This document shows positions 1 to 64,000 of a DNA stretch of 64,000 nt, in pieces. Source of the DNA: Rhodanobacter sp. C05 (lineage in GTDB: Bacteria; Pseudomonadota; Gammaproteobacteria; Xanthomonadales; Rhodanobacteraceae); assembly GCF_002001165.1 (NCBI RefSeq), contig NZ_MUNQ01000012.1, forward strand, positions 124,001-188,000, written 5' to 3'. The position numbers and the translations under genes are program-made. The notes beneath the pieces are model-generated. The model did not search any database. It saw nothing but the letters and a program-made list of their open reading frames with translations, and was not told the origin of the DNA. Every line of letters begins with the position of its first letter. Within the stretch, counting starts at the first letter, position 1.

Positions 1-2584
1 GGTGTTCCTCGCCGTCGCGTTCGAACACGATGGCCCAATCCGGCGAATACTCGCCCACCGGTGTTTTCACGCGGAAGCGGCGTGGCAGTTTGGTGAATAG
101 CTTTACCGTGCCACGGTGGTTTTCCAGCAATTCGGCGAAGGATTTTTCCACCAAACTGTCGTAGTCCACGTAGTCGTGAAGGTTGGCGCCGTCGATTGGT
201 GCCTCTGCCACTCCCGACGATGGCGTTGGCTGCCCTGGTACGGCCAGCGGCTTGTTCTTGGTTTCGCTATCCAGAAACACCACGTTGGCGTCCCACCAGT
301 GGGCTTCGTCCACGGGAACGTACTCGATGTTTTGAACCATCTGTTCGATGACCGCAGTGCGGATCACATGGGCGACGATGCGCGCCCAGTATCCCGGATC
401 ATGGATGGCGCCGGCCCGATAGTGCGTCGGAATGGCCGACAAGATCGCCACTACGGTCGGCCGGGTCAGCTGCAGGGGAAACTTGCCGTGCTGGAGTTGG
501 TCTTCGACCATCTGAACCACATTGGGCAACCGATGTCCAGCCAGAACCACGCGCTCGCCGGAGGTTTCCGCAACAGTCACATCAGTGGTGATGACCTTGC
601 CGCGGTCGTCGTATACCAGATCTGCGCTCTGAACCACGTTGGCTCGCCGCTGGATGTTTCGCAGGTTGTCCAGGTGCTCGTGCGTGGCCACGGTCGCGGC
701 CAGCGTGGCTTCGTCCACGCGCTCGATGCGATACACGGCCCGGTAACGAATACGCTGCCACAACGCGGCAAACTCGGGGCTTTGGAACTTGTCCGGCCGC
801 AGGTGGATGGTAACGATGTGATCTTCGTTTTCCACGTCCGGCCGGTCGCCAGCACCGCCGTACTCGGCGTTGAGACCATCGCGAAACTCGCTGAAGCTCT
901 CGTCCACCACCAAGGTCAGGCGGTTGGTCGCTTCGTCTTGCACGCGGTTGCCGTTTTGATCCACCGGCAGGCGCAGGCCGCGCCCGATTTGTTGCCGGCG
1001 CTCAGTATCGGATCGGGTGTGTCGCAGGAACCCGATCTGGAATACGTTCGGATTATCCCAACCTTCGCGTAACGCCGAGTGCGAAAAAATGAAAGCGCGC
1101 GGGTTGGTCAAATCCAGCAGTTTTTCCTTGTTGGTGATGATCTCGTCGTAGGCCCGCGCCTCGAACCCTTCTTCGCTCGCCTTGCCGCTGGTGTCCTTGT
1201 AAATCCCGGTCTTCGTTGATGGGAAGTAGTGGACACGCAATGTCGCCGGATCGGGCATGGCAGCGGCCGGTCGCCCGGATCGTGCCCATTCCTCGCGGAA
1301 CAGCGCATCGAACATCGCCGGCAGGGTCGCGACGTTGCCGATGTAGTCGGCGACGCGCTCCACAAAGAACAGCGACAGCACTTTAAGGCCCTGCCCGCGC
1401 TGCTCCACATCCGCCTGTTTTTGCAGGTGTGCGCGGATGGTGTGGCGTACCTGATCGCGCCAGACCGACAAGCCGTCCACGCCCAAGGTTTGGCCAGTGG
1501 CCAGTGTTACGCCGTTCTCAAACCGCAGTTCCGACCGAGTCATGCTTTCAATGATGTAGCCCTGGTATTGGGCCAACCCGCCGCTTTCGTCCTGCACGTC
1601 GGTCCCCGGCGCCAACACCACGGTTTGGCGATCACCAACAGCCGCGTCGATGACCAGTTCGGCCAGCCAGCGCGTGGTCCCTCGCAGGGCTCTGGAACGG
1701 ATTCCCATGAGGTGTAGGTATGGCTGACCGCTGGCACCAGCGACCACGCCCTTCACGCTCACGTGCTTCACCAAACCCAGTTCCGCCGCACGCTTGGCGG
1801 ACAGGCGATGAACCAGGTTGTACGGATCGCGGTGCGTGGCGCTGTACCGCAGGGCCACCAACGGATTGAGGGTGGCAATCGTTTTCCGGCGTTTGGATGT
1901 ACCCATGTTTTGGGGTTCGTCGATCAGCACCACCGGCCGCAGCTGGGCCAGTTGAGCGATCCCGGTGGCTTCTCTGTTCCAGAGGTTGGCCTGTTCCGGC
2001 GAGGCATACAAGGTATTGCTCGCTGGCTTGTCCAGCGAGCTGATGCCGGCCACCAGGAACTGCACGTTGGACGATGGGTCGGCGAAGTCCGGTACCGCCT
2101 GGCTGTCTCCCAGCACACGCCACTGGTAATCCAGGTGGGGGTACTTGGCCCGGAAGTGTTCGCGGGTCTGTTCAAAGGTCTTCACCACACCGGCCCGGAT
2201 GGCCACGGTGTGAACCAGGATGACGAACTTCCGCACGCCGTAGGTCTCGGCCAAGCGCAGCGCCGTGGCAATGTAGACGTATGTCTTGCCGGTGCCCGTT
2301 TCCATCTCCACCGAGAAGTTGGGGAAGTCCCGGGGCTGTTCCAGCAGATCGGTTTCTTCCATCAGGATCAGGGTGTCCTGTACCTCGACGGTTTCCCGGG
2401 TGGTCACGGCCAGCAGATTCTGGGCCAGCACCGAGCGATCAAGCTGAAATCCGGCATGGCCGGCCGCGCCGGACGCTTGGCCGATCACCCCCTGAGGCGG
2501 TACCAAGGCGCCGCCCTCGAACAGATCCACGACGGATTCGATGGCTTGGGCCTGATGCGGCTGGTCGTCAAATCGAAACTTCAT
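1..2584 (-). CDS. res: Type III restriction endonuclease subunit Res (partial, runs off left edge)
   Basis: This is the helicase-nuclease subunit of a type III restriction-modification system, which translocates on DNA and cuts when two unmethylated sites are met. Reading the minus strand from the ATG at 2584 gives 861 uninterrupted residues before the window ends. Visible motifs are Walker A GTGKT near residues 97-101, the DEPQ box typical of type III Res at 222-225, and the superfamily 2 motif VI QIGRGLR near 532-538. The last residues, EYSPDWAIVFERDG, look like the start of the C-terminal PD-(D/E)xK nuclease, whose E-x-K half lies outside. The start overlaps the 3' end of mod by 17 bp, so the two are probably translationally coupled. 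No frameshift is seen. Confidence 0.93.
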   Translation of the reverse strand, partial: MKFRFDDQPHQAQAIESVVDLFEGGALVPPQGVIGQASGAAGHAGFQLDRSVLAQNLLAVTTRETVEVQDTLILMEETDLLEQPRDFPNFSVEMETGTGKTYVYIATALRLAETYGVRKFVILVHTVAIRAGVVKTFEQTREHFRAKYPHLDYQWRVLGDSQAVPDFADPSSNVQFLVAGISSLDKPASNTLYASPEQANLWNREATGIAQLAQLRPVVLIDEPQNMGTSKRRKTIATLNPLVALRYSATHRDPYNLVHRLSAKRAAELGLVKHVSVKGVVAGASGQPYLHLMGIRSRALRGTTRWLAELVIDAAVGDRQTVVLAPGTDVQDESGGLAQYQGYIIESMTRSELRFENGVTLATGQTLGVDGLSVWRDQVRHTIRAHLQKQADVEQRGQGLKVLSLFFVERVADYIGNVATLPAMFDALFREEWARSGRPAAAMPDPATLRVHYFPSTKTGIYKDTSGKASEEGFEARAYDEIITNKEKLLDLTNPRAFIFSHSALREGWDNPNVFQIGFLRHTRSDTERRQQIGRGLRLPVDQNGNRVQDEATNRLTLVVDESFSEFRDGLNAEYGGAGDRPDVENEDHIVTIHLRPDKFQSPEFAALWQRIRYRAVYRIERVDEATLAATVATHEHLDNLRNIQRRANVVQSADLVYDDRGKVITTDVTVAETSGERVVLAGHRLPNVVQMVEDQLQHGKFPLQLTRPTVVAILSAIPTHYRAGAIHDPGYWARIVAHVIRTAVIEQMVQNIEYVPVDEAHWWDANVVFLDSETKNKPLAVPGQPTPSSGVAEAPIDGANLHDYVDYDSLVEKSFAELLENHRGTVKLFTKLPRRFRVKTPVGEYSPDWAIVFERDGEEH

Positions 2585-4559
2585 GCGCCAACCTTTCCAG
2601 CATGATGAGTTTCGAACGCAGCCGCGGGGCCAGCGTCAGAGTCAGGGCATCATCAACCCGATCCCCACGCAAGATCAGGGTGTCGTCACCCGTCTCGCGC
2701 AGTTTCACTGCCGCGGCTGTGACTGAGGTGAAACGATCCAGACAAACCAGCAGGCGCTCGCCAGCGGCGTTCTGGAAGGCGTACACGATCGCCCCGCCGG
2801 CTTCGGTGCGAGTCAGCATTTCGTCCAGTCGTGTGGCGCTGGCCTTGAGGGCTACTTCCCACGCCAAAGCGTCGGGACTCGCGTCGTCCTTCACTGGGGG
2901 CTGCCCGGCCTGGGTCAGCATCAGGGCGTACTGCGCGCTTTCGGCCTGCCCAGCCTGAGCCACGACCGGCGCTTCCACAGCCAGCCCAGTTTCCCGGGCG
3001 CGGAATACACGGAAACCCAATCCACCGCCGATCTCTTCCGCCGCCCGTCGCAGACGCTCGGCGATAATTTCGAAGATGGTGACGTAACCGGCGGCTATGG
3101 CGTTCCTGCCGGTTTCGGTGGTTTCGTCTGGTTTCTCCGGGCGCTGCACCAGTACCCAGTGTCGGGTTTTGCCGTCGCACGGGTTCTGCTCCCAAATAGC
3201 CTGACCTGTAGATCCGGAACCGGCAAAGAAATCCAGCACCAGATCACCATCATCGGTGATGGCATGGATCAGTCGAGCCAGCACGTCAGTGGCCTTAGGG
3301 TCGTCAAAGACCTCAGCGCTCATCAGGGTATTGAGCGCCGACGACGCTCCACTTCGATCACGGTAGAACGACGAAGCCGGCGCCCAGTATTCCTGCTCGT
3401 GCAGATATTTTTTAATACGGATTCGCTTGGCACGTCCGCTGGGATACAGCAGTCGTCCGGCTTGATCGAGTTGCTCCATACGAGTCAATTCGTAACGCCA
3501 GCCATTTTCTGGCGGCTCGTAGCCCTTGAAGTTGTAGATCAAGTTTTCGCGATAATTCGGACTGGAGCTGTTGTCCGAAGTCCACACACCGCCTTGGTCG
3601 ATGTGGTTGTAGTGCTCGTGTTGCTTGGCAGGATTGCCTTCAGGCAGATCCTTGAACCACGCGCGCAGTTCTCCCTTGGCTGCATCGAAGGCGGTTCCGT
3701 GCTTTTCAAGCAGTCCCTTTTCCTTGGCATAGACCGCTTCCAATCCGGTCTTCCGTTCGCGCCAACGTATATCCAGATCTTTCAGTTGCTGGCGGTTTTT
3801 CGCATACACCAAGATGTAGTCCTGGCCGCCTGCAGTCAACTTGGCGTCACCTTTTCGACCTCCCTGCCACGTCATCATGTCCACAAAGTTTTCCGCGCCG
3901 AACACCGCGTCCAGCAGCAGCCGCAAGTGGTGAACTTCATTGTTGTCGATGCTGGCCAGGAACACGCCGTCCTTGCGCAGCAGGTGACGTGCCGCCACCA
4001 GGCGCGGGAACATCATGGTCAGCCACGGTGCGTGCTTCCGGCCCTTGGTTTCCTTCTTGCTGGTGGTCGCGCCCTGGTCGTCCACCTGGCCAGTGTCACG
4101 CAGGTATTCGGCCTCCGGAACCGAGAAATCGTCGTTGTAGGTGAAGGTGTCACCGGTGTTGTACGGGGGGTCGATGTAGATCAGCTTGAAGGCACCGGTG
4201 TAGCCGTTCTTCAGCAGCTTGAGCACCTGCAGGTTGTCGCCTTCGATCAGAACGTCCCGAGCGTCATCCCATCGCACCGACGCCTGCACATCCGGGATCA
4301 GCGTGGCCGTGGTCGGTGTGCGGGCGTCTTGCCGTGCCTGTTCAATACCTGGCCAGGAAAAAGCAAAAGCCGATTTGGTTTCTTCGCCCAAGCCAAGTGC
4401 ATCAAGCAAGGCGATGCGGTCAAGTTCGCCATCGAGGAAGGCTGCAGGCAGAAGTTCTCGTAACTGCGCCAGTAGTTCCGTGTGCCCATCTGATGTTTCG
4501 GATGGTACGCAACGGACTTCGCTCAGGAGATTTTTAATCACCACCGAATCACTCCGCAT
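2568..4559 (-). CDS. mod: Type III DNA methyltransferase subunit Mod
   Basis: This is the modification and specificity subunit of the type III system; it methylates adenine and forms the complex with Res. The 663-residue protein has the catalytic DPPY motif (residues 130-133, in YIDPPYNTG) before the SAM-binding FAGSGSTG motif (445-452), the order of the beta class of N6-adenine methyltransferases. The variable middle third should carry the target recognition domain. A GTG pair at 4541-4546 is preceded by GGAG and is an alternative start to the ATG at 4559. No simple-sequence repeat that would make the gene phase-variable was seen. It is followed by res with an overlap. Confidence 0.95.
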   Translation of the reverse strand: MRSDSVVIKNLLSEVRCVPSETSDGHTELLAQLRELLPAAFLDGELDRIALLDALGLGEETKSAFAFSWPGIEQARQDARTPTTATLIPDVQASVRWDDARDVLIEGDNLQVLKLLKNGYTGAFKLIYIDPPYNTGDTFTYNDDFSVPEAEYLRDTGQVDDQGATTSKKETKGRKHAPWLTMMFPRLVAARHLLRKDGVFLASIDNNEVHHLRLLLDAVFGAENFVDMMTWQGGRKGDAKLTAGGQDYILVYAKNRQQLKDLDIRWRERKTGLEAVYAKEKGLLEKHGTAFDAAKGELRAWFKDLPEGNPAKQHEHYNHIDQGGVWTSDNSSSPNYRENLIYNFKGYEPPENGWRYELTRMEQLDQAGRLLYPSGRAKRIRIKKYLHEQEYWAPASSFYRDRSGASSALNTLMSAEVFDDPKATDVLARLIHAITDDGDLVLDFFAGSGSTGQAIWEQNPCDGKTRHWVLVQRPEKPDETTETGRNAIAAGYVTIFEIIAERLRRAAEEIGGGLGFRVFRARETGLAVEAPVVAQAGQAESAQYALMLTQAGQPPVKDDASPDALAWEVALKASATRLDEMLTRTEAGGAIVYAFQNAAGERLLVCLDRFTSVTAAAVKLRETGDDTLILRGDRVDDALTLTLAPRLRSKLIMLERLAHEVSI

Positions 4560-4783
4560 CGAAGTGACTCAATGACGCAACACGCTTTGGCTTTGTACGT
4601 GCGCGGCCGCAGCTTGACCCTGTGTTGCCGCCTGGTTTTGGACTGTCCAGTCTTCGAGTAGTCGTAGTCCTCCACCAGCATTCCGGAAAGCATCTGGATG
4701 GCCTCGCCCTCCAGGGTCCTCTTCGCGTGCTGTCGCCCGCAGACAACGACCTCGGGCAACTGTTCGAGCAAGGACTTGGCCAC
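4538..4783 (-). CDS. Small hypothetical protein at the head of the type III RM operon
   Basis: An 81-residue ORF starts with GTG at 4783 behind a good GGGAG ribosome binding site, and ends inside the first codons of mod (22-bp overlap). That layout suggests translation coupled to mod. The protein is basic in its second half (KTRRQHRVKLRPRTYKAK) and has three cysteines; no domain is recognised. It is the first gene after the palindrome at 4797-4815, so it is probably co-regulated with mod and res. It could be a real small partner of the system or only a leader ORF. Confidence 0.5.
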   Translation of the reverse strand: MAKSLLEQLPEVVVCGRQHAKRTLEGEAIQMLSGMLVEDYDYSKTGQSKTRRQHRVKLRPRTYKAKACCVIESLRCGVIRW

Positions 4784-4796
4784 GTAACACTCCCGA

Positions 4797-4815
4797 ATTA
4801 ACGTAAAACGTTAAT
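4797..4815. promoter_or_regulatory. Perfect palindrome between the RM operon and a divergent regulator (candidate operator)
   Basis: The arms ATTAACGT and ACGTTAAT (8 bp each) flank a 3-base AAA centre, in an AT-rich stretch unlike its GC-rich surroundings. It lies about 14 bp upstream of the small RM leading ORF and about 57 bp upstream of the Xre-type gene. A dimeric HTH protein from the neighbouring gene is the obvious candidate ligand; this is inference. Confidence 0.6.
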
Positions 4816-4871
4816 AGTAATGAACTCACAAGGTGAATCGTAGTCCCGGCCGCCGCGTACCGTGCCGTGGC

Positions 4872-5276
4872 ATGAGCGATCACCGAGCGGAATTCTCCAA
4901 GCGTCTTGCGGCAGCGATGCGGGCAAAGGGGTATGAACCGCGGCCGTCAGTGCTGGCCACGCAGTTCAACACGCGTTTCCGCGGCCCTTCCGTCACCTTT
5001 CAGACCGCTTCGCGATGGTTGAACGGACGAGCCATTCCGCAGCCAGACAAGCTAACCGTGCTCGCCGACTGGCTGCGCGTCGATCGCGGGCTCCTGGGTT
5101 TCGGTGAAGTGGAGTCCCGTCGCGGCGCCGGCAAGCACGTCAAGGAAGGCCCCGCTTCATACGAAGTGGATGAACTGGTCGACGCGATCCATGCGTTGCC
5201 GGCTGCGCACCGCCAACTGGTGCGTGATCTGGTTGCGGCGCTTGCCGGTACACTTTCACGCAAACGCTCCGCCTGA
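4872..5276 (+). CDS. Xre/Cro-type helix-turn-helix regulator
   Basis: The 134-residue protein has an N-terminal helix-turn-helix region (about residues 5-60: EFSKRLAAAMRAKGYEPRP, then VTFQTASRWLNGRAIPQPDKLTVLADWL) resembling phage-repressor type DNA-binding domains. The C-terminal half is helical without a recognised domain. The ATG at 4872 is preferred because it begins the conserved domain; a GTG at 4833 would add 13 residues. It is divergent from the type III restriction-modification operon with a palindrome in between, so control of that operon is likely but not shown. Confidence 0.78.
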   Translation: MSDHRAEFSKRLAAAMRAKGYEPRPSVLATQFNTRFRGPSVTFQTASRWLNGRAIPQPDKLTVLADWLRVDRGLLGFGEVESRRGAGKHVKEGPASYEVDELVDAIHALPAAHRQLVRDLVAALAGTLSRKRSA

Positions 5277-5389
5277 TCGCTCCTGCCTCGACGCACGGCG
5301 CTACCCTGACGTACCCACTGCGCCCCTGCGACTCGCGCACCGCAAAGCACGCCGCTAAGCTGCATGCTGTTTCCGCTCCACCAGCAGCC

Positions 5390-6403
5390 ATGACCCCTTC
5401 CAATAACCGCGCCATCACCCGCCTTGCCTGGGCACGCCAGACCCTCGGCAACCCCGATCTCACGATCGAGGCTGCCTCGGCCGACGCCAGCTTCCGCAGC
5501 TACTGGCGGACGCAGCATCGGGGTCAGAGCTGGATCGTGATGGATTCACCACCGGCGCAGGAAGATCCGCAGCCCTGGCTGGAGATCGGTGCGCGACTGT
5601 CCGCCGCTGGCCTGCACGTGCCAGCCGTCAAGGCACAGGATCTGCAGCAAGGCTTCCTGCTGATCGAGGATCTCGGTTCACAGTTGTACCTGCCGGCCTT
5701 GAACGACAATACGGTGGATGCGCTGTACGGCGACGCGATGGACGCGCTCCTGCGCATGCAGCGCGACGCAAACGTGGACGGCATGCAGCCATACGACCAC
5801 GCGTTCCTGCAGCGCGAACTGGAGATCATGCCGGAATGGTTTCTTCGTCGACATCTCGACTACACGCCCGAGTGCGAGGAATGGGATGTGCTGGAATCGG
5901 CGTTCACCGTGCTGCTGCACAACGCGCTGGCGCAACCGCGCTGCTTTGTGCACCGCGATTACCACAGTCGCAACCTGCTGATCACGACAAGTCATAGTCC
6001 CGGGATCATCGACTTCCAGGGCGCATTGCACGGCCCGATCACCTATGACCTCGCCTCGTTGCTGCGCGACTGCTACATCGTGTGGAATCGCGCGCGTGTC
6101 GAAGCCTGGGTCGAAGGCTACCGGCGACGCCTGCAAGCTGCGAGCCTGATCGCTGCGGATGTCGACAGCCAGCACTTCCTGCGCTGGTTCGACCTGATCG
6201 GGCTGCAGCGTCACATCAAGGTGCTCGGCATCTTCTGCCGCCTTTGCTATCGCGACGGCAAGCCCGGGTATCTCGATGACCTGCCGCGCGTGTACGACTA
6301 CGTGATTGACGTGGCCAGCCGTTATACCGAGCTGGCCGAATTCGTGATGCTGCTGCAGCGCTGCGTGGGTGAACGCGATTTGCGCCGCTCGGTGACTGCA
6401 TGA
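5390..6403 (+). CDS. amgK: N-acetylmuramate/N-acetylglucosamine kinase AmgK
   Basis: This is a sugar kinase of the aminoglycoside phosphotransferase fold (337 aa). It phosphorylates the anomeric carbon of MurNAc or GlcNAc released in cell-wall turnover, bypassing de novo UDP-MurNAc synthesis. The catalytic loop HRDYHSRNLL and the metal-binding IIDFQGALHGPITYDLASLL are typical of the family. Its TGA overlaps the ATG of murU by 4 bp, the next enzyme of the route, which makes the specific AmgK call more likely than a generic phosphotransferase. Only a weak ribosome binding site precedes the ATG. Confidence 0.9.
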   Translation: MTPSNNRAITRLAWARQTLGNPDLTIEAASADASFRSYWRTQHRGQSWIVMDSPPAQEDPQPWLEIGARLSAAGLHVPAVKAQDLQQGFLLIEDLGSQLYLPALNDNTVDALYGDAMDALLRMQRDANVDGMQPYDHAFLQRELEIMPEWFLRRHLDYTPECEEWDVLESAFTVLLHNALAQPRCFVHRDYHSRNLLITTSHSPGIIDFQGALHGPITYDLASLLRDCYIVWNRARVEAWVEGYRRRLQAASLIAADVDSQHFLRWFDLIGLQRHIKVLGIFCRLCYRDGKPGYLDDLPRVYDYVIDVASRYTELAEFVMLLQRCVGERDLRRSVTA

Positions 6404-7068
6404 AGCATGCGTTGATCTTCGCCGCCGGCCTCGGCGAGCGCATGCGGCCGCTGACCGACCATACAGCCAAACCACTCCTGCCTGTTGGCGGCAAGCCGCT
6501 GATCGTATGGCATCTGGAAAAGCTGGCTGCCGCCGGTGTGCACTACGTGGTCATCAACACCTCGCACCTGGCCGAACAATTCCCCGACACGCTAGGCGAC
6601 GGCTCGCGCTGGGGTCTGCGCATCCGCTATGCCTACGAAGGCCCGACGCCACTGGAAACCGGCGGCGGCATGCTGAATGCGCTGCCGCTGCTGGGGCCGG
6701 AACCGTTCATCGGGGTGAGTGCCGATATCTGGAGCGAGTACGACTACGCCGCACTTCCAGCCGAGCCTGATGGCAATGCCCATCTGGTGATGGTGCCCAA
6801 TCCCGATTGGCATCAGCGTGGCGACTTCGTACTGCGCCAGGGCAGTCTGCACGAGGACGGTGATGGTGAGCGCCTGACCTTCGGCAACATCGGCGTTTAC
6901 CGTCCAGAACTCGTCCATGACTGTGCACTGGGTCGCTTCAAGCTCCTGCCGATCTATCAACAGGCCATGCGCGAACACCAGCTCGGTGGCGAACGCTACG
7001 ACGGCGCCTGGTGGAACCTGGGTAATCCACAGCAGCTTGCCGAGCTGGATGCCCACCTGCGCGGCTGA
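6400..7068 (+). CDS. murU: N-acetylmuramate-1-phosphate uridylyltransferase MurU
   Basis: This is a nucleotidyltransferase of 222 residues that converts MurNAc-1-phosphate and UTP to UDP-MurNAc in peptidoglycan recycling. The N terminus has the sugar-nucleotide signature FAAGLGERMRPLTDHTAKPLLPVGGKPL, with the conserved G-x-G-x-R and the lysine of the KPLL element. The length fits MurU rather than the longer GlmU or RmlA enzymes. It overlaps amgK by 4 bp and is followed by a hairpin terminator shared with the convergent secF. Confidence 0.9.
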   Translation: MKHALIFAAGLGERMRPLTDHTAKPLLPVGGKPLIVWHLEKLAAAGVHYVVINTSHLAEQFPDTLGDGSRWGLRIRYAYEGPTPLETGGGMLNALPLLGPEPFIGVSADIWSEYDYAALPAEPDGNAHLVMVPNPDWHQRGDFVLRQGSLHEDGDGERLTFGNIGVYRPELVHDCALGRFKLLPIYQQAMREHQLGGERYDGAWWNLGNPQQLAELDAHLRG

Positions 7069-7113
7069 TCTGCTTCACTGCATCCGCCGTGCGCATCGGT
7101 TCACTCAAAAAGA

Positions 7114-7135
7114 AAGGCCCGGATGACCGGGCCTT
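7114..7135 (-). terminator. Intrinsic terminator between murU and secF
   Basis: Arms AAGGCCCGG and CCGGGCCTT enclose a 4-base loop. Read on the minus strand the stem is followed by TCTTTTT, so it should end the secDF transcript. On the plus strand the following TTGTATT is weaker but may also stop murU. Confidence 0.8.
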
Positions 7136-7164
7136 GTATTCAGTTGCAACCGACTGCATGGCAC

Positions 7165-8130
7165 TCAGGGACGTCGTGCCAACTCCGGATTTTCCTTGGT
7201 GACCGGCATCAGGTCCTGCTTCGACACACCGAGCCACAACAAGATCGGGCTGGCCACGAAAATCGAGGACAGCGTGCCGACCACGATGCCGATCAGCATC
7301 GTCACGGCGAAGCCGTGCACCGCCGGGCCGCCGAAGAAATACAGGGCGGCCATGGTGATGCCGGTGAACAGCGAGGTGATGATGGTTCGCGACAGCGTGT
7401 TGTTGATCGAGCGGTTGAGGATCTCCTCGGGCTCGGCCTTGCGTGCCATGCGGAACAATTCGCGGATACGGTCGAACACCACCACCTTGTCGTTGATCGA
7501 GTAGCCGATCACCGCCAGCACGGAGGCCAGCACGGTCATGTCGAACTCGCGCTGCACCAGCGCCAGGATGCCCAGCGTCACCAGCACGTCGTGGATTTCC
7601 GTCGCCACCGCGGCAATCGCAAAACGACGCTCGAAGCGGATCCACAGGTAGGCCATGATGCCGAGGATCACGAACACGGCCGCCACAGTACCGTCGCTGC
7701 GCAATTCCGCACCGACTTCCGCGCTGATGAACTCGTGACTCTTGATCTTCGCATCCTGCCGCGTGGCCTGCAGCATCTTGAGCACGTCATCGGAGATGCG
7801 ATCCAGATTGACCTTGCCGCCTGACGCCTGTTCCGCCGCCACATCGTCCTTCGGCTGCATGCGGATCGACACTTCGCGGGTACCGCCCAGGCTCTGCACC
7901 ACGGCATGGTCGAGACCACCCTTGGTCAGTGCCGCGCGCACATCGGCGATCTGCACCGGCTGGTCGTAGTCGACCACCAGCGAGACACCGCCGTTGAAAT
8001 CCAGGCCGTAGTTTAGGCCCTTGGTCGCCACCAGCACGATCGAGGCGATCATCAGGAACAGGGCGATCGCGATGCTGTATTTGCGCATCCCGAGAAACGG
8101 GATGTTGCTGTCGTGATTGAAAATTTCCAT
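7165..8130 (-). CDS. secF: Protein translocase subunit SecF
   Basis: This is an inner-membrane component of the SecDF-YajC complex, which uses the proton gradient to pull secreted proteins through SecYEG. The 321 residues include a first membrane helix, the GLDFNGGVSL motif shared by SecD and SecF at the start of the periplasmic domain, and five further hydrophobic segments in the C-terminal half. It lies 9 bp downstream of secD on the same strand. The length is normal for SecF. Confidence 0.97.
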   Translation of the reverse strand: MEIFNHDSNIPFLGMRKYSIAIALFLMIASIVLVATKGLNYGLDFNGGVSLVVDYDQPVQIADVRAALTKGGLDHAVVQSLGGTREVSIRMQPKDDVAAEQASGGKVNLDRISDDVLKMLQATRQDAKIKSHEFISAEVGAELRSDGTVAAVFVILGIMAYLWIRFERRFAIAAVATEIHDVLVTLGILALVQREFDMTVLASVLAVIGYSINDKVVVFDRIRELFRMARKAEPEEILNRSINNTLSRTIITSLFTGITMAALYFFGGPAVHGFAVTMLIGIVVGTLSSIFVASPILLWLGVSKQDLMPVTKENPELARRP

Positions 8131-8139
8131 GGTGGTTCC

Positions 8140-10023
8140 TTAGACCGACAGCGTCTTGAGCTTGCGGTGGCCGTGGATCAGCGCGGTGAACGCGTGAGTC
8201 AGCGTCACCGAGGTGAACAGCGAGGTCAGGATGCCGATCATCAGCGTCACGCCGAAGCCCTTGATCGCACCGGTGCCCATCGTGGTCAGTGCCAGTGCGG
8301 CGATCAGGTGGGTGACGTTGGCATCCAGAATGGTCGACCAGGCTTTCTCGTAGCCGGCACGGATCGCCGCATGCGGCGTCGAACCGTTGCGCAGTTCCTC
8401 ACGCACTCGCTCGCAGATCAGCACGTTCGCGTCGATCGCCATACCCAGGGTCAACACGATACCGGCCACACCCGGCATGGTCAGGGTCACACCGATCAGT
8501 GACATCACCGCCAGCAGGATCACCAGGTTGAAGAACAACGCGATGTCGGCGACCAGGCCAAACAGCTTGTAGTAGATCGCCGCGGCCAGCAGCACCAGCG
8601 CCAGGCCCAGCAGCACTGCCTTGAAGCCCTTGTCGATATTGTCCTGGCCGAGGCTGGCGCCAATCACACGCTCCTCGACGATATCGACCGGCGCGGCCAG
8701 CGCGCCGCCCTTGAGCAACAGGGCCAGGTCGGATGCTTCCTTGGGGCTGGCCAGACCCGTGGTCTGGAACTGCTTGCTGAAAGCACCCTGGATGGTGGCG
8801 TCGTTGATCACCGATTCGGTGATCTTCGGTGTGCGCACTTCCTTGCCGTCGACCATCTTGGTCTCGGTGACGCGCTCCACATACACCACGGCCATCGGCT
8901 TCTGGATGTTGGCGTTGGTGAAATCGCCCATCTTCTTCGCGCCAGCCGCGTTGAGGGTCACGCTGACCATCGGCGTGCCGCTCTGCTGGTCGACACCCGA
9001 GGCAGCGTCCACCAACTCGTTGCCTGTCACGATGATGCGCTTGCTCACCAGCACCGGTATCTGGCTGCCGCGCATGTAGAACAGGTTGGCGTCCGGCGGA
9101 ATGTTGCCGCTTTGTGCCGCCTGCTGCGCAGCAGGGTCTCCAGGCTGGCCGATGCCCGCGCGGTACTGCAGCGTCGCGGTGGCACCGATCAGTCGCTTCG
9201 CCTCGGCCGGATCCTGCACACCAGCCAGCTCGACCACGATGCGGCTGTCACCCTGCTGCTGGATCAGCGGCTCGGATACGCCCAGTGCATTGATGCGGTT
9301 GCGCAGTGTGCCCAGGTTCTGGGTGATCGTGTTGCGCGACAAGTCGCGCAGCTTTTCCGGCTTGACCGTGGCATTGAGCACGAAGCGGTCGCCAGTACTG
9401 GGGCCATTTGCCACCAGCAGGTCGGTGTATTCGTTGGCGATCGCATCGGAGGCCTTGGTACGGTCATCGGCCGAACGCAGGATCACCGCAATACCCTGGC
9501 CACGCACGGCATTGCGCGCCACCGACTCGTAATGGATGCTCTTGTCGTGCAGCAGGCTGCGGATATCGTCCGCATAGCTGTTCTCCTGCTTGTCGATGAC
9601 GTCGTTCTCGTCGACCTGCATCAGGAAGTGCACACCACCCTGCAGGTCGAGGCCCAACGGCATCGAGCGCGCACCGATCGCGCGCAGCCAGCCCGGCACG
9701 GTGGACTGCAGCTTGAACGCCACCGTGTAACCGTCGCCCAGGGCTGCCTTGATCACATCGGCACCGCTCTTCTGTACGTCGGTATTGGCGAACGTCGCGA
9801 GCAGATGATCGCCCTGCACGCTCACCTCGCCGGCAACGACATGCTGCGCCGTCAGTGCGGCAGTGACTTTCTGCTGCACGGATTGATCGATCGGTGGCGC
9901 ATCCCGGTTGGCGGTGACCTGCACGGCCGGCAACGGGATAAATGCATTCGGCAGCGCATAGACGATGCCGAACAGCATCACCAGTGCGACCAACGCGTAT
10001 TTCCAGCGGGGAAAATCACTCAT
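8140..10023 (-). CDS. secD: Protein translocase subunit SecD
   Basis: This is the partner of SecF in the proton-driven SecDF complex. The 627-residue protein has one N-terminal membrane helix (MSDFPRWKYALVALVMLFGIVYALPN), a large periplasmic region with the GLDLQGGVHFLMQVD motif, and a C-terminal block of five membrane helices of the RND type. Length and order match the gammaproteobacterial protein. It sits about 100 bp downstream of yajC. Confidence 0.97.
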   Translation of the reverse strand: MSDFPRWKYALVALVMLFGIVYALPNAFIPLPAVQVTANRDAPPIDQSVQQKVTAALTAQHVVAGEVSVQGDHLLATFANTDVQKSGADVIKAALGDGYTVAFKLQSTVPGWLRAIGARSMPLGLDLQGGVHFLMQVDENDVIDKQENSYADDIRSLLHDKSIHYESVARNAVRGQGIAVILRSADDRTKASDAIANEYTDLLVANGPSTGDRFVLNATVKPEKLRDLSRNTITQNLGTLRNRINALGVSEPLIQQQGDSRIVVELAGVQDPAEAKRLIGATATLQYRAGIGQPGDPAAQQAAQSGNIPPDANLFYMRGSQIPVLVSKRIIVTGNELVDAASGVDQQSGTPMVSVTLNAAGAKKMGDFTNANIQKPMAVVYVERVTETKMVDGKEVRTPKITESVINDATIQGAFSKQFQTTGLASPKEASDLALLLKGGALAAPVDIVEERVIGASLGQDNIDKGFKAVLLGLALVLLAAAIYYKLFGLVADIALFFNLVILLAVMSLIGVTLTMPGVAGIVLTLGMAIDANVLICERVREELRNGSTPHAAIRAGYEKAWSTILDANVTHLIAALALTTMGTGAIKGFGVTLMIGILTSLFTSVTLTHAFTALIHGHRKLKTLSV

Positions 10024-10124
10024 GCCCAGAATCCATCAAAGCCGCGGCAGTCCGCAGCGGTAACAACAATCGAGGAATAGTCACGTGCAAGACAGCAGTC
10101 GGACGGCAGCTTGCAACCAGACGA

Positions 10125-10457
10125 TCAGACGGATTTCAGCGAGCCCTTGGGCAGCACCTGCTGGACCGAGCCTTTCTGCACCTTGACCTTCACGTTGGTC
10201 GCAATCTCGACCGTGATGAAGGTCTCGCCCACTTCGTCCACACGCCCGGCGATGCCACCGTTGGTGACCACCTCATCCCCCTTGGACAAGCTGGCGACCA
10301 GTTCACGATGCTCTTTCTGACGCTTCATCTGCGGCCGGATCATCAACAAATACATCGCGCCGAACATCACCACCATCAAGATGATCGTAAACATGCCGCC
10401 ACCAGCTGGCTGCGCAGCCGCAGCCTGGGCGATCACCGGAGAGATCGGAAAACTCAT
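10125..10457 (-). CDS. yajC: Sec translocase accessory protein YajC
   Basis: This is a small single-pass inner-membrane protein (110 aa) that associates with SecDF. One hydrophobic helix (about residues 22-42, MFTIILMVVMFGAMYLLMIRP) is followed by the conserved cytosolic RPQMKRQKEHRELVASLSKGDEVVTNGGIAGRV segment. It lies between tgt and secD in the standard order. The roughly 225-bp gap to tgt holds nothing I can name. Confidence 0.96.
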   Translation of the reverse strand: MSFPISPVIAQAAAAQPAGGGMFTIILMVVMFGAMYLLMIRPQMKRQKEHRELVASLSKGDEVVTNGGIAGRVDEVGETFITVEIATNVKVKVQKGSVQQVLPKGSLKSV

Positions 10458-10682
10458 CTATTTGTCTCGCAAGTTATGGCGCCAGCAGGAATTTCAGCTG
10501 AACGCCCGCTAAAAGATCCCCGATTATGCCATGCCCCCCTGTAACCGTGCACGACAGCCTCTGGCTTGGGCGCGGAACTGCGCGTCAGCTCCCTACTGTG
10601 GGCGACCGGGGCTTGTTGCAAGCCCCGCCCTGTGCCATCGAGCCTGCTGCCACTGCACGATGCCGCCGTAACTGGCGGCCAG

Positions 10683-11840
<1,158 letters not shown>

Positions 11841-11857
11841 TTAACCGCTGCCACTGC

Positions 11858-12889
11858 TCAACCGCCCTGCGGCAGGATCAGCATCGAATCGCCGTACGAG
11901 AAAAATCGGTAACCCTGCTCGACCGCATGCCGATACGCATCCAGCATGAACTCGCGCCCGGCCAGCGCCGACACCAGCATCAGCAGGGTCGACTGCGGCA
12001 GATGGAAGTTGGTCAGCAGCCCGTCGATGCTGCTGAAGCGGTAACCGGGAAAGATGAAGATCTGCGTCTCGCCGGCGAACGGATGCAGCTCGCCATCCTT
12101 GCTGGCGCTTTCCAACGCACGTACCACGGTGGTGCCGACGGCGATGACCCGACCGCCATTGGCGCGCGTGCGGCGGATCTGCCCGATCAGGTGCGCGCCG
12201 ACATTGAGCCACTCGCGATGCATGCGATGATCCTTCAGATCGTCCGCGCGCACCGGCTGGAACGTGCCGGCGCCGACATGCAAGGTGATGTAGCCGAACT
12301 CGACACCGCGCTCGCGCAGCGTCGCCAGCATGGCCTCATCAAAATGCAGGCCGGCCGTAGGCGCCGCCACCGCACCCGGTTCGCGTGCGAACACGGTCTG
12401 GTAGCGCTCCAGGTCGCTGGCATCGGCGTGCCGTTCGATATATGGCGGCAGCGGCATCTCGCCGAGCTTGAGCAACAGTTTTTCCAGCGGCTCCGGCGCC
12501 TCGAAATGCAACCGGAAAAAGCCTTCATCGCGCCCCAGCACCACGGCATGGCTGCCGTCGGCCAGCTCGATCCGGCCTCCTTCCTTGGGCTTCTTGCTGA
12601 CACCAAGCTGCACGGTCGCCTCGTGCGCGCCAGTGACCCGCTCGATCAGGATCTCTACGGCACCGCCACTGATCTTGCGTCCGTACAGGCGCGCCGGCAG
12701 CACGCGGGTGTCGTTGAATACCAGCAAATCGCCCGGCCGCAGGAAATCGGGAAGCTCGCGGAACATGCGGTCCTGCCGCGCCTGCGCCGGCACATCGAGC
12801 AGCAGCATCCGGCTGGCCGAACGCTCGGCCAACGGCGCCTGCGCGATCAGCTCGGGCGGCAGTTCAAAATCGAAATCGGACTTCTTCAA
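11858..12889 (-). CDS. queA: S-adenosylmethionine:tRNA ribosyltransferase-isomerase QueA
   Basis: QueA adds the ribosyl part of SAM to preQ1-34 in tRNA, making epoxyqueuosine after Tgt has acted. The chosen start is the TTG at 12889, which begins (M)[28 protein letters not shown] as in the family, giving 343 residues against about 356 in E. coli. An upstream ATG at 13000 is open but would add an implausible arginine-rich stretch across a terminator. Conserved segments include [16 protein letters not shown] and [12 protein letters not shown]. It is separated from rtcB by a terminator. Confidence 0.93.
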
Positions 12890-12966
12890 GGGAGACTCGG
12901 CCAACGCCCGCCAGCGAGCGGGCAACGGGGCATTATCCCGCAGCCGGCGCGCCGGGGCACGCCCAC

Positions 12967-12996
12967 AAAAAAGCGCCGCCCCTCGCGGAACGGCGC
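12967..12996 (-). terminator. Intrinsic terminator after rtcB
   Basis: On the minus strand a 10-bp stem (two G-U pairs, GNRA-type loop GCGA) is followed by six T. It closes the slipin-rtcB transcription unit just before queA, so queA needs its own promoter. Confidence 0.88.
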
Positions 12997-13027
12997 CCAA
13001 CTCATGCAGACATGCGGATTTTTCCGC

Positions 13028-14248
13028 TCAGCCCTTGACGCACAACACCTGACGCAACGTGTGCACCACCTCGACCAGGTCGGACTGCGCAGCCATCACC
13101 GCGTCGATCGACTTGTACGCCGCCGGCGACTCGTCGATCACCGCCGCGTCCTTGCGGCATTCGACGTGCGCGGTGGCCTCGCGGTGCTGCGCCAGGGTGA
13201 TCTGCTGGCGCGCCGCGGTACGGCTCATCACGCGGCCGGCACCGTGGCTGCAGCTATGGAAGCTGTCCGGGTTGCCCTTGCCGCGCACGATGTAGCTGCA
13301 CGTGCCCATGCTGCCCGGGATGATGCCCAGCTCGCCCTCGCGTGCGCTGACTGCGCCCTTGCGGGTGACCAGCAGTGATTCGCCATGATGCGTCTCGCGT
13401 TGCACGTAGTTGTGATGGCAGTTCACCGCCAGCTTCTCCAGCTGGAACTTCGGCAAGCGGTGGCGCATGTCCGCCAACACCCGCGCCATCATCGCCTCGC
13501 GGTTGGCGCGGGCGTAATCCTGCGCCCAGGACACCGCCTCCACATAATCGTCGAAAAGCGGCTCGCCCTCCATGAAGAAGGCCAGATCCCTGTCCGGCAG
13601 ATGGAAACCGAGCACGCGATGCGCCAGTTCTTCGCGGGCACGCTCGATGAAGTAGCTGCCGATCAGGTTGCCGGTTCCGCGCGAGCCCGAGTGCAGCATC
13701 ACCCACACGGCATCCGATTCATCCAGGCAAACCTCGATGAAGTGGTTACCGCCACCGAGCGTGCCGATCTGCTTGTCCAGCTTGTCGGTGCGGATCTTGC
13801 GATGCTTGGCCTTGATCGCATCCAGCCGCGCGACCAGTCCCGATTCGGCCAGGCACGTTTCGATGCTGTCCGGCAGTTGACGATGGTCGCCGCCGCGACC
13901 GTTGCCGACCGGCACGCCGCGCTCGATGCTTGAGCGCAGTTGCGCCAGGTTGTCCGGCAGGTCGTTCGCGCGCAGCGTGGTGCGCACCGCGGCCATGCCG
14001 CAGCCGATATCGACGCCGACCGCAGCAGGGATGATCGCGCCGCGCGTGGGCACCACCGAACCGACGGTGGCGCCCTTGCCCAGATGCACGTCCGGCATCA
14101 CCGCAACCCAAGGGCCGACGAACGGCAACGCGGCGATGTTGCGCAGTTGCTCCTTCGCGGAATCTTCCAGCGGCACGCCGTGCACCCAGCCCTTGATTGG
14201 CGTGGCACTGCCTTCGGCATGCAGCAATTCGTAGTTTGAGGTACTCAT
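13028..14248 (-). CDS. rtcB: RNA-splicing ligase RtcB
   Basis: RtcB is a GTP- and manganese-dependent ligase that joins RNA 2',3'-cyclic phosphate or 3'-phosphate ends to 5'-OH ends, repairing RNAs such as tRNAs cut by anticodon nucleases. The start at 14248 follows AAGGAAGG and gives 406 residues. Metal and guanylation motifs are intact: VDIGCGM (Cys83), GGGNHF, HSGSRG, NCHHNY and the nucleophile histidine in SHGAGR (His335). It lies 55 bp downstream of a slipin gene and upstream of a strong terminator. No rtcA or rtcR is present in the window, so it is not the E. coli-type rtcBA arrangement. Confidence 0.95.
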   Translation of the reverse strand: MSTSNYELLHAEGSATPIKGWVHGVPLEDSAKEQLRNIAALPFVGPWVAVMPDVHLGKGATVGSVVPTRGAIIPAAVGVDIGCGMAAVRTTLRANDLPDNLAQLRSSIERGVPVGNGRGGDHRQLPDSIETCLAESGLVARLDAIKAKHRKIRTDKLDKQIGTLGGGNHFIEVCLDESDAVWVMLHSGSRGTGNLIGSYFIERAREELAHRVLGFHLPDRDLAFFMEGEPLFDDYVEAVSWAQDYARANREAMMARVLADMRHRLPKFQLEKLAVNCHHNYVQRETHHGESLLVTRKGAVSAREGELGIIPGSMGTCSYIVRGKGNPDSFHSCSHGAGRVMSRTAARQQITLAQHREATAHVECRKDAAVIDESPAAYKSIDAVMAAQSDLVEVVHTLRQVLCVKG

Positions 14249-14303
14249 GTTTCCTTCCTTGCATTGGGATCGTGGCGATCGCGTCCGTGCGCTCGCCACA
14301 TGG

Positions 14304-15428
14304 TTACTGCTTCAGGCTGACCAACTGGTTCAGCACGCCGTCCAGGCCGCCGAACACGGTCAGCTTGTCGATCTTCTCGGTGACCTTCTCCAAAGCCTCC
14401 AGCTCCTTCAGGCGCATCAGCGTCGGGCTCTCCTCGATCAGGCGCGCGGTGTTGAGCAGCGAACGCGTGGCGTTCGCCTCCTCGCGCCGGCGGATCACGT
14501 TGGCCTGGGCTGCCTTTTCTGCCTGCACCACGCTGTTGAGGATCTCCTTCATCTCGCCCGGCAGGATCACGTCCTTCACACCGACACCGAGCACCTCCAG
14601 GCCCAGTTCGCTGACGCGGCCACGCACATACGCGAAGATGTCCGCATCCAGCGACGCCTTGTCACCCAGCAACTCGTCCAGCGTCTTGCCGGACACCGCC
14701 TTGCGCAGGCCGTACTGCAGCTCGCGATAGAGGTAGTCGCCGTACTTGGCCACCTTGGTACGCGCGGCGACCGGGTCGGTCACGCGCAGGCTGGCGGCCA
14801 GGTTCACGCGCAGACTCACCTTGTCGCGGGTCAGCAGTTCCTGACCCGACACCTCCAGCGACTGCACGCGCAGTTCGATCACCTCGGCCGCCACGTTCTT
14901 CTGGAAATTCCAGAACGCGTAGGCACCCGGGGCCAGCGTGCGGACCAGCTTGTTGTCGACGAACAACAGGCCCGCCGACTCCACCGGCACGTCCACAGTT
15001 ACCGCGACCTTGCCGAGCACGCCAAGCTGGCGCAGACGGCTGGCCACACGTGCATCGATTTCCAGCGTGTCGACCAGCGACACCGCCTGCACCTCGATCG
15101 GCACCAGACCCTTCCAGTACAGCTTGCGGGTACCCGGCGCGAGCACGTCCTCCAGTTTGCCGTTCTTCAGCACCAGACCGACCTGCTGCGTGCCGATGTC
15201 GGCCACGGTGAAGCAATCGGCCAGCTCGCCGTCCAACTGCGCCATCAGCACCTCGGCATCCGCACCGACGTACTCCGGCTTTGCCAGGTTGTGCACGCTG
15301 ACGGCCATGCGGCCGCGCGGGTCGATGTAGCGGTACACGCCCGCTGACAATACCTGCTGGAAACGACGGTTGCGATACAGCAAGCCGCGCTCGCCGTCGC
15401 CGATCACGACTTGCTTGATCCAGAACAT
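14304..15428 (-). CDS. Slipin (SPFH/band-7 domain protein) linked to rtcB
   Basis: The 374-residue protein starts at the ATG at 15428 behind AGGAG. An SPFH/stomatin-type domain occupies about residues 110-300 (VPIEVQAVSLVDTLEIDARV through LEVLGVGVKDVILPGEMKEIL), followed by a charged helical tail (EKAAQANVIRRREEANATRSLL) suited to oligomerisation. There is no clear N-terminal membrane helix. Three copies of a short G-L-L...N...L-x-P-G-x-Y unit occur at about 14-35, 83-105 and 152-173. The gene lies directly before rtcB and downstream of tRNA-like RNAs; the family usually forms membrane-associated scaffolds, and a role in RNA repair is inferred only from context. Confidence 0.88.
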   Translation of the reverse strand: MFWIKQVVIGDGERGLLYRNRRFQQVLSAGVYRYIDPRGRMAVSVHNLAKPEYVGADAEVLMAQLDGELADCFTVADIGTQQVGLVLKNGKLEDVLAPGTRKLYWKGLVPIEVQAVSLVDTLEIDARVASRLRQLGVLGKVAVTVDVPVESAGLLFVDNKLVRTLAPGAYAFWNFQKNVAAEVIELRVQSLEVSGQELLTRDKVSLRVNLAASLRVTDPVAARTKVAKYGDYLYRELQYGLRKAVSGKTLDELLGDKASLDADIFAYVRGRVSELGLEVLGVGVKDVILPGEMKEILNSVVQAEKAAQANVIRRREEANATRSLLNTARLIEESPTLMRLKELEALEKVTEKIDKLTVFGGLDGVLNQLVSLKQ

Positions 15429-15810
15429 GGTGATACTCCTTTTATTAATCCTGGTTTGATCCGTCAATTAATCCGGATGCACCGCCGGATCATTACGATG
15501 CTCTTCGTCCATTCAGATAATCGGGCCGCAAAAGACCCTCCCTCGCGGGATAATCAGCGCACTCGAAACCCGATGCATCGATTCAAACAAATAAGGCGGA
15601 AACGCCTCTTGACGATAATGGGGCGAAGCCAGCGTGCCTTGATAGGGAATCGAATATCTCGCTGAATACCTGCACTGCTCCGCAAGGCACTCCTCTCGAC
15701 ACCCGATCGCCCGACTTCGGGACGTAGGCCCGGCCCCGCCACCGCTGCGTTGCGTGACACACCGCCATCCTGGCTCGCATGTCGCGCACCGCACGAAGCG
15801 TTTCCTGGTC

Positions 15811-15824
15811 GGAACTTTCGTTCC
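15811..15824 (-). other. GAAA-tetraloop hairpin between the tRNA-like RNAs and the slipin gene
   Basis: On the minus strand a 5-bp stem (GGAAC/GTTCC) is closed by GAAA, a stable RNA tetraloop. It lies about 20 nt downstream of the tRNA-like pair. The remaining roughly 380 bp before the slipin start contains no recognisable gene and no clear promoter. Confidence 0.5.
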
Positions 15825-15845
15825 TGGTCATGACGTGACAGGTCA

Positions 15846-15918
15846 TGGTTTGGAGCGGGAGTCGAACCCGCGACACTCGGATTAACAGTCCGATGCTCTA
15901 CCCATCTGAGCTATCCAG
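15846..15918 (-). tRNA. tRNA-Asn(GUU)-like RNA with shortened acceptor stem
   Basis: Reading the minus strand, 73 nt fold as a tRNA: D arm GCTC/GAGC, anticodon stem TCGGA/TCCGA with loop CTGTTAA (anticodon GTT, Asn), variable GTGTC, T arm GCGGG/CCCGC with TTCGACT, and a 3' CCA. The acceptor strands are only CTGGA and TCCAA, giving four pairs plus a C-A mismatch instead of seven pairs. Its first base follows the CCA of the neighbouring RNA with no spacer. It may be called tRNA-Asn by a scanner, but ordinary aminoacylation looks doubtful. Confidence 0.7.
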
Positions 15919-15991
15919 TGGTTGACGTACCGGATTCGAACCGGCGACCTGCAGGCTGCGAACCTGCTGCTCTACCGCTGAGCTAACGTCA
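15919..15991 (-). tRNA. tRNA-like RNA, anticodon CGC (Ala-type), with 6-bp acceptor stem
   Basis: These 73 nt on the minus strand fold as a tRNA: acceptor TGACGT/ACGTCA (6 bp), D arm GCTC/GAGC, anticodon stem GCAGG/CCTGC with loop TTCGCAG (anticodon CGC, Ala-type), T arm GCCGG/CCGGT with TTCGAAT, discriminator A and CCA. It lacks the G3-U70 pair that marks tRNA-Ala, and the stem is one pair short. The CCA touches the next RNA directly, so release of a 3' end would need processing. It lies upstream of slipin and rtcB in the transcription direction. Confidence 0.65.
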
Positions 15992-16311
15992 TCGTTGTGG
16001 AACACCGCCTTCCAGGCCCCGGCATACGCCGCCGGCAAAGCCGTGCGCACCGGATGGGCTTGAGCCCATACCGCTGGAGCCTGTTGGTTCGATGCTCCTG
16101 ATTGCCGGCTGCTGCCAACCGGCAATAGATGTGGGCATTGATGCCCGATCTGTTGGTACCCGTTTCCCGCACAGCCCGCGTCGAAGCACCGGGACGCAGC
16201 GCACTTGCGCCTGTCGCAGCCGCGCCCCTGCTTCAGTTGCGAACAACCGGATGCTTCAGGGCGAAACGAATTCCGCAAAATTGGTTCGATACATGGGTAT
16301 CCCTTGCAAAC
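15992..16311 (-). ncRNA. Structured non-coding leader upstream of the tRNA-like RNAs
   Basis: No credible protein gene is present. Four hairpins are packed almost without gaps: 16051-16073 (core ATGGGCT/AGCCCAT), 16076-16098 (GGAGC/GCTCC), 16101-16126 (ATTGCCGG/CCGGCAAT) and 16127-16151 (GGGCAT/ATGCCC with outer AGAT/ATCT). A 6-bp stem closed by a UUCG loop on the minus strand lies at 16234-16249. Such density suggests a structured RNA transcribed toward the tRNA-like pair. No good promoter match was found, so the 5' end is unknown. Confidence 0.45.
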
Positions 16312-16354
16312 GCCAAAAACAAAACGCCCCCGGGTGTGGCGACCCGAGGGCGTT
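16312..16354 (-). terminator. Intrinsic terminator upstream of the tRNA-like/slipin/rtcB unit
   Basis: AACGCCC and CGGGT pair with ACCCG and GGGCGTT around a GTGGCG loop. On the minus strand the stem is followed by TTTTGTTTTTGG. It should stop transcripts arriving from the response regulator gene about 260 bp upstream, insulating the RNA-repair unit. Confidence 0.8.
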
Positions 16355-16365
16355 CGCGTTGCCTC

Positions 16366-16390
16366 GGGAGATCGGGGTGACCGATCTCCC
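16366..16390. repeat. Perfect 10-bp inverted repeat
   Basis: GGGAGATCGG and CCGATCTCCC flank a 5-base centre GGTGA. There is no T tract on either side, so it is not a classical terminator; it could be an operator or an RNA hairpin. Apart from this and another inverted repeat (CAAGCATT/AATGCTTG at 16588-16608), the stretch up to 16617 shows no gene. Confidence 0.6.
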
Positions 16391-16617
16391 AAAGGGATCA
16401 GTCGATTATTGGAAAACGGTTGCCAAGTCGTGCCTTTCATCGCGCATGAACAGGCCTGCATCGCGGCCTTTGCGCGATGTATATGGCTTGTTCAAGTTGA
16501 CGGGGCAGAAGGACATGGAAAATTTCTTCATCGGATTATCGCCGGGATGGCGAAGGCGCGAACAATACGCGCATTGATTATCTGGTGCAAGCATTTTATT
16601 AATGCTTGGCAAAATTC

Positions 16618-17220
16618 CTATAACCAGCCCTTTTGCCGCGCCAACCGATACGCCTCGATGCGATTGGCAACACCGAGTTTACCGATCACCTCGGAAAGAT
16701 AATTGCGCACGGTGCCATGTGACAGGTTCAGTTGTGCGGCAATATCGCCGGCAGACTGGCCTTCGCCGGCCAGCCGCAATACCTGGCGTTCGCGATCGTT
16801 CAGCGGGTCAGCTTCCGACCATGCTTCCAGCGCCAGTTGCGGGTCGATCGCACGGCCACCGCGATGCACGGTGCGTAACGCTTCGGCAAGATTTTCCGCC
16901 GGCGCATCCTTCAGCAAATAGCCGGACACGCCAGCATCCAGCGCGCGGCGCAGGAAACCGGGACGCGCAAATGTGGTGACGATGACGACCTTGATCGGCA
17001 GCTCCTGTCGCTGGATGCGCTGCGCCAGCTCCAGCCCGGTCAGACCGGGCATCTCGATATCGGTAACCAGCACGTCGGGTTTCAGTCGCTGCAGCTCGCG
17101 CCATGCGGCCTCACCATCGGCAGCCGAACCAAGCACTTCGATATCCGACTCCAGGCTGAGCAGTGCCGACAGCGCACCGCGCACCATCGCCTGATCCTCA
17201 GCCAGCAAGATGCGGATCAT
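16618..17220 (-). CDS. NarL/DesR-type response regulator
   Basis: This is a two-component response regulator of 200 residues. The receiver domain has the acidic pocket ED at 8-9, phospho-acceptor Asp54 in VTDIEMPG and the lysine in YLLKDAP. The C-terminal LuxR/NarL helix-turn-helix (about 135-200, LNDRERQVLRLAGEGQSAGDIAAQLNLSHGTVRNYLSEVIGKL) binds DNA. The start at 17220 has GAGGAG upstream. It follows its histidine kinase by 70 bp, in one operon with an ABC exporter, resembling DesKR-type membrane-stress sensors. Confidence 0.93.
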   Translation of the reverse strand: MIRILLAEDQAMVRGALSALLSLESDIEVLGSAADGEAAWRELQRLKPDVLVTDIEMPGLTGLELAQRIQRQELPIKVVIVTTFARPGFLRRALDAGVSGYLLKDAPAENLAEALRTVHRGGRAIDPQLALEAWSEADPLNDRERQVLRLAGEGQSAGDIAAQLNLSHGTVRNYLSEVIGKLGVANRIEAYRLARQKGWL

Positions 17221-17290
17221 GCGACGCTCCTCATGCGCCCGTCGCAAGGCGCTGAAGCTGTCATGTGTATGGTCAACGATAGTGAGCTTT

Positions 17291-18520
17291 TCATGCAGCT
17301 GGCTGTCCGGAAACGGTTGTGGTCAATACTTCATTGATGGTCATGCTTGATGGCATGGATGACGTATCGACGAGCCGCAGAATCGGCACCGGTACAGCCA
17401 CCTTCAACCGGGTTCCCTCACCACGCGACGATTCGATCGCCAACGTGCCACCCAGCGCACGCACACGCTCGCGCATGCCGCACAATCCATTGCCTTCGTT
17501 GTCGATGCCACCGCGGCCGTTGTCGATGATCTGCATGCGCACACTGGCATGATCGCGGACCCACTCGACCTGCGCGCGACTGGCATCGGCATGACGAGCG
17601 ATGTTGGTGGCTGCCTCGCGCAATACCAGCGACAGGCCACGTTCAATGTCACACGGCAGATCGGATGGTGGCAGGCCATAGTCCAGATGTACTCGCGAGG
17701 ATTCCAGCAGCAGTCGGGCCGCCGCCAGTTCGGCCGCCAGATCGGCGGCACGGATGCCGGTGACGGCACTGCGCACCTCGGCCAGCGCGTGGCGTGCAAC
17801 CTTCTCGGCCTCCTCCACTTCGCGCCTTGCCGCCTGGACATCGCGATCGAACAATTTGCGCGACAACTCCAGTTTCAAGGTGATCAGTGACAGCGTATGC
17901 CCCAGCAGATCGTGCAAGTCGCGCCCGATCCGCTCGCGCTCCGCCGTCGCGGCGAGCCGACGCACCTCCTCATGCGAAAGACCGAGTGCAGCATTCTTCT
18001 CCTGGTTCATGTGCTCGACGGCGACAATCGTGCAGATGACGAAGACGGTGGCCGGCATGATCACCAGCAGTGCCTGCGGAAAGCCAATCCACCAGGCCAG
18101 CGCCACGTAGGCCGCGTTCAGCAGCAGCACCTGGATCGCATAGTTGCGAAACCGGCGTATGTCGCAATGGCCCAGCATCACACAGGCATAAACGAAATAG
18201 CTGAGGCCACTCGGATACCAGCGCAGCAAGCTGAAACACAGGACTGCCATACCCCACGCATACAAATGCGCCGTCCGACGGGAAGCCAGCTGGATCTTGG
18301 CGAACAGCAGCAGAAATACCGGGTACGAGCCCAGCGTGCACAGCAGCCAGGTTCTGGTGTAGCCGTTCAAGCCACGGTCGAACAACGGCGTGATGAAGAT
18401 CCAGAACGACCACAACAAGTGCACGCTGTCGGCCCACGGCGACTTGCCCCGGCGAAGGTCGTCAGCTACGCCGGAATCGGGCGCCGGCGTGAACCATCGG
18501 GCAATGAAGTCAGGGATCAT
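17291..18520 (-). CDS. DesK-like sensor histidine kinase
   Basis: The 409-residue kinase has about five N-terminal membrane helices (residues 30-170) and no extra sensor domain. A HisKA_3 dimerisation helix with His203 (RERIGRDLHDLLGHTLSLI) precedes a HATPase domain with the N box REAATNIARHADA and the G boxes DNGRGG and GLCGMRERV. This layout is that of DesK and related sensors of membrane state. It is encoded between an ABC-2 permease (44 bp upstream) and its response regulator. Confidence 0.92.
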   Translation of the reverse strand: MIPDFIARWFTPAPDSGVADDLRRGKSPWADSVHLLWSFWIFITPLFDRGLNGYTRTWLLCTLGSYPVFLLLFAKIQLASRRTAHLYAWGMAVLCFSLLRWYPSGLSYFVYACVMLGHCDIRRFRNYAIQVLLLNAAYVALAWWIGFPQALLVIMPATVFVICTIVAVEHMNQEKNAALGLSHEEVRRLAATAERERIGRDLHDLLGHTLSLITLKLELSRKLFDRDVQAARREVEEAEKVARHALAEVRSAVTGIRAADLAAELAAARLLLESSRVHLDYGLPPSDLPCDIERGLSLVLREAATNIARHADASRAQVEWVRDHASVRMQIIDNGRGGIDNEGNGLCGMRERVRALGGTLAIESSRGEGTRLKVAVPVPILRLVDTSSMPSSMTINEVLTTTVSGQPAA

Positions 18521-18564
18521 GGCGCAGCTTTCCGCTGATGGATCGGTTTGGACAGCATGCTACT

Positions 18565-19356
18565 TCAACCGTGCCGACGCAGGCGCCGTGCGGCCAGCAA
18601 AAGGAACGCCGCGGTGATTCCGAACAAGGTCAGTACATGCGGCAGCAACGTCCCCTGCCGCATGCCCACCGCGGCAAGCGCCAATTGATCGAGGTGATAG
18701 CTCGGCCACAGCGGCGCGATCTGTTGCAGGAACTTCGGCAGCATCGGCAGCGGAAACCACAGGCCGGACATGAACGACATCGGCAGATAGATCAGCTGCA
18801 GCATGCCGGGCGCGCCCTGACCCTTGATCAACGTGCCGACAAACATGCCCAGCGCACAGAACGGCAGTACACCGAGTGCGCCCGTGATTAACAAGGCACC
18901 CACCTGGGACAGGCTCAGCGTCACATGCCCCAGCAGCGTTGCCATGGCCAGCAGCAACAGGATGACCACGGTGGCAGCAGCCATCGCCATCAGCATCTTG
19001 CCCAACAGATAGGCACCTGGCGGCATCGGCAATGCGCGCTTGAACGTCAGCAGGCCACCGTCACGCTCCAGCGCCAGTGACACGCCGAAACCGAACAGGC
19101 CTGGACTCATCACGCCGAATACGCCGTAACTGGCCAGCAGATAACGGGCTGCATCGGGGCCATTCGACTTGGCCATCAGCACCCCGAACAGCAAGTAGAA
19201 CATCGCCGGAAACAGCATGATCGGCAACATGAAGCTTGGTGCACGCATGTAGCGCAAGCACTCGCTGCGCGCCTCTTCCAGATAGGCGCCAATGACGCGA
19301 CTGCGTGGCATGACGCTCGTCGTTCCCAGTTCTGTGACAGACATGACGGTTTCCAT
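18565..19356 (-). CDS. ABC-2 type transporter permease
   Basis: This is an integral membrane protein of 263 residues with six hydrophobic segments, typical of ABC-2 exporters. The start at 19356 (METVMSVTELG) lies 1 bp after the stop codon of the ATPase gene; a second ATG at 19344 is possible. It probably forms the exporter with the upstream ATPase and is co-transcribed with the DesK/DesR-like pair, which often controls such exporters. The substrate is unknown. Confidence 0.9.
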   Translation of the reverse strand: METVMSVTELGTTSVMPRSRVIGAYLEEARSECLRYMRAPSFMLPIMLFPAMFYLLFGVLMAKSNGPDAARYLLASYGVFGVMSPGLFGFGVSLALERDGGLLTFKRALPMPPGAYLLGKMLMAMAAATVVILLLLAMATLLGHVTLSLSQVGALLITGALGVLPFCALGMFVGTLIKGQGAPGMLQLIYLPMSFMSGLWFPLPMLPKFLQQIAPLWPSYHLDQLALAAVGMRQGTLLPHVLTLFGITAAFLLLAARRLRRHG

Positions 19357-19357
19357 T

Positions 19358-20302
19358 TCAGGCAGCCTCGCGCTGGTCGGTGTCCGATGCCTCGTCGGCA
19401 TCGCGGGTGAGTTCGGTGAATGCCTCGGCCAGGCCCGCACGATGCACTTCCAGTTCACACAGGTGGCGGTCGGCGTCGAGCAATCTGCGAACCACGACCT
19501 CGGCCTCGGCAGTGCCGATATGCAGGCGCTCGCCGTCCCGATGCACCTGGCCGACCTCAGGCCAGCTACGCACGGTGTCGACCGGCAACGCGCTCAGGCA
19601 GCGGATGCGCTTCATCGCCACCCGTGCGCGCAACTCGTCAACCGTGCCTTCGTGGATCATTCGGCCATGCGCCATCACACAGACACGGTCGGCCAGCGCC
19701 TCGGCCTCTTCCAGGTAATGCGTGGTCAGCAGCACTGCGCAGCCTTCGGCTAGCAGCTGACGGATCGCCGCCCACAGTTTCTGCCGCGCCTCGATATCCA
19801 TGCCCACGGTGGGCTCGTCCAGGAACAGCAGCTCGGGCCGGCCGCACAACGCCAAGGCAAATTGCACACGCCGCTGCTGACCACCCGAAAGTTTCGCGTA
19901 GGGGCGCTTGAGCAGATCGGCGATGCCGGCCAGTTCGGCGGTTTCCGCCAGGGTGCGCGGCGCCGGGTAATAGCTGGCGGTCAGCCGCAGCAATTCGCCT
20001 ACCCGCAGCGTTGCCGGCAGTTCGGCGTTCTGCAGCATCACGCCGATGCGCCGGCGTGCCTCGATTCGCTGCGGGTCCTGGCCAAACAGTTCGACCGCGC
20101 CGGCATCGGCACGGATCAGCCCCAGCAACAGGCCGATGGCGGTGGTCTTGCCGGCGCCGTTGGGACCGAGCAGCGCGAGCAGCTCGCCACGCTGCAGGCA
20201 CAGGTCGGCGCCATCCAGTGCAGTGAGTGGGCCATAGCGTTTGACGGCACCGCCGAGGCGGGCAATCGGATCACGGGTATGTGAATCAGGGGAATGCGGC
20301 AT
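19358..20302 (-). CDS. ABC transporter ATP-binding protein
   Basis: This is an ATPase of 314 residues with Walker A GPNGAGKT (46-53), the signature LSGGQQRR, Walker B LLFLDEPTVGMD and the switch histidine in LLTTHYLEEAE. The C-terminal roughly 80 residues form the extra domain seen in drug- or bacteriocin-type ABC-2 exporters. The start at 20302 is preceded by GGAGGAG. It is the first gene of a four-gene operon with the permease, histidine kinase and response regulator. Confidence 0.94.
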   Translation of the reverse strand: MPHSPDSHTRDPIARLGGAVKRYGPLTALDGADLCLQRGELLALLGPNGAGKTTAIGLLLGLIRADAGAVELFGQDPQRIEARRRIGVMLQNAELPATLRVGELLRLTASYYPAPRTLAETAELAGIADLLKRPYAKLSGGQQRRVQFALALCGRPELLFLDEPTVGMDIEARQKLWAAIRQLLAEGCAVLLTTHYLEEAEALADRVCVMAHGRMIHEGTVDELRARVAMKRIRCLSALPVDTVRSWPEVGQVHRDGERLHIGTAEAEVVVRRLLDADRHLCELEVHRAGLAEAFTELTRDADEASDTDQREAA

Positions 20303-20595
20303 GGGAACTCCTCCAGTGCCACCTATCCTGCGCGGGACCCGGTACGACAGGCAGTCGCTGGCGTCAGTCATCGGGGGTGACAGCCGTCACCCGCGGCATT
20401 GGCACGGGGTTACGGCCGCTGGCGCCGCAAGGTATCCTGTGAGGGATAAAACCGCCTGGCAGGTACTGCCATGACGGTACGAAACGTCTGAAAACATTGA
20501 GGAAGCGCCTCTTGCCTGCGTTTCCCGTCACGCATTCACTAATGTCCGCCAGTCCGGTACTGCATGCCAACTGACGGAGCTACGGAGGATTCATC

Positions 20596-22107
20596 ATGGG
20601 TGTGATCAACCAGCTGCGCGAATTGCGCGATTTTGGCGGCAAACCGCGGACCGTCGGTCTGGATGACACCAGCATCGAGCGCATGGCTGCGAACGATCCC
20701 ATGCTGGCCCAGGCGATCACCGAAGCCGTGGCACGCCATAGTGAGCTGCGCGCCGATCTGGCCGCGGCTGGTATGGGTGATTTCCTCAAGCTCGATGAAA
20801 CCGAGCAACTGGCCCAGGTCCAGGCCGGCTTCGTCAACTTCTACCCGGACGATGCGATCAACCCGTATCTTGCAGCGGCTGCGCGCGGCCCGTGGATCGT
20901 CACCCTGAAGGGTGCCGTGGTGCACGACAACGGCGGCTACGGCATGCTCGGCTTCGGCCACAACGATCCGGCGATCCTCGAAGCGCTGAGCCGTCCGCAG
21001 GTGATGGCCAATGTGATGGCGCCCAGCGTGTCGCAGTTGCGCTTTACTGCTGCGCTCAACAAGGAGCTGGGCCGCACCCGCGGCGGCAGCCCGTATACGA
21101 ATTATCTGTGTCTGAACTCCGGTTCCGAGTCGGTCTCGCTGGCCTGTCGCATCGCCGATGTCAATGCCAAGCTGATGACCGATGCCGGCGCCCGCTATGC
21201 CGGCCGCACGATCAAGCGACTCGCCGTGAAGGGCGCCTTCCACGGCCGCACCGACAAGCCGGCGCTGTATTCCGATTCCAGCCGCAAGACTTACCAGCAG
21301 CATCTGGCCAGCTACCGCCATGAAGACAGTGTGCTGACCATTGCGCCGTATGACATCGCGCAGCTGGAAGCCGTATTCGCCGACGCCGACAAGCACGGCT
21401 GGTTCATCGAGGCGATGTTCCTGGAGCCGGTGATGGGGGAAGGCGATCCAGGTCGCGCGGTCACGCCCGAGTTCTACAAGGCGGCGCGCGCGCTGACCGA
21501 AGCCCACGGAACCCTGCTGCTGATCGACTCGATCCAGGCTGGCCTGCGCGCACATGGCGTGCTGTCGATCACCGACTACCCCGGCTTCGAGAAGCTGCCG
21601 GCGCCGGACATGGAGACCTTCTCCAAGGCGCTCAACGCCGGCCAGTACCCGCTGTCGGTGCTGGCGGTCAGCGCCCGCACTGCCGGCCTGTACCGCAAGG
21701 GCATCTACGGCAACACCATGACCGCGAACCCGCGCGCGCTGGATGTGGCCCTGGCCACGCTGGGTGAACTGACCGACGAAGTACGCAACAACATCCGCGA
21801 GCGCGGCAAGGAATTCGTCGACAAGCTCAACGCGCTGAAGAACGAACTCGGCGGCATGATCACCAAGGTGCAGGGCACCGGCCTGCTGTTCTCCTGCGAA
21901 CTGGCACCGGAATACAAGTGCTACGGCGCCGGCTCCACCGAGGAATACATGCGCGAGCATGGCGTCGGCGTGATCCACGGCGGCGTCAACTCGCTGCGCT
22001 TCACCCCGCACTTCAATGTCACCAGCGCCGAAATCGACCTGGTCGTGGCGCATGTGCGCAAGGCATTGCTGGAAGGCCCGCGCCGAGCCGAAGTCCGTGC
22101 AGCCTGA
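20596..22107 (+). CDS. Class III PLP-dependent aminotransferase
   Basis: The 503-residue enzyme carries the fold type I aminotransferase features of class III: substrate and cofactor loop LNSGSESVSLACR, the PLP-binding aspartate in LLIDSIQAGLRAHG and the Schiff-base lysine in FSKALNAGQYPLS. A strong GGAGG site precedes the ATG. The N-terminal roughly 100 residues are longer than in acetylornithine or GABA aminotransferases. The neighbours give no pathway hint, so the substrate is left open. Confidence 0.88.
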   Translation: MGVINQLRELRDFGGKPRTVGLDDTSIERMAANDPMLAQAITEAVARHSELRADLAAAGMGDFLKLDETEQLAQVQAGFVNFYPDDAINPYLAAAARGPWIVTLKGAVVHDNGGYGMLGFGHNDPAILEALSRPQVMANVMAPSVSQLRFTAALNKELGRTRGGSPYTNYLCLNSGSESVSLACRIADVNAKLMTDAGARYAGRTIKRLAVKGAFHGRTDKPALYSDSSRKTYQQHLASYRHEDSVLTIAPYDIAQLEAVFADADKHGWFIEAMFLEPVMGEGDPGRAVTPEFYKAARALTEAHGTLLLIDSIQAGLRAHGVLSITDYPGFEKLPAPDMETFSKALNAGQYPLSVLAVSARTAGLYRKGIYGNTMTANPRALDVALATLGELTDEVRNNIRERGKEFVDKLNALKNELGGMITKVQGTGLLFSCELAPEYKCYGAGSTEEYMREHGVGVIHGGVNSLRFTPHFNVTSAEIDLVVAHVRKALLEGPRRAEVRAA

Positions 22108-22114
22108 AGCCACC

Positions 22115-22146
22115 CGCGCCCCGGCCAGATCGCTGGATGGGGCGCG
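22115..22146 (+). terminator. GC-rich hairpin after the aminotransferase gene
   Basis: CGCGCCCC pairs with GGGGCGCG, with a smaller CCAG/CTGG stem inside the loop. There is no T tract, so termination is uncertain. Confidence 0.4.
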
Positions 22147-22277
22147 CGGATCACCAAAGCTCAGACCCTGAAGCGCGGATGCATGGCCGTGTGCGGGCAT
22201 CTTCCGCCCCGCCATGCGCATGGCATAGACTGCCCCGGCCGGCACAACCGCCGGCCACCACTTCGGGAGGAAGCATC

Positions 22278-22628
22278 ATGTCCATGCGTCTCAGCCTGCT
22301 TGCCGCCAGCGCCGTCCTGGCCTTCGCCACCACCGCCGCCTTCGCCGCGCCGCAGAGCACCGCCGCCGCTGGCAAGACGCTCACTTCGTCCCAGCAGAAG
22401 ATGTCGGACTGCAGCAAGGCATCCAAGGGCAAGACCGGCGCCGACTACAAGAGCTCCGTAAGTGCATGCATGAAAGGCGACAGCGCTCCTGCGGCCAGCG
22501 CGTCGACTGCGGCCCCGCAGAAATTGACCTCGCAGCAGCGCATGGCCAAGTGCAACCACGACAACGCCGGCAAGAAGGGCGCCGACTACAAGAGTGCTGT
22601 CAGCGCCTGCATGAAGACCGGTAGCTGA
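22278..22628 (+). CDS. PsiF-repeat secreted protein
   Basis: This is a 116-residue exported protein with a signal peptide ([23 protein letters not shown]) and two copies of the PsiF repeat, about residues 36-65 and 82-113. Each has a K-M-x-x-C then K-x-G-A-D-Y-K-S-x-V-S-A-C-M-K pattern with paired cysteines. The family is named after E. coli psiF, a phosphate-starvation gene, but its function is unknown. GGGAGG precedes the ATG and a hairpin terminator follows. Confidence 0.85.
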
Positions 22629-22663
22629 CGCTCGCGCGGCATCCGGAATCTGCTCCGATCCAA

Positions 22664-22693
22664 GGGCGCTGCCGTTTCGGCGGCGCCCTTTTC
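22664..22693 (+). terminator. Intrinsic terminator after the PsiF-repeat gene
   Basis: GGGCGC plus TGCCG pairs with CGGCG plus GCGCCC around TTT and is followed by TTTT. It ends the transcript about 40 bp before the upp start. Confidence 0.82.
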
Positions 22694-22735
22694 GCATCGG
22701 GAGCGCCTGCATCACCCCAGTCGGTCACGATCCGC

Positions 22736-23380
22736 ATGAAAATCACCGAAGTCCGCCATCCGCTGATCCAGCACAAGCTCGGCCTGATGCGCCGTGCCGG
22801 CATCAGCACCAAGGAGTTCCGCGAGCTGGCCTCCGAGGTCGCCGCGCTGCTGACCTACGAGGCCACCAAGGACCTGGAAACCGTCGAGGAACAGATCGAC
22901 GGCTGGGCCGGACCGCTGCAGGTGCACCGGATCAAGGGCAAGAAGATCACCATCGTACCGATCCTGCGTGCCGGCCTCGGCATGCTGCCTGGCGTGCTCG
23001 ACATGATCCCTTCGGCCAAGGTCAGCGTCGTCGGCGTGCAGCGTGACGAGCAGACGCTGAAACCCATCGCCTATTACGAAAAGCTCAGTGGCCGCATGGA
23101 CGAGCGCATCGCGCTGATCGTCGACCCGATGCTGGCCACCGCCGGCACCCTGATCGCCGCCGTCGACATGCTGAAAGCCGCCGGCTGCAAACGCATCAAG
23201 GGACTGTTCCTGGTCGCCGCGCCGGAAGGTCTCAAGCGCATCGAGTCGGCGCATCCGGATATCGAGATCTACACCGCCTCGATCGATGAGCGCCTGAACG
23301 AACACGGCTACATCCTGCCTGGCCTGGGCGACGCCGGCGACAAGATTTTCGGCACCAAGCAACTGCCGGCTAACGACTGA
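22736..23380 (+). CDS. upp: Uracil phosphoribosyltransferase Upp
   Basis: Upp salvages uracil with PRPP to UMP. The 214 residues show the family features: N-terminal [21 protein letters not shown], and the PRPP loop [12 protein letters not shown], with the C-terminal uracil-binding [11 protein letters not shown]. Length is close to the 208 residues of E. coli. It stands alone between two terminators. Confidence 0.97.
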
Positions 23381-23386
23381 GACAGA

Positions 23387-23410
23387 AAGCCGCTCTTGCC
23401 GGAGCGGCTT
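23387..23410. terminator. Bidirectional terminator between upp and pip
   Basis: AAGCCGCTC and GAGCGGCTT flank TTGCCG. It is followed by CAAAA on the plus strand and by TTCTGTC on the minus strand. It sits between convergent genes and probably serves both. Confidence 0.65.
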
Positions 23411-23417
23411 CAAAAAC

Positions 23418-24374
23418 TCAGTGACCGAAACGATCCGTGGCTTCCACCAGCTCGTGCAGGATGCCCGGCTCGAATGCCGAATGCCCGGCATCCTGCACGA
23501 TGCGCAGATCGGCCTCGGGCCACGCACGATGCAGATCCCATGCGCTGCGCAGCGGACAGACCACGTCGTAGCGGCCCTGCACGATCACCGCCGGAATGTC
23601 GCGAATGCGATCCACGTTGCGCCGCAACTGATCGTCATGTGCGAAGAAGCCGCCGTTGACGAAGTAGTGGCATTCGATGCGCGCAAATGCCAACGCGAAC
23701 TCGTCTTCGGCGCTGGATTCGATATGTGCGGGATCCTGCCACAGGAAACTGGTGGCGCCTTCCCACACTGACCACGCACGCGCGGCATCGGTACGCGTTT
23801 TTGCGTCGGCGCTGGTCAGGCGTCGATGGTAGGCGCTCATCAGGTCACCACGTTCGACTTCCGGAATCGCGTTGATGTAGGTCTCCCAGGCATCCGGGTA
23901 CAGCGCGTCGCAACCCTTCTGGTAGAACCACTCCAGTTCCCAGCGGCGCAGCATGAAGATGCCGCGCAGCACCAGCTCGGTCACCTTGTCCGGATGCGTC
24001 TGCGCATACGCCAGCGCCAGCGTGGAGCCCCACGAGCCACCGAACACCTGCCAGCGGTCGATTGCCAGGTGCCCGCGCAGGCGCTCGATGTCGGCGACCA
24101 GGTCCCAGGTGGTGTTGTCGGTCAGTTCCGCATGTGGGGTGGACTTGCCGCAGCCACGCTGGTCGAACAGCACGATGCGGTAGACCGCCGGGTCGAAGAA
24201 ACGCCGGCACTTCGCATTGGTGCCACCGCCCGGGCCGCCATGCAGGAACACCACCGGCTTGCCGGTCGGATTGCCGCTCTGCTCGTAGTACAAGGTGTGC
24301 AGTCCGGAGACCTTGAGCATGCCGCTGTCAAACGGCTCGATCTCGGGATACAACGAACGAAGCGGCGGCGACAT
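23418..24374 (-). CDS. pip: Proline iminopeptidase
   Basis: This is an alpha/beta-hydrolase of peptidase family S33 (318 aa) that removes N-terminal proline from peptides. The oxyanion motif HGGPGGG and DQRGCGKS are followed by the nucleophile Ser114 in GGSWGS; the acid lies in QGRYDVVCP and the histidine in QDAGHSAFEP. The start at 24374 gives MSPPLRSLYPEIEPFDSGML, as in the family. It is monocistronic and convergent with upp. Confidence 0.95.
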   Translation of the reverse strand: MSPPLRSLYPEIEPFDSGMLKVSGLHTLYYEQSGNPTGKPVVFLHGGPGGGTNAKCRRFFDPAVYRIVLFDQRGCGKSTPHAELTDNTTWDLVADIERLRGHLAIDRWQVFGGSWGSTLALAYAQTHPDKVTELVLRGIFMLRRWELEWFYQKGCDALYPDAWETYINAIPEVERGDLMSAYHRRLTSADAKTRTDAARAWSVWEGATSFLWQDPAHIESSAEDEFALAFARIECHYFVNGGFFAHDDQLRRNVDRIRDIPAVIVQGRYDVVCPLRSAWDLHRAWPEADLRIVQDAGHSAFEPGILHELVEATDRFGH

Positions 24375-24436
24375 GGTGGTTCCTCAACACGAACGAACAA
24401 GCCGCGTAGACTAACATGGGCCTCGTTTGCAGGCTC

Positions 24437-25828
24437 TCAGCCGTCCGCAAACAGCTTGCCCGGATTGAGGATGCCGTTCGGGTCAAACACCTTGCGCACA
24501 CCCCGCATCAGGGCGATTTCCGCCACACTGCGGGTACTTTCCAGATAGGCCCGCTTGACCAACCCGATGCCATGTTCGGCCGAGATGCTGCCGCCGTGTC
24601 GCTGCAGGGTGGCTGCCAGCAACTTGGTGACGTGCTCGCACTGCGCAATGAACGCCTCTTCCGCCAGCTCTTCCGGCCGCAACACGTTGATATGCAGATT
24701 GCCATCGCCGATATGGCCGAACCAGACCACTTCGGTCTGCGGGTACTCACGCGCCAGGAGTGCCTGCATCTCGTGCAGAAAAGCCGGCACGGCACTGATT
24801 CGCACCGACACGTCATTCTTGTACGGTCGGCGCGACGCCAGGCTTTCGGTAATGCCTTCGCGCAATCGCCACAGCGCAGTCGCCTGCGCTTCGCTTTGCG
24901 CGATCACGCCATCGCTGACCCAGCCCTGCTCGAGAGCGTGTTCGAATGCTGCCAGCGCGGCGTCTTGCGCCCGTTCGTCGGCGGCATCGAACTCGGTCAC
25001 CACGTAATACGGATAATCACCGTCGATGGCGCGCTGCGCGCCATGCGCCAGCACGTGATGCAATGCATGATCGGTGAAGAATTCGAATGCCTGCAGCGTC
25101 AGCCGCGCCCGGAACAACGCAAACACCTGCATCAGGGCATCCATGTCCGGCAACGCCAGCAGCATCACCTGCGACGGCGGCGGCGGGTCGGTGAGTTTCA
25201 GCGTCGCTTCCACCACGATGCCCAGCGTGCCTTCCGAGCCGATCATCAGCTGGCGGAAGTCGTAGCCGCTGGAGTTCTTGATCAGGCCGCGGTTGAGTTC
25301 AAGCAGCTCGCCGTTGCCGGTGACCACTTTCAATCCGGCAATCCACTCGCGCGTGTTGCCATAACGGATTACCCGGATGCCGCCGGCATTGGTAGCGATA
25401 TTGCCGCCGATCGAGCATGAGCCGCGCGCGGCGAAATCAACCGGATAGATCAAGGCGTGACTGCGCACCACGTCATGCACGTGCTGCAGGATGATGCCCG
25501 ATTGCACGGTCAGCGTACGATCCACCGCATCGAAATCCAGCACACGGTTCATCCGTTCCAGGCTCAGCACCAGTTCGCCATTCGCGGCGACTGCGCCGCC
25601 AGACAAACCGGTGCGGCCGCCCGAGGGTACGATGGCTACGGCATGCTCGTTGGCCCAGCGCACGATCACCTGCACCTCGTCGACGCTCGACGGCAATGCG
25701 ATCGCCAGCGGTGCCGGTGTCCAGCGCCGGGTCCAGTCGCGACCGAAATGCTCCAGATCCTCCGCCGCCATGAGCAGACGCAGATCGGGCAACCGGCGGG
25801 AAAGGTCGGCAAGGCGGGCGTCGGACAT
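24437..25828 (-). CDS. FAD-linked oxidase, D-2-hydroxyglutarate dehydrogenase-like
   Basis: This is a 463-residue flavoprotein with the FAD_binding_4 domain (IVPSGGRTGLSGGAV; GSCSIGGNIATNAGG; MIGSEGTLGIV) and a C-terminal FAD-linked oxidase domain with metal-site elements GHIGDGNLHIN and SAEHGIG. The family covers D-lactate and D-2-hydroxyglutarate dehydrogenases. It is divergent from serA with a 119-bp gap. SerA reduces 2-oxoglutarate to D-2-hydroxyglutarate as a side reaction, and this enzyme could reoxidise it. The start at 25828 has GGAG upstream. Confidence 0.88.
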   Translation of the reverse strand: MSDARLADLSRRLPDLRLLMAAEDLEHFGRDWTRRWTPAPLAIALPSSVDEVQVIVRWANEHAVAIVPSGGRTGLSGGAVAANGELVLSLERMNRVLDFDAVDRTLTVQSGIILQHVHDVVRSHALIYPVDFAARGSCSIGGNIATNAGGIRVIRYGNTREWIAGLKVVTGNGELLELNRGLIKNSSGYDFRQLMIGSEGTLGIVVEATLKLTDPPPPSQVMLLALPDMDALMQVFALFRARLTLQAFEFFTDHALHHVLAHGAQRAIDGDYPYYVVTEFDAADERAQDAALAAFEHALEQGWVSDGVIAQSEAQATALWRLREGITESLASRRPYKNDVSVRISAVPAFLHEMQALLAREYPQTEVVWFGHIGDGNLHINVLRPEELAEEAFIAQCEHVTKLLAATLQRHGGSISAEHGIGLVKRAYLESTRSVAEIALMRGVRKVFDPNGILNPGKLFADG

Positions 25829-25947
25829 GCAGGGCTCCAGAGTCTCCGCACAGCCTGCCAGCCGCATCGCGCCGCGTCCAGTGTTGCAATGCCGCAAATC
25901 CCTTCGGCTCTGGCATAGTAGGCATTCATTCCTACCCAGGCCGATCC

Positions 25948-27180
25948 ATGCAGACCTCCTACCCTCGCCAAGACATCAAGGTGTTGCTGCTGGAGGGCCT
26001 CAGTGCCAGCGCGGTCGAAAGTTTTCATCGTGCCGGCTACAGCCAGGTTGAGGTGCATGCGAAATCGCTGCCGGAGGCCGAGCTGAAGGCACGCATTGCC
26101 GACGCACATATTGTCGGCATCCGTTCGCGCACCCAGCTCAACCAGGATGTACTGGCGCAGGCCAAGCGGTTGATCGCCGTGGGTTGCTTCTGCATCGGCA
26201 CCAACCAGGTGGACCTGACCGCTGCACGAAAGCTCGGTGTGCCGGTGTTCAATGCACCCTACTCCAACACCCGCAGCGTGGCCGAACTGGTGATCGCCGA
26301 GGCGATCATGCTCTTGCGCGGCATCCCGCAGAAAAACGCACTGTGCCATCGCGGTGGCTGGACCAAATCCGCTGCTGGCAGTTTCGAGACGCGCGACAAG
26401 GTGCTCGGCATCGTCGGTTACGGCCACATCGGCACCCAGGTCGGTGTGCTGGCCGAAAGCCTGGGCATGCGGGTGATCTTCCACGACATCGAAGCCAAGC
26501 TTTCTCTGGGCAATGCGCGTGCGGTTTCGAGCCTGGACGAGTTGCTGGAACGCGCCGACGTGGTCACTCTGCACGTACCCGAAACGCCTGCCACGCAGCT
26601 GATGATCCGACGCGAGCAACTGGCGAAAATGCGTGCTGGTGCGATGTTGATCAATGCCTCCCGCGGCAGCGTGGTGGATATCGAGGCGCTGGCCACGGCA
26701 CTGCGCGAGGGCCACCTGGCCGGTGCCGCAGTCGATGTCTTCCCGCTTGAACCCAAGGGCAACGACGACGCCTTCGTCTCGCCGCTGATCGGCATGGACA
26801 ACGTGATCCTCACCCCGCACATCGGCGGCAGCACGCTGGAGGCGCAGGACAACATCGGCATCGAGGTTGCCAGCAAGCTGATCCGCTACAGCGACAACGG
26901 CTCGACCCTGTCGGCGGTGAACTTCCCCGAAGTCACCTTGCCCGAGCATCCGCACAGTCGCCGGCTGCTGCATATCCACCGCAACGTGCCAGGCACGCTG
27001 TCACGCATCAACGAACTGTTTTCAGCCAGCAACATCAACATCGATGCACAGTTCCTGCAGACCGACAGCGAGGTCGGTTATGTGGTGATCGACGTGAGTG
27101 CCGACGCCCAGCAGGCGAACGCACTGAAAGGACAGCTGGCAGCGATTCCCGGTACGTTGCGCAGTCGCGTACTGTACTGA
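25948..27180 (+). CDS. serA: D-3-phosphoglycerate dehydrogenase SerA
   Basis: SerA catalyses the first step of serine synthesis, oxidising 3-phosphoglycerate. The 410 residues match the E. coli length. Visible are the NAD-binding GYGHIGTQVG, the catalytic arginine region SRTQ, the histidine in TPHIGGSTLEAQDNI, and a C-terminal ACT domain (about 335-410, HRNVPGTLSRINELFSASNINIDAQFLQT) that binds serine for feedback inhibition. It is divergent from the D-2-hydroxyglutarate dehydrogenase-like gene. Confidence 0.97.
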   Translation: MQTSYPRQDIKVLLLEGLSASAVESFHRAGYSQVEVHAKSLPEAELKARIADAHIVGIRSRTQLNQDVLAQAKRLIAVGCFCIGTNQVDLTAARKLGVPVFNAPYSNTRSVAELVIAEAIMLLRGIPQKNALCHRGGWTKSAAGSFETRDKVLGIVGYGHIGTQVGVLAESLGMRVIFHDIEAKLSLGNARAVSSLDELLERADVVTLHVPETPATQLMIRREQLAKMRAGAMLINASRGSVVDIEALATALREGHLAGAAVDVFPLEPKGNDDAFVSPLIGMDNVILTPHIGGSTLEAQDNIGIEVASKLIRYSDNGSTLSAVNFPEVTLPEHPHSRRLLHIHRNVPGTLSRINELFSASNINIDAQFLQTDSEVGYVVIDVSADAQQANALKGQLAAIPGTLRSRVLY

Positions 27181-27187
27181 TCGGCAT

Positions 27188-27221
27188 GGCGGCAGCCCGT
27201 GCGAATGCGCAGGCTGCCGCC
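27188..27221. terminator. Hairpin between convergent serA and a hypothetical gene
   Basis: GGCGGCAGCC pairs with GGCTGCCGCC (10 bp), with a nested TGCG/CGCA stem in the loop. No T tract follows, but the position between convergent genes fits a terminator. Confidence 0.5.
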
Positions 27222-27247
27222 ACCCGGCCATTCGTACTCAGAGATAG

Positions 27248-28000
27248 TCAGCTGACGGGTTTGCCACGCCCTGCGGCAGCATTTTTGTTGCGGACCACCG
27301 GCTTCTTCACTGGCGTCTTCGCTATTGCAGGTGCAGGACTGTCACCATTCCCTTTGGTGGCATTCACCTTGCTCCTGGTGGCTGGTTTGCCGGACGCACG
27401 ACGCTGCTCCGCACGATGCTCCTCGCGAAATGCCGCAGCATAGGCTTTCATCTCGTCGCGCAGCTTCGCACTGGTACCTGGTGCGCGATCGATGTGCTTC
27501 GCCATCCGCTCCATCAGCTCGTAGTCGTGATAGTCGCGATATGGCTTGAGATCGAGATCCGCCGGCACCTTGCTCAATCGCTCGTCACCGATCGACTTCA
27601 CGTATTTCTGCATGAAGCGGTCGTACGCCTTCCAGGTGATGCGCTCGGCATTCACTGCCGCCTCTTCGGCCCGGGTGGCAATCTGGTGGGCATGCAGATA
27701 ATGCAGGCCGAGTTGATCGATCAGCGTCTTCTCCACTTCCTCATGCAGGATCAGGAAACGATCCACCTCGATGGTACGGCCACGAAAGATGAAACTCTTC
27801 GGAAGGTGACGGTCGATGTAGATCGTCTTGCCGTCCTGGCTGTAGCCGGCAAGGTAGGGAATGTCGTGGTCGCGGTCCAGGTTCTTCACGCGGCGCAGGA
27901 TCGCGTCCAACGCACGATCCAGCATCAACGCCGACACATACCAGTCGGGCGCCTTCAACTTGATGTGGGGTGCATCCGGGTGACAGCAGTTCGACGGCAT
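27248..28000 (-). CDS. Conserved-looking hypothetical protein with basic Ala/Lys-rich tail
   Basis: A 250-residue protein starts at the ATG at 28000 behind GGAGGTG. The core (about 15-185) includes YIDRHLPKSFIFRGRTIEVDRFLILHEEVEKTLIDQLGLHYLHAHQIATRAEE. The H-E-E-x-x-E together with later histidines is reminiscent of a metal-binding site, but I do not recognise a family. The last 55 residues are low-complexity, rich in A, K and P. It lies between serA (convergent) and tRNA-Pro. Confidence 0.75.
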   Translation of the reverse strand: MPSNCCHPDAPHIKLKAPDWYVSALMLDRALDAILRRVKNLDRDHDIPYLAGYSQDGKTIYIDRHLPKSFIFRGRTIEVDRFLILHEEVEKTLIDQLGLHYLHAHQIATRAEEAAVNAERITWKAYDRFMQKYVKSIGDERLSKVPADLDLKPYRDYHDYELMERMAKHIDRAPGTSAKLRDEMKAYAAAFREEHRAEQRRASGKPATRSKVNATKGNGDSPAPAIAKTPVKKPVVRNKNAAAGRGKPVS

Positions 28001-28077
28001 ACGCAACACCTCCGGGTGGGAATCCGGAGACAGCCTAGCGCGCCGTAGCCGGCAGCGTCGCGTGCGCACAAACGACA

Positions 28078-28097
28078 ACGGCGCCCTCAGGCGCCGT
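28078..28097 (-). terminator. Terminator after tRNA-Pro
   Basis: ACGGCGCC pairs with GGCGCCGT around CTCA. On the minus strand it is followed by the T-rich TGTCGTTTGT, about 20 nt past the tRNA 3' end. Confidence 0.6.
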
Positions 28098-28115
28098 CAC
28101 GTGATCCTTGCGAAT

Positions 28116-28192
28116 TGGTCGGGGCGGCCGGATTTGAACCGACGACCCTCTGCCCCCCAGGCAGATGCGCTACCAGGCTGCGCTACGCCCCG
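28116..28192 (-). tRNA. tRNA-Pro(GGG)
   Basis: A complete 77-nt cloverleaf on the minus strand: acceptor CGGGGCG/CGCCCCG, anticodon loop CTGGGGG (anticodon GGG), T arm with GGTTCAAATCC, and encoded CCA. All stems are full length, in contrast to the two tRNA-like RNAs at 15846-15991. It lies between the hypothetical gene and merR on the same strand. Confidence 0.96.
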
Positions 28193-28262
28193 ACTGTTCG
28201 GCAAGACGAGTAGTCTAACAGCTCACCGGGGCATGCCGGAAGCCATCGACGGACATGCGCAA

Positions 28263-28619
28263 TCAGCGACGCAGCAGCGTCAGCACTTCTTCCAGTTCCA
28301 TCCGCACCTGGCGCACGATCTGATGCGACATGCTCGCTTCCATCCGCGCCTGCGGACCTTCCAGCCTGGCGCGGGCGCCGGTGATGGTGAAGCCTTCGTC
28401 GTACAGCAGCGAACGGATCTGACGGATCATCAACACGTCGTGGCGCTGGTAATAGCGACGGTTGCCGCGACGCTTGACCGGGTTGAGTGCAGGAAATTCC
28501 TGTTCCCAGTAGCGCAACACGTGGGGCTTCACACCGCAAAGCTCGCCAACCTCACCAATGGTGAAGTAGCGCTTGGCCGGAATGGCGGGCAGTTCGGTGT
28601 TATTCCCTTGGTCCAGCAT
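28263..28619 (-). CDS. MerR-family regulator downstream of ihfA
   Basis: The 118-residue protein starts with a MerR-type winged helix (about 17-85, [50 protein letters not shown]), followed by a short coiled helix. It has no cysteine pair for metal sensing. A MerR gene directly after ihfA is common in gammaproteobacteria and has no firmly assigned role. It overlaps the 3' end of ihfA by 20 bp. Confidence 0.9.
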
Positions 28620-28899
28620 AGCCCTCGACTCTTACCTTGAGTTTCTGTCCTGGTCGGAACGTCACCACGCGTCGCGCGGAGATCGGAATCTCCTCGCCGG
28701 TTTTCGGATTGCGCCCCGGCCGCTGGTTCTTCAGCCGCAGATCGAAATTGCCGAAACCGGACAACTTCACCTGTTCGCCGTCTTCCAGCGCCCCGCGGAC
28801 CACCTCGAAATAGGCGTCCACGAATTCCTTCGCCTCACGCTTGTTGAGGCCTACATCGAGGAAAAGCCGCTCGGCCATTTCCGCCTTGGTCAGCGCCAT
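28600..28899 (-). CDS. ihfA: Integration host factor subunit alpha
   Basis: This is the DNA-bending nucleoid protein subunit (99 aa) that pairs with IhfB. The HU/IHF fold includes [33 protein letters not shown], the signature [26 protein letters not shown] and the proline-tipped arm. The start at 28899 lies 1 bp after the pheT stop and has GAGGA upstream. The pheT-ihfA order is the standard one. Confidence 0.97.
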
Positions 28900-28900
28900 C

Positions 28901-31279
28901 TCATCCTCGCAGCTTTGCCTTGCATGATTGCTCCAACGCAACTATCGCTTCTCGTACGCAACGGTCCGCGTCGTCGTCAGTAAGGGTGCGTGAAGCGTCC
29001 TGTAAAATCAAGCCCATAGCGAGACTTTTTCGGCCCGATTCGACCCCTTTGCCACTGTAACGGTCGAACAGTCGGAGTTCTTTGAGCCGCTCACCCAGAC
29101 TGCCGCGAACAGTTTGCTCAATCTGTGACCAGCTGATCTCTTCCGGCAGGTCCACCGCGATGTCCCGGCGTACCGCAGGAAATCGCGGAACCGGCTGTGC
29201 CTTCGGCAGGCGACGGGCCAGCAGCGGCTCCAGCGCCAGCTCCAGCACGTGCACATCAGCGCCCAGATCCAGTGCCTTGGCCAGCTGCGGGTGCAATGCG
29301 CCGAGATAACCGACCGTTTCCCCATCACGCGCCACGCGAGCTCCACGCCCTGGATGCAGCCATGCCGGCAGGCCGTCTGCATGCACCGACCAGCGCTGCG
29401 GCTCGCCACCCCAGGCAATCAGCGCATCGAGATCGCCCTTGAGATCATGGAAGTCCAGTGGGCGCGACGCTTCGCCCCATTGCTCGGCACGCACGCTGCC
29501 GCAGGCAACGATCGCGAGGCTCGGTGATTCGACGGGCGGATCGCCCGCCCCGAATACCCGCGCCACTTCGAACAACCGCACCCGTTCCTGCTGGCGCGCA
29601 CGGTTATGCCGCAACGCTTCGATCAGGCCTGGCAGCAGTGACGGACGCATCACGGCCAGGTCGGCCGACAATGGATTCGCCAGTGGCACCAGCCGATCGG
29701 TGAAACCCCAGCGCGTCAGCAGCTCGGCGGCGACAAAGGACAGGTTCACTGCCTCGTAGTAACCGCGTGCGGCCAGTTGCTCACGCAGCGCCAATTCGTT
29801 GATGCGCGCTTCCGGCTCGATCGCCAGCTTCAGCGCGCCAGCGGGCGTGAGCGTGGGGATGTTGTCGTAGCCGAAGATGCGCGCGACCTCTTCGACCAGG
29901 TCTTCTTCGCGTTCGATGTCGAAGCGGCTGCTGGGCGCGGTGATCTGCCATCCATCCGCCCTGGATTCAACCTGCATGCCCAGTGCAGTGAAGATGCGCG
30001 CGACCTCGGCATCGGCCACGTCCACACCCAGCACGCGCTTCAGGCGCGCACGACGCAGCATCACGGCGACCGGCTTCGGCAAGTCGGCAAGATGCTCCGC
30101 GACCAGTACCGGTCCGGCGTTGCCACCGGCAATCGCCAGCAGCAGTTCGGTGGCGCGTTCCAGTGCGCGCCGCGGCAGCTCCGGATCGACGCCACGCTCG
30201 AAGCGGTGCGAGGCATCGGTGTGCATGCCGAGTTTGCGCGCACGGCCCATGATCGCCGCCGGCGCGAAATGCGCGGATTCCAGGAAGATGTTGCGGGTGG
30301 TGTCGGTGACGCGCGAATCGAAACCGCCCATCACGCCAGCCACGGCCAGCGCCTTGTGTTCGTCGGCGATCAGCACAAAGCCTTCGTCAAGCTTTGCCTC
30401 GCTGCCATCAAGCAACTTCAGCGTCTCGCCCGCACGCGCGTGGCGCACCACGATGTCGCCCTGCAGCGTGTCGTTGTCGAACGCGTGGAGCGGCTGGCCC
30501 AGTTCCAGCATCACGTAGTTCGTGACGTCGACCACTGCACTGATCGGGCGCAGGCCGGAACGACGCAGACGTTCGGCCAGCCATAGCGGGGTCCGCGCGG
30601 CAGGATCAATGCCTTCGACAATACGGCCGAGGTAGCGCGGCGCGTCCTTGCCCGCCTGCAGCCGAATGCCGCGCTTTGCGTCGCCCGTCACCGGAGCAGC
30701 CGTCTGCGCAGGCACCTTCACCGCACTGCCGAACAGCGCAGCTACATCGTGCGCCAGCCCCACCAGCCCCAGACAATCGGGACGATTCGGCGTGAGCTTC
30801 AGTTCGATGCTGGCGTCAGGCAGGCACAGGTAATCGGCCAGAGGCTGGCCTACCGGCGCATCCAGCGGCAATTCGAGCAAACCGGAGGCATCGGCATCGA
30901 TGCCCAGCTCTTTGGCCGAGCACAGCATGCCGAAGGACTCGACACCCCGCAGCTTGGCGGCCTTGATTGCAATACCACCCGGTAGGCTGGCACCCACCGT
31001 AGCCAACGGCACCTTGATGCCCACGCGCGCATTCGGCGCGCCGCAGACGATCTGCAGCAACTCGCCCTGCCCCGCCTCCACCTTGCACACCTGCAGGCGA
31101 TCGGCTTCGGGATGCTTTGCGGTGGCGACGATTTCGGCCACTACAACGCCGGCCAGGCCTTCACCCAGCACGGTCAGTTCTTCCACTTCCAGCCCGGCCA
31201 TGGTCAGCGCATGGGCCAGTGCGGCGCGATCGGCCCTGATCTCGACCAGCTCGCGCAGCCAGTTCTCGGAGAATTTCAT
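28901..31279 (-). CDS. pheT: Phenylalanine-tRNA ligase beta subunit
   Basis: The 792-residue beta chain of the (alpha-beta)2 enzyme has an N-terminal tRNA-binding OB domain (about 40-150, [25 protein letters not shown]), the B3/B4 editing domain, the B5 domain and a C-terminal ferredoxin-fold anticodon-binding domain ([19 protein letters not shown]). Length equals the usual 790-800. It follows pheS by 36 bp. Confidence 0.98.
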
Positions 31280-31315
31280 CGTGTCGTTTCCTGCCGGCGA
31301 TCTATATACGAAGAA

Positions 31316-32410
<1,095 letters not shown>

Positions 32411-32432
32411 TCAGCGCCGAGGCGCCAGCCGA

Positions 32433-32792
32433 TCAAGCGGCCAGACTGGCCTTCGCCTTCTCTGCGATCACGCCAAACGCCTTGATGTCGTGCACGGCGA
32501 TATCAGCCAGCACCTTGCGGTCGACCGTGATCCCGGCCTTGCTCAGGCCATTGATCAGGCGGCTGTAGGACAGGCCGAACATGCGCGCAGCAGCATTGAT
32601 ACGGACGATCCACAGGGCGCGGAACTGACGCTTGCGCTGCTTGCGGCCGATGTAGGCGTACTGACCAGCCTTGATGACGGCCTGGTTGGCAACGCGGAAG
32701 ACCTTGCGACGGGCGTTGTAATAGCCCTTGGCACGACCGATAACTTTCTTGTGACGACGACGGGCGGTAACGCCACGCTTTACACGAGCCAT
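32433..32792 (-). CDS. rplT: 50S ribosomal protein L20
   Basis: L20 (119 aa) is an early assembly protein of the large subunit. The sequence [51 protein letters not shown] is that of the conserved basic N-terminal extension. It follows rpmI by 16 bp. In E. coli, L20 represses rpmI-rplT translation; whether that holds here cannot be seen. Confidence 0.98.
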
Positions 32793-32808
32793 GGTTTATC
32801 TCCTCGTC

Positions 32809-33006
32809 TTACAAGTACGGCAACATGCGCGCTACACCCTTGGTGTCGCACGCCTTCAGATGATTCGGCGCACGCAGACCGCGCTTACGCTTGGTCGACT
32901 TCTTGGTCAGGATGTGTGACTTGAAGGCGTGGCCGCACTTGATTTTGCCCGACGCGGTCTTGCGAAAACGCTTCGCCGCCGCCCGGTTGGTCTTGATCTT
33001 GGGCAT
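32809..33006 (-). CDS. rpmI: 50S ribosomal protein L35
   Basis: L35 is a 65-residue basic protein, [45 protein letters not shown], of normal length. The start at 33006 is the conserved MPKIKT. It lies between infC and rplT, separated from infC by about 230 bp containing a terminator-like hairpin. Confidence 0.97.
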
Positions 33007-33202
33007 GGTAATGCTCCATGTATGGAGTGCGCCTGTCATAAGGCGACCCCGGTTTCTGACTGATCTGGCGGTGATCCCATCCTCGACTGAGTCTGGACCA
33101 CTCTTTCCGTCCTGCCGCGATCGGTTCACGACCCTTCCTGCGGGTCGAACCGGCGATTATACGGACTAAGCCCGCCGGATACCAGCGGTGGCGGAATCGG
33201 CA

Positions 33203-33230
33203 TGAAAACGGCGACCCATGGGCCGCCGTT
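33203..33230 (-). terminator. Hairpin after infC, before rpmI
   Basis: AACGGCG pairs with CGCCGTT around ACCCATGGGC. On the minus strand it is followed by TTTTC, five bases after the infC stop. It could be a partial terminator that sets the ratio of infC to rpmI-rplT expression. Confidence 0.6.
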
Positions 33231-33234
33231 CGTT

Positions 33235-33762
33235 TTACTGCTTCTTCTTGGGGCCGATCATCATGACCATCTGGCGGCCTTCCAGCCGCGGGAACGACTC
33301 GATCTGGCCGTTCTCGCCGACGTCTTCCTGGATCTTCTTGGCCAGATTCTGGCCCAGATCCTGGTGCGACATTTCGCGACCGCGGAAGCGGATGGTGACC
33401 TTGACCTTGTCGCCTTCCTCAAGGAAGCGAAGCATGTTGCGCAGCTTGATCTGGTAGTCGCCCACGTCCGTGACCGGACGGAACTTCACTTCCTTGATCT
33501 CGACCTGCTTCTGCTTCTTCTTGGCGGCCTGCGCCTTCTTCTGGGCTTCGAACTTGAACTTGCCGTAATCCATGATGCGGCAGACCGGCGGGTCACCGTT
33601 CGGCTGGATCTCGACCAGATCCATGCCGGCTTCCTGCGCCAGCGCCAGTGCCTCGTCACGGGTCAGGATACCGAGCTGCTCTGCCTCGGCACCAATCACA
33701 CGAACCCGCGGAACACGGATTTCCAGGTTACGACGGTTGCCCTTGTTGTCGGTGGTAGCGAT
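33235..33762 (-). CDS. infC: Translation initiation factor IF-3 with an ATC start codon
   Basis: IF-3 binds the 30S subunit and rejects wrong start codons. The conserved protein extends upstream of the GTG at 33699 into [32 protein letters not shown] without any ATG, GTG or TTG at the right place. An ATC at 33762 lies 8 nt after a perfect GGAGG (33771-33775), giving 175 residues, close to the 180 of E. coli. infC genes typically use AUU or similar codons so that IF-3 limits its own synthesis. The C domain ([20 protein letters not shown]) is intact. Confidence 0.93.
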
Positions 33763-33806
33763 ACCACGATCCTCCAGAAGAAGTAATGAAACTGACCGAT
33801 CGGCGC

Positions 33807-35708
33807 TCAGCGCCGGGTTTCGGTCACCAGTCGCTCAACGAAATCGGCCAGCGGCATGCTGCCCAGATCCTCGCCCGAGCGGGTACGCACGGAAACCGCA
33901 CCCGTCTCTTTCTCGCGGTCACCGACCACGAGGAGATAAGGCACTTTCTGCATCGTATGTTCGCGGATTTTATAGCCGACTTTCTCGTTGCGCAAATCCG
34001 ATTGTACCCGGAAACCTTTGTCGACAAGGGTTTGCGTCACCTGACTGACGTAATCGCTCTGCGCATCGGTGATATTGAGCACCACTGCCTGTATCGGGGC
34101 CAGCCACGGCGGCAGGAGGCCGGCATGGTGCTCGATCAGGATACCGATGAAACGCTCCATCGAGCCCACGATCGCCCGGTGCAGCATCACCGGATGCTGT
34201 TTCTGCGAGTGTTCATCCACATACTCGGCGCCCAGGCGCTCGGGCATCATGAAATCGACCTGCATGGTGCCGACCTGCCAGGCGCGGCCGATCGAGTCCT
34301 TGAGGTGATACTCGATCTTGGGTGCGTAGAACGCCCCCTCACCCGGCAACTCCTCCCACTCGACACCAGCCGCGCGCAGGGCGCGACGCAGCATTTCCTC
34401 GGTGCGATCCCAGAATTCGTCGGAACCGATGCGCTTCTCCGGCCGCAGCGCCAGCTTGATCGCCAGATCGGTGAAGCCGAAGTCGGCATAGACCTTCATC
34501 GCCTGCAGATGGAATGCGGTGACTTCCGCCTCGACCTGCTCGGGCGTGCAGAAGATGTGGCCATCGTCCTGGGTGAACGCACGCACGCGCATGATGCCGT
34601 GCAGCGCACCGGACGGCTCGTTGCGGTGGCAACCACCGAATTCGCCGTAGCGGATCGGCAGCTCGCGATAGCTGTGCAGACCGGTGTTGAACACCTGCAC
34701 ATGACCGGGACAGTTCATCGGCTTCAGCGCATAGGTGTGCTTCTCCGACTCGGTGAAGAACATGTTTTCGGCATAATTGTCCCAGTGCCCGGACTTCTTC
34801 CACAGCGACACGTCCAGCACCATCGGGCAACGTACTTCCTGGTAGCCGCTGCGCTTGTATACGCCGCGCATGTACTGCTCCACGGCCTGCCAGATCGCCC
34901 AGCCGTTCGGGTGCCAGAACACCATGCCCGGGCTTTCCTCCTGCTGGTGGAACAGGTCGAGCTGCTTGCCGATCTTGCGATGGTCACGCTTCTCGGCTTC
35001 TTCCAGCTGAAGCAGGTAAGCCTTCAGGTCCTTGTCGTTCAACCATGCCGTGCCGTAGATACGGGTCAGCATCGCGTTGTTGGAATCGCCGCGCCAATAT
35101 GCACCAGCCACCTTCATCAGCTTGAACGCGCGCAGCCTGCCGGTGTTCGGCACGTGCGGACCGCGGCAAAGATCGGTGAATTCGCCCTGCGAATACAGCG
35201 ACAGCGGCTCGTCGGACGGAATCGACTCGATGATCTCGGCCTTGTAGTTCTCGCCCATGCCGCGGAAGAACGTCACTGCCTCGTCGCGCGACTTCACGCT
35301 GCGCGTCACCGGCAGCTGTTCGGCGACGATCTTTTCCATCTCCGCCTCGATCTTCGGCAGATCGTCGGGCGTGAACGGACGCTCGTAGGCAAAGTCGTAG
35401 AAAAAGCCGTTGTCGATCACCGGGCCAATCGTGACCTGCGCACCGGGGTACAGGCGCTGCACGGCCTGCCCCATCAGATGCGCGGTGGAGTGACGCAGGA
35501 TTTCCAGCGCCTCGGGACTCTTGTCGGTGACGATCTGCAGGCTGGCGTCGTGCTCGATCGGGAAACTGGCATCCACCAGCTGGCCGTCGACCTTGCCGGC
35601 CAAAGTCGCCTTGGCCAGACCGGCGCCAATCGAGGCGGCCACGTCTTGCACGGTAACGGGGTGATCGAACGGCCGCTTGCTGCCGTCGGGTAGCGTGATC
35701 TCAATCAT
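33807..35708 (-). CDS. thrS: Threonine-tRNA ligase
   Basis: This is a class II synthetase of 633 residues with an N-terminal TGS domain ([28 protein letters not shown]), the editing domain with [16 protein letters not shown], the catalytic core (motif 2 region [35 protein letters not shown]; zinc ligands Cys and His) and a C-terminal anticodon domain. The start at 35708 is chosen by homology; an ATG at 35717 would add three residues. A leader with a candidate attenuator lies upstream. Confidence 0.97.
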
Positions 35709-35724
35709 GGGAACCATTCTCTGA

Positions 35725-35749
35725 AAAGCAAAAAAGGGCATCCGCCCTT
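35725..35749 (-). terminator. Attenuator-type terminator in the thrS leader
   Basis: On the minus strand AAGGGC-GGAT-GCCCTT is followed by TTTTGC. There is no gene on this strand upstream that it could serve, so it acts inside the thrS leader. A partial alternative pairing is possible between its 5' arm (AAGG) and CCTT at about 35767-35770. Confidence 0.75.
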
Positions 35750-35780
35750 CTTCGAATAAAAGCACAAGGCGTCGTAGGTA

Positions 35781-35807
35781 TCAGCGGGAGCAGCTTGTAG
35801 TTGCCAT
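35781..35807 (-). CDS. Candidate thrS leader peptide (MATTSCSR)
   Basis: An eight-codon ORF lies between the promoter and the leader terminator of thrS: ATG GCA ACT ACA AGC TGC TCC CGC TGA. Two tandem threonine codons are what an attenuator controlled by charged tRNA-Thr would need. The ACAAG inside the Thr-Ser codons can pair with CTTGT downstream, and that strand can instead pair with the terminator arm. The ribosome binding site (GAGTG) is weak. This is a prediction from layout only. Confidence 0.55.
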   Translation of the reverse strand: MATTSCSR

Positions 35808-35864
35808 GTCGCACACTCGGCCGGCGAAGCGCGGGCCACCTTAGGTCTTATGGATAATGTTGAA

Positions 35865-35893
35865 ACGCTAGTTTAGCTCAAATTGCCTGTCAA
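35865..35893 (-). promoter_or_regulatory. Sigma-70 type promoter for thrS
   Basis: A perfect -35 TTGACA (35893-35888) is followed after 17 bp by TAGCGT (35870-35865) as -10. Transcription would start near 35858, giving a leader of about 150 nt before thrS. Confidence 0.6.
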
Positions 35894-35962
35894 TCCTCGC
35901 CAATACGGCCATGCGGATAGGCCTTCAGCGATAGAATGAACGGGTCATCCCGAGGATCGTCC

Positions 35963-36973
35963 ATGCGCATTCTGGTTACCGGCACCGCCGGCTTCATCGG
36001 CGCCGCCCTGGCGCAACGCCTGCTGGCACGCGGCGATGTGGTTTACGGCTACGACAACCACAACGACTACTACGATCCGGCGCTGAAGGAAGCACGGCTG
36101 GCGCGTTTCGCTGATCACTCGAACTACACCCATCAGCGCGCCGACCTCGCCGACGCTGCCGCGTTGGATCACGCGTTCGCCACATTCAAGCCGCAGCGGG
36201 TGGTGAATCTTGCTGCACAGGCCGGCGTGCGCTATTCGTTGCGGAATCCGCGCGCCTATGTGCAGAGCAACCTGGTCGGCTTCATCAACATCCTCGAGGT
36301 CTGCCGGCATGGTGGCGTCGAGCATCTGGTCTATGCCTCGTCCAGCTCGGTCTACGGCGCCAACCGCAAGCTGCCGTTCGCAGTGGAGGATGCGGTCGAT
36401 CACCCGGTCAGCCTGTACGCCGCCAGCAAGAAGGCGAACGAGTTGATGGCGCATGCCTATAGCCATCTGTACGGCCTGCCCACCACCGGCCTGCGCTTTT
36501 TCACCGTATACGGGCCGTGGGGGCGACCGGACATGTCGCCGATCCTGTTTGCCGACCGGATCAGCCGCGGCGAACCGATCGACGTGTTCAATCATGGCAA
36601 CCACAGCCGCGATTTCACCTATGTCGACGACATCGTCGAAGGTGTGATTCACGCACTCGATCACCCGGCCGAACCAGACCCCGGCTACAACGCCGAGCTA
36701 CCGAACCCCGGTACGTCGAACGCCCCGTATCGCGTCTACAACATCGGCAACGACCAGCCGGTACAGTTGCTGCGCTTCATCGAGCTGCTCGAACAGCATC
36801 TCGGCCGCACCGTCGAAAAGCGCCTGCTGCCGATGCAACCGGGTGACGTACCCGATACCTGGGCCGACGTATCCGCGCTGCGCCGGGATGTCGGCTATGC
36901 GCCGAATACCAGCATCGAACAAGGCGTCGAGAAGTTTGTCGCGTGGTATCGCGAGTACCACGCCACGGATTGA
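35963..36973 (+). CDS. NAD-dependent epimerase, probable UDP-glucuronate 4-epimerase
   Basis: This is an extended short-chain dehydrogenase of 336 residues with the N-terminal nucleotide motif GTAGFIGAALA, the catalytic SSSSVYG and Y-A-A-S-K-K-A-N-E (YxxxK), and RDFTYVDDIVEGV. Segments such as HNDYYDPALKEARL, NLAAQAGVRYSLRNPRAYV and TVYGPWGRPDMSP closely follow UDP-glucuronate 4-epimerases, which supply UDP-galacturonate for surface polysaccharides. The start at 35963 follows CGAGGAT. No other polysaccharide gene is nearby. Confidence 0.87.
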   Translation: MRILVTGTAGFIGAALAQRLLARGDVVYGYDNHNDYYDPALKEARLARFADHSNYTHQRADLADAAALDHAFATFKPQRVVNLAAQAGVRYSLRNPRAYVQSNLVGFINILEVCRHGGVEHLVYASSSSVYGANRKLPFAVEDAVDHPVSLYAASKKANELMAHAYSHLYGLPTTGLRFFTVYGPWGRPDMSPILFADRISRGEPIDVFNHGNHSRDFTYVDDIVEGVIHALDHPAEPDPGYNAELPNPGTSNAPYRVYNIGNDQPVQLLRFIELLEQHLGRTVEKRLLPMQPGDVPDTWADVSALRRDVGYAPNTSIEQGVEKFVAWYREYHATD

Positions 36974-36993
36974 TGGCGCCGCTGAGGCAAGCC

Positions 36994-37443
36994 TCAGAAT
37001 GGCTTGGCGATCACCAGGTAGATCACCCCGAGCAAGAGCAGCACAGGCAATTCGTTGAACCAGCGCAAGGTACGTGACGAGGGCAGCGCAGCACCCTTCT
37101 CGCTGCGCTTGAGCATGCGTCCGGCCCATATGAAATACGCAAGCAGCAACGCCACCAAGGTCAGCTTGGCATCGATCCAGTGCATCGAGGCAGTGACATT
37201 CTGCAACGCCTGCGGAAACACGCGCCAGCCCTGCCAGAGGGTCAGCCCGAACACGAACGCAATGCCGAACATGTTGTGGCCGAACTTGTACAGGCGCCGT
37301 CCCATCAGCTGCAGCCGCGCCTGCACGGCAGGTTCATTGGCCGACTCGGCCAGATTCACCAGGATCCGCGGCAGATAGAACACCGTGGCCATCCAGGCGA
37401 TGGCGAACAGCAGGTGCAACGACTTGATCAACAGATAGGCCAC
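36994..37443 (-). CDS. hemJ: Protoporphyrinogen IX oxidase HemJ
   Basis: This is a membrane protein of about 149 residues with four hydrophobic helices, oxidising protoporphyrinogen IX in haem synthesis. The N-terminal YLLIKSLHLLFAIAWMATVFYLPRILVNL and GHNMFGIAFVFGLTLWQG carry the conserved histidines of the HemJ (UPF0093) family. The start is uncertain: GTG at 37443 gives the usual short N terminus, whereas a GTG at 37524, directly after the glnD stop, gives 176 residues. Confidence 0.85.
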   Translation of the reverse strand: MAYLLIKSLHLLFAIAWMATVFYLPRILVNLAESANEPAVQARLQLMGRRLYKFGHNMFGIAFVFGLTLWQGWRVFPQALQNVTASMHWIDAKLTLVALLLAYFIWAGRMLKRSEKGAALPSSRTLRWFNELPVLLLLGVIYLVIAKPF

Positions 37444-37524
37444 GACGGGATACCAGCAGGCACTGCAGTGCGCAGCGATCACGATGATAGCGCGGGGCTG
37501 CCGGCTCACGCCGCACTGCGGCAC

Positions 37525-40173
37525 TCAGTCCCTGGTCACACCGATCCGCTCCAGCAGCGCATGCAGCAACCGCTCCTGTTGCGCAGCGCCGAGCGGCGCA
37601 TTGTGGCGATCTGTCAGCTGGAAGAAATCCTCCACGCGCTCGCCGAACGTTGCGATGCGCGCGTCGTGCACGCGCACTTCGGCGTGCAACATGACCTGCG
37701 CCACGGCAGCCAGCAGGCCGGGACGATCGGCGCCGATCAGGGCCAGCTGGGTGCGGTCGCCCGCCGCATGGAAACTGATTTGCGGGGTCATCTGGAAATG
37801 TTTCTGATGGCGCGACATGCCGCGTTTGCTCGGTTGCACGCCACTGGATTGCGTCAACGCCCGTTGCAACCGCTGCTGCAGTTCTTCCGCGCGGGCCGCA
37901 CTGACCGGCTGCTGGCTGTCCGCATCCAGCAGCAGGAACGTATCCAGTGCCATGCCGGTCGGTGAGCTGAGGATGCGCGACTCCATCACCGAGAAGCGCA
38001 GGCGATCCAGCACGGCGGTGACGGTGGCGAACAGGCCGTCGCGATCGGGGGTATAGACAAACAGCTCGGTGCTGCCGCGTACCGACAACGGATGCACGGC
38101 AACCAGCGGCACCGCACCTTGCGCGCGCAGGATCGCGGCGGTCTGCCAGGCAATCTGTTCGGGCCGATGGCGCAGGAAGCTGAGTTGCGGGAAGTCCACC
38201 CAGACCCGCACGACATCGGCCTCGGCGTACCTCTCGTTCATCAACAGCGCCAGCGCATATTCGGAGCATTCGTGCACGCGCACACCGATGTCACGCGGCA
38301 ACTCCACATCACTGCGCAAGGCATAACGGGTGGCGATGCACAGGTCGGACAGCAACCGATCCTTCCAGCCGTTCCACAATCGCGGACTGGTGCCGATGAT
38401 GTCGGCAATCGTCAGCAGGTACAGCTGGCCCAGCCGCTCGCGGCTGCCGACCTGTTCGGCAAACCGGTGCACCACGTCCGGATCGGTGATGTCCTGGCGC
38501 TGTGCGGTGGTGCTCATCAGGAGATGCCAGCGCACCAGCCATGCGACGCGCTCGACATCGCCGGGCGGCAAACCCAGCCGTGTGCAGAAATCACGCGCCT
38601 CCTCCTCGCCCAGCACCGAGTGATCACCACCGCGACCCTTGGCGATGTCATGGAACAGCGCCGCCAGCAGCAGCACCTCCGGCGTCGGCAGTCCGGACCA
38701 GATTTCGCAACCCAGCGGAAACTCGCGCTGTGCCGCCGGGTCGGCAAACCGCGCCATGTTGCGCAACACGCGCAAGGTGTGTTCGTCGACCGTGTAGACA
38801 TGGAAGAGGTCGTACTGCATGCGGCCGAATACCTTGCCGAAGGCCGGCAGGATCGCCGCCAGCAGACCGTGCCGGTTCATCCTCCACAATGCCTCCACCG
38901 CCGGCGCCCCGCGATGTAACAGTTGCCGGAACGCCGCCAGCACCTCGCGGTCATCCGCCAGCGCGTCACCATGCACGGCGGTGGCCTGGTGGATGCGTCG
39001 CATGGTGTCGGCACTGAAGCCGACCACATCCGGCTGATCCAGCCGCGCGATGAAAATCTCCACTAGCGCAGCGCGCCGTCGCATGAACAGCTGCGGGTCA
39101 CGCGCCGCCAGCCGCTTGCCGTAGCGCACGAAGTCGGCGCCAACCGGTTCGGCCTCGCCCGGGGGCTCTAGCATTTCCTCGAAACGTTCGGCCACCTGCA
39201 CACCGAGCCGCTCGACCTGGCTGGCCGCACGGTAATAGCCCTGCATGAACTGCTCCACGCCGAGGTTCTTCTCGTGCTCGTCCTCGAAACCCAGCCGGGC
39301 AGCGAGTGCCCGCTGATAGTCGAACAGCAACCGCTCCTCGGGGCGGCCGGCTTCCAGATGCAAGGCATAGCGATAGCGGCGCAGCGTGAGCTCGGATTGT
39401 TCCAGTGCCGCCTGCTCGGCCGGATCGAGCAGACCCTCGACCACCATCCCCGGCAGATCGTCCGCATGCGCCAATCGCCGCCCGAGCCAGCGCAGCGAAT
39501 CGAGCGTACGCAGGCCACCCGGCCCGTCCTTCAGGTTCGGCTCAAGGTTGTAGGCAGTGTCGTCGTAACGGGCGTGCCGTGCATCACGCTCAGCCAGCCG
39601 CGCGGCCAGATACTCGCGCGGCGGCCATAGCGCCGGATCATCGACGATGGCACGCAGCCCGGCATCCAGCGCCGAATCACCGGCCAGCCGCCGCGCATCC
39701 AGCAAACTGGTGAAGACGCTGGCGTCCCGCGCTGCCAGCACGCTGCATTGGACAGGATTGCGCACGGCATGACCGACCTTCAGGCCGACATCCCACAGCG
39801 TGGCAAAGAACTGCTCCAGTGCGCGCAGTCGCGCCGGCTCGGGTGTTTCCACCAGCGCCAGCAGATCCACATCCGAATACGGAAACAACAGACCGCGACC
39901 AAAACCACCCACTGCGAACAGCGCCGTCCCGCTGACCTCGCCGAGACAGGCCATCCACACGTGCGCCACCACCCGCTCGACCGACTCGCCGCGCCGCCGT
40001 GCGAGCGCACTGGCGTCAGCGCCGTCCCTGAATGCCGTAGCCAGCGCCCGGTCGACGTCGCCCAGCAATTGCCTCAGCGCACGACGCGCCTCGGCGGACA
40101 CACCCGAGCGCGGCACCGCCACAGGCAGGCGCGGCAGCGGTGGCATGCTGGAGCGAGGGGTTTCTATGATCAC
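37525..40173 (-). CDS. glnD: Bifunctional uridylyltransferase/uridylyl-removing enzyme GlnD
   Basis: GlnD senses glutamine and modifies the PII protein. In order the 882 residues show a nucleotidyltransferase domain (GGFGRG at 89-94, SDVDLL at 100-105), a PII-UTase linker, an HD hydrolase domain (LFHDIAKGRGGDHSVLG) and two C-terminal ACT domains (ELFVYTPDRDGLFATVTAVLDRL; LIGADRPGLLAAVAQVML). The start at 40173 is GTG; an ATG at 40146 is an alternative. map lies upstream on the same strand. Confidence 0.96.
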   Translation of the reverse strand: MIIETPRSSMPPLPRLPVAVPRSGVSAEARRALRQLLGDVDRALATAFRDGADASALARRRGESVERVVAHVWMACLGEVSGTALFAVGGFGRGLLFPYSDVDLLALVETPEPARLRALEQFFATLWDVGLKVGHAVRNPVQCSVLAARDASVFTSLLDARRLAGDSALDAGLRAIVDDPALWPPREYLAARLAERDARHARYDDTAYNLEPNLKDGPGGLRTLDSLRWLGRRLAHADDLPGMVVEGLLDPAEQAALEQSELTLRRYRYALHLEAGRPEERLLFDYQRALAARLGFEDEHEKNLGVEQFMQGYYRAASQVERLGVQVAERFEEMLEPPGEAEPVGADFVRYGKRLAARDPQLFMRRRAALVEIFIARLDQPDVVGFSADTMRRIHQATAVHGDALADDREVLAAFRQLLHRGAPAVEALWRMNRHGLLAAILPAFGKVFGRMQYDLFHVYTVDEHTLRVLRNMARFADPAAQREFPLGCEIWSGLPTPEVLLLAALFHDIAKGRGGDHSVLGEEEARDFCTRLGLPPGDVERVAWLVRWHLLMSTTAQRQDITDPDVVHRFAEQVGSRERLGQLYLLTIADIIGTSPRLWNGWKDRLLSDLCIATRYALRSDVELPRDIGVRVHECSEYALALLMNERYAEADVVRVWVDFPQLSFLRHRPEQIAWQTAAILRAQGAVPLVAVHPLSVRGSTELFVYTPDRDGLFATVTAVLDRLRFSVMESRILSSPTGMALDTFLLLDADSQQPVSAARAEELQQRLQRALTQSSGVQPSKRGMSRHQKHFQMTPQISFHAAGDRTQLALIGADRPGLLAAVAQVMLHAEVRVHDARIATFGERVEDFFQLTDRHNAPLGAAQQERLLHALLERIGVTRD

Positions 40174-40202
40174 GAATTCCAGCGCAGATGAATCGCATCA
40201 GC

Positions 40203-40484
40203 TCAAAGGGCAGGACGTTGCCACCGCCACAAGACGCTAGCTCCAACGATACTTGTCCCTACCGCAATGGCCAGAGAGTAACCGGCAGGATTGTGCAGTC
40301 CCATGAAATCAGAAAGAAATATCAAGCCAGCAGCAATAACCAATTGCGCCGGCCAGACAACCCACAATCCGGAAAACGGCTTCGGAACGCGCAGGCCTTT
40401 CAGCCAGATCGCAACTGAGCATGCAGGAAGCCACAGGATGACGAGAAATATCACCAGCAGGGAAGCGAGAAAAAGGTAGTTCAT
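40203..40484 (-). CDS. Small hypothetical membrane protein
   Basis: The 93-residue protein has three hydrophobic segments (about 3-27, 42-60 and 68-86) and a short charged loop (WLKGLRVPKPF). The ATG at 40484 is preceded by GGAAGCGGG. It lies between map and glnD on the same strand. No family is recognised; the membrane topology and the binding site make a real gene more likely than a chance ORF. Confidence 0.6.
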   Translation of the reverse strand: MNYLFLASLLVIFLVILWLPACSVAIWLKGLRVPKPFSGLWVVWPAQLVIAAGLIFLSDFMGLHNPAGYSLAIAVGTSIVGASVLWRWQRPAL

Positions 40485-40514
40485 GGGTTTCCCGCTTCCT
40501 TCCAGATCAGCCGA

Positions 40515-41279
40515 TCAGGCGTCCGGCCACGCCGTGAGTATCTCGAAACCATCGTCGGTCACCGCAATGGTGTGTTCCCACTGCGCCGACAATGAATGAT
40601 CCTTGGTCACCACGGTCCAGCCGTCCGGCAGCTGCTTGGTCTGCGGCTTGCCGGCGTTGATCATCGGTTCGATGGTGAAGGTCATGCCCTTCTTCAATTC
40701 CACCCCGGTGCCGGGCTTGCCGTAATGCAGCACCTGCGGCTCGTCGTGATAGACCTTGCCGATACCGTGGCCGCAGTACTCCCTGACCACACTGAAACCG
40801 GCCGCCTCGGCATGCTGCTGGATCGCATGACCGACGTCACCCAGCGTGGCGCCGGGGCGCACAGCGCGGATGCCGCACATCATCGCTTCGAACGTGGTAT
40901 CGACCAGCCGCTTGGCCAGCACCGACGGCGTGCCGGCGATGTACATGCGGCTGGTGTCGCCATGCCAGCCGTCCTTGATCACGGTGACGTCGAGGTTGAC
41001 AATGTCGCCATCCTTGAGCACCTTCCCTTCGTTCGGGATGCCATGGCAGATCACATGGTTGACCGAGGTGCACAGGGTCTTCGGAAAGCCGTGGTAGCCG
41101 ACATTGGCCGGAATCGCCTTCTGCACGTTGACGATGTGCTCGTAGGCGAGCCGGTCCAGCTCTTCGGTGGTGACACCGGGCTTCACGTGTTCCTTCAGCA
41201 TCGCCAGCACTTCGGCCGCCAGCTTGCCGGCAACACGCATGCCTTCGAGGTCTTCGGGAGTTTTGAGGGTAATGGCCAT
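40515..41279 (-). CDS. map: Type I methionine aminopeptidase
   Basis: The enzyme removes the initiator methionine from nascent proteins. The 254 residues carry all metal ligands: the aspartates in NLDVTVIKDGWHGD, the histidine in CGHGIGKVYHDEP, and the glutamates in FTIEPMIN and QWEHTIAV, plus the substrate histidine in VNHVICHGIP. It is divergent from rpsB, the common arrangement. Confidence 0.97.
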   Translation of the reverse strand: MAITLKTPEDLEGMRVAGKLAAEVLAMLKEHVKPGVTTEELDRLAYEHIVNVQKAIPANVGYHGFPKTLCTSVNHVICHGIPNEGKVLKDGDIVNLDVTVIKDGWHGDTSRMYIAGTPSVLAKRLVDTTFEAMMCGIRAVRPGATLGDVGHAIQQHAEAAGFSVVREYCGHGIGKVYHDEPQVLHYGKPGTGVELKKGMTFTIEPMINAGKPQTKQLPDGWTVVTKDHSLSAQWEHTIAVTDDGFEILTAWPDA

Positions 41280-41602
41280 GATTTCGCCTAAATAGCGGCG
41301 TCAGTGCGGTTGTTCAACATCGAATTCGCCTGCAACTTGCCGCCTCGCCGGCGTACCGGCTATAATTTGGGAGTTTTGCTGACCTGACACGACCGTTTTG
41401 ACGATCGTTGCAGCGCAAAGCGAACCGGGATTGTAACCGCCCCGCGGTACAACACCCAACCAACGCCACACACGTATCGGCACCGCCTTCGGGGTGCCGC
41501 GGCCTGCCCACCATTGAACCGGGCAAGTCGCGGTCGAAGCCGGGGATGCGTGGAGGTCCCAACCCCCAGGCCTTTCAAAGGCCCATGCAAGGAGTTACAC
41601 CC
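41280..41602 (+). promoter_or_regulatory. map-rpsB intergenic region with rpsB promoter and leader
   Basis: This 323-bp stretch has no gene. A promoter is visible: TTGCCG (41337-41342), an 18-bp spacer and a perfect TATAAT (41361-41366). The transcript would carry a leader of about 230 nt before rpsB, which ends in a strong AAGGAG site. In enterobacteria S2 represses its own operon through the leader; a similar role here is inference. Confidence 0.65.
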
Positions 41603-42478
41603 ATGGCACAAGTCACCATGCGTCAAATGCTCGAAGCCGGCGTCCATTTCGGTCACCAGACCCGTTACTGGAACCCCAAGATGGCTCCGTACATCTTCGG
41701 TGCGCGCGGCAAGATCCACATCATCAATCTCGAAAAGACCCTGCCGCTGTTCACCGATGCGATGAATTTCCTGTCGGGCCTGGCGCAGAAGCGCGGCACC
41801 GTGCTGTTCGTCGGCACCAAGCGCTCCGCCCGTGAGCCGTTGGCTGAAGAGGCTGCACGCGCCGGCATGCCGTTCGTCACCTCGCGCTGGCTCGGCGGCA
41901 TGCTGACCAACTTCCGCACCGTCAAGCAGTCCGTGTCGCGCCTGAAGGAACTGGAAGCGGCCGAGACCGATGGCAGCTTCGAGAAGCTGGTCAAGCACGA
42001 AGTGCTGGCCCGTCGCCGCGAGCGCGACAAGCTGCAGGCTTCGCTGGGCGGCATCAAGGACATGAACCGTCTGCCCGACGCGCTGTTCGTGATCGACATC
42101 GGCCACGAAGACATCGCCGTGCAGGAAGCCAAGAAGCTCGGCATCCCGGTGATCGCCGTGGTCGACACCAACTACAACCCGGAACTGGTCGACTACGCCA
42201 TCCCGGGCAATGACGACGCGATCCGCGCGATCCAGCTGTACGCCCGCGCTGCCGCCGACTCGATTCTCGAAGGCAAGGCTGCCGCACCGGCTGCCGCCCA
42301 GGGCGACGGCAACGACTTCGTCGAGCTGGACGAGGAAGGCAACCCGGTCGCCAAGATCGATCGCAAGCCGGCTCCGCGCCGTGACGCCGCCCCGAAGAAG
42401 GGCGCTGGCGCCCCGCGTCGCGACGGCGGCCGTGATGGTGGACGTGGTCCGCGCAACGATGGCGCGCCCGCCAAGTAA
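41603..42478 (+). CDS. rpsB: 30S ribosomal protein S2 with extended C-terminal tail
   Basis: S2 binds the 30S head and helps recruit S1. The core [33 protein letters not shown] to about residue 232 is normal. The total of 291 residues exceeds the 241 of E. coli because of a tail of about 55 residues that is acidic first ([13 protein letters not shown]) and then rich in Arg, Gly and Pro ([17 protein letters not shown]). It is the first gene of the rpsB-tsf pair. Confidence 0.97.
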
Positions 42479-42540
42479 ATCGTTACCTGCGCCGCAGTGT
42501 TTGATCGCTGCGGCGCATCCAAAGCCTTAGAGGAATACCG

Positions 42541-43419
42541 ATGAGCAATATTTCCGCCCAACTGGTCAAGGATCTGCGCGAGCGGTCCGGTGCCGGCATG
42601 ATGGAATGCAAGAAGGCGCTGGTCGAGAACAACGGTGACATCGAAATCGCGATGGAATGGCTGCGCAAGTCCGGCCTGGCCAAGGCTGACAAGAAGGCCA
42701 GCCGCATCGCTGCTGAAGGTCGCATCGTCGCTGCCCAGGCACCGGGCAAGGCCGTGCTGGTCGAGATCAATTGCGAGACCGACTTCGTCGGCAAAGATGC
42801 CAGCTTCCTGAAGTTCAGCGACACCGTCGCCGACGTCGCGCTGAATTCCGGTGCCGCCGACATCGACGCGCTGAAGGCTGCCGCCTACCCGGGTGCCAGC
42901 AACGTCGAGGAGGCCGCCAAGGTCCTGATCGCCACCATTGGCGAGAAGATCGACGTGCGCCGCATGGCCGTCGTCAAGAATGATGGCGTGATCGGCAGCT
43001 ACACCCACGGCGGTCGCATCGGCGTGCTGATCGCGCTCAAGGGTGGCTCCGAGGAGCTGGCCAAGGGCATCGCGATGCATGTGGCTGCGATGAATCCGGC
43101 CTATGTCCGCGCCGATGATGTTCCCGCCGAATTCCTGGCCAAGGAAAAGGACATCGCGCTGAGCCAGATGTCCGACAAGGAAAAGGCCAAGCCGGCCGAA
43201 ATCCTCGAAAAGATCGTCGCCGGCAAGGTCCACAAGATCATCGCCGAAGTCACCCTGCTCGGTCAGCCGTACGTGCTGGACACCAACACGACCGTGGCCG
43301 ACGCGCTGAAGAAGGAAGGCGCCGACGTCATCTCGGTGGCCCGTCTGGCCGTCGGTGAAGGCATCGAGAAGGTCCAGGAAGACTACTTGGCCGAAGTGGC
43401 CAAGGCGATGCAGGTCTAA
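42541..43419 (+). CDS. tsf: Elongation factor Ts
   Basis: EF-Ts recycles EF-Tu-GDP to the GTP form. The 292 residues include the N-terminal UBA-like domain ([41 protein letters not shown]) and the TDFV motif (ETDFVGKD) that contacts EF-Tu. It lies 62 bp after rpsB and is followed by a textbook terminator. Confidence 0.98.
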
Positions 43420-43445
43420 GCGACTTCCAGGCCATCAAGCTGGGA

Positions 43446-43473
43446 AAAGCCGCGGGAAACCGCGGCTTTTTTT
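43446..43473 (+). terminator. Intrinsic terminator after tsf
   Basis: AAAGCCGCGG and CCGCGGCTTT enclose GAAA and are followed by a run of T. It ends the rpsB-tsf operon; pyrH lies 150 bp further and needs its own promoter. Confidence 0.93.
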
Positions 43474-43622
43474 GTGGGCGCAGCTCTTACGAATCACGCC
43501 GTCACACGATTTGGGCAACGGGAAGTTCCCAACCATTGCAGCGATAGCCCGACATCAGCGTTCCGGCAAGAGCCCGCTACCGCTACAATGCAGCGGTTTG
43601 CCCCACACAATCCGGAGATTCC

Positions 43623-44345
43623 ATGAGCGACCAGCCCAAGTACCACCGCATCCTGCTCAAGCTCTCTGGTGAAGCACTGATGGGCGACGCCGACTACGGC
43701 ATCGACCCGAAAGTGATCGGCCGGCTCGCCGACGAGATCATCGAGGTGCAGCGTGCCGGCATCCAGATCGGCGTGGTGATCGGTGGTGGCAACATCTTCC
43801 GCGGCGCCGGCCTCGCCGCCGCCGGCATGGACCGGGTCACCGGCGACCACATGGGCATGCTGGCCACGGTGATGAACGCGCTGGCGATGCAGGACGCGAT
43901 CGAGCGGCGCGGTGGCTTTGCCCGCGTGATGAGTGCGATCCAGATCCATGATGTGTCCGAGGATTTCATCCGCCGGCGCGCGATCCGCCATATCGAGAAG
44001 GGACGCATCGTGCTGTTCGCCGCCGGCACCGGCAACCCGTTCTTCACCACCGACTCGGCCGCCGCTCTGCGCGCGGTCGAAGTGGGTGCCGAGCTGCTGT
44101 TGAAGGCGACCAAGGTGGACGGCGTGTATACCGCCGACCCGACCAAGCACCACGACGCCACCCGTTACGAGCGGCTCGGCTACGACGACGTGATCGAGCG
44201 CAAGCTGGCCGTGATGGACACCGCCGCGATCGCGCTGTGCCGTGATCACCAGATGCCGCTGCGCATCTACGACATGAGCGTGCCGGGCAGCCTGATGCGG
44301 ATCATGCACGGCGAAGCGATCGGCACCCTGGTCGACGGCGGCTGA
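43623..44345 (+). CDS. pyrH: Uridylate kinase
   Basis: The enzyme phosphorylates UMP to UDP. It is an amino acid kinase fold protein of 240 residues with [39 protein letters not shown] and [18 protein letters not shown]. It precedes frr as in most proteobacteria. CGGAG lies 6 bp before the ATG. Confidence 0.98.
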
Positions 44346-44429
44346 GCCAGCAGGAACCATCCACGGCGCCAGGCTGCAGTGGCCGGCGCTGCTATAATCG
44401 AATGTTGCAGATTCATCGGGACACGCCAC

Positions 44430-44987
44430 ATGCTCAACGACATCAAGACCGATGCCCAGACCCGCATGGGCAAGAGCATCGACTCGCTCAAGCACGACCT
44501 CACCCGCATTCGCACCGGTCGCGCCAGCACGGCGCTGGTGGACCACATCAAGGTGCCCTACTACGGCGCTGACATGCCATTGTCCCAGGTCGCCTCGGTA
44601 TCGCTGGCCGATGCCCGCACGATCATCATCACGCCGTGGGAAAAGACCATGGTGGCACCGATCGAAAAGGCCTTGATGGCTTCAGACATCGGCATCACAC
44701 CGACCACGGCTGGCACCGTGATCCGCCTGAACATGCCGGCACTCACCGAAGAACGTCGCCGGGAACTGGCCAAGCACGTCGGCCATGAAGGCGAGAACGC
44801 GAAGATCGCGATCCGCAACGTGCGCCGCGACGCCCTGCAGCAGGTCAAGGACCTGCTCAAGGAGAAACTCATTACCGAGGACGACGATCGCCGCGTCGAT
44901 GACGAGATCCAGAAGCTCACCGACCGCGCCGTCAAGGACGTCGATGCCGTGGTGAAGGCCAAGGAAGAGGAGCTGATGGCCCTCTGA
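44430..44987 (+). CDS. frr: Ribosome recycling factor
   Basis: The factor splits post-termination ribosomes together with EF-G. The 185 residues include LTRIRTGRASTALVDHIKVPYYG and the C-terminal helix region VRRDALQQVKDLLKEKLITEDDDRRVDDEIQKLTD. The start at 44430 gives the standard MLNDIKTDAQTRMGKSI. It lies 84 bp after pyrH. Confidence 0.98.
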   Translation: MLNDIKTDAQTRMGKSIDSLKHDLTRIRTGRASTALVDHIKVPYYGADMPLSQVASVSLADARTIIITPWEKTMVAPIEKALMASDIGITPTTAGTVIRLNMPALTEERRRELAKHVGHEGENAKIAIRNVRRDALQQVKDLLKEKLITEDDDRRVDDEIQKLTDRAVKDVDAVVKAKEEELMAL

Positions 44988-45012
44988 TGCGGCCATCACC
45001 TTTCCTCATCCC

Positions 45013-45753
45013 ATGACCAAGGCCAGGGCTTCGCAGGTTCCGCGCCATATCGCCATCGTGATGGATGGCAACGGCCGCTGGGCCAGGGCTCGCCACCGCC
45101 CACGCAGCTTTGGTCACAACGCCGGTCGCAAGGCTGTACGCTTGGCGATCGAGTCGTGCATGCGCGAAGGCGTGCAGGCACTGACCCTGTTCGCCTTCTC
45201 CAGCGAGAACTGGCAGCGGCCGCAGGACGAGGTCGGCGCGCTGATGAGCCTGTTCGTGCGCGCGCTGGACAAGGAAGTCGACGAGCTGCACGCCAACGGT
45301 GTGCGCTTGCGCTTCATCGGCGACCTGAATGCCTTCGACGAACCACTGCGCCGGCGCATGCAGGCATCGATGACCCGCACCGCCGGCAATGACCGGCTGC
45401 AGGTAAACATCGCCGTGAGCTATGGCGGTCGCTGGGATATTGTGCAGGCCAGTCGTCAGGCCGCCGAGGCCGTGGCTCGCGGCGAGCTGCGTGCCGACGA
45501 GATCGACGAGGCCCGGCTGAGCCAGTGGATGAGCCTGGCCGACCTGCCACCGCTGGATCTGTTCATCCGCACCGGCGGCGAATGCCGTATCAGCAATTTC
45601 CTGCTATGGCAGGTGGCGTACGCCGAACTGTACTTTACCGATACCCTGTGGCCGGACTTCGATCAGGCTTGCCTGCGTCGGGCCATCGAAGACTATGCCC
45701 GCCGCGAGCGCCGTTACGGTCGCACGGGCGAGCAGATTGCCGCCACACCTTAA
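45013..45753 (+). CDS. uppS: Undecaprenyl pyrophosphate synthase
   Basis: This cis-prenyltransferase makes the C55 carrier lipid for cell wall and surface glycans. The 246 residues contain the catalytic VMDGNGRWARAR, FAFSSENWQRP, and the C-terminal DLFIRTGGECRISNFLLWQVAYAELYF. It is followed by cdsA with an 8-bp gap. Confidence 0.98.
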   Translation: MTKARASQVPRHIAIVMDGNGRWARARHRPRSFGHNAGRKAVRLAIESCMREGVQALTLFAFSSENWQRPQDEVGALMSLFVRALDKEVDELHANGVRLRFIGDLNAFDEPLRRRMQASMTRTAGNDRLQVNIAVSYGGRWDIVQASRQAAEAVARGELRADEIDEARLSQWMSLADLPPLDLFIRTGGECRISNFLLWQVAYAELYFTDTLWPDFDQACLRRAIEDYARRERRYGRTGEQIAATP

Positions 45754-45761
45754 GGATTCCG

Positions 45762-46580
45762 ATGCTGCTACAGCGCACCCTCACCGCCCTGGTGCTTGCT
45801 CCACTGGTGATCCTGCTCATCCTGTTGCCATCGACAGCCCTCTTTGCGCTGATCACGGCAGCGGCGTTCATGGCCGCCTTGTGGGAATGGATCCAGCTCA
45901 GCGGGCTGAAAAATCCGGTGTGGCGCAACGCGCTGCTGGTCGTGGCGGCGAGCGTGTTTGCATTGCTGTGGTGGCTGCATGCCACGGCGTTGACGCCACT
46001 GTTGCTGGCGGCGGGCGTGGCCTGGTGGCTGCTGGCCTGCCTATGGCTGCGCCACTTCGCGTTCGGTGCGGCGCCCACTCGCGAAAACGTCGCGCTGAAA
46101 TTGCTGGCAGGCGCGTTCGTGATCTTCCCCGCCTGGCTCGCGCTGCTGAGCATGCATGGCCGTGCATCGCACGGCCCGTGGTGGACCCTGCTCGCCCTGG
46201 TGATTGTGTGGGTCGCGGATATCGGCGCGTATTTCAGCGGCCGCAGCTTTGGCAAACGCAAACTCGCGCCCCAGATCAGCCCCGGCAAGACCTGGGCTGG
46301 CGCCTACGGCGCGCTCGTCGCCGGCGTGCTGGTCACCATTCTCGGTGGCTGGTTGCTAGACGTGCGCGGCGCCCAGTTGCTTGCACTGGGATTGCTGGCG
46401 GCGATCACGGTCGGCGCTTCGATCGTCGGCGACCTGCTCGAAAGCCTGATGAAGCGGCATGCCCAGGTGAAAGACTCGGGCACCATCATCCCCGGCCATG
46501 GTGGTCTGATGGATCGGCTCGACAGCGTGTTTGCCGCATTGCCGGTCTTCGCCACCGGTTTGCTGTTGCTGGGGCTTTGA
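45762..46580 (+). CDS. cdsA: Phosphatidate cytidylyltransferase
   Basis: CdsA makes CDP-diacylglycerol from phosphatidate and CTP. The polytopic membrane protein (272 aa, about eight helices) ends with the family signature S-x-x-K-R-x4-K-D-[SA], seen as [28 protein letters not shown]. The start at 45762 has TAAGGA upstream. It is followed by dxr with 1 bp between. Confidence 0.97.
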
Positions 46581-46581
46581 G

Positions 46582-47757
46582 ATGAAACGCGTCGCCGTCC
46601 TTGGCGCCACCGGTTCGATTGGCGGCAACACACTCGACGTCATCGCGCGTCACCCGGAGCGCTTCCGCGCCTCGGTGCTGACCGCACATCGTCAGGTCGA
46701 GGCACTGGCCGAGCTGTGCATACGGCATCGCCCGCAGCTGGCGGTGATCGCCGACCCCGCGCTGGAGGCCGAACTGGCACGCCGTCTCGGCGCCGCCGGC
46801 GTGCGCTGCGAGGTGGCCAGCGGCCATGCCGCGTTGACTGCCGCTGCCGCCGGTGAACTATGCGACACCGTGGTAGCCGCGATCGTCGGCGCCGCCGGAC
46901 TGGACTCCACCCTGGCTGCGGCGCGCGCCGGCAAGCATCTGCTGCTGGCCAACAAGGAATCCATCGTGATGGCCGGCCCGCTGCTGCTGGCGGCAGTCGC
47001 TGCCGGCGGCGGCGCGCTGGTCCCGGTCGACTCCGAACACAACGCGATCTTCCAGTGCCTGCCGGGAGGCCGACCGGACCTGCGCGCCAGTGGCGTCCGC
47101 CGGCTGATCCTGACCGCTTCCGGTGGTCCGTTCCGCGGCCGCACCCGGTCGCAGCTGGCCGACATCACACCGGAGCAGGCCTGCAAGCACCCGAACTGGG
47201 TGATGGGCCGCAAGATCTCGGTCGACTCAGCCACCCTGATGAACAAGGGGTTGGAAGTGATCGAGGCGCATCATCTGTTCGGCGCACCAGCCGAGGCAAT
47301 TGATGTGCTGGTGCACCCGCAGAGCCTGGTGCATTCGCTGGTCGAATACGTCGACGGCTCGGTGCTGGCCCAGCTTGGCAATCCGGACATGCGCACCGCG
47401 ATCGCCCACGCGCTGGCGTGGCCGGAACGGGTCGAGACCGGTGTAGCACCCTTGAATCTGGCCGCCTGCGCACCGTTGCAGTTCGAGCCACCGGACCTGG
47501 CCACCTTCCGCTGCCTGGCATTGGCATTCCAGGCGCTACGCGCCGGCGGCGATGCCCCCGCGGTACTGAATGCGGCCAACGAGGTTGCCGTGGAGGCGTT
47601 TCTGACCGGTGCGCTGCCGTTTCTGTCGATCGCCGATGTGGTCGAAGCGGTACTTGCGGAACTGCCGCCGCAAGCCGTGGTCGATGTTGGGACCCTTGCT
47701 GAACGCGACCGGGTCGCCCGCGAGGCGGCCCGCCGTATTCTGCGCAATGCTTGCTGA
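46582..47757 (+). CDS. dxr: 1-deoxy-D-xylulose 5-phosphate reductoisomerase
   Basis: This is the second enzyme of the MEP isoprenoid route, NADPH dependent. The 391 residues show the nucleotide motif [28 protein letters not shown], the metal-site [12 protein letters not shown], and [23 protein letters not shown]. It sits between cdsA and rseP in the standard order. Confidence 0.98.
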
Positions 47758-47793
47758 TATCCTTGTTCTGATGACTCTTCTTTACGGCGCTTG

Positions 47794-49140
47794 ATGACTT
47801 CCTTTTTCGGCTCGGTGTTCTGGTTGCTGGTCACGCTTGGCGTGCTGGTGACCTTTCATGAATTCGGCCACTACTGGGTCGCGCGGCGCTGCGGCGTCAA
47901 GGTATTGCGTTTCTCGGTTGGCTTCGGCAACGCGATCTGGAAGCGCATCGGCCGCGACGGCACCGAATACCAGATCGCCGCGATCCCGCTGGGTGGCTAC
48001 GTCAAGATGCTGGATGCACGCGAGGGCGAGGTCGATCCCGCTTTGCGCGACCAGGAGTTCACCAGCAAGCCGGTGTGGAAGCGTATCGCCATCGTGGCCG
48101 CTGGGCCCGGCTTCAATCTGATCTTCACTCTCGCTGCGTTCTGGCTGATGTTCATGCTTGGCCGGCCAGACGTCGCACCGATAGTCACTGCCGCACCGCA
48201 CAGCATTGCCGCCGAGGCGGGTATCCAGCCGGGCGACCGCATTATCAGCATCGATGATCACGCGGTAGCTACCTGGAGTGACTCGCTCGATACCTTGGCC
48301 TACGCATTGCTCGGTCGTGTACCGCTGCCAGTCACGGTACGCGGCAATGACGGCCGTTCACGTCAGCTCGTGTTGCCATTGAACGAGCTACCTCCCGGGC
48401 AGTCCGTCGACAAATACATGGACAAACTCGGCCTGGACCTCAATCCCGTGCCGCCGATTGTTGCCACGGTGCTGCCCGGCAAGCCTGCTGCCGAAGGGGG
48501 CATGCGCGGCGGCGACCGCATCGTCAGCGTCAATGGCGAGCCTGTTGCCGACTACGTGCAGTTCCAGCAACTGGTTCCGAAACTGGCGGCCACGTCACCA
48601 CAGCTGCACCTGGTGGTCGATCGCGGAGGTACCAAGCTGCCATTGACCATCACCGCACGCCATGAATCGCTCGACGGCCAACCGGTCAGCTGGGTCATTG
48701 GCGTGCAAGGCATGCCGCGGGAGCCAGCCATCATCCAATACGGGCCCTGGCGTGCCATGGGTGCCGCATTGCAAACCACCTGGGACGGCACCACACGCAC
48801 ATTCAACATGATTGGCCAGATGCTGTCCGGCAAAGCCTCGACCAACAATCTATCCGGTGTCATCGGCATCGCCCAGGTCGCCAACGCTTCGGCCAGCATG
48901 GGTTTGCCGTGGTTCCTCAATTTCCTGGCGATGGTATCGCTGAGCCTGGCTATTCTTAACCTGCTGCCCATCCCCGTCCTGGATGGTGGGCACCTGCTGT
49001 ATTATGTCGTGGAGTTGATCAAAGGTAGCCCGGTCAGCGAACAGGTGATGATCGTCGGCCAATACATCGGACTGGCCTTGCTGTTCACCCTGATGGGGCT
49101 GGCGTTTTTCAACGACATTCACCGTACTTTTCTGTCGTGA
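47794..49140 (+). CDS. rseP: Site-2 zinc metalloprotease RseP
   Basis: RseP is an inner-membrane protease of 448 residues that cleaves the anti-sigma factor RseA within the membrane. The zinc motif HEFGH is in the first helix region (VTFHEFGHYWVARRCGVKVLRFSVGFG), two PDZ domains lie in the middle (about 125-305), and the third ligand is in NLLPIPVLDGGHLLYYV. The ATG at 47794 is used; a TTG three bases earlier is also in frame. bamA follows after 201 bp. Confidence 0.96.
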   Translation: MTSFFGSVFWLLVTLGVLVTFHEFGHYWVARRCGVKVLRFSVGFGNAIWKRIGRDGTEYQIAAIPLGGYVKMLDAREGEVDPALRDQEFTSKPVWKRIAIVAAGPGFNLIFTLAAFWLMFMLGRPDVAPIVTAAPHSIAAEAGIQPGDRIISIDDHAVATWSDSLDTLAYALLGRVPLPVTVRGNDGRSRQLVLPLNELPPGQSVDKYMDKLGLDLNPVPPIVATVLPGKPAAEGGMRGGDRIVSVNGEPVADYVQFQQLVPKLAATSPQLHLVVDRGGTKLPLTITARHESLDGQPVSWVIGVQGMPREPAIIQYGPWRAMGAALQTTWDGTTRTFNMIGQMLSGKASTNNLSGVIGIAQVANASASMGLPWFLNFLAMVSLSLAILNLLPIPVLDGGHLLYYVVELIKGSPVSEQVMIVGQYIGLALLFTLMGLAFFNDIHRTFLS

Positions 49141-49341
49141 CAGGCATAGGCAGCGAATGTGGCTTGTCATCGACTTGCCTGCCTGTACTTGTCGCGGCAT
49201 GGTGCGTTGGTGTGCAACACCCAAACGACGTACTTCTGTCGAGTACGAATTCTTTTTCGAGACAGGGTCAATCCCTGTTTCATGCGTTGATCGGGGCGGC
49301 CGCGCTGGCTGTTCCATCGAAATAACCCAACGGAACCGACG

Positions 49342-51759
49342 ATGAAGCGTATCGCCGCGCTGATCCTGCTTGCCTCCCTCTCCGCCAATGCGTTTGCATT
49401 CGACCCGTTCGTGGTGTCGGACATCCGCATCGACGGCCTCAGCCGCATCTCCGCCGGTACCGTGTACAACTACCTGCCGATCAACAAGGGCGATCGACTG
49501 ACCAACGACGAGGCCCAGCGGGCCATCCGTGCGTTGTATCAGACCAAGTTCTTCAGCGATGTGAAACTTGACCGCGACGGCAATATCCTGGTGATCAAGG
49601 TGGTCGAGCGCCCATCGATCGCCAAGCTGAACATTCGCGGCAACAAGGACATCAAGACCGATGATCTGAAAAAGGGCCTGAAGGAAATCGGCCTGATCGA
49701 GGGCGGAACCTTCGATCGACTGGCACTGGACAATGTGCAACAGGAACTGATTCGCCAGTACTACAACCGCGGCAAGTACAACGTGTCGGTAATCCCGCAC
49801 GTGACCGAGCTTGACCGCAATCGCATCTCCATCGATCTCGAGATCCGCGAAGGCAAGGTCGCCACGATCAAGGAAATCAACATCCTTGGCAATCACGCAT
49901 TCACCGACAAGCAGATCCGCAAGGGCTTCGAGTCGAATACCGCCAACCTGATGTCGTGGTATTCGAAGGACGACCAGTACTCCCGTGAAAAGCTTTCCGG
50001 CGATCTCGAGAAGCTGCAGTCCTATTACATGGATCGCGGCTATGCCGATTTTGGTGTGGATTCCACCCAGGTCTCGATCGCACCGGACAAACGCGGCATG
50101 TATATCGACGCCAGCGTGAAAGAGGGTGACATCTACAAGGTGACCGACGTCAAGCTGCTCGGCGAGTTGATCCTCCCGGAGGAAAGCCTGCGCCAGCTGA
50201 TCTACATCAAGCCAGGCGACACCTTCAATCGCGGTGCGATCGAGGCAAGCTCGAAGTCGATCAAAGGCATACTGGCCAATATCGGTTACGCCTTTGCCAA
50301 GGTCACCCCGATCCCCAAACTGGACAAGGACAAGCGTACGGTCGATCTGACCCTGTACATCGAACCCGGCCAGCGCGTATACGTCCGTCGGGTCATCTTC
50401 CAAGGCAATACCCGTACCGAGGATGAGGTGCTTCGCCGCGAAATGCGCCAGCTTGAAGGTTCCTGGTATTCGCAGGCCGCGATCGACCGTTCCAAGATCC
50501 GCCTGCAACGACTGGGTTTCTTCAAGACGGTCGACATCGACAAGAAACTGGTGGCCGGCACGCAGGACCAGGTCGACATCAGCGTCAAGGTCGAGGAGCA
50601 ATCTGCCGGCAGCCTGCAGTTCGGCGTGGGCTATTCGCAGCTCGAAGGCATCATCCTGAATGCCTCGGTGTCGCAGAACAACCTGTTCGGCACCGGTGAC
50701 AGCTTCTCGGTGAGCGGTTCGCGCAGCTTTTACACCACCAGTTACGGTGTCAACTATTACAACCCGTACCTGACCGACAGCGGTGTCGGTATCGGTTACA
50801 GCGCCAATTATTCCAAGACCGACTACGGCAATACCGATTTCGCGGACTACTCCACCAGCCAGAAATCCTTTTCCAGCTATCTCGGTATCCCGATCACCGA
50901 AACCGACGCCATGCGCGTGGGCCTGGGCATCAGCAGCAACAAGGTCAACCTGATTCCGGGCTACAGCCCGCAAATGCTGATCGACTACCAGAACGAAATC
51001 GGCAACCAGACCATCCATTCATGGATCGGTACACTCGGCTGGAACCATGATACCCGCAACGGTTACTGGGCACCGACCCGCGGCGGCCTGATCTCTGCGA
51101 CGACCGATATTGCCCTGCCCGGCTCGACCGTGCAGTACTGGAAGCTGACAACCGAAATCAACCACTACTGGCCAATCGGCAAGGGCTTCGTGCTGTATCT
51201 GGATGGTCAGGCTGGCTACGGCAAGACCTATGGCAGCAACGGCATCAGTGACCAGGCTTTCGACGCACTGAAAGCCGCCTACGCTACCGCCGGCCAGCCT
51301 GCTCCGACGGACATGCGCAACGACTTCCCGTTCTGGCAGAACCTCTACTCAGGCGGCGTGCGCGACGTGCGCGGTTTCCAGGACAACACGTTGGGACCGC
51401 GCGTCTGCATCGACGGCACCACCCCGGCCAAGAACGGCTACTGCGACAGCGGCAGCTATTACGCGCAGCCGATCGGCGGTGCGTTCAAGGTGCTTGGTAC
51501 CGCCGAATTGTACCTGCCGCTGCCGTTCCTGAAGGACACCAACACCGCGCGCGTATCGGTGTTCACCGACGTCGGCAACGCCTACCAGAACATCCAGAGC
51601 TTCAGCGCCAGCACCCTGCGCGCATCGGCCGGCATCTCGCTGCATTGGCAGGCACCGATCGGCCCGCTGATCATCAGCCTGGCTGTGCCGTTCCGCACAC
51701 AGCCCTCGGACAGCCATTACGAGGAGCGCATCCAGTTCACCTTCGGCAGCCAGTTCTGA
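49342..51759 (+). CDS. bamA: Outer membrane assembly factor BamA
   Basis: BamA is the core of the BAM complex that inserts beta-barrel proteins. The 805 residues comprise a signal peptide (MKRIAALILLASLSANAFA), five POTRA domains (about 22-425) and a 16-strand barrel ending in phenylalanine (IQFTFGSQF). The conserved V-R-G-F of loop 6 is present (VRDVRGFQDNTLGPR). A strong terminator follows, and no skp gene lies between it and lpxD. Confidence 0.98.
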   Translation: MKRIAALILLASLSANAFAFDPFVVSDIRIDGLSRISAGTVYNYLPINKGDRLTNDEAQRAIRALYQTKFFSDVKLDRDGNILVIKVVERPSIAKLNIRGNKDIKTDDLKKGLKEIGLIEGGTFDRLALDNVQQELIRQYYNRGKYNVSVIPHVTELDRNRISIDLEIREGKVATIKEINILGNHAFTDKQIRKGFESNTANLMSWYSKDDQYSREKLSGDLEKLQSYYMDRGYADFGVDSTQVSIAPDKRGMYIDASVKEGDIYKVTDVKLLGELILPEESLRQLIYIKPGDTFNRGAIEASSKSIKGILANIGYAFAKVTPIPKLDKDKRTVDLTLYIEPGQRVYVRRVIFQGNTRTEDEVLRREMRQLEGSWYSQAAIDRSKIRLQRLGFFKTVDIDKKLVAGTQDQVDISVKVEEQSAGSLQFGVGYSQLEGIILNASVSQNNLFGTGDSFSVSGSRSFYTTSYGVNYYNPYLTDSGVGIGYSANYSKTDYGNTDFADYSTSQKSFSSYLGIPITETDAMRVGLGISSNKVNLIPGYSPQMLIDYQNEIGNQTIHSWIGTLGWNHDTRNGYWAPTRGGLISATTDIALPGSTVQYWKLTTEINHYWPIGKGFVLYLDGQAGYGKTYGSNGISDQAFDALKAAYATAGQPAPTDMRNDFPFWQNLYSGGVRDVRGFQDNTLGPRVCIDGTTPAKNGYCDSGSYYAQPIGGAFKVLGTAELYLPLPFLKDTNTARVSVFTDVGNAYQNIQSFSASTLRASAGISLHWQAPIGPLIISLAVPFRTQPSDSHYEERIQFTFGSQF

Positions 51760-51784
51760 CCGGAGCCTGCGAACAATGTGCTGC

Positions 51785-51813
51785 AAAAAAGCGCGGCGAT
51801 GCCGCGCTTTTTT
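51785..51813. terminator. Intrinsic terminator between bamA and lpxD
   Basis: AAAAAAGCGCGGC-GAT-GCCGCGCTTTTTT is symmetrical and should work in both directions. It separates bamA from the lpxD-fabZ-lpxA-lpxB group, at the place where skp lies in many gammaproteobacteria. Confidence 0.9.
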
Positions 51814-51886
51814 GCTTTGAGGTATACAGAGGCCACGCATAATGGCTGGCTGCCGATACAATGGCCACCGTGTCACGGAGAGCATC

Positions 51887-52933
51887 TTGAGCGCGAACAG
51901 CACCTACTCCCTCGCCAAACTCGCCGAGCAGTTCGATCTGATCTGTCACGGCGATGCCGAGATCCGCCTCGACGGCGTCGGCACACTGGCAGGCGCCGGC
52001 CCCAGCCAGCTGAGCTTCCTCTCCAACAGCAAGTACAGCGCACAACTGGCTGCTACCCGTGCCGGCGCAGTGGTACTGCGTGAGGAGGATCTCGCCAACT
52101 GCCCCGTGGCGGCGCTCGTTGCGCGCGATCCCTACGTCGCCTACGCGAAAATCGCCGCGTTGTTCGAACGCCTGCCGGCCGCGCCCGCGGGAATCCACCC
52201 AAGCGCCGTGGTTGCCACCAGCGCGCAGGTCAGCAGCAGCGCCAGCATTGGCCCTTGCTGCGTGATTGGCGAAGGCGCGGTGATCGGGGACGGTGTCGTG
52301 CTTGGCCCCCATTGCATCATCGGCGAGGGTTGCACGGTTGGTGCGCAGTCGCGGCTGGTTGCCCGGGTGACCCTGGTCACCCGCGTCGCCCTGGGCAAGC
52401 GCGTGCTAGTGCATCCCGGTGCCGTGATCGGTTCGGATGGCTTCGGTCTTGCCTTTGATCGCAGCGCCTCCGAGCACGGCAGCTGGATCAAGCTGCCGCA
52501 GCTTGGCGGCGTGCGCATCGGTGACGACTGCGAGATCGGTGCGAATACCACGATCGACCGCGGCGCGCTGGACGACACCGTGCTGGAAGAGGACGTGCGA
52601 CTGGACAACCAGATCCAGATCGCCCACAACGTCCACGTCGGCGCGCATACCGCCATGGCCGGCTGCGCCGCTGTAGCCGGCAGCGCAAAAATCGGTCGAT
52701 ACTGCATGATCGGCGGCAATGCGGGCGTGCTAGGCCATCTCGAACTGGCCGACCGGGTTACCATTACCGCCAAGAGCCTGGTCACGCATTCGATCCGCGA
52801 GCCGGGCGAATATTCATCCGGCGTGCCGCTGCAGGAAAACCGCCAATGGCGGAAGAATGCGGCACGCTTCAAGCATCTGGACGAGTACGCGCGCCGGTTG
52901 TCGGCGCTGGAGAAGGACAGCAACAATGAGTGA
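51887..52933 (+). CDS. lpxD: UDP-3-O-(3-hydroxyacyl)glucosamine N-acyltransferase LpxD
   Basis: This is the third lipid A enzyme. The 348 residues have an N-terminal uridine-binding domain (YSLAKLAEQFDLICHGDAEIRLDGVGTL) followed by a left-handed beta-helix of hexapeptide repeats with the catalytic histidine in QIAHNVHVGAHTAMAGCAAVAGS. The start is taken as TTG at 51887, which follows GGAGAG by 5 nt and begins at the family position; an ATG at 51842 is open but overlaps the region just after the terminator. Confidence 0.95.
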   Translation: MSANSTYSLAKLAEQFDLICHGDAEIRLDGVGTLAGAGPSQLSFLSNSKYSAQLAATRAGAVVLREEDLANCPVAALVARDPYVAYAKIAALFERLPAAPAGIHPSAVVATSAQVSSSASIGPCCVIGEGAVIGDGVVLGPHCIIGEGCTVGAQSRLVARVTLVTRVALGKRVLVHPGAVIGSDGFGLAFDRSASEHGSWIKLPQLGGVRIGDDCEIGANTTIDRGALDDTVLEEDVRLDNQIQIAHNVHVGAHTAMAGCAAVAGSAKIGRYCMIGGNAGVLGHLELADRVTITAKSLVTHSIREPGEYSSGVPLQENRQWRKNAARFKHLDEYARRLSALEKDSNNE

Positions 52934-53399
52934 AAAAATCGGGACCCTGACGTTGCCGATCAATGTGGAGCAGATCCAGCAATTGCTGCCGCATCGCTAT
53001 CCGTTCCTGCTGGTGGACCGGGTCATCGAGATCGTGCCCGATGTCAGCGTGGTCGGGCTGAAGAACGTGACCATCAACGAACCGTTCTTCCAGGGACATT
53101 TCCCCGGTCATCCGGTCATGCCTGGCGTGCTGATCGTCGAGGCGATGGCACAGACCGCCGGCCTGCTGACCCAGATCAGCCGGCATCTCAAGGGCGACAA
53201 GGGCAGTCCGCTGTTCTACCTGGTCAAGGTCGACAACGCGCGCTTCAGCGCGCCGGTGGTGCCCGGCGACCAGTTGCGTCTGGAGGTGACCCTGAAACGC
53301 CTGATGCGCGGCATGGGCCTGTTCGTGGCGCGGACCCTGGTCGATGGCAAGGAAGTGGCCAGCTGCGAACTGATGTGCGCGGCGAGATCCGACAAATGA
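52926..53399 (+). CDS. fabZ: 3-hydroxyacyl-ACP dehydratase FabZ
   Basis: FabZ dehydrates 3-hydroxyacyl-ACP in fatty acid elongation and competes with LpxA/LpxD for substrate. The 157 residues contain the hot-dog fold, [14 protein letters not shown], and the catalytic histidine and glutamate in [23 protein letters not shown]. It overlaps lpxD by 8 bp and lpxA by 4 bp. Confidence 0.98.
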
Positions 53400-54169
53400 T
53401 CCATCCCACTGCGCAAATCGATCCTTCCGCGATCATCGGAGCCAACGTCAGCATCGGTGCCTTTAGCGTGATCGGTGCCGACGTGGAAATCGGCGATGGC
53501 ACGGTGGTCGGACCGCACGTGGTGATCGAAGGACCGACCCGGATCGGCCGCGACAACCGCATTGCCCAGTTCGCCTCACTCGGTGGCGCACCGCAGGACA
53601 AGAAATTCGCTGGCGAGCACACCGAGCTGGTGATCGGCGACCGCAATCTGATCCGCGAATTCGCCACCCTCAACCGGGGTACCGGCGATGGCGGCGGTGC
53701 CACCCGCATCGGCAACGACAACTGGGTGCTGGCCTACGTGCATATCGCACATGATTGCCAGGTCGGCAACAACGTGGTTTTTTCCAACTACTCGGCACTG
53801 GCCGGGCATGTGGAAATCGGCGACTGGACGATCATGTCGGGTTATTCCGGCGTGCATCAATTCTGCAAGGTTGGTGCCCATGCGTTCATCGGGATGGGTT
53901 GCCTGGTCGGACACGACGTACCGCCATTCGTGATGATGGCCAACGAGCAGCAGGGTCGTCCACGCGGCATCAACAGCGAGGGGCTGAAACGCCGCGGCTT
54001 CGACGCCACGCGCATTGCCGCGATCAAGCGTGCCTACCGCACCTTGTACATGGCTGGGCTTTCACTACCCGAAGCACGCGAAAAGCTCACCGAGCAGGCA
54101 CAGCAGAGCGAGGACGTGCGAGCCATGCTGGAATTTCTGAGCCGCAGCGAGCGAGCGCTCGCGCGATAA
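53396..54169 (+). CDS. lpxA: UDP-N-acetylglucosamine O-acyltransferase LpxA
   Basis: LpxA starts lipid A synthesis. The 257-residue protein begins with the conserved [11 protein letters not shown], has hexapeptide repeats of a left-handed beta-helix with the catalytic histidine in [15 protein letters not shown], and a helical C-terminal domain. It starts inside the fabZ stop codon (ATGA). Confidence 0.98.
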
Positions 54170-54228
54170 GCGCTTATCGCGCAATCAGGCATGCGCTCTT
54201 GCCCTGACTTCCTGCAGGAGACACCGAT

Positions 54229-55446
54229 ATGCAATCAGGCGACGTCTCTGCACAAGCTCCGCTGATCGCCATCCTTGCCGGCGAGGATTCCGGCGACCAG
54301 CTTGGCGCCGATCTGGTCGTCGCCCTGCGCCAGCGTTACCCGCAAGCCCGTTTCGTCGGCATCGGTGGCGCCCGCATGCAGGCGCAAGGCTTCGAGTCCT
54401 GGTACGACATCCACGAACTTTCGCTGTTCGGCTTCAGCGAAGTGATCAGCCACCTGCCACGCCTGCTGCGCCTGCGCAAGGCACTGGTGGCACGCCTGTT
54501 GAAGGCCCAGCCTGCCGTGGTGGTCGGCATCGATGCCCCCGATTTCAACCTCGGCGTCGAGCGGCGATTGAAACAGGCTGGTCTGCTGACGGTGCATTAC
54601 GTCAGCCCGTCAGTCTGGGCATGGCGAGAGAAACGCGCGGAGAAGATCGGGCGCAGTGCCCGACGCATGCTTTGCCTGTTCCCGATGGAACCGGCGATCT
54701 ACGCCAAACATGGCATCGATGCCCGTTTTGTTGGCCATCCGCTGGCCGACCGCTTCGCCCTGGTATCCGACCGCATCGGTGCACGTGACGTGCTACAGCT
54801 GCCGCAGCAGGCGCCCGTACTGGCCGTGCTGCCGGGCAGCCGGCTGTCCGAACTGGCGCGGCTGGGACAGATTTTCATCGACGCCGCAATGCAGCTGGCC
54901 GCAACCATCCCGGGATTGCGCATCGTGATCCCGGCCGCCAACCCGCAAGTCCATGCCAGGCTCAAGGAGTTGCTGGCGCGGTGCCCGCACGATGGGGCCG
55001 CACCGATGCTCCTGCTGGATGGTCACGCGCACGAGGCGATGCTGGCTGCCGACGTGGTACTGCTGGCCTCCGGCACCGCCACACTGGAAGCCATGCTGGC
55101 GAAGCGACCGATGGTCGTGGGCTATCGCGTGACCCCGATGAGTTATCGCATCGCGTGCGCCATGAAGATGCTGAAAACCGACATCTATTCACTGCCCAAT
55201 ATCCTGGCACGCGCCTGCGGTCTCGGCGATGACCGACTGGTCCCCGAACTGATGCAGGACGATTGCACGGCCGCGAATCTGGCCGCCGCCACACTGGACC
55301 TGTTTCGCGACAGCGAGCGCCGCAGCCATATCGTCGCAGCTTTCGAACAGCTGCATCAGGCATTGCGCGGAGACATGGAAGGGCATGCCGGAGATCGTGC
55401 CGCAGCAGCCATTGCGGAGTTGGTGGATCAGCGCGATGTCGGTTAG
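54229..55446 (+). CDS. lpxB: Lipid-A-disaccharide synthase LpxB
   Basis: This is a GT-B fold glycosyltransferase (family GT19, 405 aa) condensing UDP-2,3-diacylglucosamine with lipid X. Conserved segments are [62 protein letters not shown] and [16 protein letters not shown] lies 7 bp upstream of the ATG. Its 3' end overlaps the probable start of rnhB. Confidence 0.97.
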
Positions 55447-56098
55447 GCAACCCTTGGCAAGCACCCATCCCTTATCCCAACCTTCTTCCCAAAGGGGAGA
55501 AGGGGCAAACGCAAAAAGCATTTTCACGGCCGGAGTGGACGAGGCTGGCCGCGGCCCTCTGGCCGGGCCATTGGCGGTCGCTGCCGTGATCCTCGATCCC
55601 GATCGCCCGATTGCCGGGCTCAACGATTCGAAGAAGCTCAGCGAAGCAAAACGCGAGGCGTTGTATCCGCTGATCATCGAACGGGCACTGGCATATTGCG
55701 TGATCTTGATCGAACCGGACGAGATCGACCGCCTGAATATCTTCCAGGCCACCATGACCGGCATGAGCCGTGCCGTGAGCGGCCTTACCCCGGCCGCACA
55801 TGAGGCGCTGATCGACGGCAACAAACTGCCCAGGGATCTGCCCTGTCGTGGTCGCGCCATTGTCGGTGGCGACGCGCTGGAGCCGGCGATCAGCGCCGCA
55901 TCGATCCTGGCCAAGGTAAGCCGTGATCGCCTGATGGTGGCGATGGATGCTGTCCATCCCGGCTACGGCTTTGCGGTGCACAAGGGTTATCCGACTCCGG
56001 CGCACCTGACAGCCTTGCAAAAGCTCGGCCCTTGCGCGCAACACCGCTGCAGCTTTGCACCAGTTCGACTGCTGCTGGACCAGGCGAAACTGTTCTGA
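55436..56098 (+). CDS. rnhB: Ribonuclease HII with an unusual N-terminal extension
   Basis: RNase HII removes ribonucleotides from DNA. The catalytic domain begins at [22 protein letters not shown] and has the other acidic residues in [20 protein letters not shown]. No standard start codon lies close to this domain; the nearest plausible one is the ATG at 55436 inside the end of lpxB, giving 220 residues. The roughly 30 extra N-terminal residues are encoded by a GC-rich hairpin repeat. An ATT just before TFTAG-type sequence cannot be excluded as start. Confidence 0.9.
55481..55503. repeat. GC-rich hairpin repeat inside the 5' end of rnhB
   Basis: CCTTCTTCCC pairs with GGGGAGAAGG around AAA, preceded by ATCCCTTATCCCAA. 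The sequence resembles the repeats at 60859-60960 (CCC-TCCC-AACC-CTCCCC pattern). It reads through in frame as Gln-Pro-Ser-Ser-Gln-Arg-Gly-Glu-Gly. Confidence 0.65.
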
Positions 56099-56310
56099 TC
56101 CCGTGCTGCCGACCTGCGGCAGCATGTGCACTCCATTGCTGCGGCCGGTTGCCATATAGGCCATCCGTCCATGCAACTTTTTCCGGCGCTGGCGCATCCT
56201 TTACTGAAAGGATCCCCACATGCACGGATGCGCCAGCCATACCGGCCTGTCCTACCCAGGCACGTCGGTCAGCTGTCTCGGCACACGCATCAGATCGCAG
56301 GAGCCCCGCC

Positions 56311-56508
56311 ATGACGATTCCAGGCCATCGCCCACCCAGGCCATCGACACCAGTCGTCGCCTCAACACCGCCATCGAGCACTTTCGAGCCGACAACTGTC
56401 GACGACAACAGCGCGTCGCATGCCGACTATGATCTCCGGCCCTTGGGGGTTCGCAGTCTCGACCATTACGTGGAATATGACGACGACGAACGCTTTCATA
56501 TCCGCTGA
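56311..56508 (+). CDS. Possible small hypothetical protein
   Basis: In the 535-bp gap between rnhB and the thioredoxin-like gene, an ATG at 56311 follows GGAG by 6 nt and opens 65 codons. The protein is Pro/Thr/Ser-rich at first (MTIPGHRPPRPSTPVVASTPPSS) and acidic with tyrosines at the end (DHYVEYDDDERFHIR). No family is recognised. The rest of the gap shows nothing else convincing. Confidence 0.4.
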   Translation: MTIPGHRPPRPSTPVVASTPPSSTFEPTTVDDNSASHADYDLRPLGVRSLDHYVEYDDDERFHIR

Positions 56509-56633
56509 CGACAGCAGGCACTCGCGGGGACTGGCCTGCAGCACCACCTGCTGAGTGGATGAACACCCCGCCTTGCTTCCACCCTCCCGCGCCCGTTGCT
56601 ACGCTGGCGACAACAATCAGGGGATGGAATGAC

Positions 56634-57179
56634 ATGCGCAGGATCGCTTTAGTGTTGCTCGGACTGATGCTCTGTTTTGCCGCCGACGCGAAAGTGCAGC
56701 GTGGCGACACGCCACCGGATGCGCTGGGCTCGACGCTGGGTGGGTCGGCATTGACCGTGTCCTCGCTGCACGGCAAGGTCGTGGTGGTCAGTTTCTGGGC
56801 GACCTGGTGCGGCTACTGCATGAAGGAGATGCCGGTGCTGGCCGGCCTGCAATCGGTGGCTACCCAACGTGGCCTGCCACTGCAGGTCGTGGCTGTCGAC
56901 TCCAAGGAAGACCACGACACGTTCACGCACAGCGCCCGCCTGCTCAAAAAGCGCTTGCCTGGACTGCTGATCACCTGGGATCGCGACGGCGCGGTCGGCA
57001 AACCTTACGGTTCGAACAAGGGTATCCCGGTCATGTTGATGCTGCATCGTGATGGAACGGTCGCGCATGTCCATGTCGGCTACGGCGAAGACATGCTGGA
57101 CAGCCTGATAGCCGAGATCAATGCCCTGCTTGTCGAGCCCGAGCCGCCGGCCGCTCCCGAAACAAGTGGCAGCCACTGA
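56634..57179 (+). CDS. Exported thioredoxin-like protein (TlpA/ResA type)
   Basis: The 181-residue protein starts with a signal peptide (MRRIALVLLGLMLCFAADA) and has a thioredoxin fold with the active-site motif WATWCGYCMKEMP (C-x-x-C) and the cis-proline region GIPVMLMLHRDG. It probably works in the periplasm in disulfide reduction or cytochrome maturation. It lies alone between rnhB and dnaE, so no partner is indicated. Confidence 0.88.
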   Translation: MRRIALVLLGLMLCFAADAKVQRGDTPPDALGSTLGGSALTVSSLHGKVVVVSFWATWCGYCMKEMPVLAGLQSVATQRGLPLQVVAVDSKEDHDTFTHSARLLKKRLPGLLITWDRDGAVGKPYGSNKGIPVMLMLHRDGTVAHVHVGYGEDMLDSLIAEINALLVEPEPPAAPETSGSH

Positions 57180-57305
57180 TCATCAGCGGCCTCCCCGATA
57201 ACCTGACTCCAGTCACGACACCGCGTCGCGCAAACTGCACGGAAGTCAATCTTGCCGCTCGGCGGAGCGCCGGTTAGCCTGCACAGACTCACCGCGCAAA
57301 TCTGC

Positions 57306-60300
57306 ATGACCGTCCGCTATACCCACCTGCACCTGCACAGCGAATATTCGCTGGTCGACTCGACCATCCGCATCAAGGCGCTGGTCGCCGCCTGCGTGCG
57401 TGACGGCATCCCGGCAGTGGCGCTCACCGACGAATGCAACATGTTCGCGCTGGTGAAGTTCTACAAGGCATGCAGCGCGGCCGGCATCAAGCCGATCGGC
57501 GGCTGCGACCTGTGGATCAGCGCACTGGATGACCCGCGCCCGTGGCGACTGACCCTGCTTTGCCAGAACCGCGAGGGTTACCTCAACCTGTCGCGGCTGG
57601 TCTCGCGTGCCTGGCAGGAAGGTCAGCACAGCGGCCGCGCGCTGGTCGAATCCGGCTGGCTGACTGCCGATGCAAGCAAGGGCCTGATCGCCCTGCTGGG
57701 TCGTGACAGCGAGATCGGCCGCATCGCGCTGAACCAGGGTGTCGAGGCAGCTCTGGTGAAGCTGCGTCCGTTGGCACGGCTGTTCCCCGAGCGGCTGTAT
57801 CTGGAGCTGACCCGCTGCGGCCGCGACGGCGAGGAAAACTGGAATACCGCGGCGCTCGCGCTGGCGGCCGAACTCGGCCTGCCGGTGCTGGCCAGCAACG
57901 ATGTGCGATTCCTGAAGCAGGACGACTTCAGCGCACATGAAGCACGCGTGTGCATCAATCAAGGTCGCGTGCTCGCCGATCCGAAGCGTCCACGCGATTA
58001 CAGCGACCAGCAATACCTGAAGACGCCCGAGGAGATGGCCACGCTGTTCGCCGACCTTCCCGAGGCGCTGGAAAACAGCATCGAGTTGGCCAGGCGCTGC
58101 AACCTGGAACTGGAGTTCGGCAAGTACTACCTGCCTGACTTCCCGGTGCCGGCCGGCTACAACCTCGACAGCCACATCCGCGAGCTGTCGCGGCAGGGCC
58201 TGCAGGAACGCCTTGCGCTGGCGCCGCTCGCTGCCGGTTATGCGCTGGCCGACTACGAGGCGCGGCTGGAACGCGAGCTGGACGTCATCATCAAGATGGG
58301 CTTCCCCGGCTACTTCCTGATCGTTTCGGACTTCATCCGCTGGGGCAAGGACAATGGCATTCCGGTCGGACCGGGTCGTGGTTCCGGTGCCGGCTCGCTG
58401 GTCGCCTGGGCGCTGAAGATCACCGATCTGGATCCGCTGCAGTTCAACCTGCTGTTCGAGCGCTTCCTCAATCCCGAACGTGTGTCGATGCCCGACTTCG
58501 ACATCGACTTCTGCATGGATCGCCGCGACGAGGTGATCGACTACGTATCGCACAAGTACGGCCGCGATCGCGTCAGCCAGATCATCACCTACGGCTCGAT
58601 GGCGGCCAAGGCCGTGCTGCGCGACTCCGGCCGCGTGCTGAGCATGCCCTACGGCCAGGTCGATCGGCTGGCCAAGATGGTGCCGCCGCGACCGCTCGAT
58701 CTCACCTTGTCCGATGCGCTCGGCCGCTCGGAGAAATCGAAGAAAGAGACCGACCGCGTCGTCAAGGAATTCTGCGAGGCCTACGAGCAGGATGAAGAGG
58801 CCCGCGCCCTGATCGACCTGGCGCTGAGCCTGGAAAACCTCACCCGCAACGCCGGCAAGCACGCCGGTGGCGTGGTGATCGCGCCGACGCCGTTGACCGA
58901 CTTCGCGCCGCTGTACTGCGAAGCGGGCGGTGGTGGTGTGGTGACCCAGTACGACAAGGACGACGTGGAAGCGGTCGGCCTGGTCAAGTTCGACTTCCTC
59001 GGCCTGCGCACGCTGACCATCATCGACTGGGCAGTGAAGGCGATCAACGTGCGCCGCGCGAAAAGCGGTGAAGCGCCGCTGGATATTTCGCAGCTGCCGC
59101 TGGACGATCCGAAGCCGTATGAGCTGCTGAAGAAGGCGCAGACCGTCGCGGTATTCCAGCTCGAATCCTCCGGCATGCAGCGCATGCTGAAAGACGCGAA
59201 GCCCGACCGCTTCGAGGACATCATCGCGCTGGTGGCGCTGTATCGTCCCGGCCCGATGGACCTGATCCCCAGCTTCATCGCGCGCAAGCATGGCCGCGAG
59301 GACGTGGAATATCCCGACCCGCGCGTCGAGCCGATCCTGCAAGAGACCTACGGCATCATGGTCTACCAGGAGCAGGTGATGCAGATGGCGCAGATCGTCG
59401 GCGGCTACTCGCTCGGCGGCGCCGATCTGCTGCGTCGCGCGATGGGCAAGAAAGACGTCGAGAAAATGGCGAAGGAGCGCGCCAAGTTCCGCGAGGGTGC
59501 CGCGAAGGACGGTCTGGCCGGCGACAAGGCCGACACCATCTTCGACCTGATGGAGAAATTCGCCGGCTACGGCTTCAACAAATCGCACGCCGCCGCCTAT
59601 GCGCTGGTCTCATACCAGACCGCGTGGTTGAAGGCGCACTACCCGGCCGAGTTCATGGCGGCGACGATCTCGTCGGACATGGACAACACCGACAAGGCGG
59701 TGACCTTCCTCGATGAATCGCGTGCGCTCGGCATCACCGTGCAACCGCCGGACGTGAATGCGTCCGAATACATGTTTGTCGCAGTCGAGCCGAAGACCAT
59801 CCAGTACGGCCTTGGCGCGATCAAGGGTGTCGGTCAGGGCGCATGCGAAGCGATCGTCGCCGAACGCGTGCACGGCGCGTATACCGACCTGGCCAATTTC
59901 TGCCGTCGCGTCGACCCGACCAAGCTCAACCGCCGCGTACTGGAAGCACTGATCCTGTCCGGCGCACTGGATGCGCTGGCACCTACCCGCGCCAGCCTGA
60001 TGCTGCAGTTGCCCGATGCGATCAAGGCCGCCGAGCAGCATCTGCGCGACAAGCAATCCGGCCAGAACGACATGTTCGGCGCCGCGACGGGCGCGCTGAC
60101 GCCGGTAGTCCACATCAACCTGCCGACAGCGCCGGAATGGCCGCTGGAGCAGAAGTTGCAGGGCGAACGCGACACGCTCGGGCATTACCTGTCCGGCCAT
60201 CCCACCGACCCGTGGAAGGACGAGCTGGCACAGCTGTCCACCTGCCCGCTCGGCGAGATCGCCGACCGCTACCAGCCGCCGAAACCGCGCAAGAACGACA

Positions 60301-60845
60301 ACGACGACGGCAACCGCTTCCGCCGCGGCCCCGACACGCCCTGGACGGTCGCCGGCATGGTTACTGCCGTGCGCAAGCGTGGCGACAGCGACGCCTTCGT
60401 GCGGCTAGAGGATGGCAGCGGCATCATCGAAGTGAGCTTCTTCGGCGAGCTGTACCAGCAGGTCGCGCCACTACTTACCCGCGACCAGATGCTGATCGTC
60501 GAGGGTGGTCTGCGCATCGACGATTTCTCCGGCGGCGGCTTCCAGTTGCGCGCGCGCAACGCCATCTCATTGGCTGACGCCTGTCGCAAACACGCGCGGC
60601 TGCTGCAGCTGAAATTGAACGGCATCGGCCCCGGCTTCGTCGAACAACTGCAGCATGCGCTGGCCGGTTATCGCGGCGGCCGCGCCAGCGTGACCCTGCA
60701 TGGCTATCGCAACCAGGGCGCCCAGGCCGACCTGGAGCTGGGTGAGGATTGGCGCGTGGATGCCATCCCCGAACTGCTGCGCGCCGTGCGTGCGCTGCCT
60801 GGCGTGCAAGCCGTGCGACTGCGCATCGTCAAGCAGCAGGATTGA
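57306..60845 (+). CDS. dnaE: DNA polymerase III alpha subunit
   Basis: This is the replicative polymerase, 1179 residues against 1160 in E. coli. An N-terminal PHP domain (YTHLHLHSEYSLVDSTIRI) is followed by the palm with catalytic aspartates in PDFDIDF (about 396-402) and the third near DFLGLRTL, the tau/beta-binding regions, and a C-terminal OB fold (TPWTVAGMVTAVRKRGD). The start at 57306 gives MTVRYTHLHLHSEYS. Repeats lie directly after it. Confidence 0.98.
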   Translation: MTVRYTHLHLHSEYSLVDSTIRIKALVAACVRDGIPAVALTDECNMFALVKFYKACSAAGIKPIGGCDLWISALDDPRPWRLTLLCQNREGYLNLSRLVSRAWQEGQHSGRALVESGWLTADASKGLIALLGRDSEIGRIALNQGVEAALVKLRPLARLFPERLYLELTRCGRDGEENWNTAALALAAELGLPVLASNDVRFLKQDDFSAHEARVCINQGRVLADPKRPRDYSDQQYLKTPEEMATLFADLPEALENSIELARRCNLELEFGKYYLPDFPVPAGYNLDSHIRELSRQGLQERLALAPLAAGYALADYEARLERELDVIIKMGFPGYFLIVSDFIRWGKDNGIPVGPGRGSGAGSLVAWALKITDLDPLQFNLLFERFLNPERVSMPDFDIDFCMDRRDEVIDYVSHKYGRDRVSQIITYGSMAAKAVLRDSGRVLSMPYGQVDRLAKMVPPRPLDLTLSDALGRSEKSKKETDRVVKEFCEAYEQDEEARALIDLALSLENLTRNAGKHAGGVVIAPTPLTDFAPLYCEAGGGGVVTQYDKDDVEAVGLVKFDFLGLRTLTIIDWAVKAINVRRAKSGEAPLDISQLPLDDPKPYELLKKAQTVAVFQLESSGMQRMLKDAKPDRFEDIIALVALYRPGPMDLIPSFIARKHGREDVEYPDPRVEPILQETYGIMVYQEQVMQMAQIVGGYSLGGADLLRRAMGKKDVEKMAKERAKFREGAAKDGLAGDKADTIFDLMEKFAGYGFNKSHAAAYALVSYQTAWLKAHYPAEFMAATISSDMDNTDKAVTFLDESRALGITVQPPDVNASEYMFVAVEPKTIQYGLGAIKGVGQGACEAIVAERVHGAYTDLANFCRRVDPTKLNRRVLEALILSGALDALAPTRASLMLQLPDAIKAAEQHLRDKQSGQNDMFGAATGALTPVVHINLPTAPEWPLEQKLQGERDTLGHYLSGHPTDPWKDELAQLSTCPLGEIADRYQPPKPRKNDNDDGNRFRRGPDTPWTVAGMVTAVRKRGDSDAFVRLEDGSGIIEVSFFGELYQQVAPLLTRDQMLIVEGGLRIDDFSGGGFQLRARNAISLADACRKHARLLQLKLNGIGPGFVEQLQHALAGYRGGRASVTLHGYRNQGAQADLELGEDWRVDAIPELLRAVRALPGVQAVRLRIVKQQD

Positions 60846-60858
60846 ACCGCGACATGTT

Positions 60859-60960
60859 CCCTCCCCTGCTTGCAGGGGAGGGTTAGGGTGGGGTCGCTCT
60901 TGATCTTTCCGCCAGTTCGGGTAACCCCCTCCCAACCTCCCCCTGCAAAGCAGAGGGAGG
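60859..60960. repeat. Pair of inverted GC-rich intergenic repeats after dnaE
   Basis: Copy 1 (60859-60894) is an 11-bp hairpin (CCCTCCCCTGC/GCAGGGGAGGG) followed by TTAGGGTGGGGT. Copy 2 (60923-60960) is the reverse complement form, ACCCCCTCCCAACCTCCCCCTGC-type sequence with its own hairpin. They face each other between convergent dnaE and yajD and may also stop transcription. The layout resembles paired REP-type elements. Confidence 0.75.
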
Positions 60961-60970
60961 AGAAAAGCCC

Positions 60971-61348
60971 TCACTTCTTGCCACGCTCCATCATCGCCTT
61001 CAAATCGGCAAACGGATTGCCGGTGGCGGCCGGCGCATCTTCCACTTCCATCACGCCACCGCGCACATGGTCGATATGCCGCGAGTGCTCGTTATCGTGG
61101 CAATACACACACAGCAACTCCCAGTTGCTGCCGTCGGGTGGATTGAAATCATGATCGTGGTTGCGATGGTGCACGGTCAGTTCCTGCAGGTTCGCGCGGG
61201 TGAACTCGCGCGCGCAACGGCCGCACACCCACGGATACATCTTCAGCGCGCGCTCGCGATAGCCCAGCTCGCGCTGCTCGGCGTTGCGCCGTGCCTCGGC
61301 CACGATACGGTCGAGCTTGGCGTTGTCGATGGGTGGTTTGATCGGCAT
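60971..61348 (-). CDS. yajD: HNH nuclease family protein YajD
   Basis: This is a 125-residue protein with an HNH fold: CGRC zinc ligands, the core [37 protein letters not shown]. coli YajD has about 115 residues and the same motifs; its cellular role is not settled. The start at 61348 gives [22 protein letters not shown]. It is convergent with dnaE and divergent from accA. Confidence 0.9.
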
Positions 61349-61509
61349 GGTCGGACCTGATGCAAGCAGTGCTGGATGGGGCGGACGATAGCGCAATCGG
61401 CCGATACTCGGCAGGTATCTGCCGAGCCCGTCACAGCCATACGGCGGCGTTCTCGCGTTTTCCTTCGGGACGGTATACTGAGCCGCTTCCGTGTCATGAA
61501 ATGCAACGA

Positions 61510-62466
61510 ATGAACCCAAACTTCCTCGATTTCGAACAACCGATCGCCGAACTGGACGCGAAGATCGAAGAGCTTCGCCATGCCAGCAGCGGCCAGGCGT
61601 TCAATATCGACGAGGAAGTCGGCCGGTTGCGCGAAAAGCTGAAGATCAAGACCGCTGACATCTTCCGCAACCTCAACTCCTGGCAGACCACCCAGCTGTC
61701 ACGCCATCCGGCACGGCCGTACACGCTCGACTACATCGGCGTGATCTGCGAGGAATTCCACGAACTGGCCGGCGACCGCATGTACGCCGAAGACGCCGCC
61801 ATTGTGGGCGGCCTCGGTCGCATCAATGGGCGGCCGGTGATGATCATCGGCCACCAGAAGGGCCGCAACACCAAGGACAAGGTCCGCCGCAACTTCGGCA
61901 TGCCGCGCCCGGAGGGTTACCGCAAGGCGCTGCGCCTGATGAAGATGGCCGAACGCTTCGGCCTGCCGCTGCTGACCCTGATCGACACCCCCGGAGCCTA
62001 TCCCGGCGTCGGCGCCGAGGAGCGCGGCCAGAGCGAGGCGATCGCCCGCAATCTCATGGAAATGGCCGAACTGAAGGTGCCGATCATCTGCACCGTGATC
62101 GGCGAAGGCGGCTCCGGTGGCGCGCTGGCGATCGGCGTGGGCGACCGCACCCTGATGCTGCAGTATTCGACCTATTCGGTGATCTCGCCGGAAGGCTGCG
62201 CCTCGATCCTGTGGAAGAGCCCGGACAAGGTCAAGGACGCGGCCGAAGCACTCGGCATGACCGCGCCACGTCTCCTTGAGCTCGGCCTGATCGACAAGCT
62301 GGTGCGTGAACCGCTCGGTGGCGCCCATCGCAATCCGCGTTCAATGGCGGTACGCCTGAAGGCCGTGCTGCTGAACCAGCTCGATGAGCTGGAGGCGATG
62401 CCACTGCCCGACCTGCTCGAACAGCGCTACAAGCGTCTGCGCAGCTACGGCGCCTACCAGGAATAA
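61510..62466 (+). CDS. accA: Acetyl-CoA carboxylase carboxyltransferase subunit alpha
   Basis: AccA with AccD transfers the carboxyl from biotin to acetyl-CoA for fatty acid synthesis. The 318 residues begin [23 protein letters not shown], matching the family, and include the crotonase-type oxyanion elements [15 protein letters not shown]. An ATG at 61501 is also in frame. It stands in the usual place after dnaE, with yajD in between. Confidence 0.98.
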
Positions 62467-62546
62467 CCGTCTACGCAACCCACGCGGCGACAGCCGCGTG
62501 CTTGGCGTTACCATCGGCATCACCTTCCTGCTGGCGGTATCCCGTC

Positions 62547-63287
62547 ATGGCTCACGACACCACCAAACTCGCCGTCCTGATCGACGCCGACAACGCGCGG
62601 CCGGCGATCGTCGAGGGCCTGCTCGCGGAGATCGCCAAGTACGGCACCGCGCACGTCAAGCGCATCTACGGCGACTGGACCAAGCCTGATCTCAATGGCT
62701 GGAAGGAAGTGCTGCTGCGCCACTCGATCCAGCCGATCCAGCAGTTCCGCTACACCGTCGGCAAGAACGCCACCGACTCGGCGATGATCATCGATGCGAT
62801 GGACCTGCTTTACGCCGAACGCTTCGATGGTTTCTGCATTGTCTCCAGCGACAGCGACTTCACCCGGCTCGCCTCACGCATCCGCGAGTCCGGTCGGATC
62901 GTCTACGGCTTCGGCGAGAAGAAGACGCCCGAACCGTTCCGCACCGCCTGCGACAAGTTCATCTACACCGAGGTGCTGGCCGCCTCGACCGCCGCCGAGG
63001 CCGAAGCCGCGCCGAAGCAGCGCTCGGCCAAGGAGCTGCGTGGCGATACCCACCTGATGAACATGCTGCGCAACGCGATCGAAGCGGCATCGGATGACAC
63101 CGGCTGGGCCGGGCTCGGCGCGATCGGCAGCATCATCAACAAGCAGTCGCCGGACTTCGACTCGCGCAACTACGGCTTCGCCAAGCTGAGTGGGCTGATC
63201 AAGGGCGTCGGCCTGTTCGATACCGAGGAACGCCTTATCGGCAACGGCAAGCATATCTACGTGCGGCCTCGCGTCCCAAAGAAATGA
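62547..63287 (+). CDS. NYN-domain RNase with C-terminal OST-HTH/LOTUS domain
   Basis: The 246-residue protein has an N-terminal NYN (PIN-like) domain with the acidic residues LIDADN, KNATDSAMIIDAMD and IVSSDSDFTRLA expected to bind metal. A C-terminal OST-HTH (LOTUS) domain (about 165-246, LMNMLRNAIEAASDDTGWAGLGAIGSIINKQSPDFDSRNYGFAKLSGLI) is thought to bind RNA. Such proteins are widespread but their targets are mostly unknown. It lies between accA and tilS on the same strand. Confidence 0.88.
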   Translation: MAHDTTKLAVLIDADNARPAIVEGLLAEIAKYGTAHVKRIYGDWTKPDLNGWKEVLLRHSIQPIQQFRYTVGKNATDSAMIIDAMDLLYAERFDGFCIVSSDSDFTRLASRIRESGRIVYGFGEKKTPEPFRTACDKFIYTEVLAASTAAEAEAAPKQRSAKELRGDTHLMNMLRNAIEAASDDTGWAGLGAIGSIINKQSPDFDSRNYGFAKLSGLIKGVGLFDTEERLIGNGKHIYVRPRVPKK

Positions 63288-63297
63288 GCGGTTCGAA

Positions 63298-64000
63298 GTG
63301 AGCGACGCGCTGCACCAGCACCTGCTTGCCGCCTTGGCTGAAGCGCCTGTGGTACCGCTGTGCGTCGCCTTCAGCGGTGGCCCGGATTCCACTGCGCTGC
63401 TGCACTCGCTGGCGCAACTTCCCGCCGCGCGTTCGCGCGGTCTGCGCGCGTTGCATGTCGATCATGGCCTGCACGCCGACAGCAACGCATGGGCCGAGCA
63501 TTGCCAATGTTTCTGCGTCTCGCTGGCGCTGCCGTGCGACGTTCTTCGCGTGCAGGTCGACACCAGCAAGGGCGATGGCCTGGAAGCGGCCGCACGCCGC
63601 GCGCGTTACGACGCACTCGCCACGCACCTGCACGAAGGTGAATGGCTGTTGCTCGGCCACCACCGCGACGACCAGGTCGAGACGGTCCTGCTCAAGCTGC
63701 TGCGCGGCGCCGGCCCCGATGCCTTGGGCGGCATGCGTGCCTTGCGCCCGTTCGGTCGCGGCCAGTTATGGCGGCCACTGCTGCATCTGTCGCGACAGCA
63801 GCTGCGTGATTACGTTGAGGTGCATGCGCTGGACTGCATCGACGATCCTTCCAACGCCGATACCAAGCTCGCGCGCAACCACCTGCGCCACGCGATCCTG
63901 CCGCAACTGACGCGGCACTGGCCGCAGGCAACCGATTCGATCCTGCATAGCGCCGCCCTCTGCCGTGCTGCTGCCGACACCTTGCGGACGCAATGGCTGA
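63298..64000 (+). CDS. tilS: tRNA(Ile)-lysidine synthase TilS (partial, runs off right edge)
   Basis: TilS converts cytidine-34 of tRNA-Ile(CAU) to lysidine. Reading from the GTG at 63298 gives 234 open codons to the edge. The PP-loop ATPase signature SGGPDST lies near residue 25 (CVAFSGGPDSTALLHSL), followed by HVDHGLHADSNAWAEHC and LLGHHRDDQVETVLLKLLRG, typical of the family. The C-terminal substrate domains lie outside. It follows the NYN gene by 10 bp. Confidence 0.93.
   Translation, partial: MSDALHQHLLAALAEAPVVPLCVAFSGGPDSTALLHSLAQLPAARSRGLRALHVDHGLHADSNAWAEHCQCFCVSLALPCDVLRVQVDTSKGDGLEAAARRARYDALATHLHEGEWLLLGHHRDDQVETVLLKLLRGAGPDALGGMRALRPFGRGQLWRPLLHLSRQQLRDYVEVHALDCIDDPSNADTKLARNHLRHAILPQLTRHWPQATDSILHSAALCRAAADTLRTQWL

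Follow-up and report, generated by a model that had tools for sequence, protein, structure and literature searches.

Two tRNA-like RNAs ahead of a slipin–rtcB pair in Rhodanobacter: comparison with known RNA-repair systems

Described systems and the layout of the locus

RNA-repair systems in which an SPFH/Band-7 scaffold is associated with a ‘novel tRNA-like molecule’ were reportedly described by Burroughs and Aravind (2016, NAR). The locus considered here resembles that module in its SPFH gene, its tRNA-like RNA and its RtcB/RtcA/RtcR/RlaP context. The kind of system is already known and we do not claim the RNA itself; what is apparently new is an attenuator, a drifting anticodon, a folded RNA body and a core independent of RtcB. 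Among the matches listed in the open literature, no paper describes the arrangement of these RNAs with a slipin.

Other systems share some of these parts, as far as the portions of the sources covered go. The rsr-yrlBA-rtcBA locus of Salmonella is likewise an RtcB operon with a noncoding RNA bearing a tRNA-like domain and with an RNA-binding partner protein, but there the partner is Rsr (Ro60) and not an SPFH protein (PMC7790460). The PA5471.1-armZ attenuator of Pseudomonas aeruginosa, which is induced by ribosome-targeting drugs, places a leader ORF and terminators before an RtcB-like gene; neither a tRNA-like RNA nor a slipin is mentioned in the part of the text covered (PMC12057347). In the TrcR regulon of Anabaena, relieved by translation inhibitors, one regulator represses a tRNA operon, rtcB and a slipin gene, but these are separate loci under a repressor (PMC10272220).

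The present locus lies on the minus strand of the window, a stretch of 64,000 nucleotides from Rhodanobacter sp. C05, and runs from a structured leader through tandem tRNA-like RNAs (TLR1 and TLR2) to a slipin gene and rtcB. The SPFH/Band-7 gene is thus linked to a tRNA-like RNA here also; of the linked repair enzymes, RtcB is in the window, and RtcR, RtcA and RlaP occur at relatives. The genes and the 3' boundary are:

14307..15428, minus strand: slipin (SPFH/Band-7) with three tandem N-terminal beta units (PF01145, AF2 model, internal repeats)
13031..14248, minus strand: rtcB, RNA ligase (PF01139, 421 bits; PDB RtcB matches)
12971..12998, minus strand: terminator 3' of rtcB (scan for terminator-like hairpins)

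A scan for relatives found 207, of which 80 were kept as loci, nearly all from Lysobacterales (a few are labelled otherwise, for example L051, a Verrucomicrobia MAG). The alignment holds the window and 76 relatives, L012, L071, L083 and L087 being left out because they have less than 1000 nt upstream. At least one of TLR1 and TLR2 precedes the slipin in 77/77 upstream regions, and both could be parsed in 69; sitting at the same place in relatives, they are more than chance occurrences. RtcB follows the slipin in 76/80 loci. An earlier note, made from the window alone, had proposed that leader, RNAs, slipin and rtcB form one unit and that such RNAs should be sought beside slipin–rtcB pairs in related genomes; the conserved order bears this out. 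The absence of regulator and cyclase that it had reported also stands, rtcR being absent from the whole genome of this organism and neither rtcA nor rtcR being seen at the locus. A response regulator lies inside the fetched flank in 15/80 loci and tgt in 8/80, all of them near relatives, so that the neighbourhood differs elsewhere.

The tRNA-like RNAs and the drifting triplet

The two RNAs are:

15920..15992, minus strand: TLR1, with a 5–6 bp acceptor and a variable anticodon-arm loop (ARAGORN, Rfam, relatives)
15848..15917, minus strand: TLR2, with a 4-bp acceptor and a hypervariable 7-nt anticodon loop (Rfam, relatives)

TLR1 is called Ala-CGC by ARAGORN and scores 56.8 bits against the Rfam tRNA model. 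TLR2 of the window receives no ARAGORN call and scores 55.3 bits over 15917-15851, covering model positions 4-67 only. Its acceptor has four pairs in all 76 parsed sequences. In TLR1 the acceptor spans 5–6 bp, and a 1:72 pair is present in 25% of 69; [N]CCA follows in 44/69, and CCA follows TLR2 in 13/76 only. TLR1 loops are tetraloops in about half of cases (36/69). The TLR2 loop is of 7 nt in 69/76, and among these Y32 is present in 62, U33 in 52, R37 in 62 and all three in 42. Some distant TLR2s (L146, L174) align to the full tRNA model, and the short acceptor is therefore a result for the window's group. It should be noted that the parser accepts only T-loops with TTC[AG]A and favours D-loops with GG, and part of the conservation of these motifs is therefore by construction; it failed for TLR1 in L014, L034, L047, L072, L074, L075 and L086, and for TLR2 in L010, where ARAGORN still calls two. 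Membership of YrlA was considered and rejected, the match to RF02553 being weak (23.4 bits against a gathering value of 69) and lying across the TLR1–TLR2 junction. Nor are the arms of the window's TLRs copies of those of the organism's own tRNAs: the nearest differ at 5 and 4 positions in 17.

The anticodon identity of TLR2 is not conserved, with 28 distinct triplets in 69 loci. By parsimony over 69 taxa, the three triplet positions require 32, 22 and 23 steps; of 44 four-fold sites in the slipin gene, the fastest takes 21. Across 16 sister pairs (24 cherries less 5 of unequal loop length and 3 exceeding 0.30), divergence is 0.46 for the triplet and 0.046 for the remainder of TLR2, with four-fold sites at 0.147, and the triplets differ in 14 of the 19 comparable pairs. 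A four-pair TLR2 acceptor together with a triplet that changes faster than synonymous sites shows that these are not decoding tRNAs; since evolution keeps them while their ‘anticodons’ change, they must have a use apart from reading the code. That ordinary tRNA genes stand upstream by happenstance is contradicted by these same observations, and also by the 48 other tRNA genes of the genome, among whose 43 anticodons are Ala-CGC and, in two genes, Asn-GTT; the tRNA scores of 55–57 bits speak for it, and we regard it as having almost no chance of being right. The earlier suspicion that the RNAs are something else is upheld.

A second possibility is that the TLR2 loop is offered as bait to anticodon nucleases in an arms race, the cut RNA being resealed by RtcB or sacrificed. 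The retained 7-nt loop, often with its tRNA-like flanking bases, and the pace of the triplet relative to four-fold sites are both in its favour, as is the finding that no other site pairs with the loop beyond shuffles (the sole excess for a kissing partner, 9–11 of 69, was the loop matched to itself). However, N59 of the T-loop, an ordinary unconstrained position, is equally fast (32 steps in 76 taxa, divergence 0.375). Mimicry of specific anticodons was also rejected, since real anticodons make up 53/69 triplets against a null of 49.6 (P 0.11), with no significant enrichment, and those that are no real anticodons include A34 and stop triplets. The frequency of tetraloops in TLR1 also counts against the bait, and in Salmonella with cut tRNAs, fragments of YrlA were undetected, according to the part of that study covered (PMC7790460). 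We rate the bait as rather unlikely. The reading we prefer, and hold somewhat more likely than not, is that the RNA is a tRNA mimic which forms a ribonucleoprotein with the slipin, a scaffold on which damaged tRNAs would be dealt with.

The folded RNA, its putative promoter and a candidate attenuator

The RNAs are embedded in a larger conserved structure:

15993..16262, minus strand: conserved 5' RNA domain, with a GGTGCGC...GCGTATGCC element just 5' of TLR1 (alignments)
15598..15805, minus strand: structured 3' domain, closed by a helix of 15805-15795 with 15608-15598 (covariation)

The GGTGCGC...GCGTATGCC element occurs in 73/77 regions and in 4/882 control windows, and again in 11/30 further loci, 5 of the 11 outside the order. 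Covariation was counted in 48 (A1) and 26 (A3, A4) of the 77 sequences, hand-picked for diversity. Each of the 11 pairs of the closing helix is kept in at least 22/26 sequences, and for 9 of them one or more sequences have both partners changed with the pairing preserved. The site 15608-15593, a third that resembles a terminator, coincides for the most part with the 3' strand of this long-range helix.

Upstream of these domains lie, in order of transcription:

16562..16590, minus strand: conserved sigma70-like promoter, TTGCAC-17-TATTGT (pattern scan of relatives)
16406..16516, minus strand: conserved leader ORF of 36 codons (ATG column, stop position, codon-position GC)
16366..16390, minus strand: hairpin P1 (GGAGATCGG/CCGATCTCC), 3' of the leader ORF (covariation, 26 relatives)
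16343..16368, minus strand: antiterminator-like alternative helix CCCGAGG/CCTCGGG (pairing in relatives)
16322..16355, minus strand: terminator hairpin, read as an internal attenuator (terminator scan, covariation)

The promoter pattern is found in 65/69 relatives against 1.8 expected from shuffles, and is aligned for 26; the 69 were taken from the 74 regions with a recognisable P1, and a stricter promoter scan does not list the site. In the same 74 of 77 regions, an ATG stands at the modal column in 74/74 and an in-frame stop lies 5–24 nt 5' of P1 in 73/74; in relatives the frames number 33–54 codons counted from the first ATG, and GC content by codon position is.66/.53/.76. The peptide sequence is poorly conserved, so that it is the frame, the place of the stop and the composition that speak for coding. 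P1 is paired in 99.6% of cells, with both-side changes at 2 pairs (26 relatives). The antiterminator-like helix is paired in 99.4%, with 5/7 pairs invariant and a single pair doubly changed, in 2 sequences; it overlaps P1 by 2–3 nt only, and may not compete with it. The terminator hairpin is paired in 93.5%, with both-side changes at 3 pairs. A three-way switch between P1, antiterminator and terminator would thus stand on few changes.

The earlier note had placed the unit between two bounding terminators. Both hairpins are found, 16355-16322 and 12998-12971, among 7 such sites in total (4.2 in shuffles), but the former does not appear to be the 5' boundary, because a conserved promoter-like pattern and a leader ORF precede it; it looks like an attenuator inside the unit. 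The layout is that of a leader-peptide attenuator, in which the leader ORF stops a short way ahead of alternative hairpins and a terminator, and from this order a rise in expression under disturbed translation is probable. As to independent promoters, which the note had allowed as an objection, the same pattern is absent between the terminator and TLR1, and occurs in 0/77 of the last 320 nt before the slipin; since shuffles expect just 1.9, the result speaks only against a conserved promoter matching this pattern and not against promoters of every kind. A sigma54-like pattern, counted without a shuffle control, is present in only 2/77 upstream regions of the window's group and in 8/30 further loci, in one case 3' of the T-arms.

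One conserved leader behind a single such promoter, leader ORF and attenuator, together with the TLR1 acceptor and its following [N]CCA, could also mean that the RNAs act only in cis, as RNase P/Z sites or cleavage sensors governing the slipin–rtcB mRNA, and do nothing in trans. A conserved RNA of this length and a conserved TLR2 with a 4-bp acceptor and rare CCA go beyond the needs of a processing site, and the linkage survives both different promoters and the absence of rtcB; we judge a purely cis role improbable. On the scaffold reading, the Lysobacterales transcript would pass from the sigma70-type promoter through the short leader ORF to P1, the antiterminator-like helix and the terminator, and would yield a structured, noncoding product about 670 nt long that bears the two mimics; RtcR and sigma54-like sites stand in for this arrangement in several Proteobacteria outside the order.

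The slipin, an optional RtcB and a proposed particle

No RtcB match was found genome-wide in 3/23 slipin-bearing genomes of the family (one only 78% complete), nor in 7/8 slipin genomes at phylum distance. T-arm pairs still precede the slipin in these genomes, bar one case at a contig edge; RtcB is thus dispensable, some genomes keeping the RNAs and slipin with no RtcB found, and the earlier suggestion that the RNAs are RtcB substrates is not supported as a general rule. By eye, the neighbours in RtcB-less loci (L146, L151, L153, L154) look like unrelated metabolic or housekeeping genes, and a repair role in such genomes is accordingly a guess. In other orders, T-arm pairs precede 15 of 17 slipins (38–49% identical), several adjoining rtcR, and some relatives' loci carry rtcR, rtcA and the RNA-repair nucleotidyltransferase RlaP; an RNA-repair setting, as first proposed, fits with these. 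The slipin is also kept in E. coli (where Pfam identifies RlaP) and in Citrobacter (an annotated nucleotidyltransferase), but a single T-arm pattern was seen upstream of it.

The note had also pictured the slipin as a membrane scaffold. The window's protein has no clear transmembrane helix (maximum KD19 1.34), and the membrane part is not supported; KD19 is at least 1.6 in 10 of 76 aligned slipins (window included), the highest being 1.91. The full-length AF2 model has a pLDDT of 85.5 and a pTM of no more than 0.60; taken by itself, the N-terminal part gave no usable model (pLDDT 51). No match to the slipin was found among phages, nor to slipin or RtcB among the PADLOC models of anti-phage defence.

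Vault particles consist of the major vault protein and vault RNA. The SPFH-like and helical parts of the slipin match it in fold, and an RNA partner is likewise proposed for the slipin, but the slipin has 374 aa and three beta units, the VIA match omits residues 1-143, and stomatin-type SPFH proteins match better than MVP. The fullest picture, a vault-like ribonucleoprotein with a hypervariable TLR2 bait for anticodon nucleases engaged in an arms race over its triplet, an attenuator sensing the translation stress that cut tRNAs cause, and repair by RtcB, is one that we think unlikely.

In the scaffold reading, the slipin, which is the constant genomic partner of the RNA, would bind it in a joint ribonucleoprotein, paralleling the Rsr–Y RNA pair of other rtcB operons, with RtcB as the usual but optional enzyme. 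The locus offers a widespread and testable case: an RNA that keeps the elbows of a tRNA while its anticodon runs free and, in the window's group, lacks a normal acceptor end. Its neighbour is constantly an SPFH protein, and in some genomes there is no RtcB to be found. Where RtcR is absent, RNA repair may have a second switch in the form of a leader-peptide attenuator, for which armZ is a precedent. Because the RNAs and slipin are separable from RtcB, the working hypothesis is no longer ‘ligase substrate’ but ‘RNA component of a scaffold’.

Layout and the tRNA-like pair

The minus strand carries, in order, a response regulator, promoter, leader ORF, hairpins, a structured RNA containing the tandem tRNA-like RNAs TLR1 and TLR2, slipin, rtcB, a terminator and two ORFs identified by eye as queA and tgt.

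Features of the unit
17229-16618, minus, response regulator (Pfam)
16516-16406, minus, leader ORF
16390-16366, minus, hairpin P1
16355-16322, minus, terminator hairpin
16262-15993, minus, 5' domain of the RNA, conserved in the alignment
15992-15920, minus, TLR1
15917-15851, minus, TLR2
15805-15598, minus, 3' domain of the RNA, conserved; 11-bp closing helix, double changes in 9 pairs
15428-14307, minus, slipin
14248-13031, minus, rtcB

The ends of the RNA are those that we infer. Within the unit, tRNA is the only Rfam family to reach its gathering score; elsewhere in the window there is a t44 RNA (RF00127; 41449-41563, plus strand, 61.3 bits).

ARAGORN calls TLR1 as Ala-CGC, and TLR2 is found by the Rfam tRNA model only, aligned over model positions 4-67 because only four acceptor pairs exist. 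The other 48 tRNA genes of the genome, with 43 anticodons, already include Ala-CGC and two Asn-GTT; therefore neither TLR fills a gap. Every one of the 76 TLR2s parsed in relatives forms acceptor pairs 4:69 to 7:66, with positions 1-3 paired in 14-18% of them; in TLR1, acceptor positions 2-7 are paired in 84-100% of relatives. The earlier note's view that these are tRNA-like and not ordinary tRNAs is borne out by the short acceptor and the anticodons already covered. On the sequences compared, the 4-bp acceptor can be said to hold for the window's group: at distant loci the Rfam alignment of TLR2 spans 4-67 or 5-66 (L151, L153, L156, L175) or the full model (L146, L174). Since at least one double change occurs in 24 of 34 stem pairs (48 sequences), and the T-loop and D-loop GG are almost invariant (in part a built-in result, the parser requiring or rewarding both), the TLRs are maintained tRNA mimics and not pseudogenes.

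The TLR2 anticodon triplet takes 28 distinct forms in the 69 loci with a 7-nt loop. By parsimony on the slipin tree, positions 34, 35 and 36 have undergone 32, 22 and 23 changes, against a median of 11 (maximum 21) at 44 four-fold degenerate slipin sites in the same taxa. Among 16 sister pairs whose four-fold divergence is at most 0.30, the triplet diverges by 0.458, the loop flanks by 0.344 and the rest of TLR2 by 0.046, against 0.147 at the four-fold sites, which in a GC-rich genome are themselves constrained. Because of this, and because T-loop N59 is equally fast (32 steps on 76 taxa; sister-pair divergence 0.375), the drift shows that triplet identity is unconstrained; it does not show positive selection. 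Loop length and Y32/U33/R37 are mostly retained. Enrichment of real anticodons among the triplets is not significant, and no partner pairing with the loop rises above shuffles across the 1250-nt region.

The leader

Some 190-235 nt upstream of P1, 65 of 69 relatives have a promoter pattern (1.8 expected); the general scan of the window lists none there. The leader ORF has its ATG at one alignment column in 74/74 and ends 5-24 nt before P1 in 73/74, stop codons in the two remaining frames being scattered; its GC at the three codon positions is 0.66/0.53/0.76. Pairing is kept in 95.9% of cells for P1 and the terminator, where five pairs are double-changed, and in 99.4% for an alternative helix that would take up the terminator's 5' arm. 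Folding energies are -18.0 (P1), -12.5 (alternative helix) and -24.6 kcal/mol (terminator). This anatomy is that of a leader-peptide attenuator, and the unit looks attenuator-controlled; we infer the switch between P1 and the alternative helix, as they share only 2-3 nt. The hairpin-rich leader of the earlier note is conserved in its hairpins, but the terminator it took as a boundary (16355-16322) lies behind a conserved promoter and leader ORF. The closest documented case that we found is the leader-peptide attenuator before armZ in Pseudomonas aeruginosa; armZ is RtcB-like, and its expression goes up when ribosomes stall (PMC12057347).

The slipin and its distribution

Three N-terminal stretches of the slipin align mutually (z 5.5-6.3 vs shuffles) and form three five-stranded units in the structure model. 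The folds that match it best are those of stomatin, HflK, QmcA, prohibitin and erlin; next is major vault protein, which VIA aligns to residues 144-342 only. The membrane scaffold previously proposed is not clearly supported, the protein having no clear membrane helix; a vault-like assembly would be an attractive candidate reading.

From 207 slipin relatives in one scan the best 80, almost all Lysobacterales, were taken; the closest named ones among these are Rhodanobacter and Frateuria. The comparison that the earlier note suggested shows tRNA-like RNAs beside slipin-rtcB in relatives. At least one TLR was parsed in 77/77 regions with sufficient sequence (T-arms 356-768 nt upstream of slipin), and rtcB lies inside the fetched flank at 76/80 loci, one of the four misses (L042) stopping at a contig edge. 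Full-length orthologues occur in 23 of 147 family genomes, its own included (the tally of 145 is for SPFH proteins in general), and in 4 of 11 genomes of the genus, all four with rtcB.

At phylum scale 23 of 398 genomes have the slipin at E <=1e-30. Seventeen lie outside the order, and upstream of slipin 15 of these have at least two T-arms 65-77 nt apart, one has a single T-arm and one begins at a contig edge; RtcB is inside the fetched stretch in nine. When R1, a model of the tRNA pair, was run on 30 untrained loci, 23 scored at least 65 bits at the slipin locus. In the window's genome it gives 155.7 bits at the true site but also up to 86 bits at ordinary tandem tRNA genes, so R1 alone is no proof of membership. 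The slipin-rtcB of a Clostridia record (Subdoligranulum) is a different arrangement: its two T-arm-like hairpins are separated by only 24 nt, and Rfam gives no tRNA match there.

Additional genes of ~270-300 aa (RKDMYKVIVERPRRGG...) sit between slipin and rtcB in L034, L045 and L074; that of L045, the one scanned, has no Pfam match. Gaps of 869-975 nt are also seen in L038, L040, L044, L054, L067, L079 and L084. L053 has a 640-nt gap with repeat-like sequence and no extra gene. In L141 a small protein, probably a treble-clef zinc protein (zf_Tbcl), is encoded between slipin and rtcB, 1174-1554 after the slipin start.

RNA repair and the constant pair

RtcR (PF06956, confirmed by Pfam) lies upstream in six loci, several with a TGGCAC-type sigma54-like site. 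L152 has three tandem tRNA-like RNAs rather than two, and rtcR shares the locus with rtcB-rtcA-RlaP, which follow slipin. In E. coli (L172) a slipin-RlaP pair is flanked by yjbD and lysC; of 5426 E. coli genomes, 1617 cover 80% or more of the query stretch. RtcR, rtcA and RlaP at these other loci place the module in the RNA-repair world. RtcR is also found in 4 of 23 slipin-bearing family genomes, each time elsewhere in the genome. The slipin-nucleotidyltransferase pairs of L172 and L173 (Citrobacter) have just one recognisable upstream T-arm.

The earlier note had joined TLRs, slipin and RtcB in one function, but RtcB is not constant: whole-genome searches find none in 3 of 23 family genomes (G142, 78% complete; G048; G032) and no match in seven of eight at phylum distance, the eighth having a distant one only. 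At L146, L151, L153 and L154, in genomes without an RtcB match, TLR-slipin adjoins genes that by eye seem unrelated, metabolic or housekeeping. TLR and slipin are the pair that stays constant.

Burroughs and Aravind (2016) reportedly announced this kind of system already, an SPFH scaffold with a tRNA-like molecule; several features of the window's unit seem undescribed in the open literature searched. The unit is a conserved tRNA-mimic RNA with an SPFH protein, usually accompanied by RtcB.
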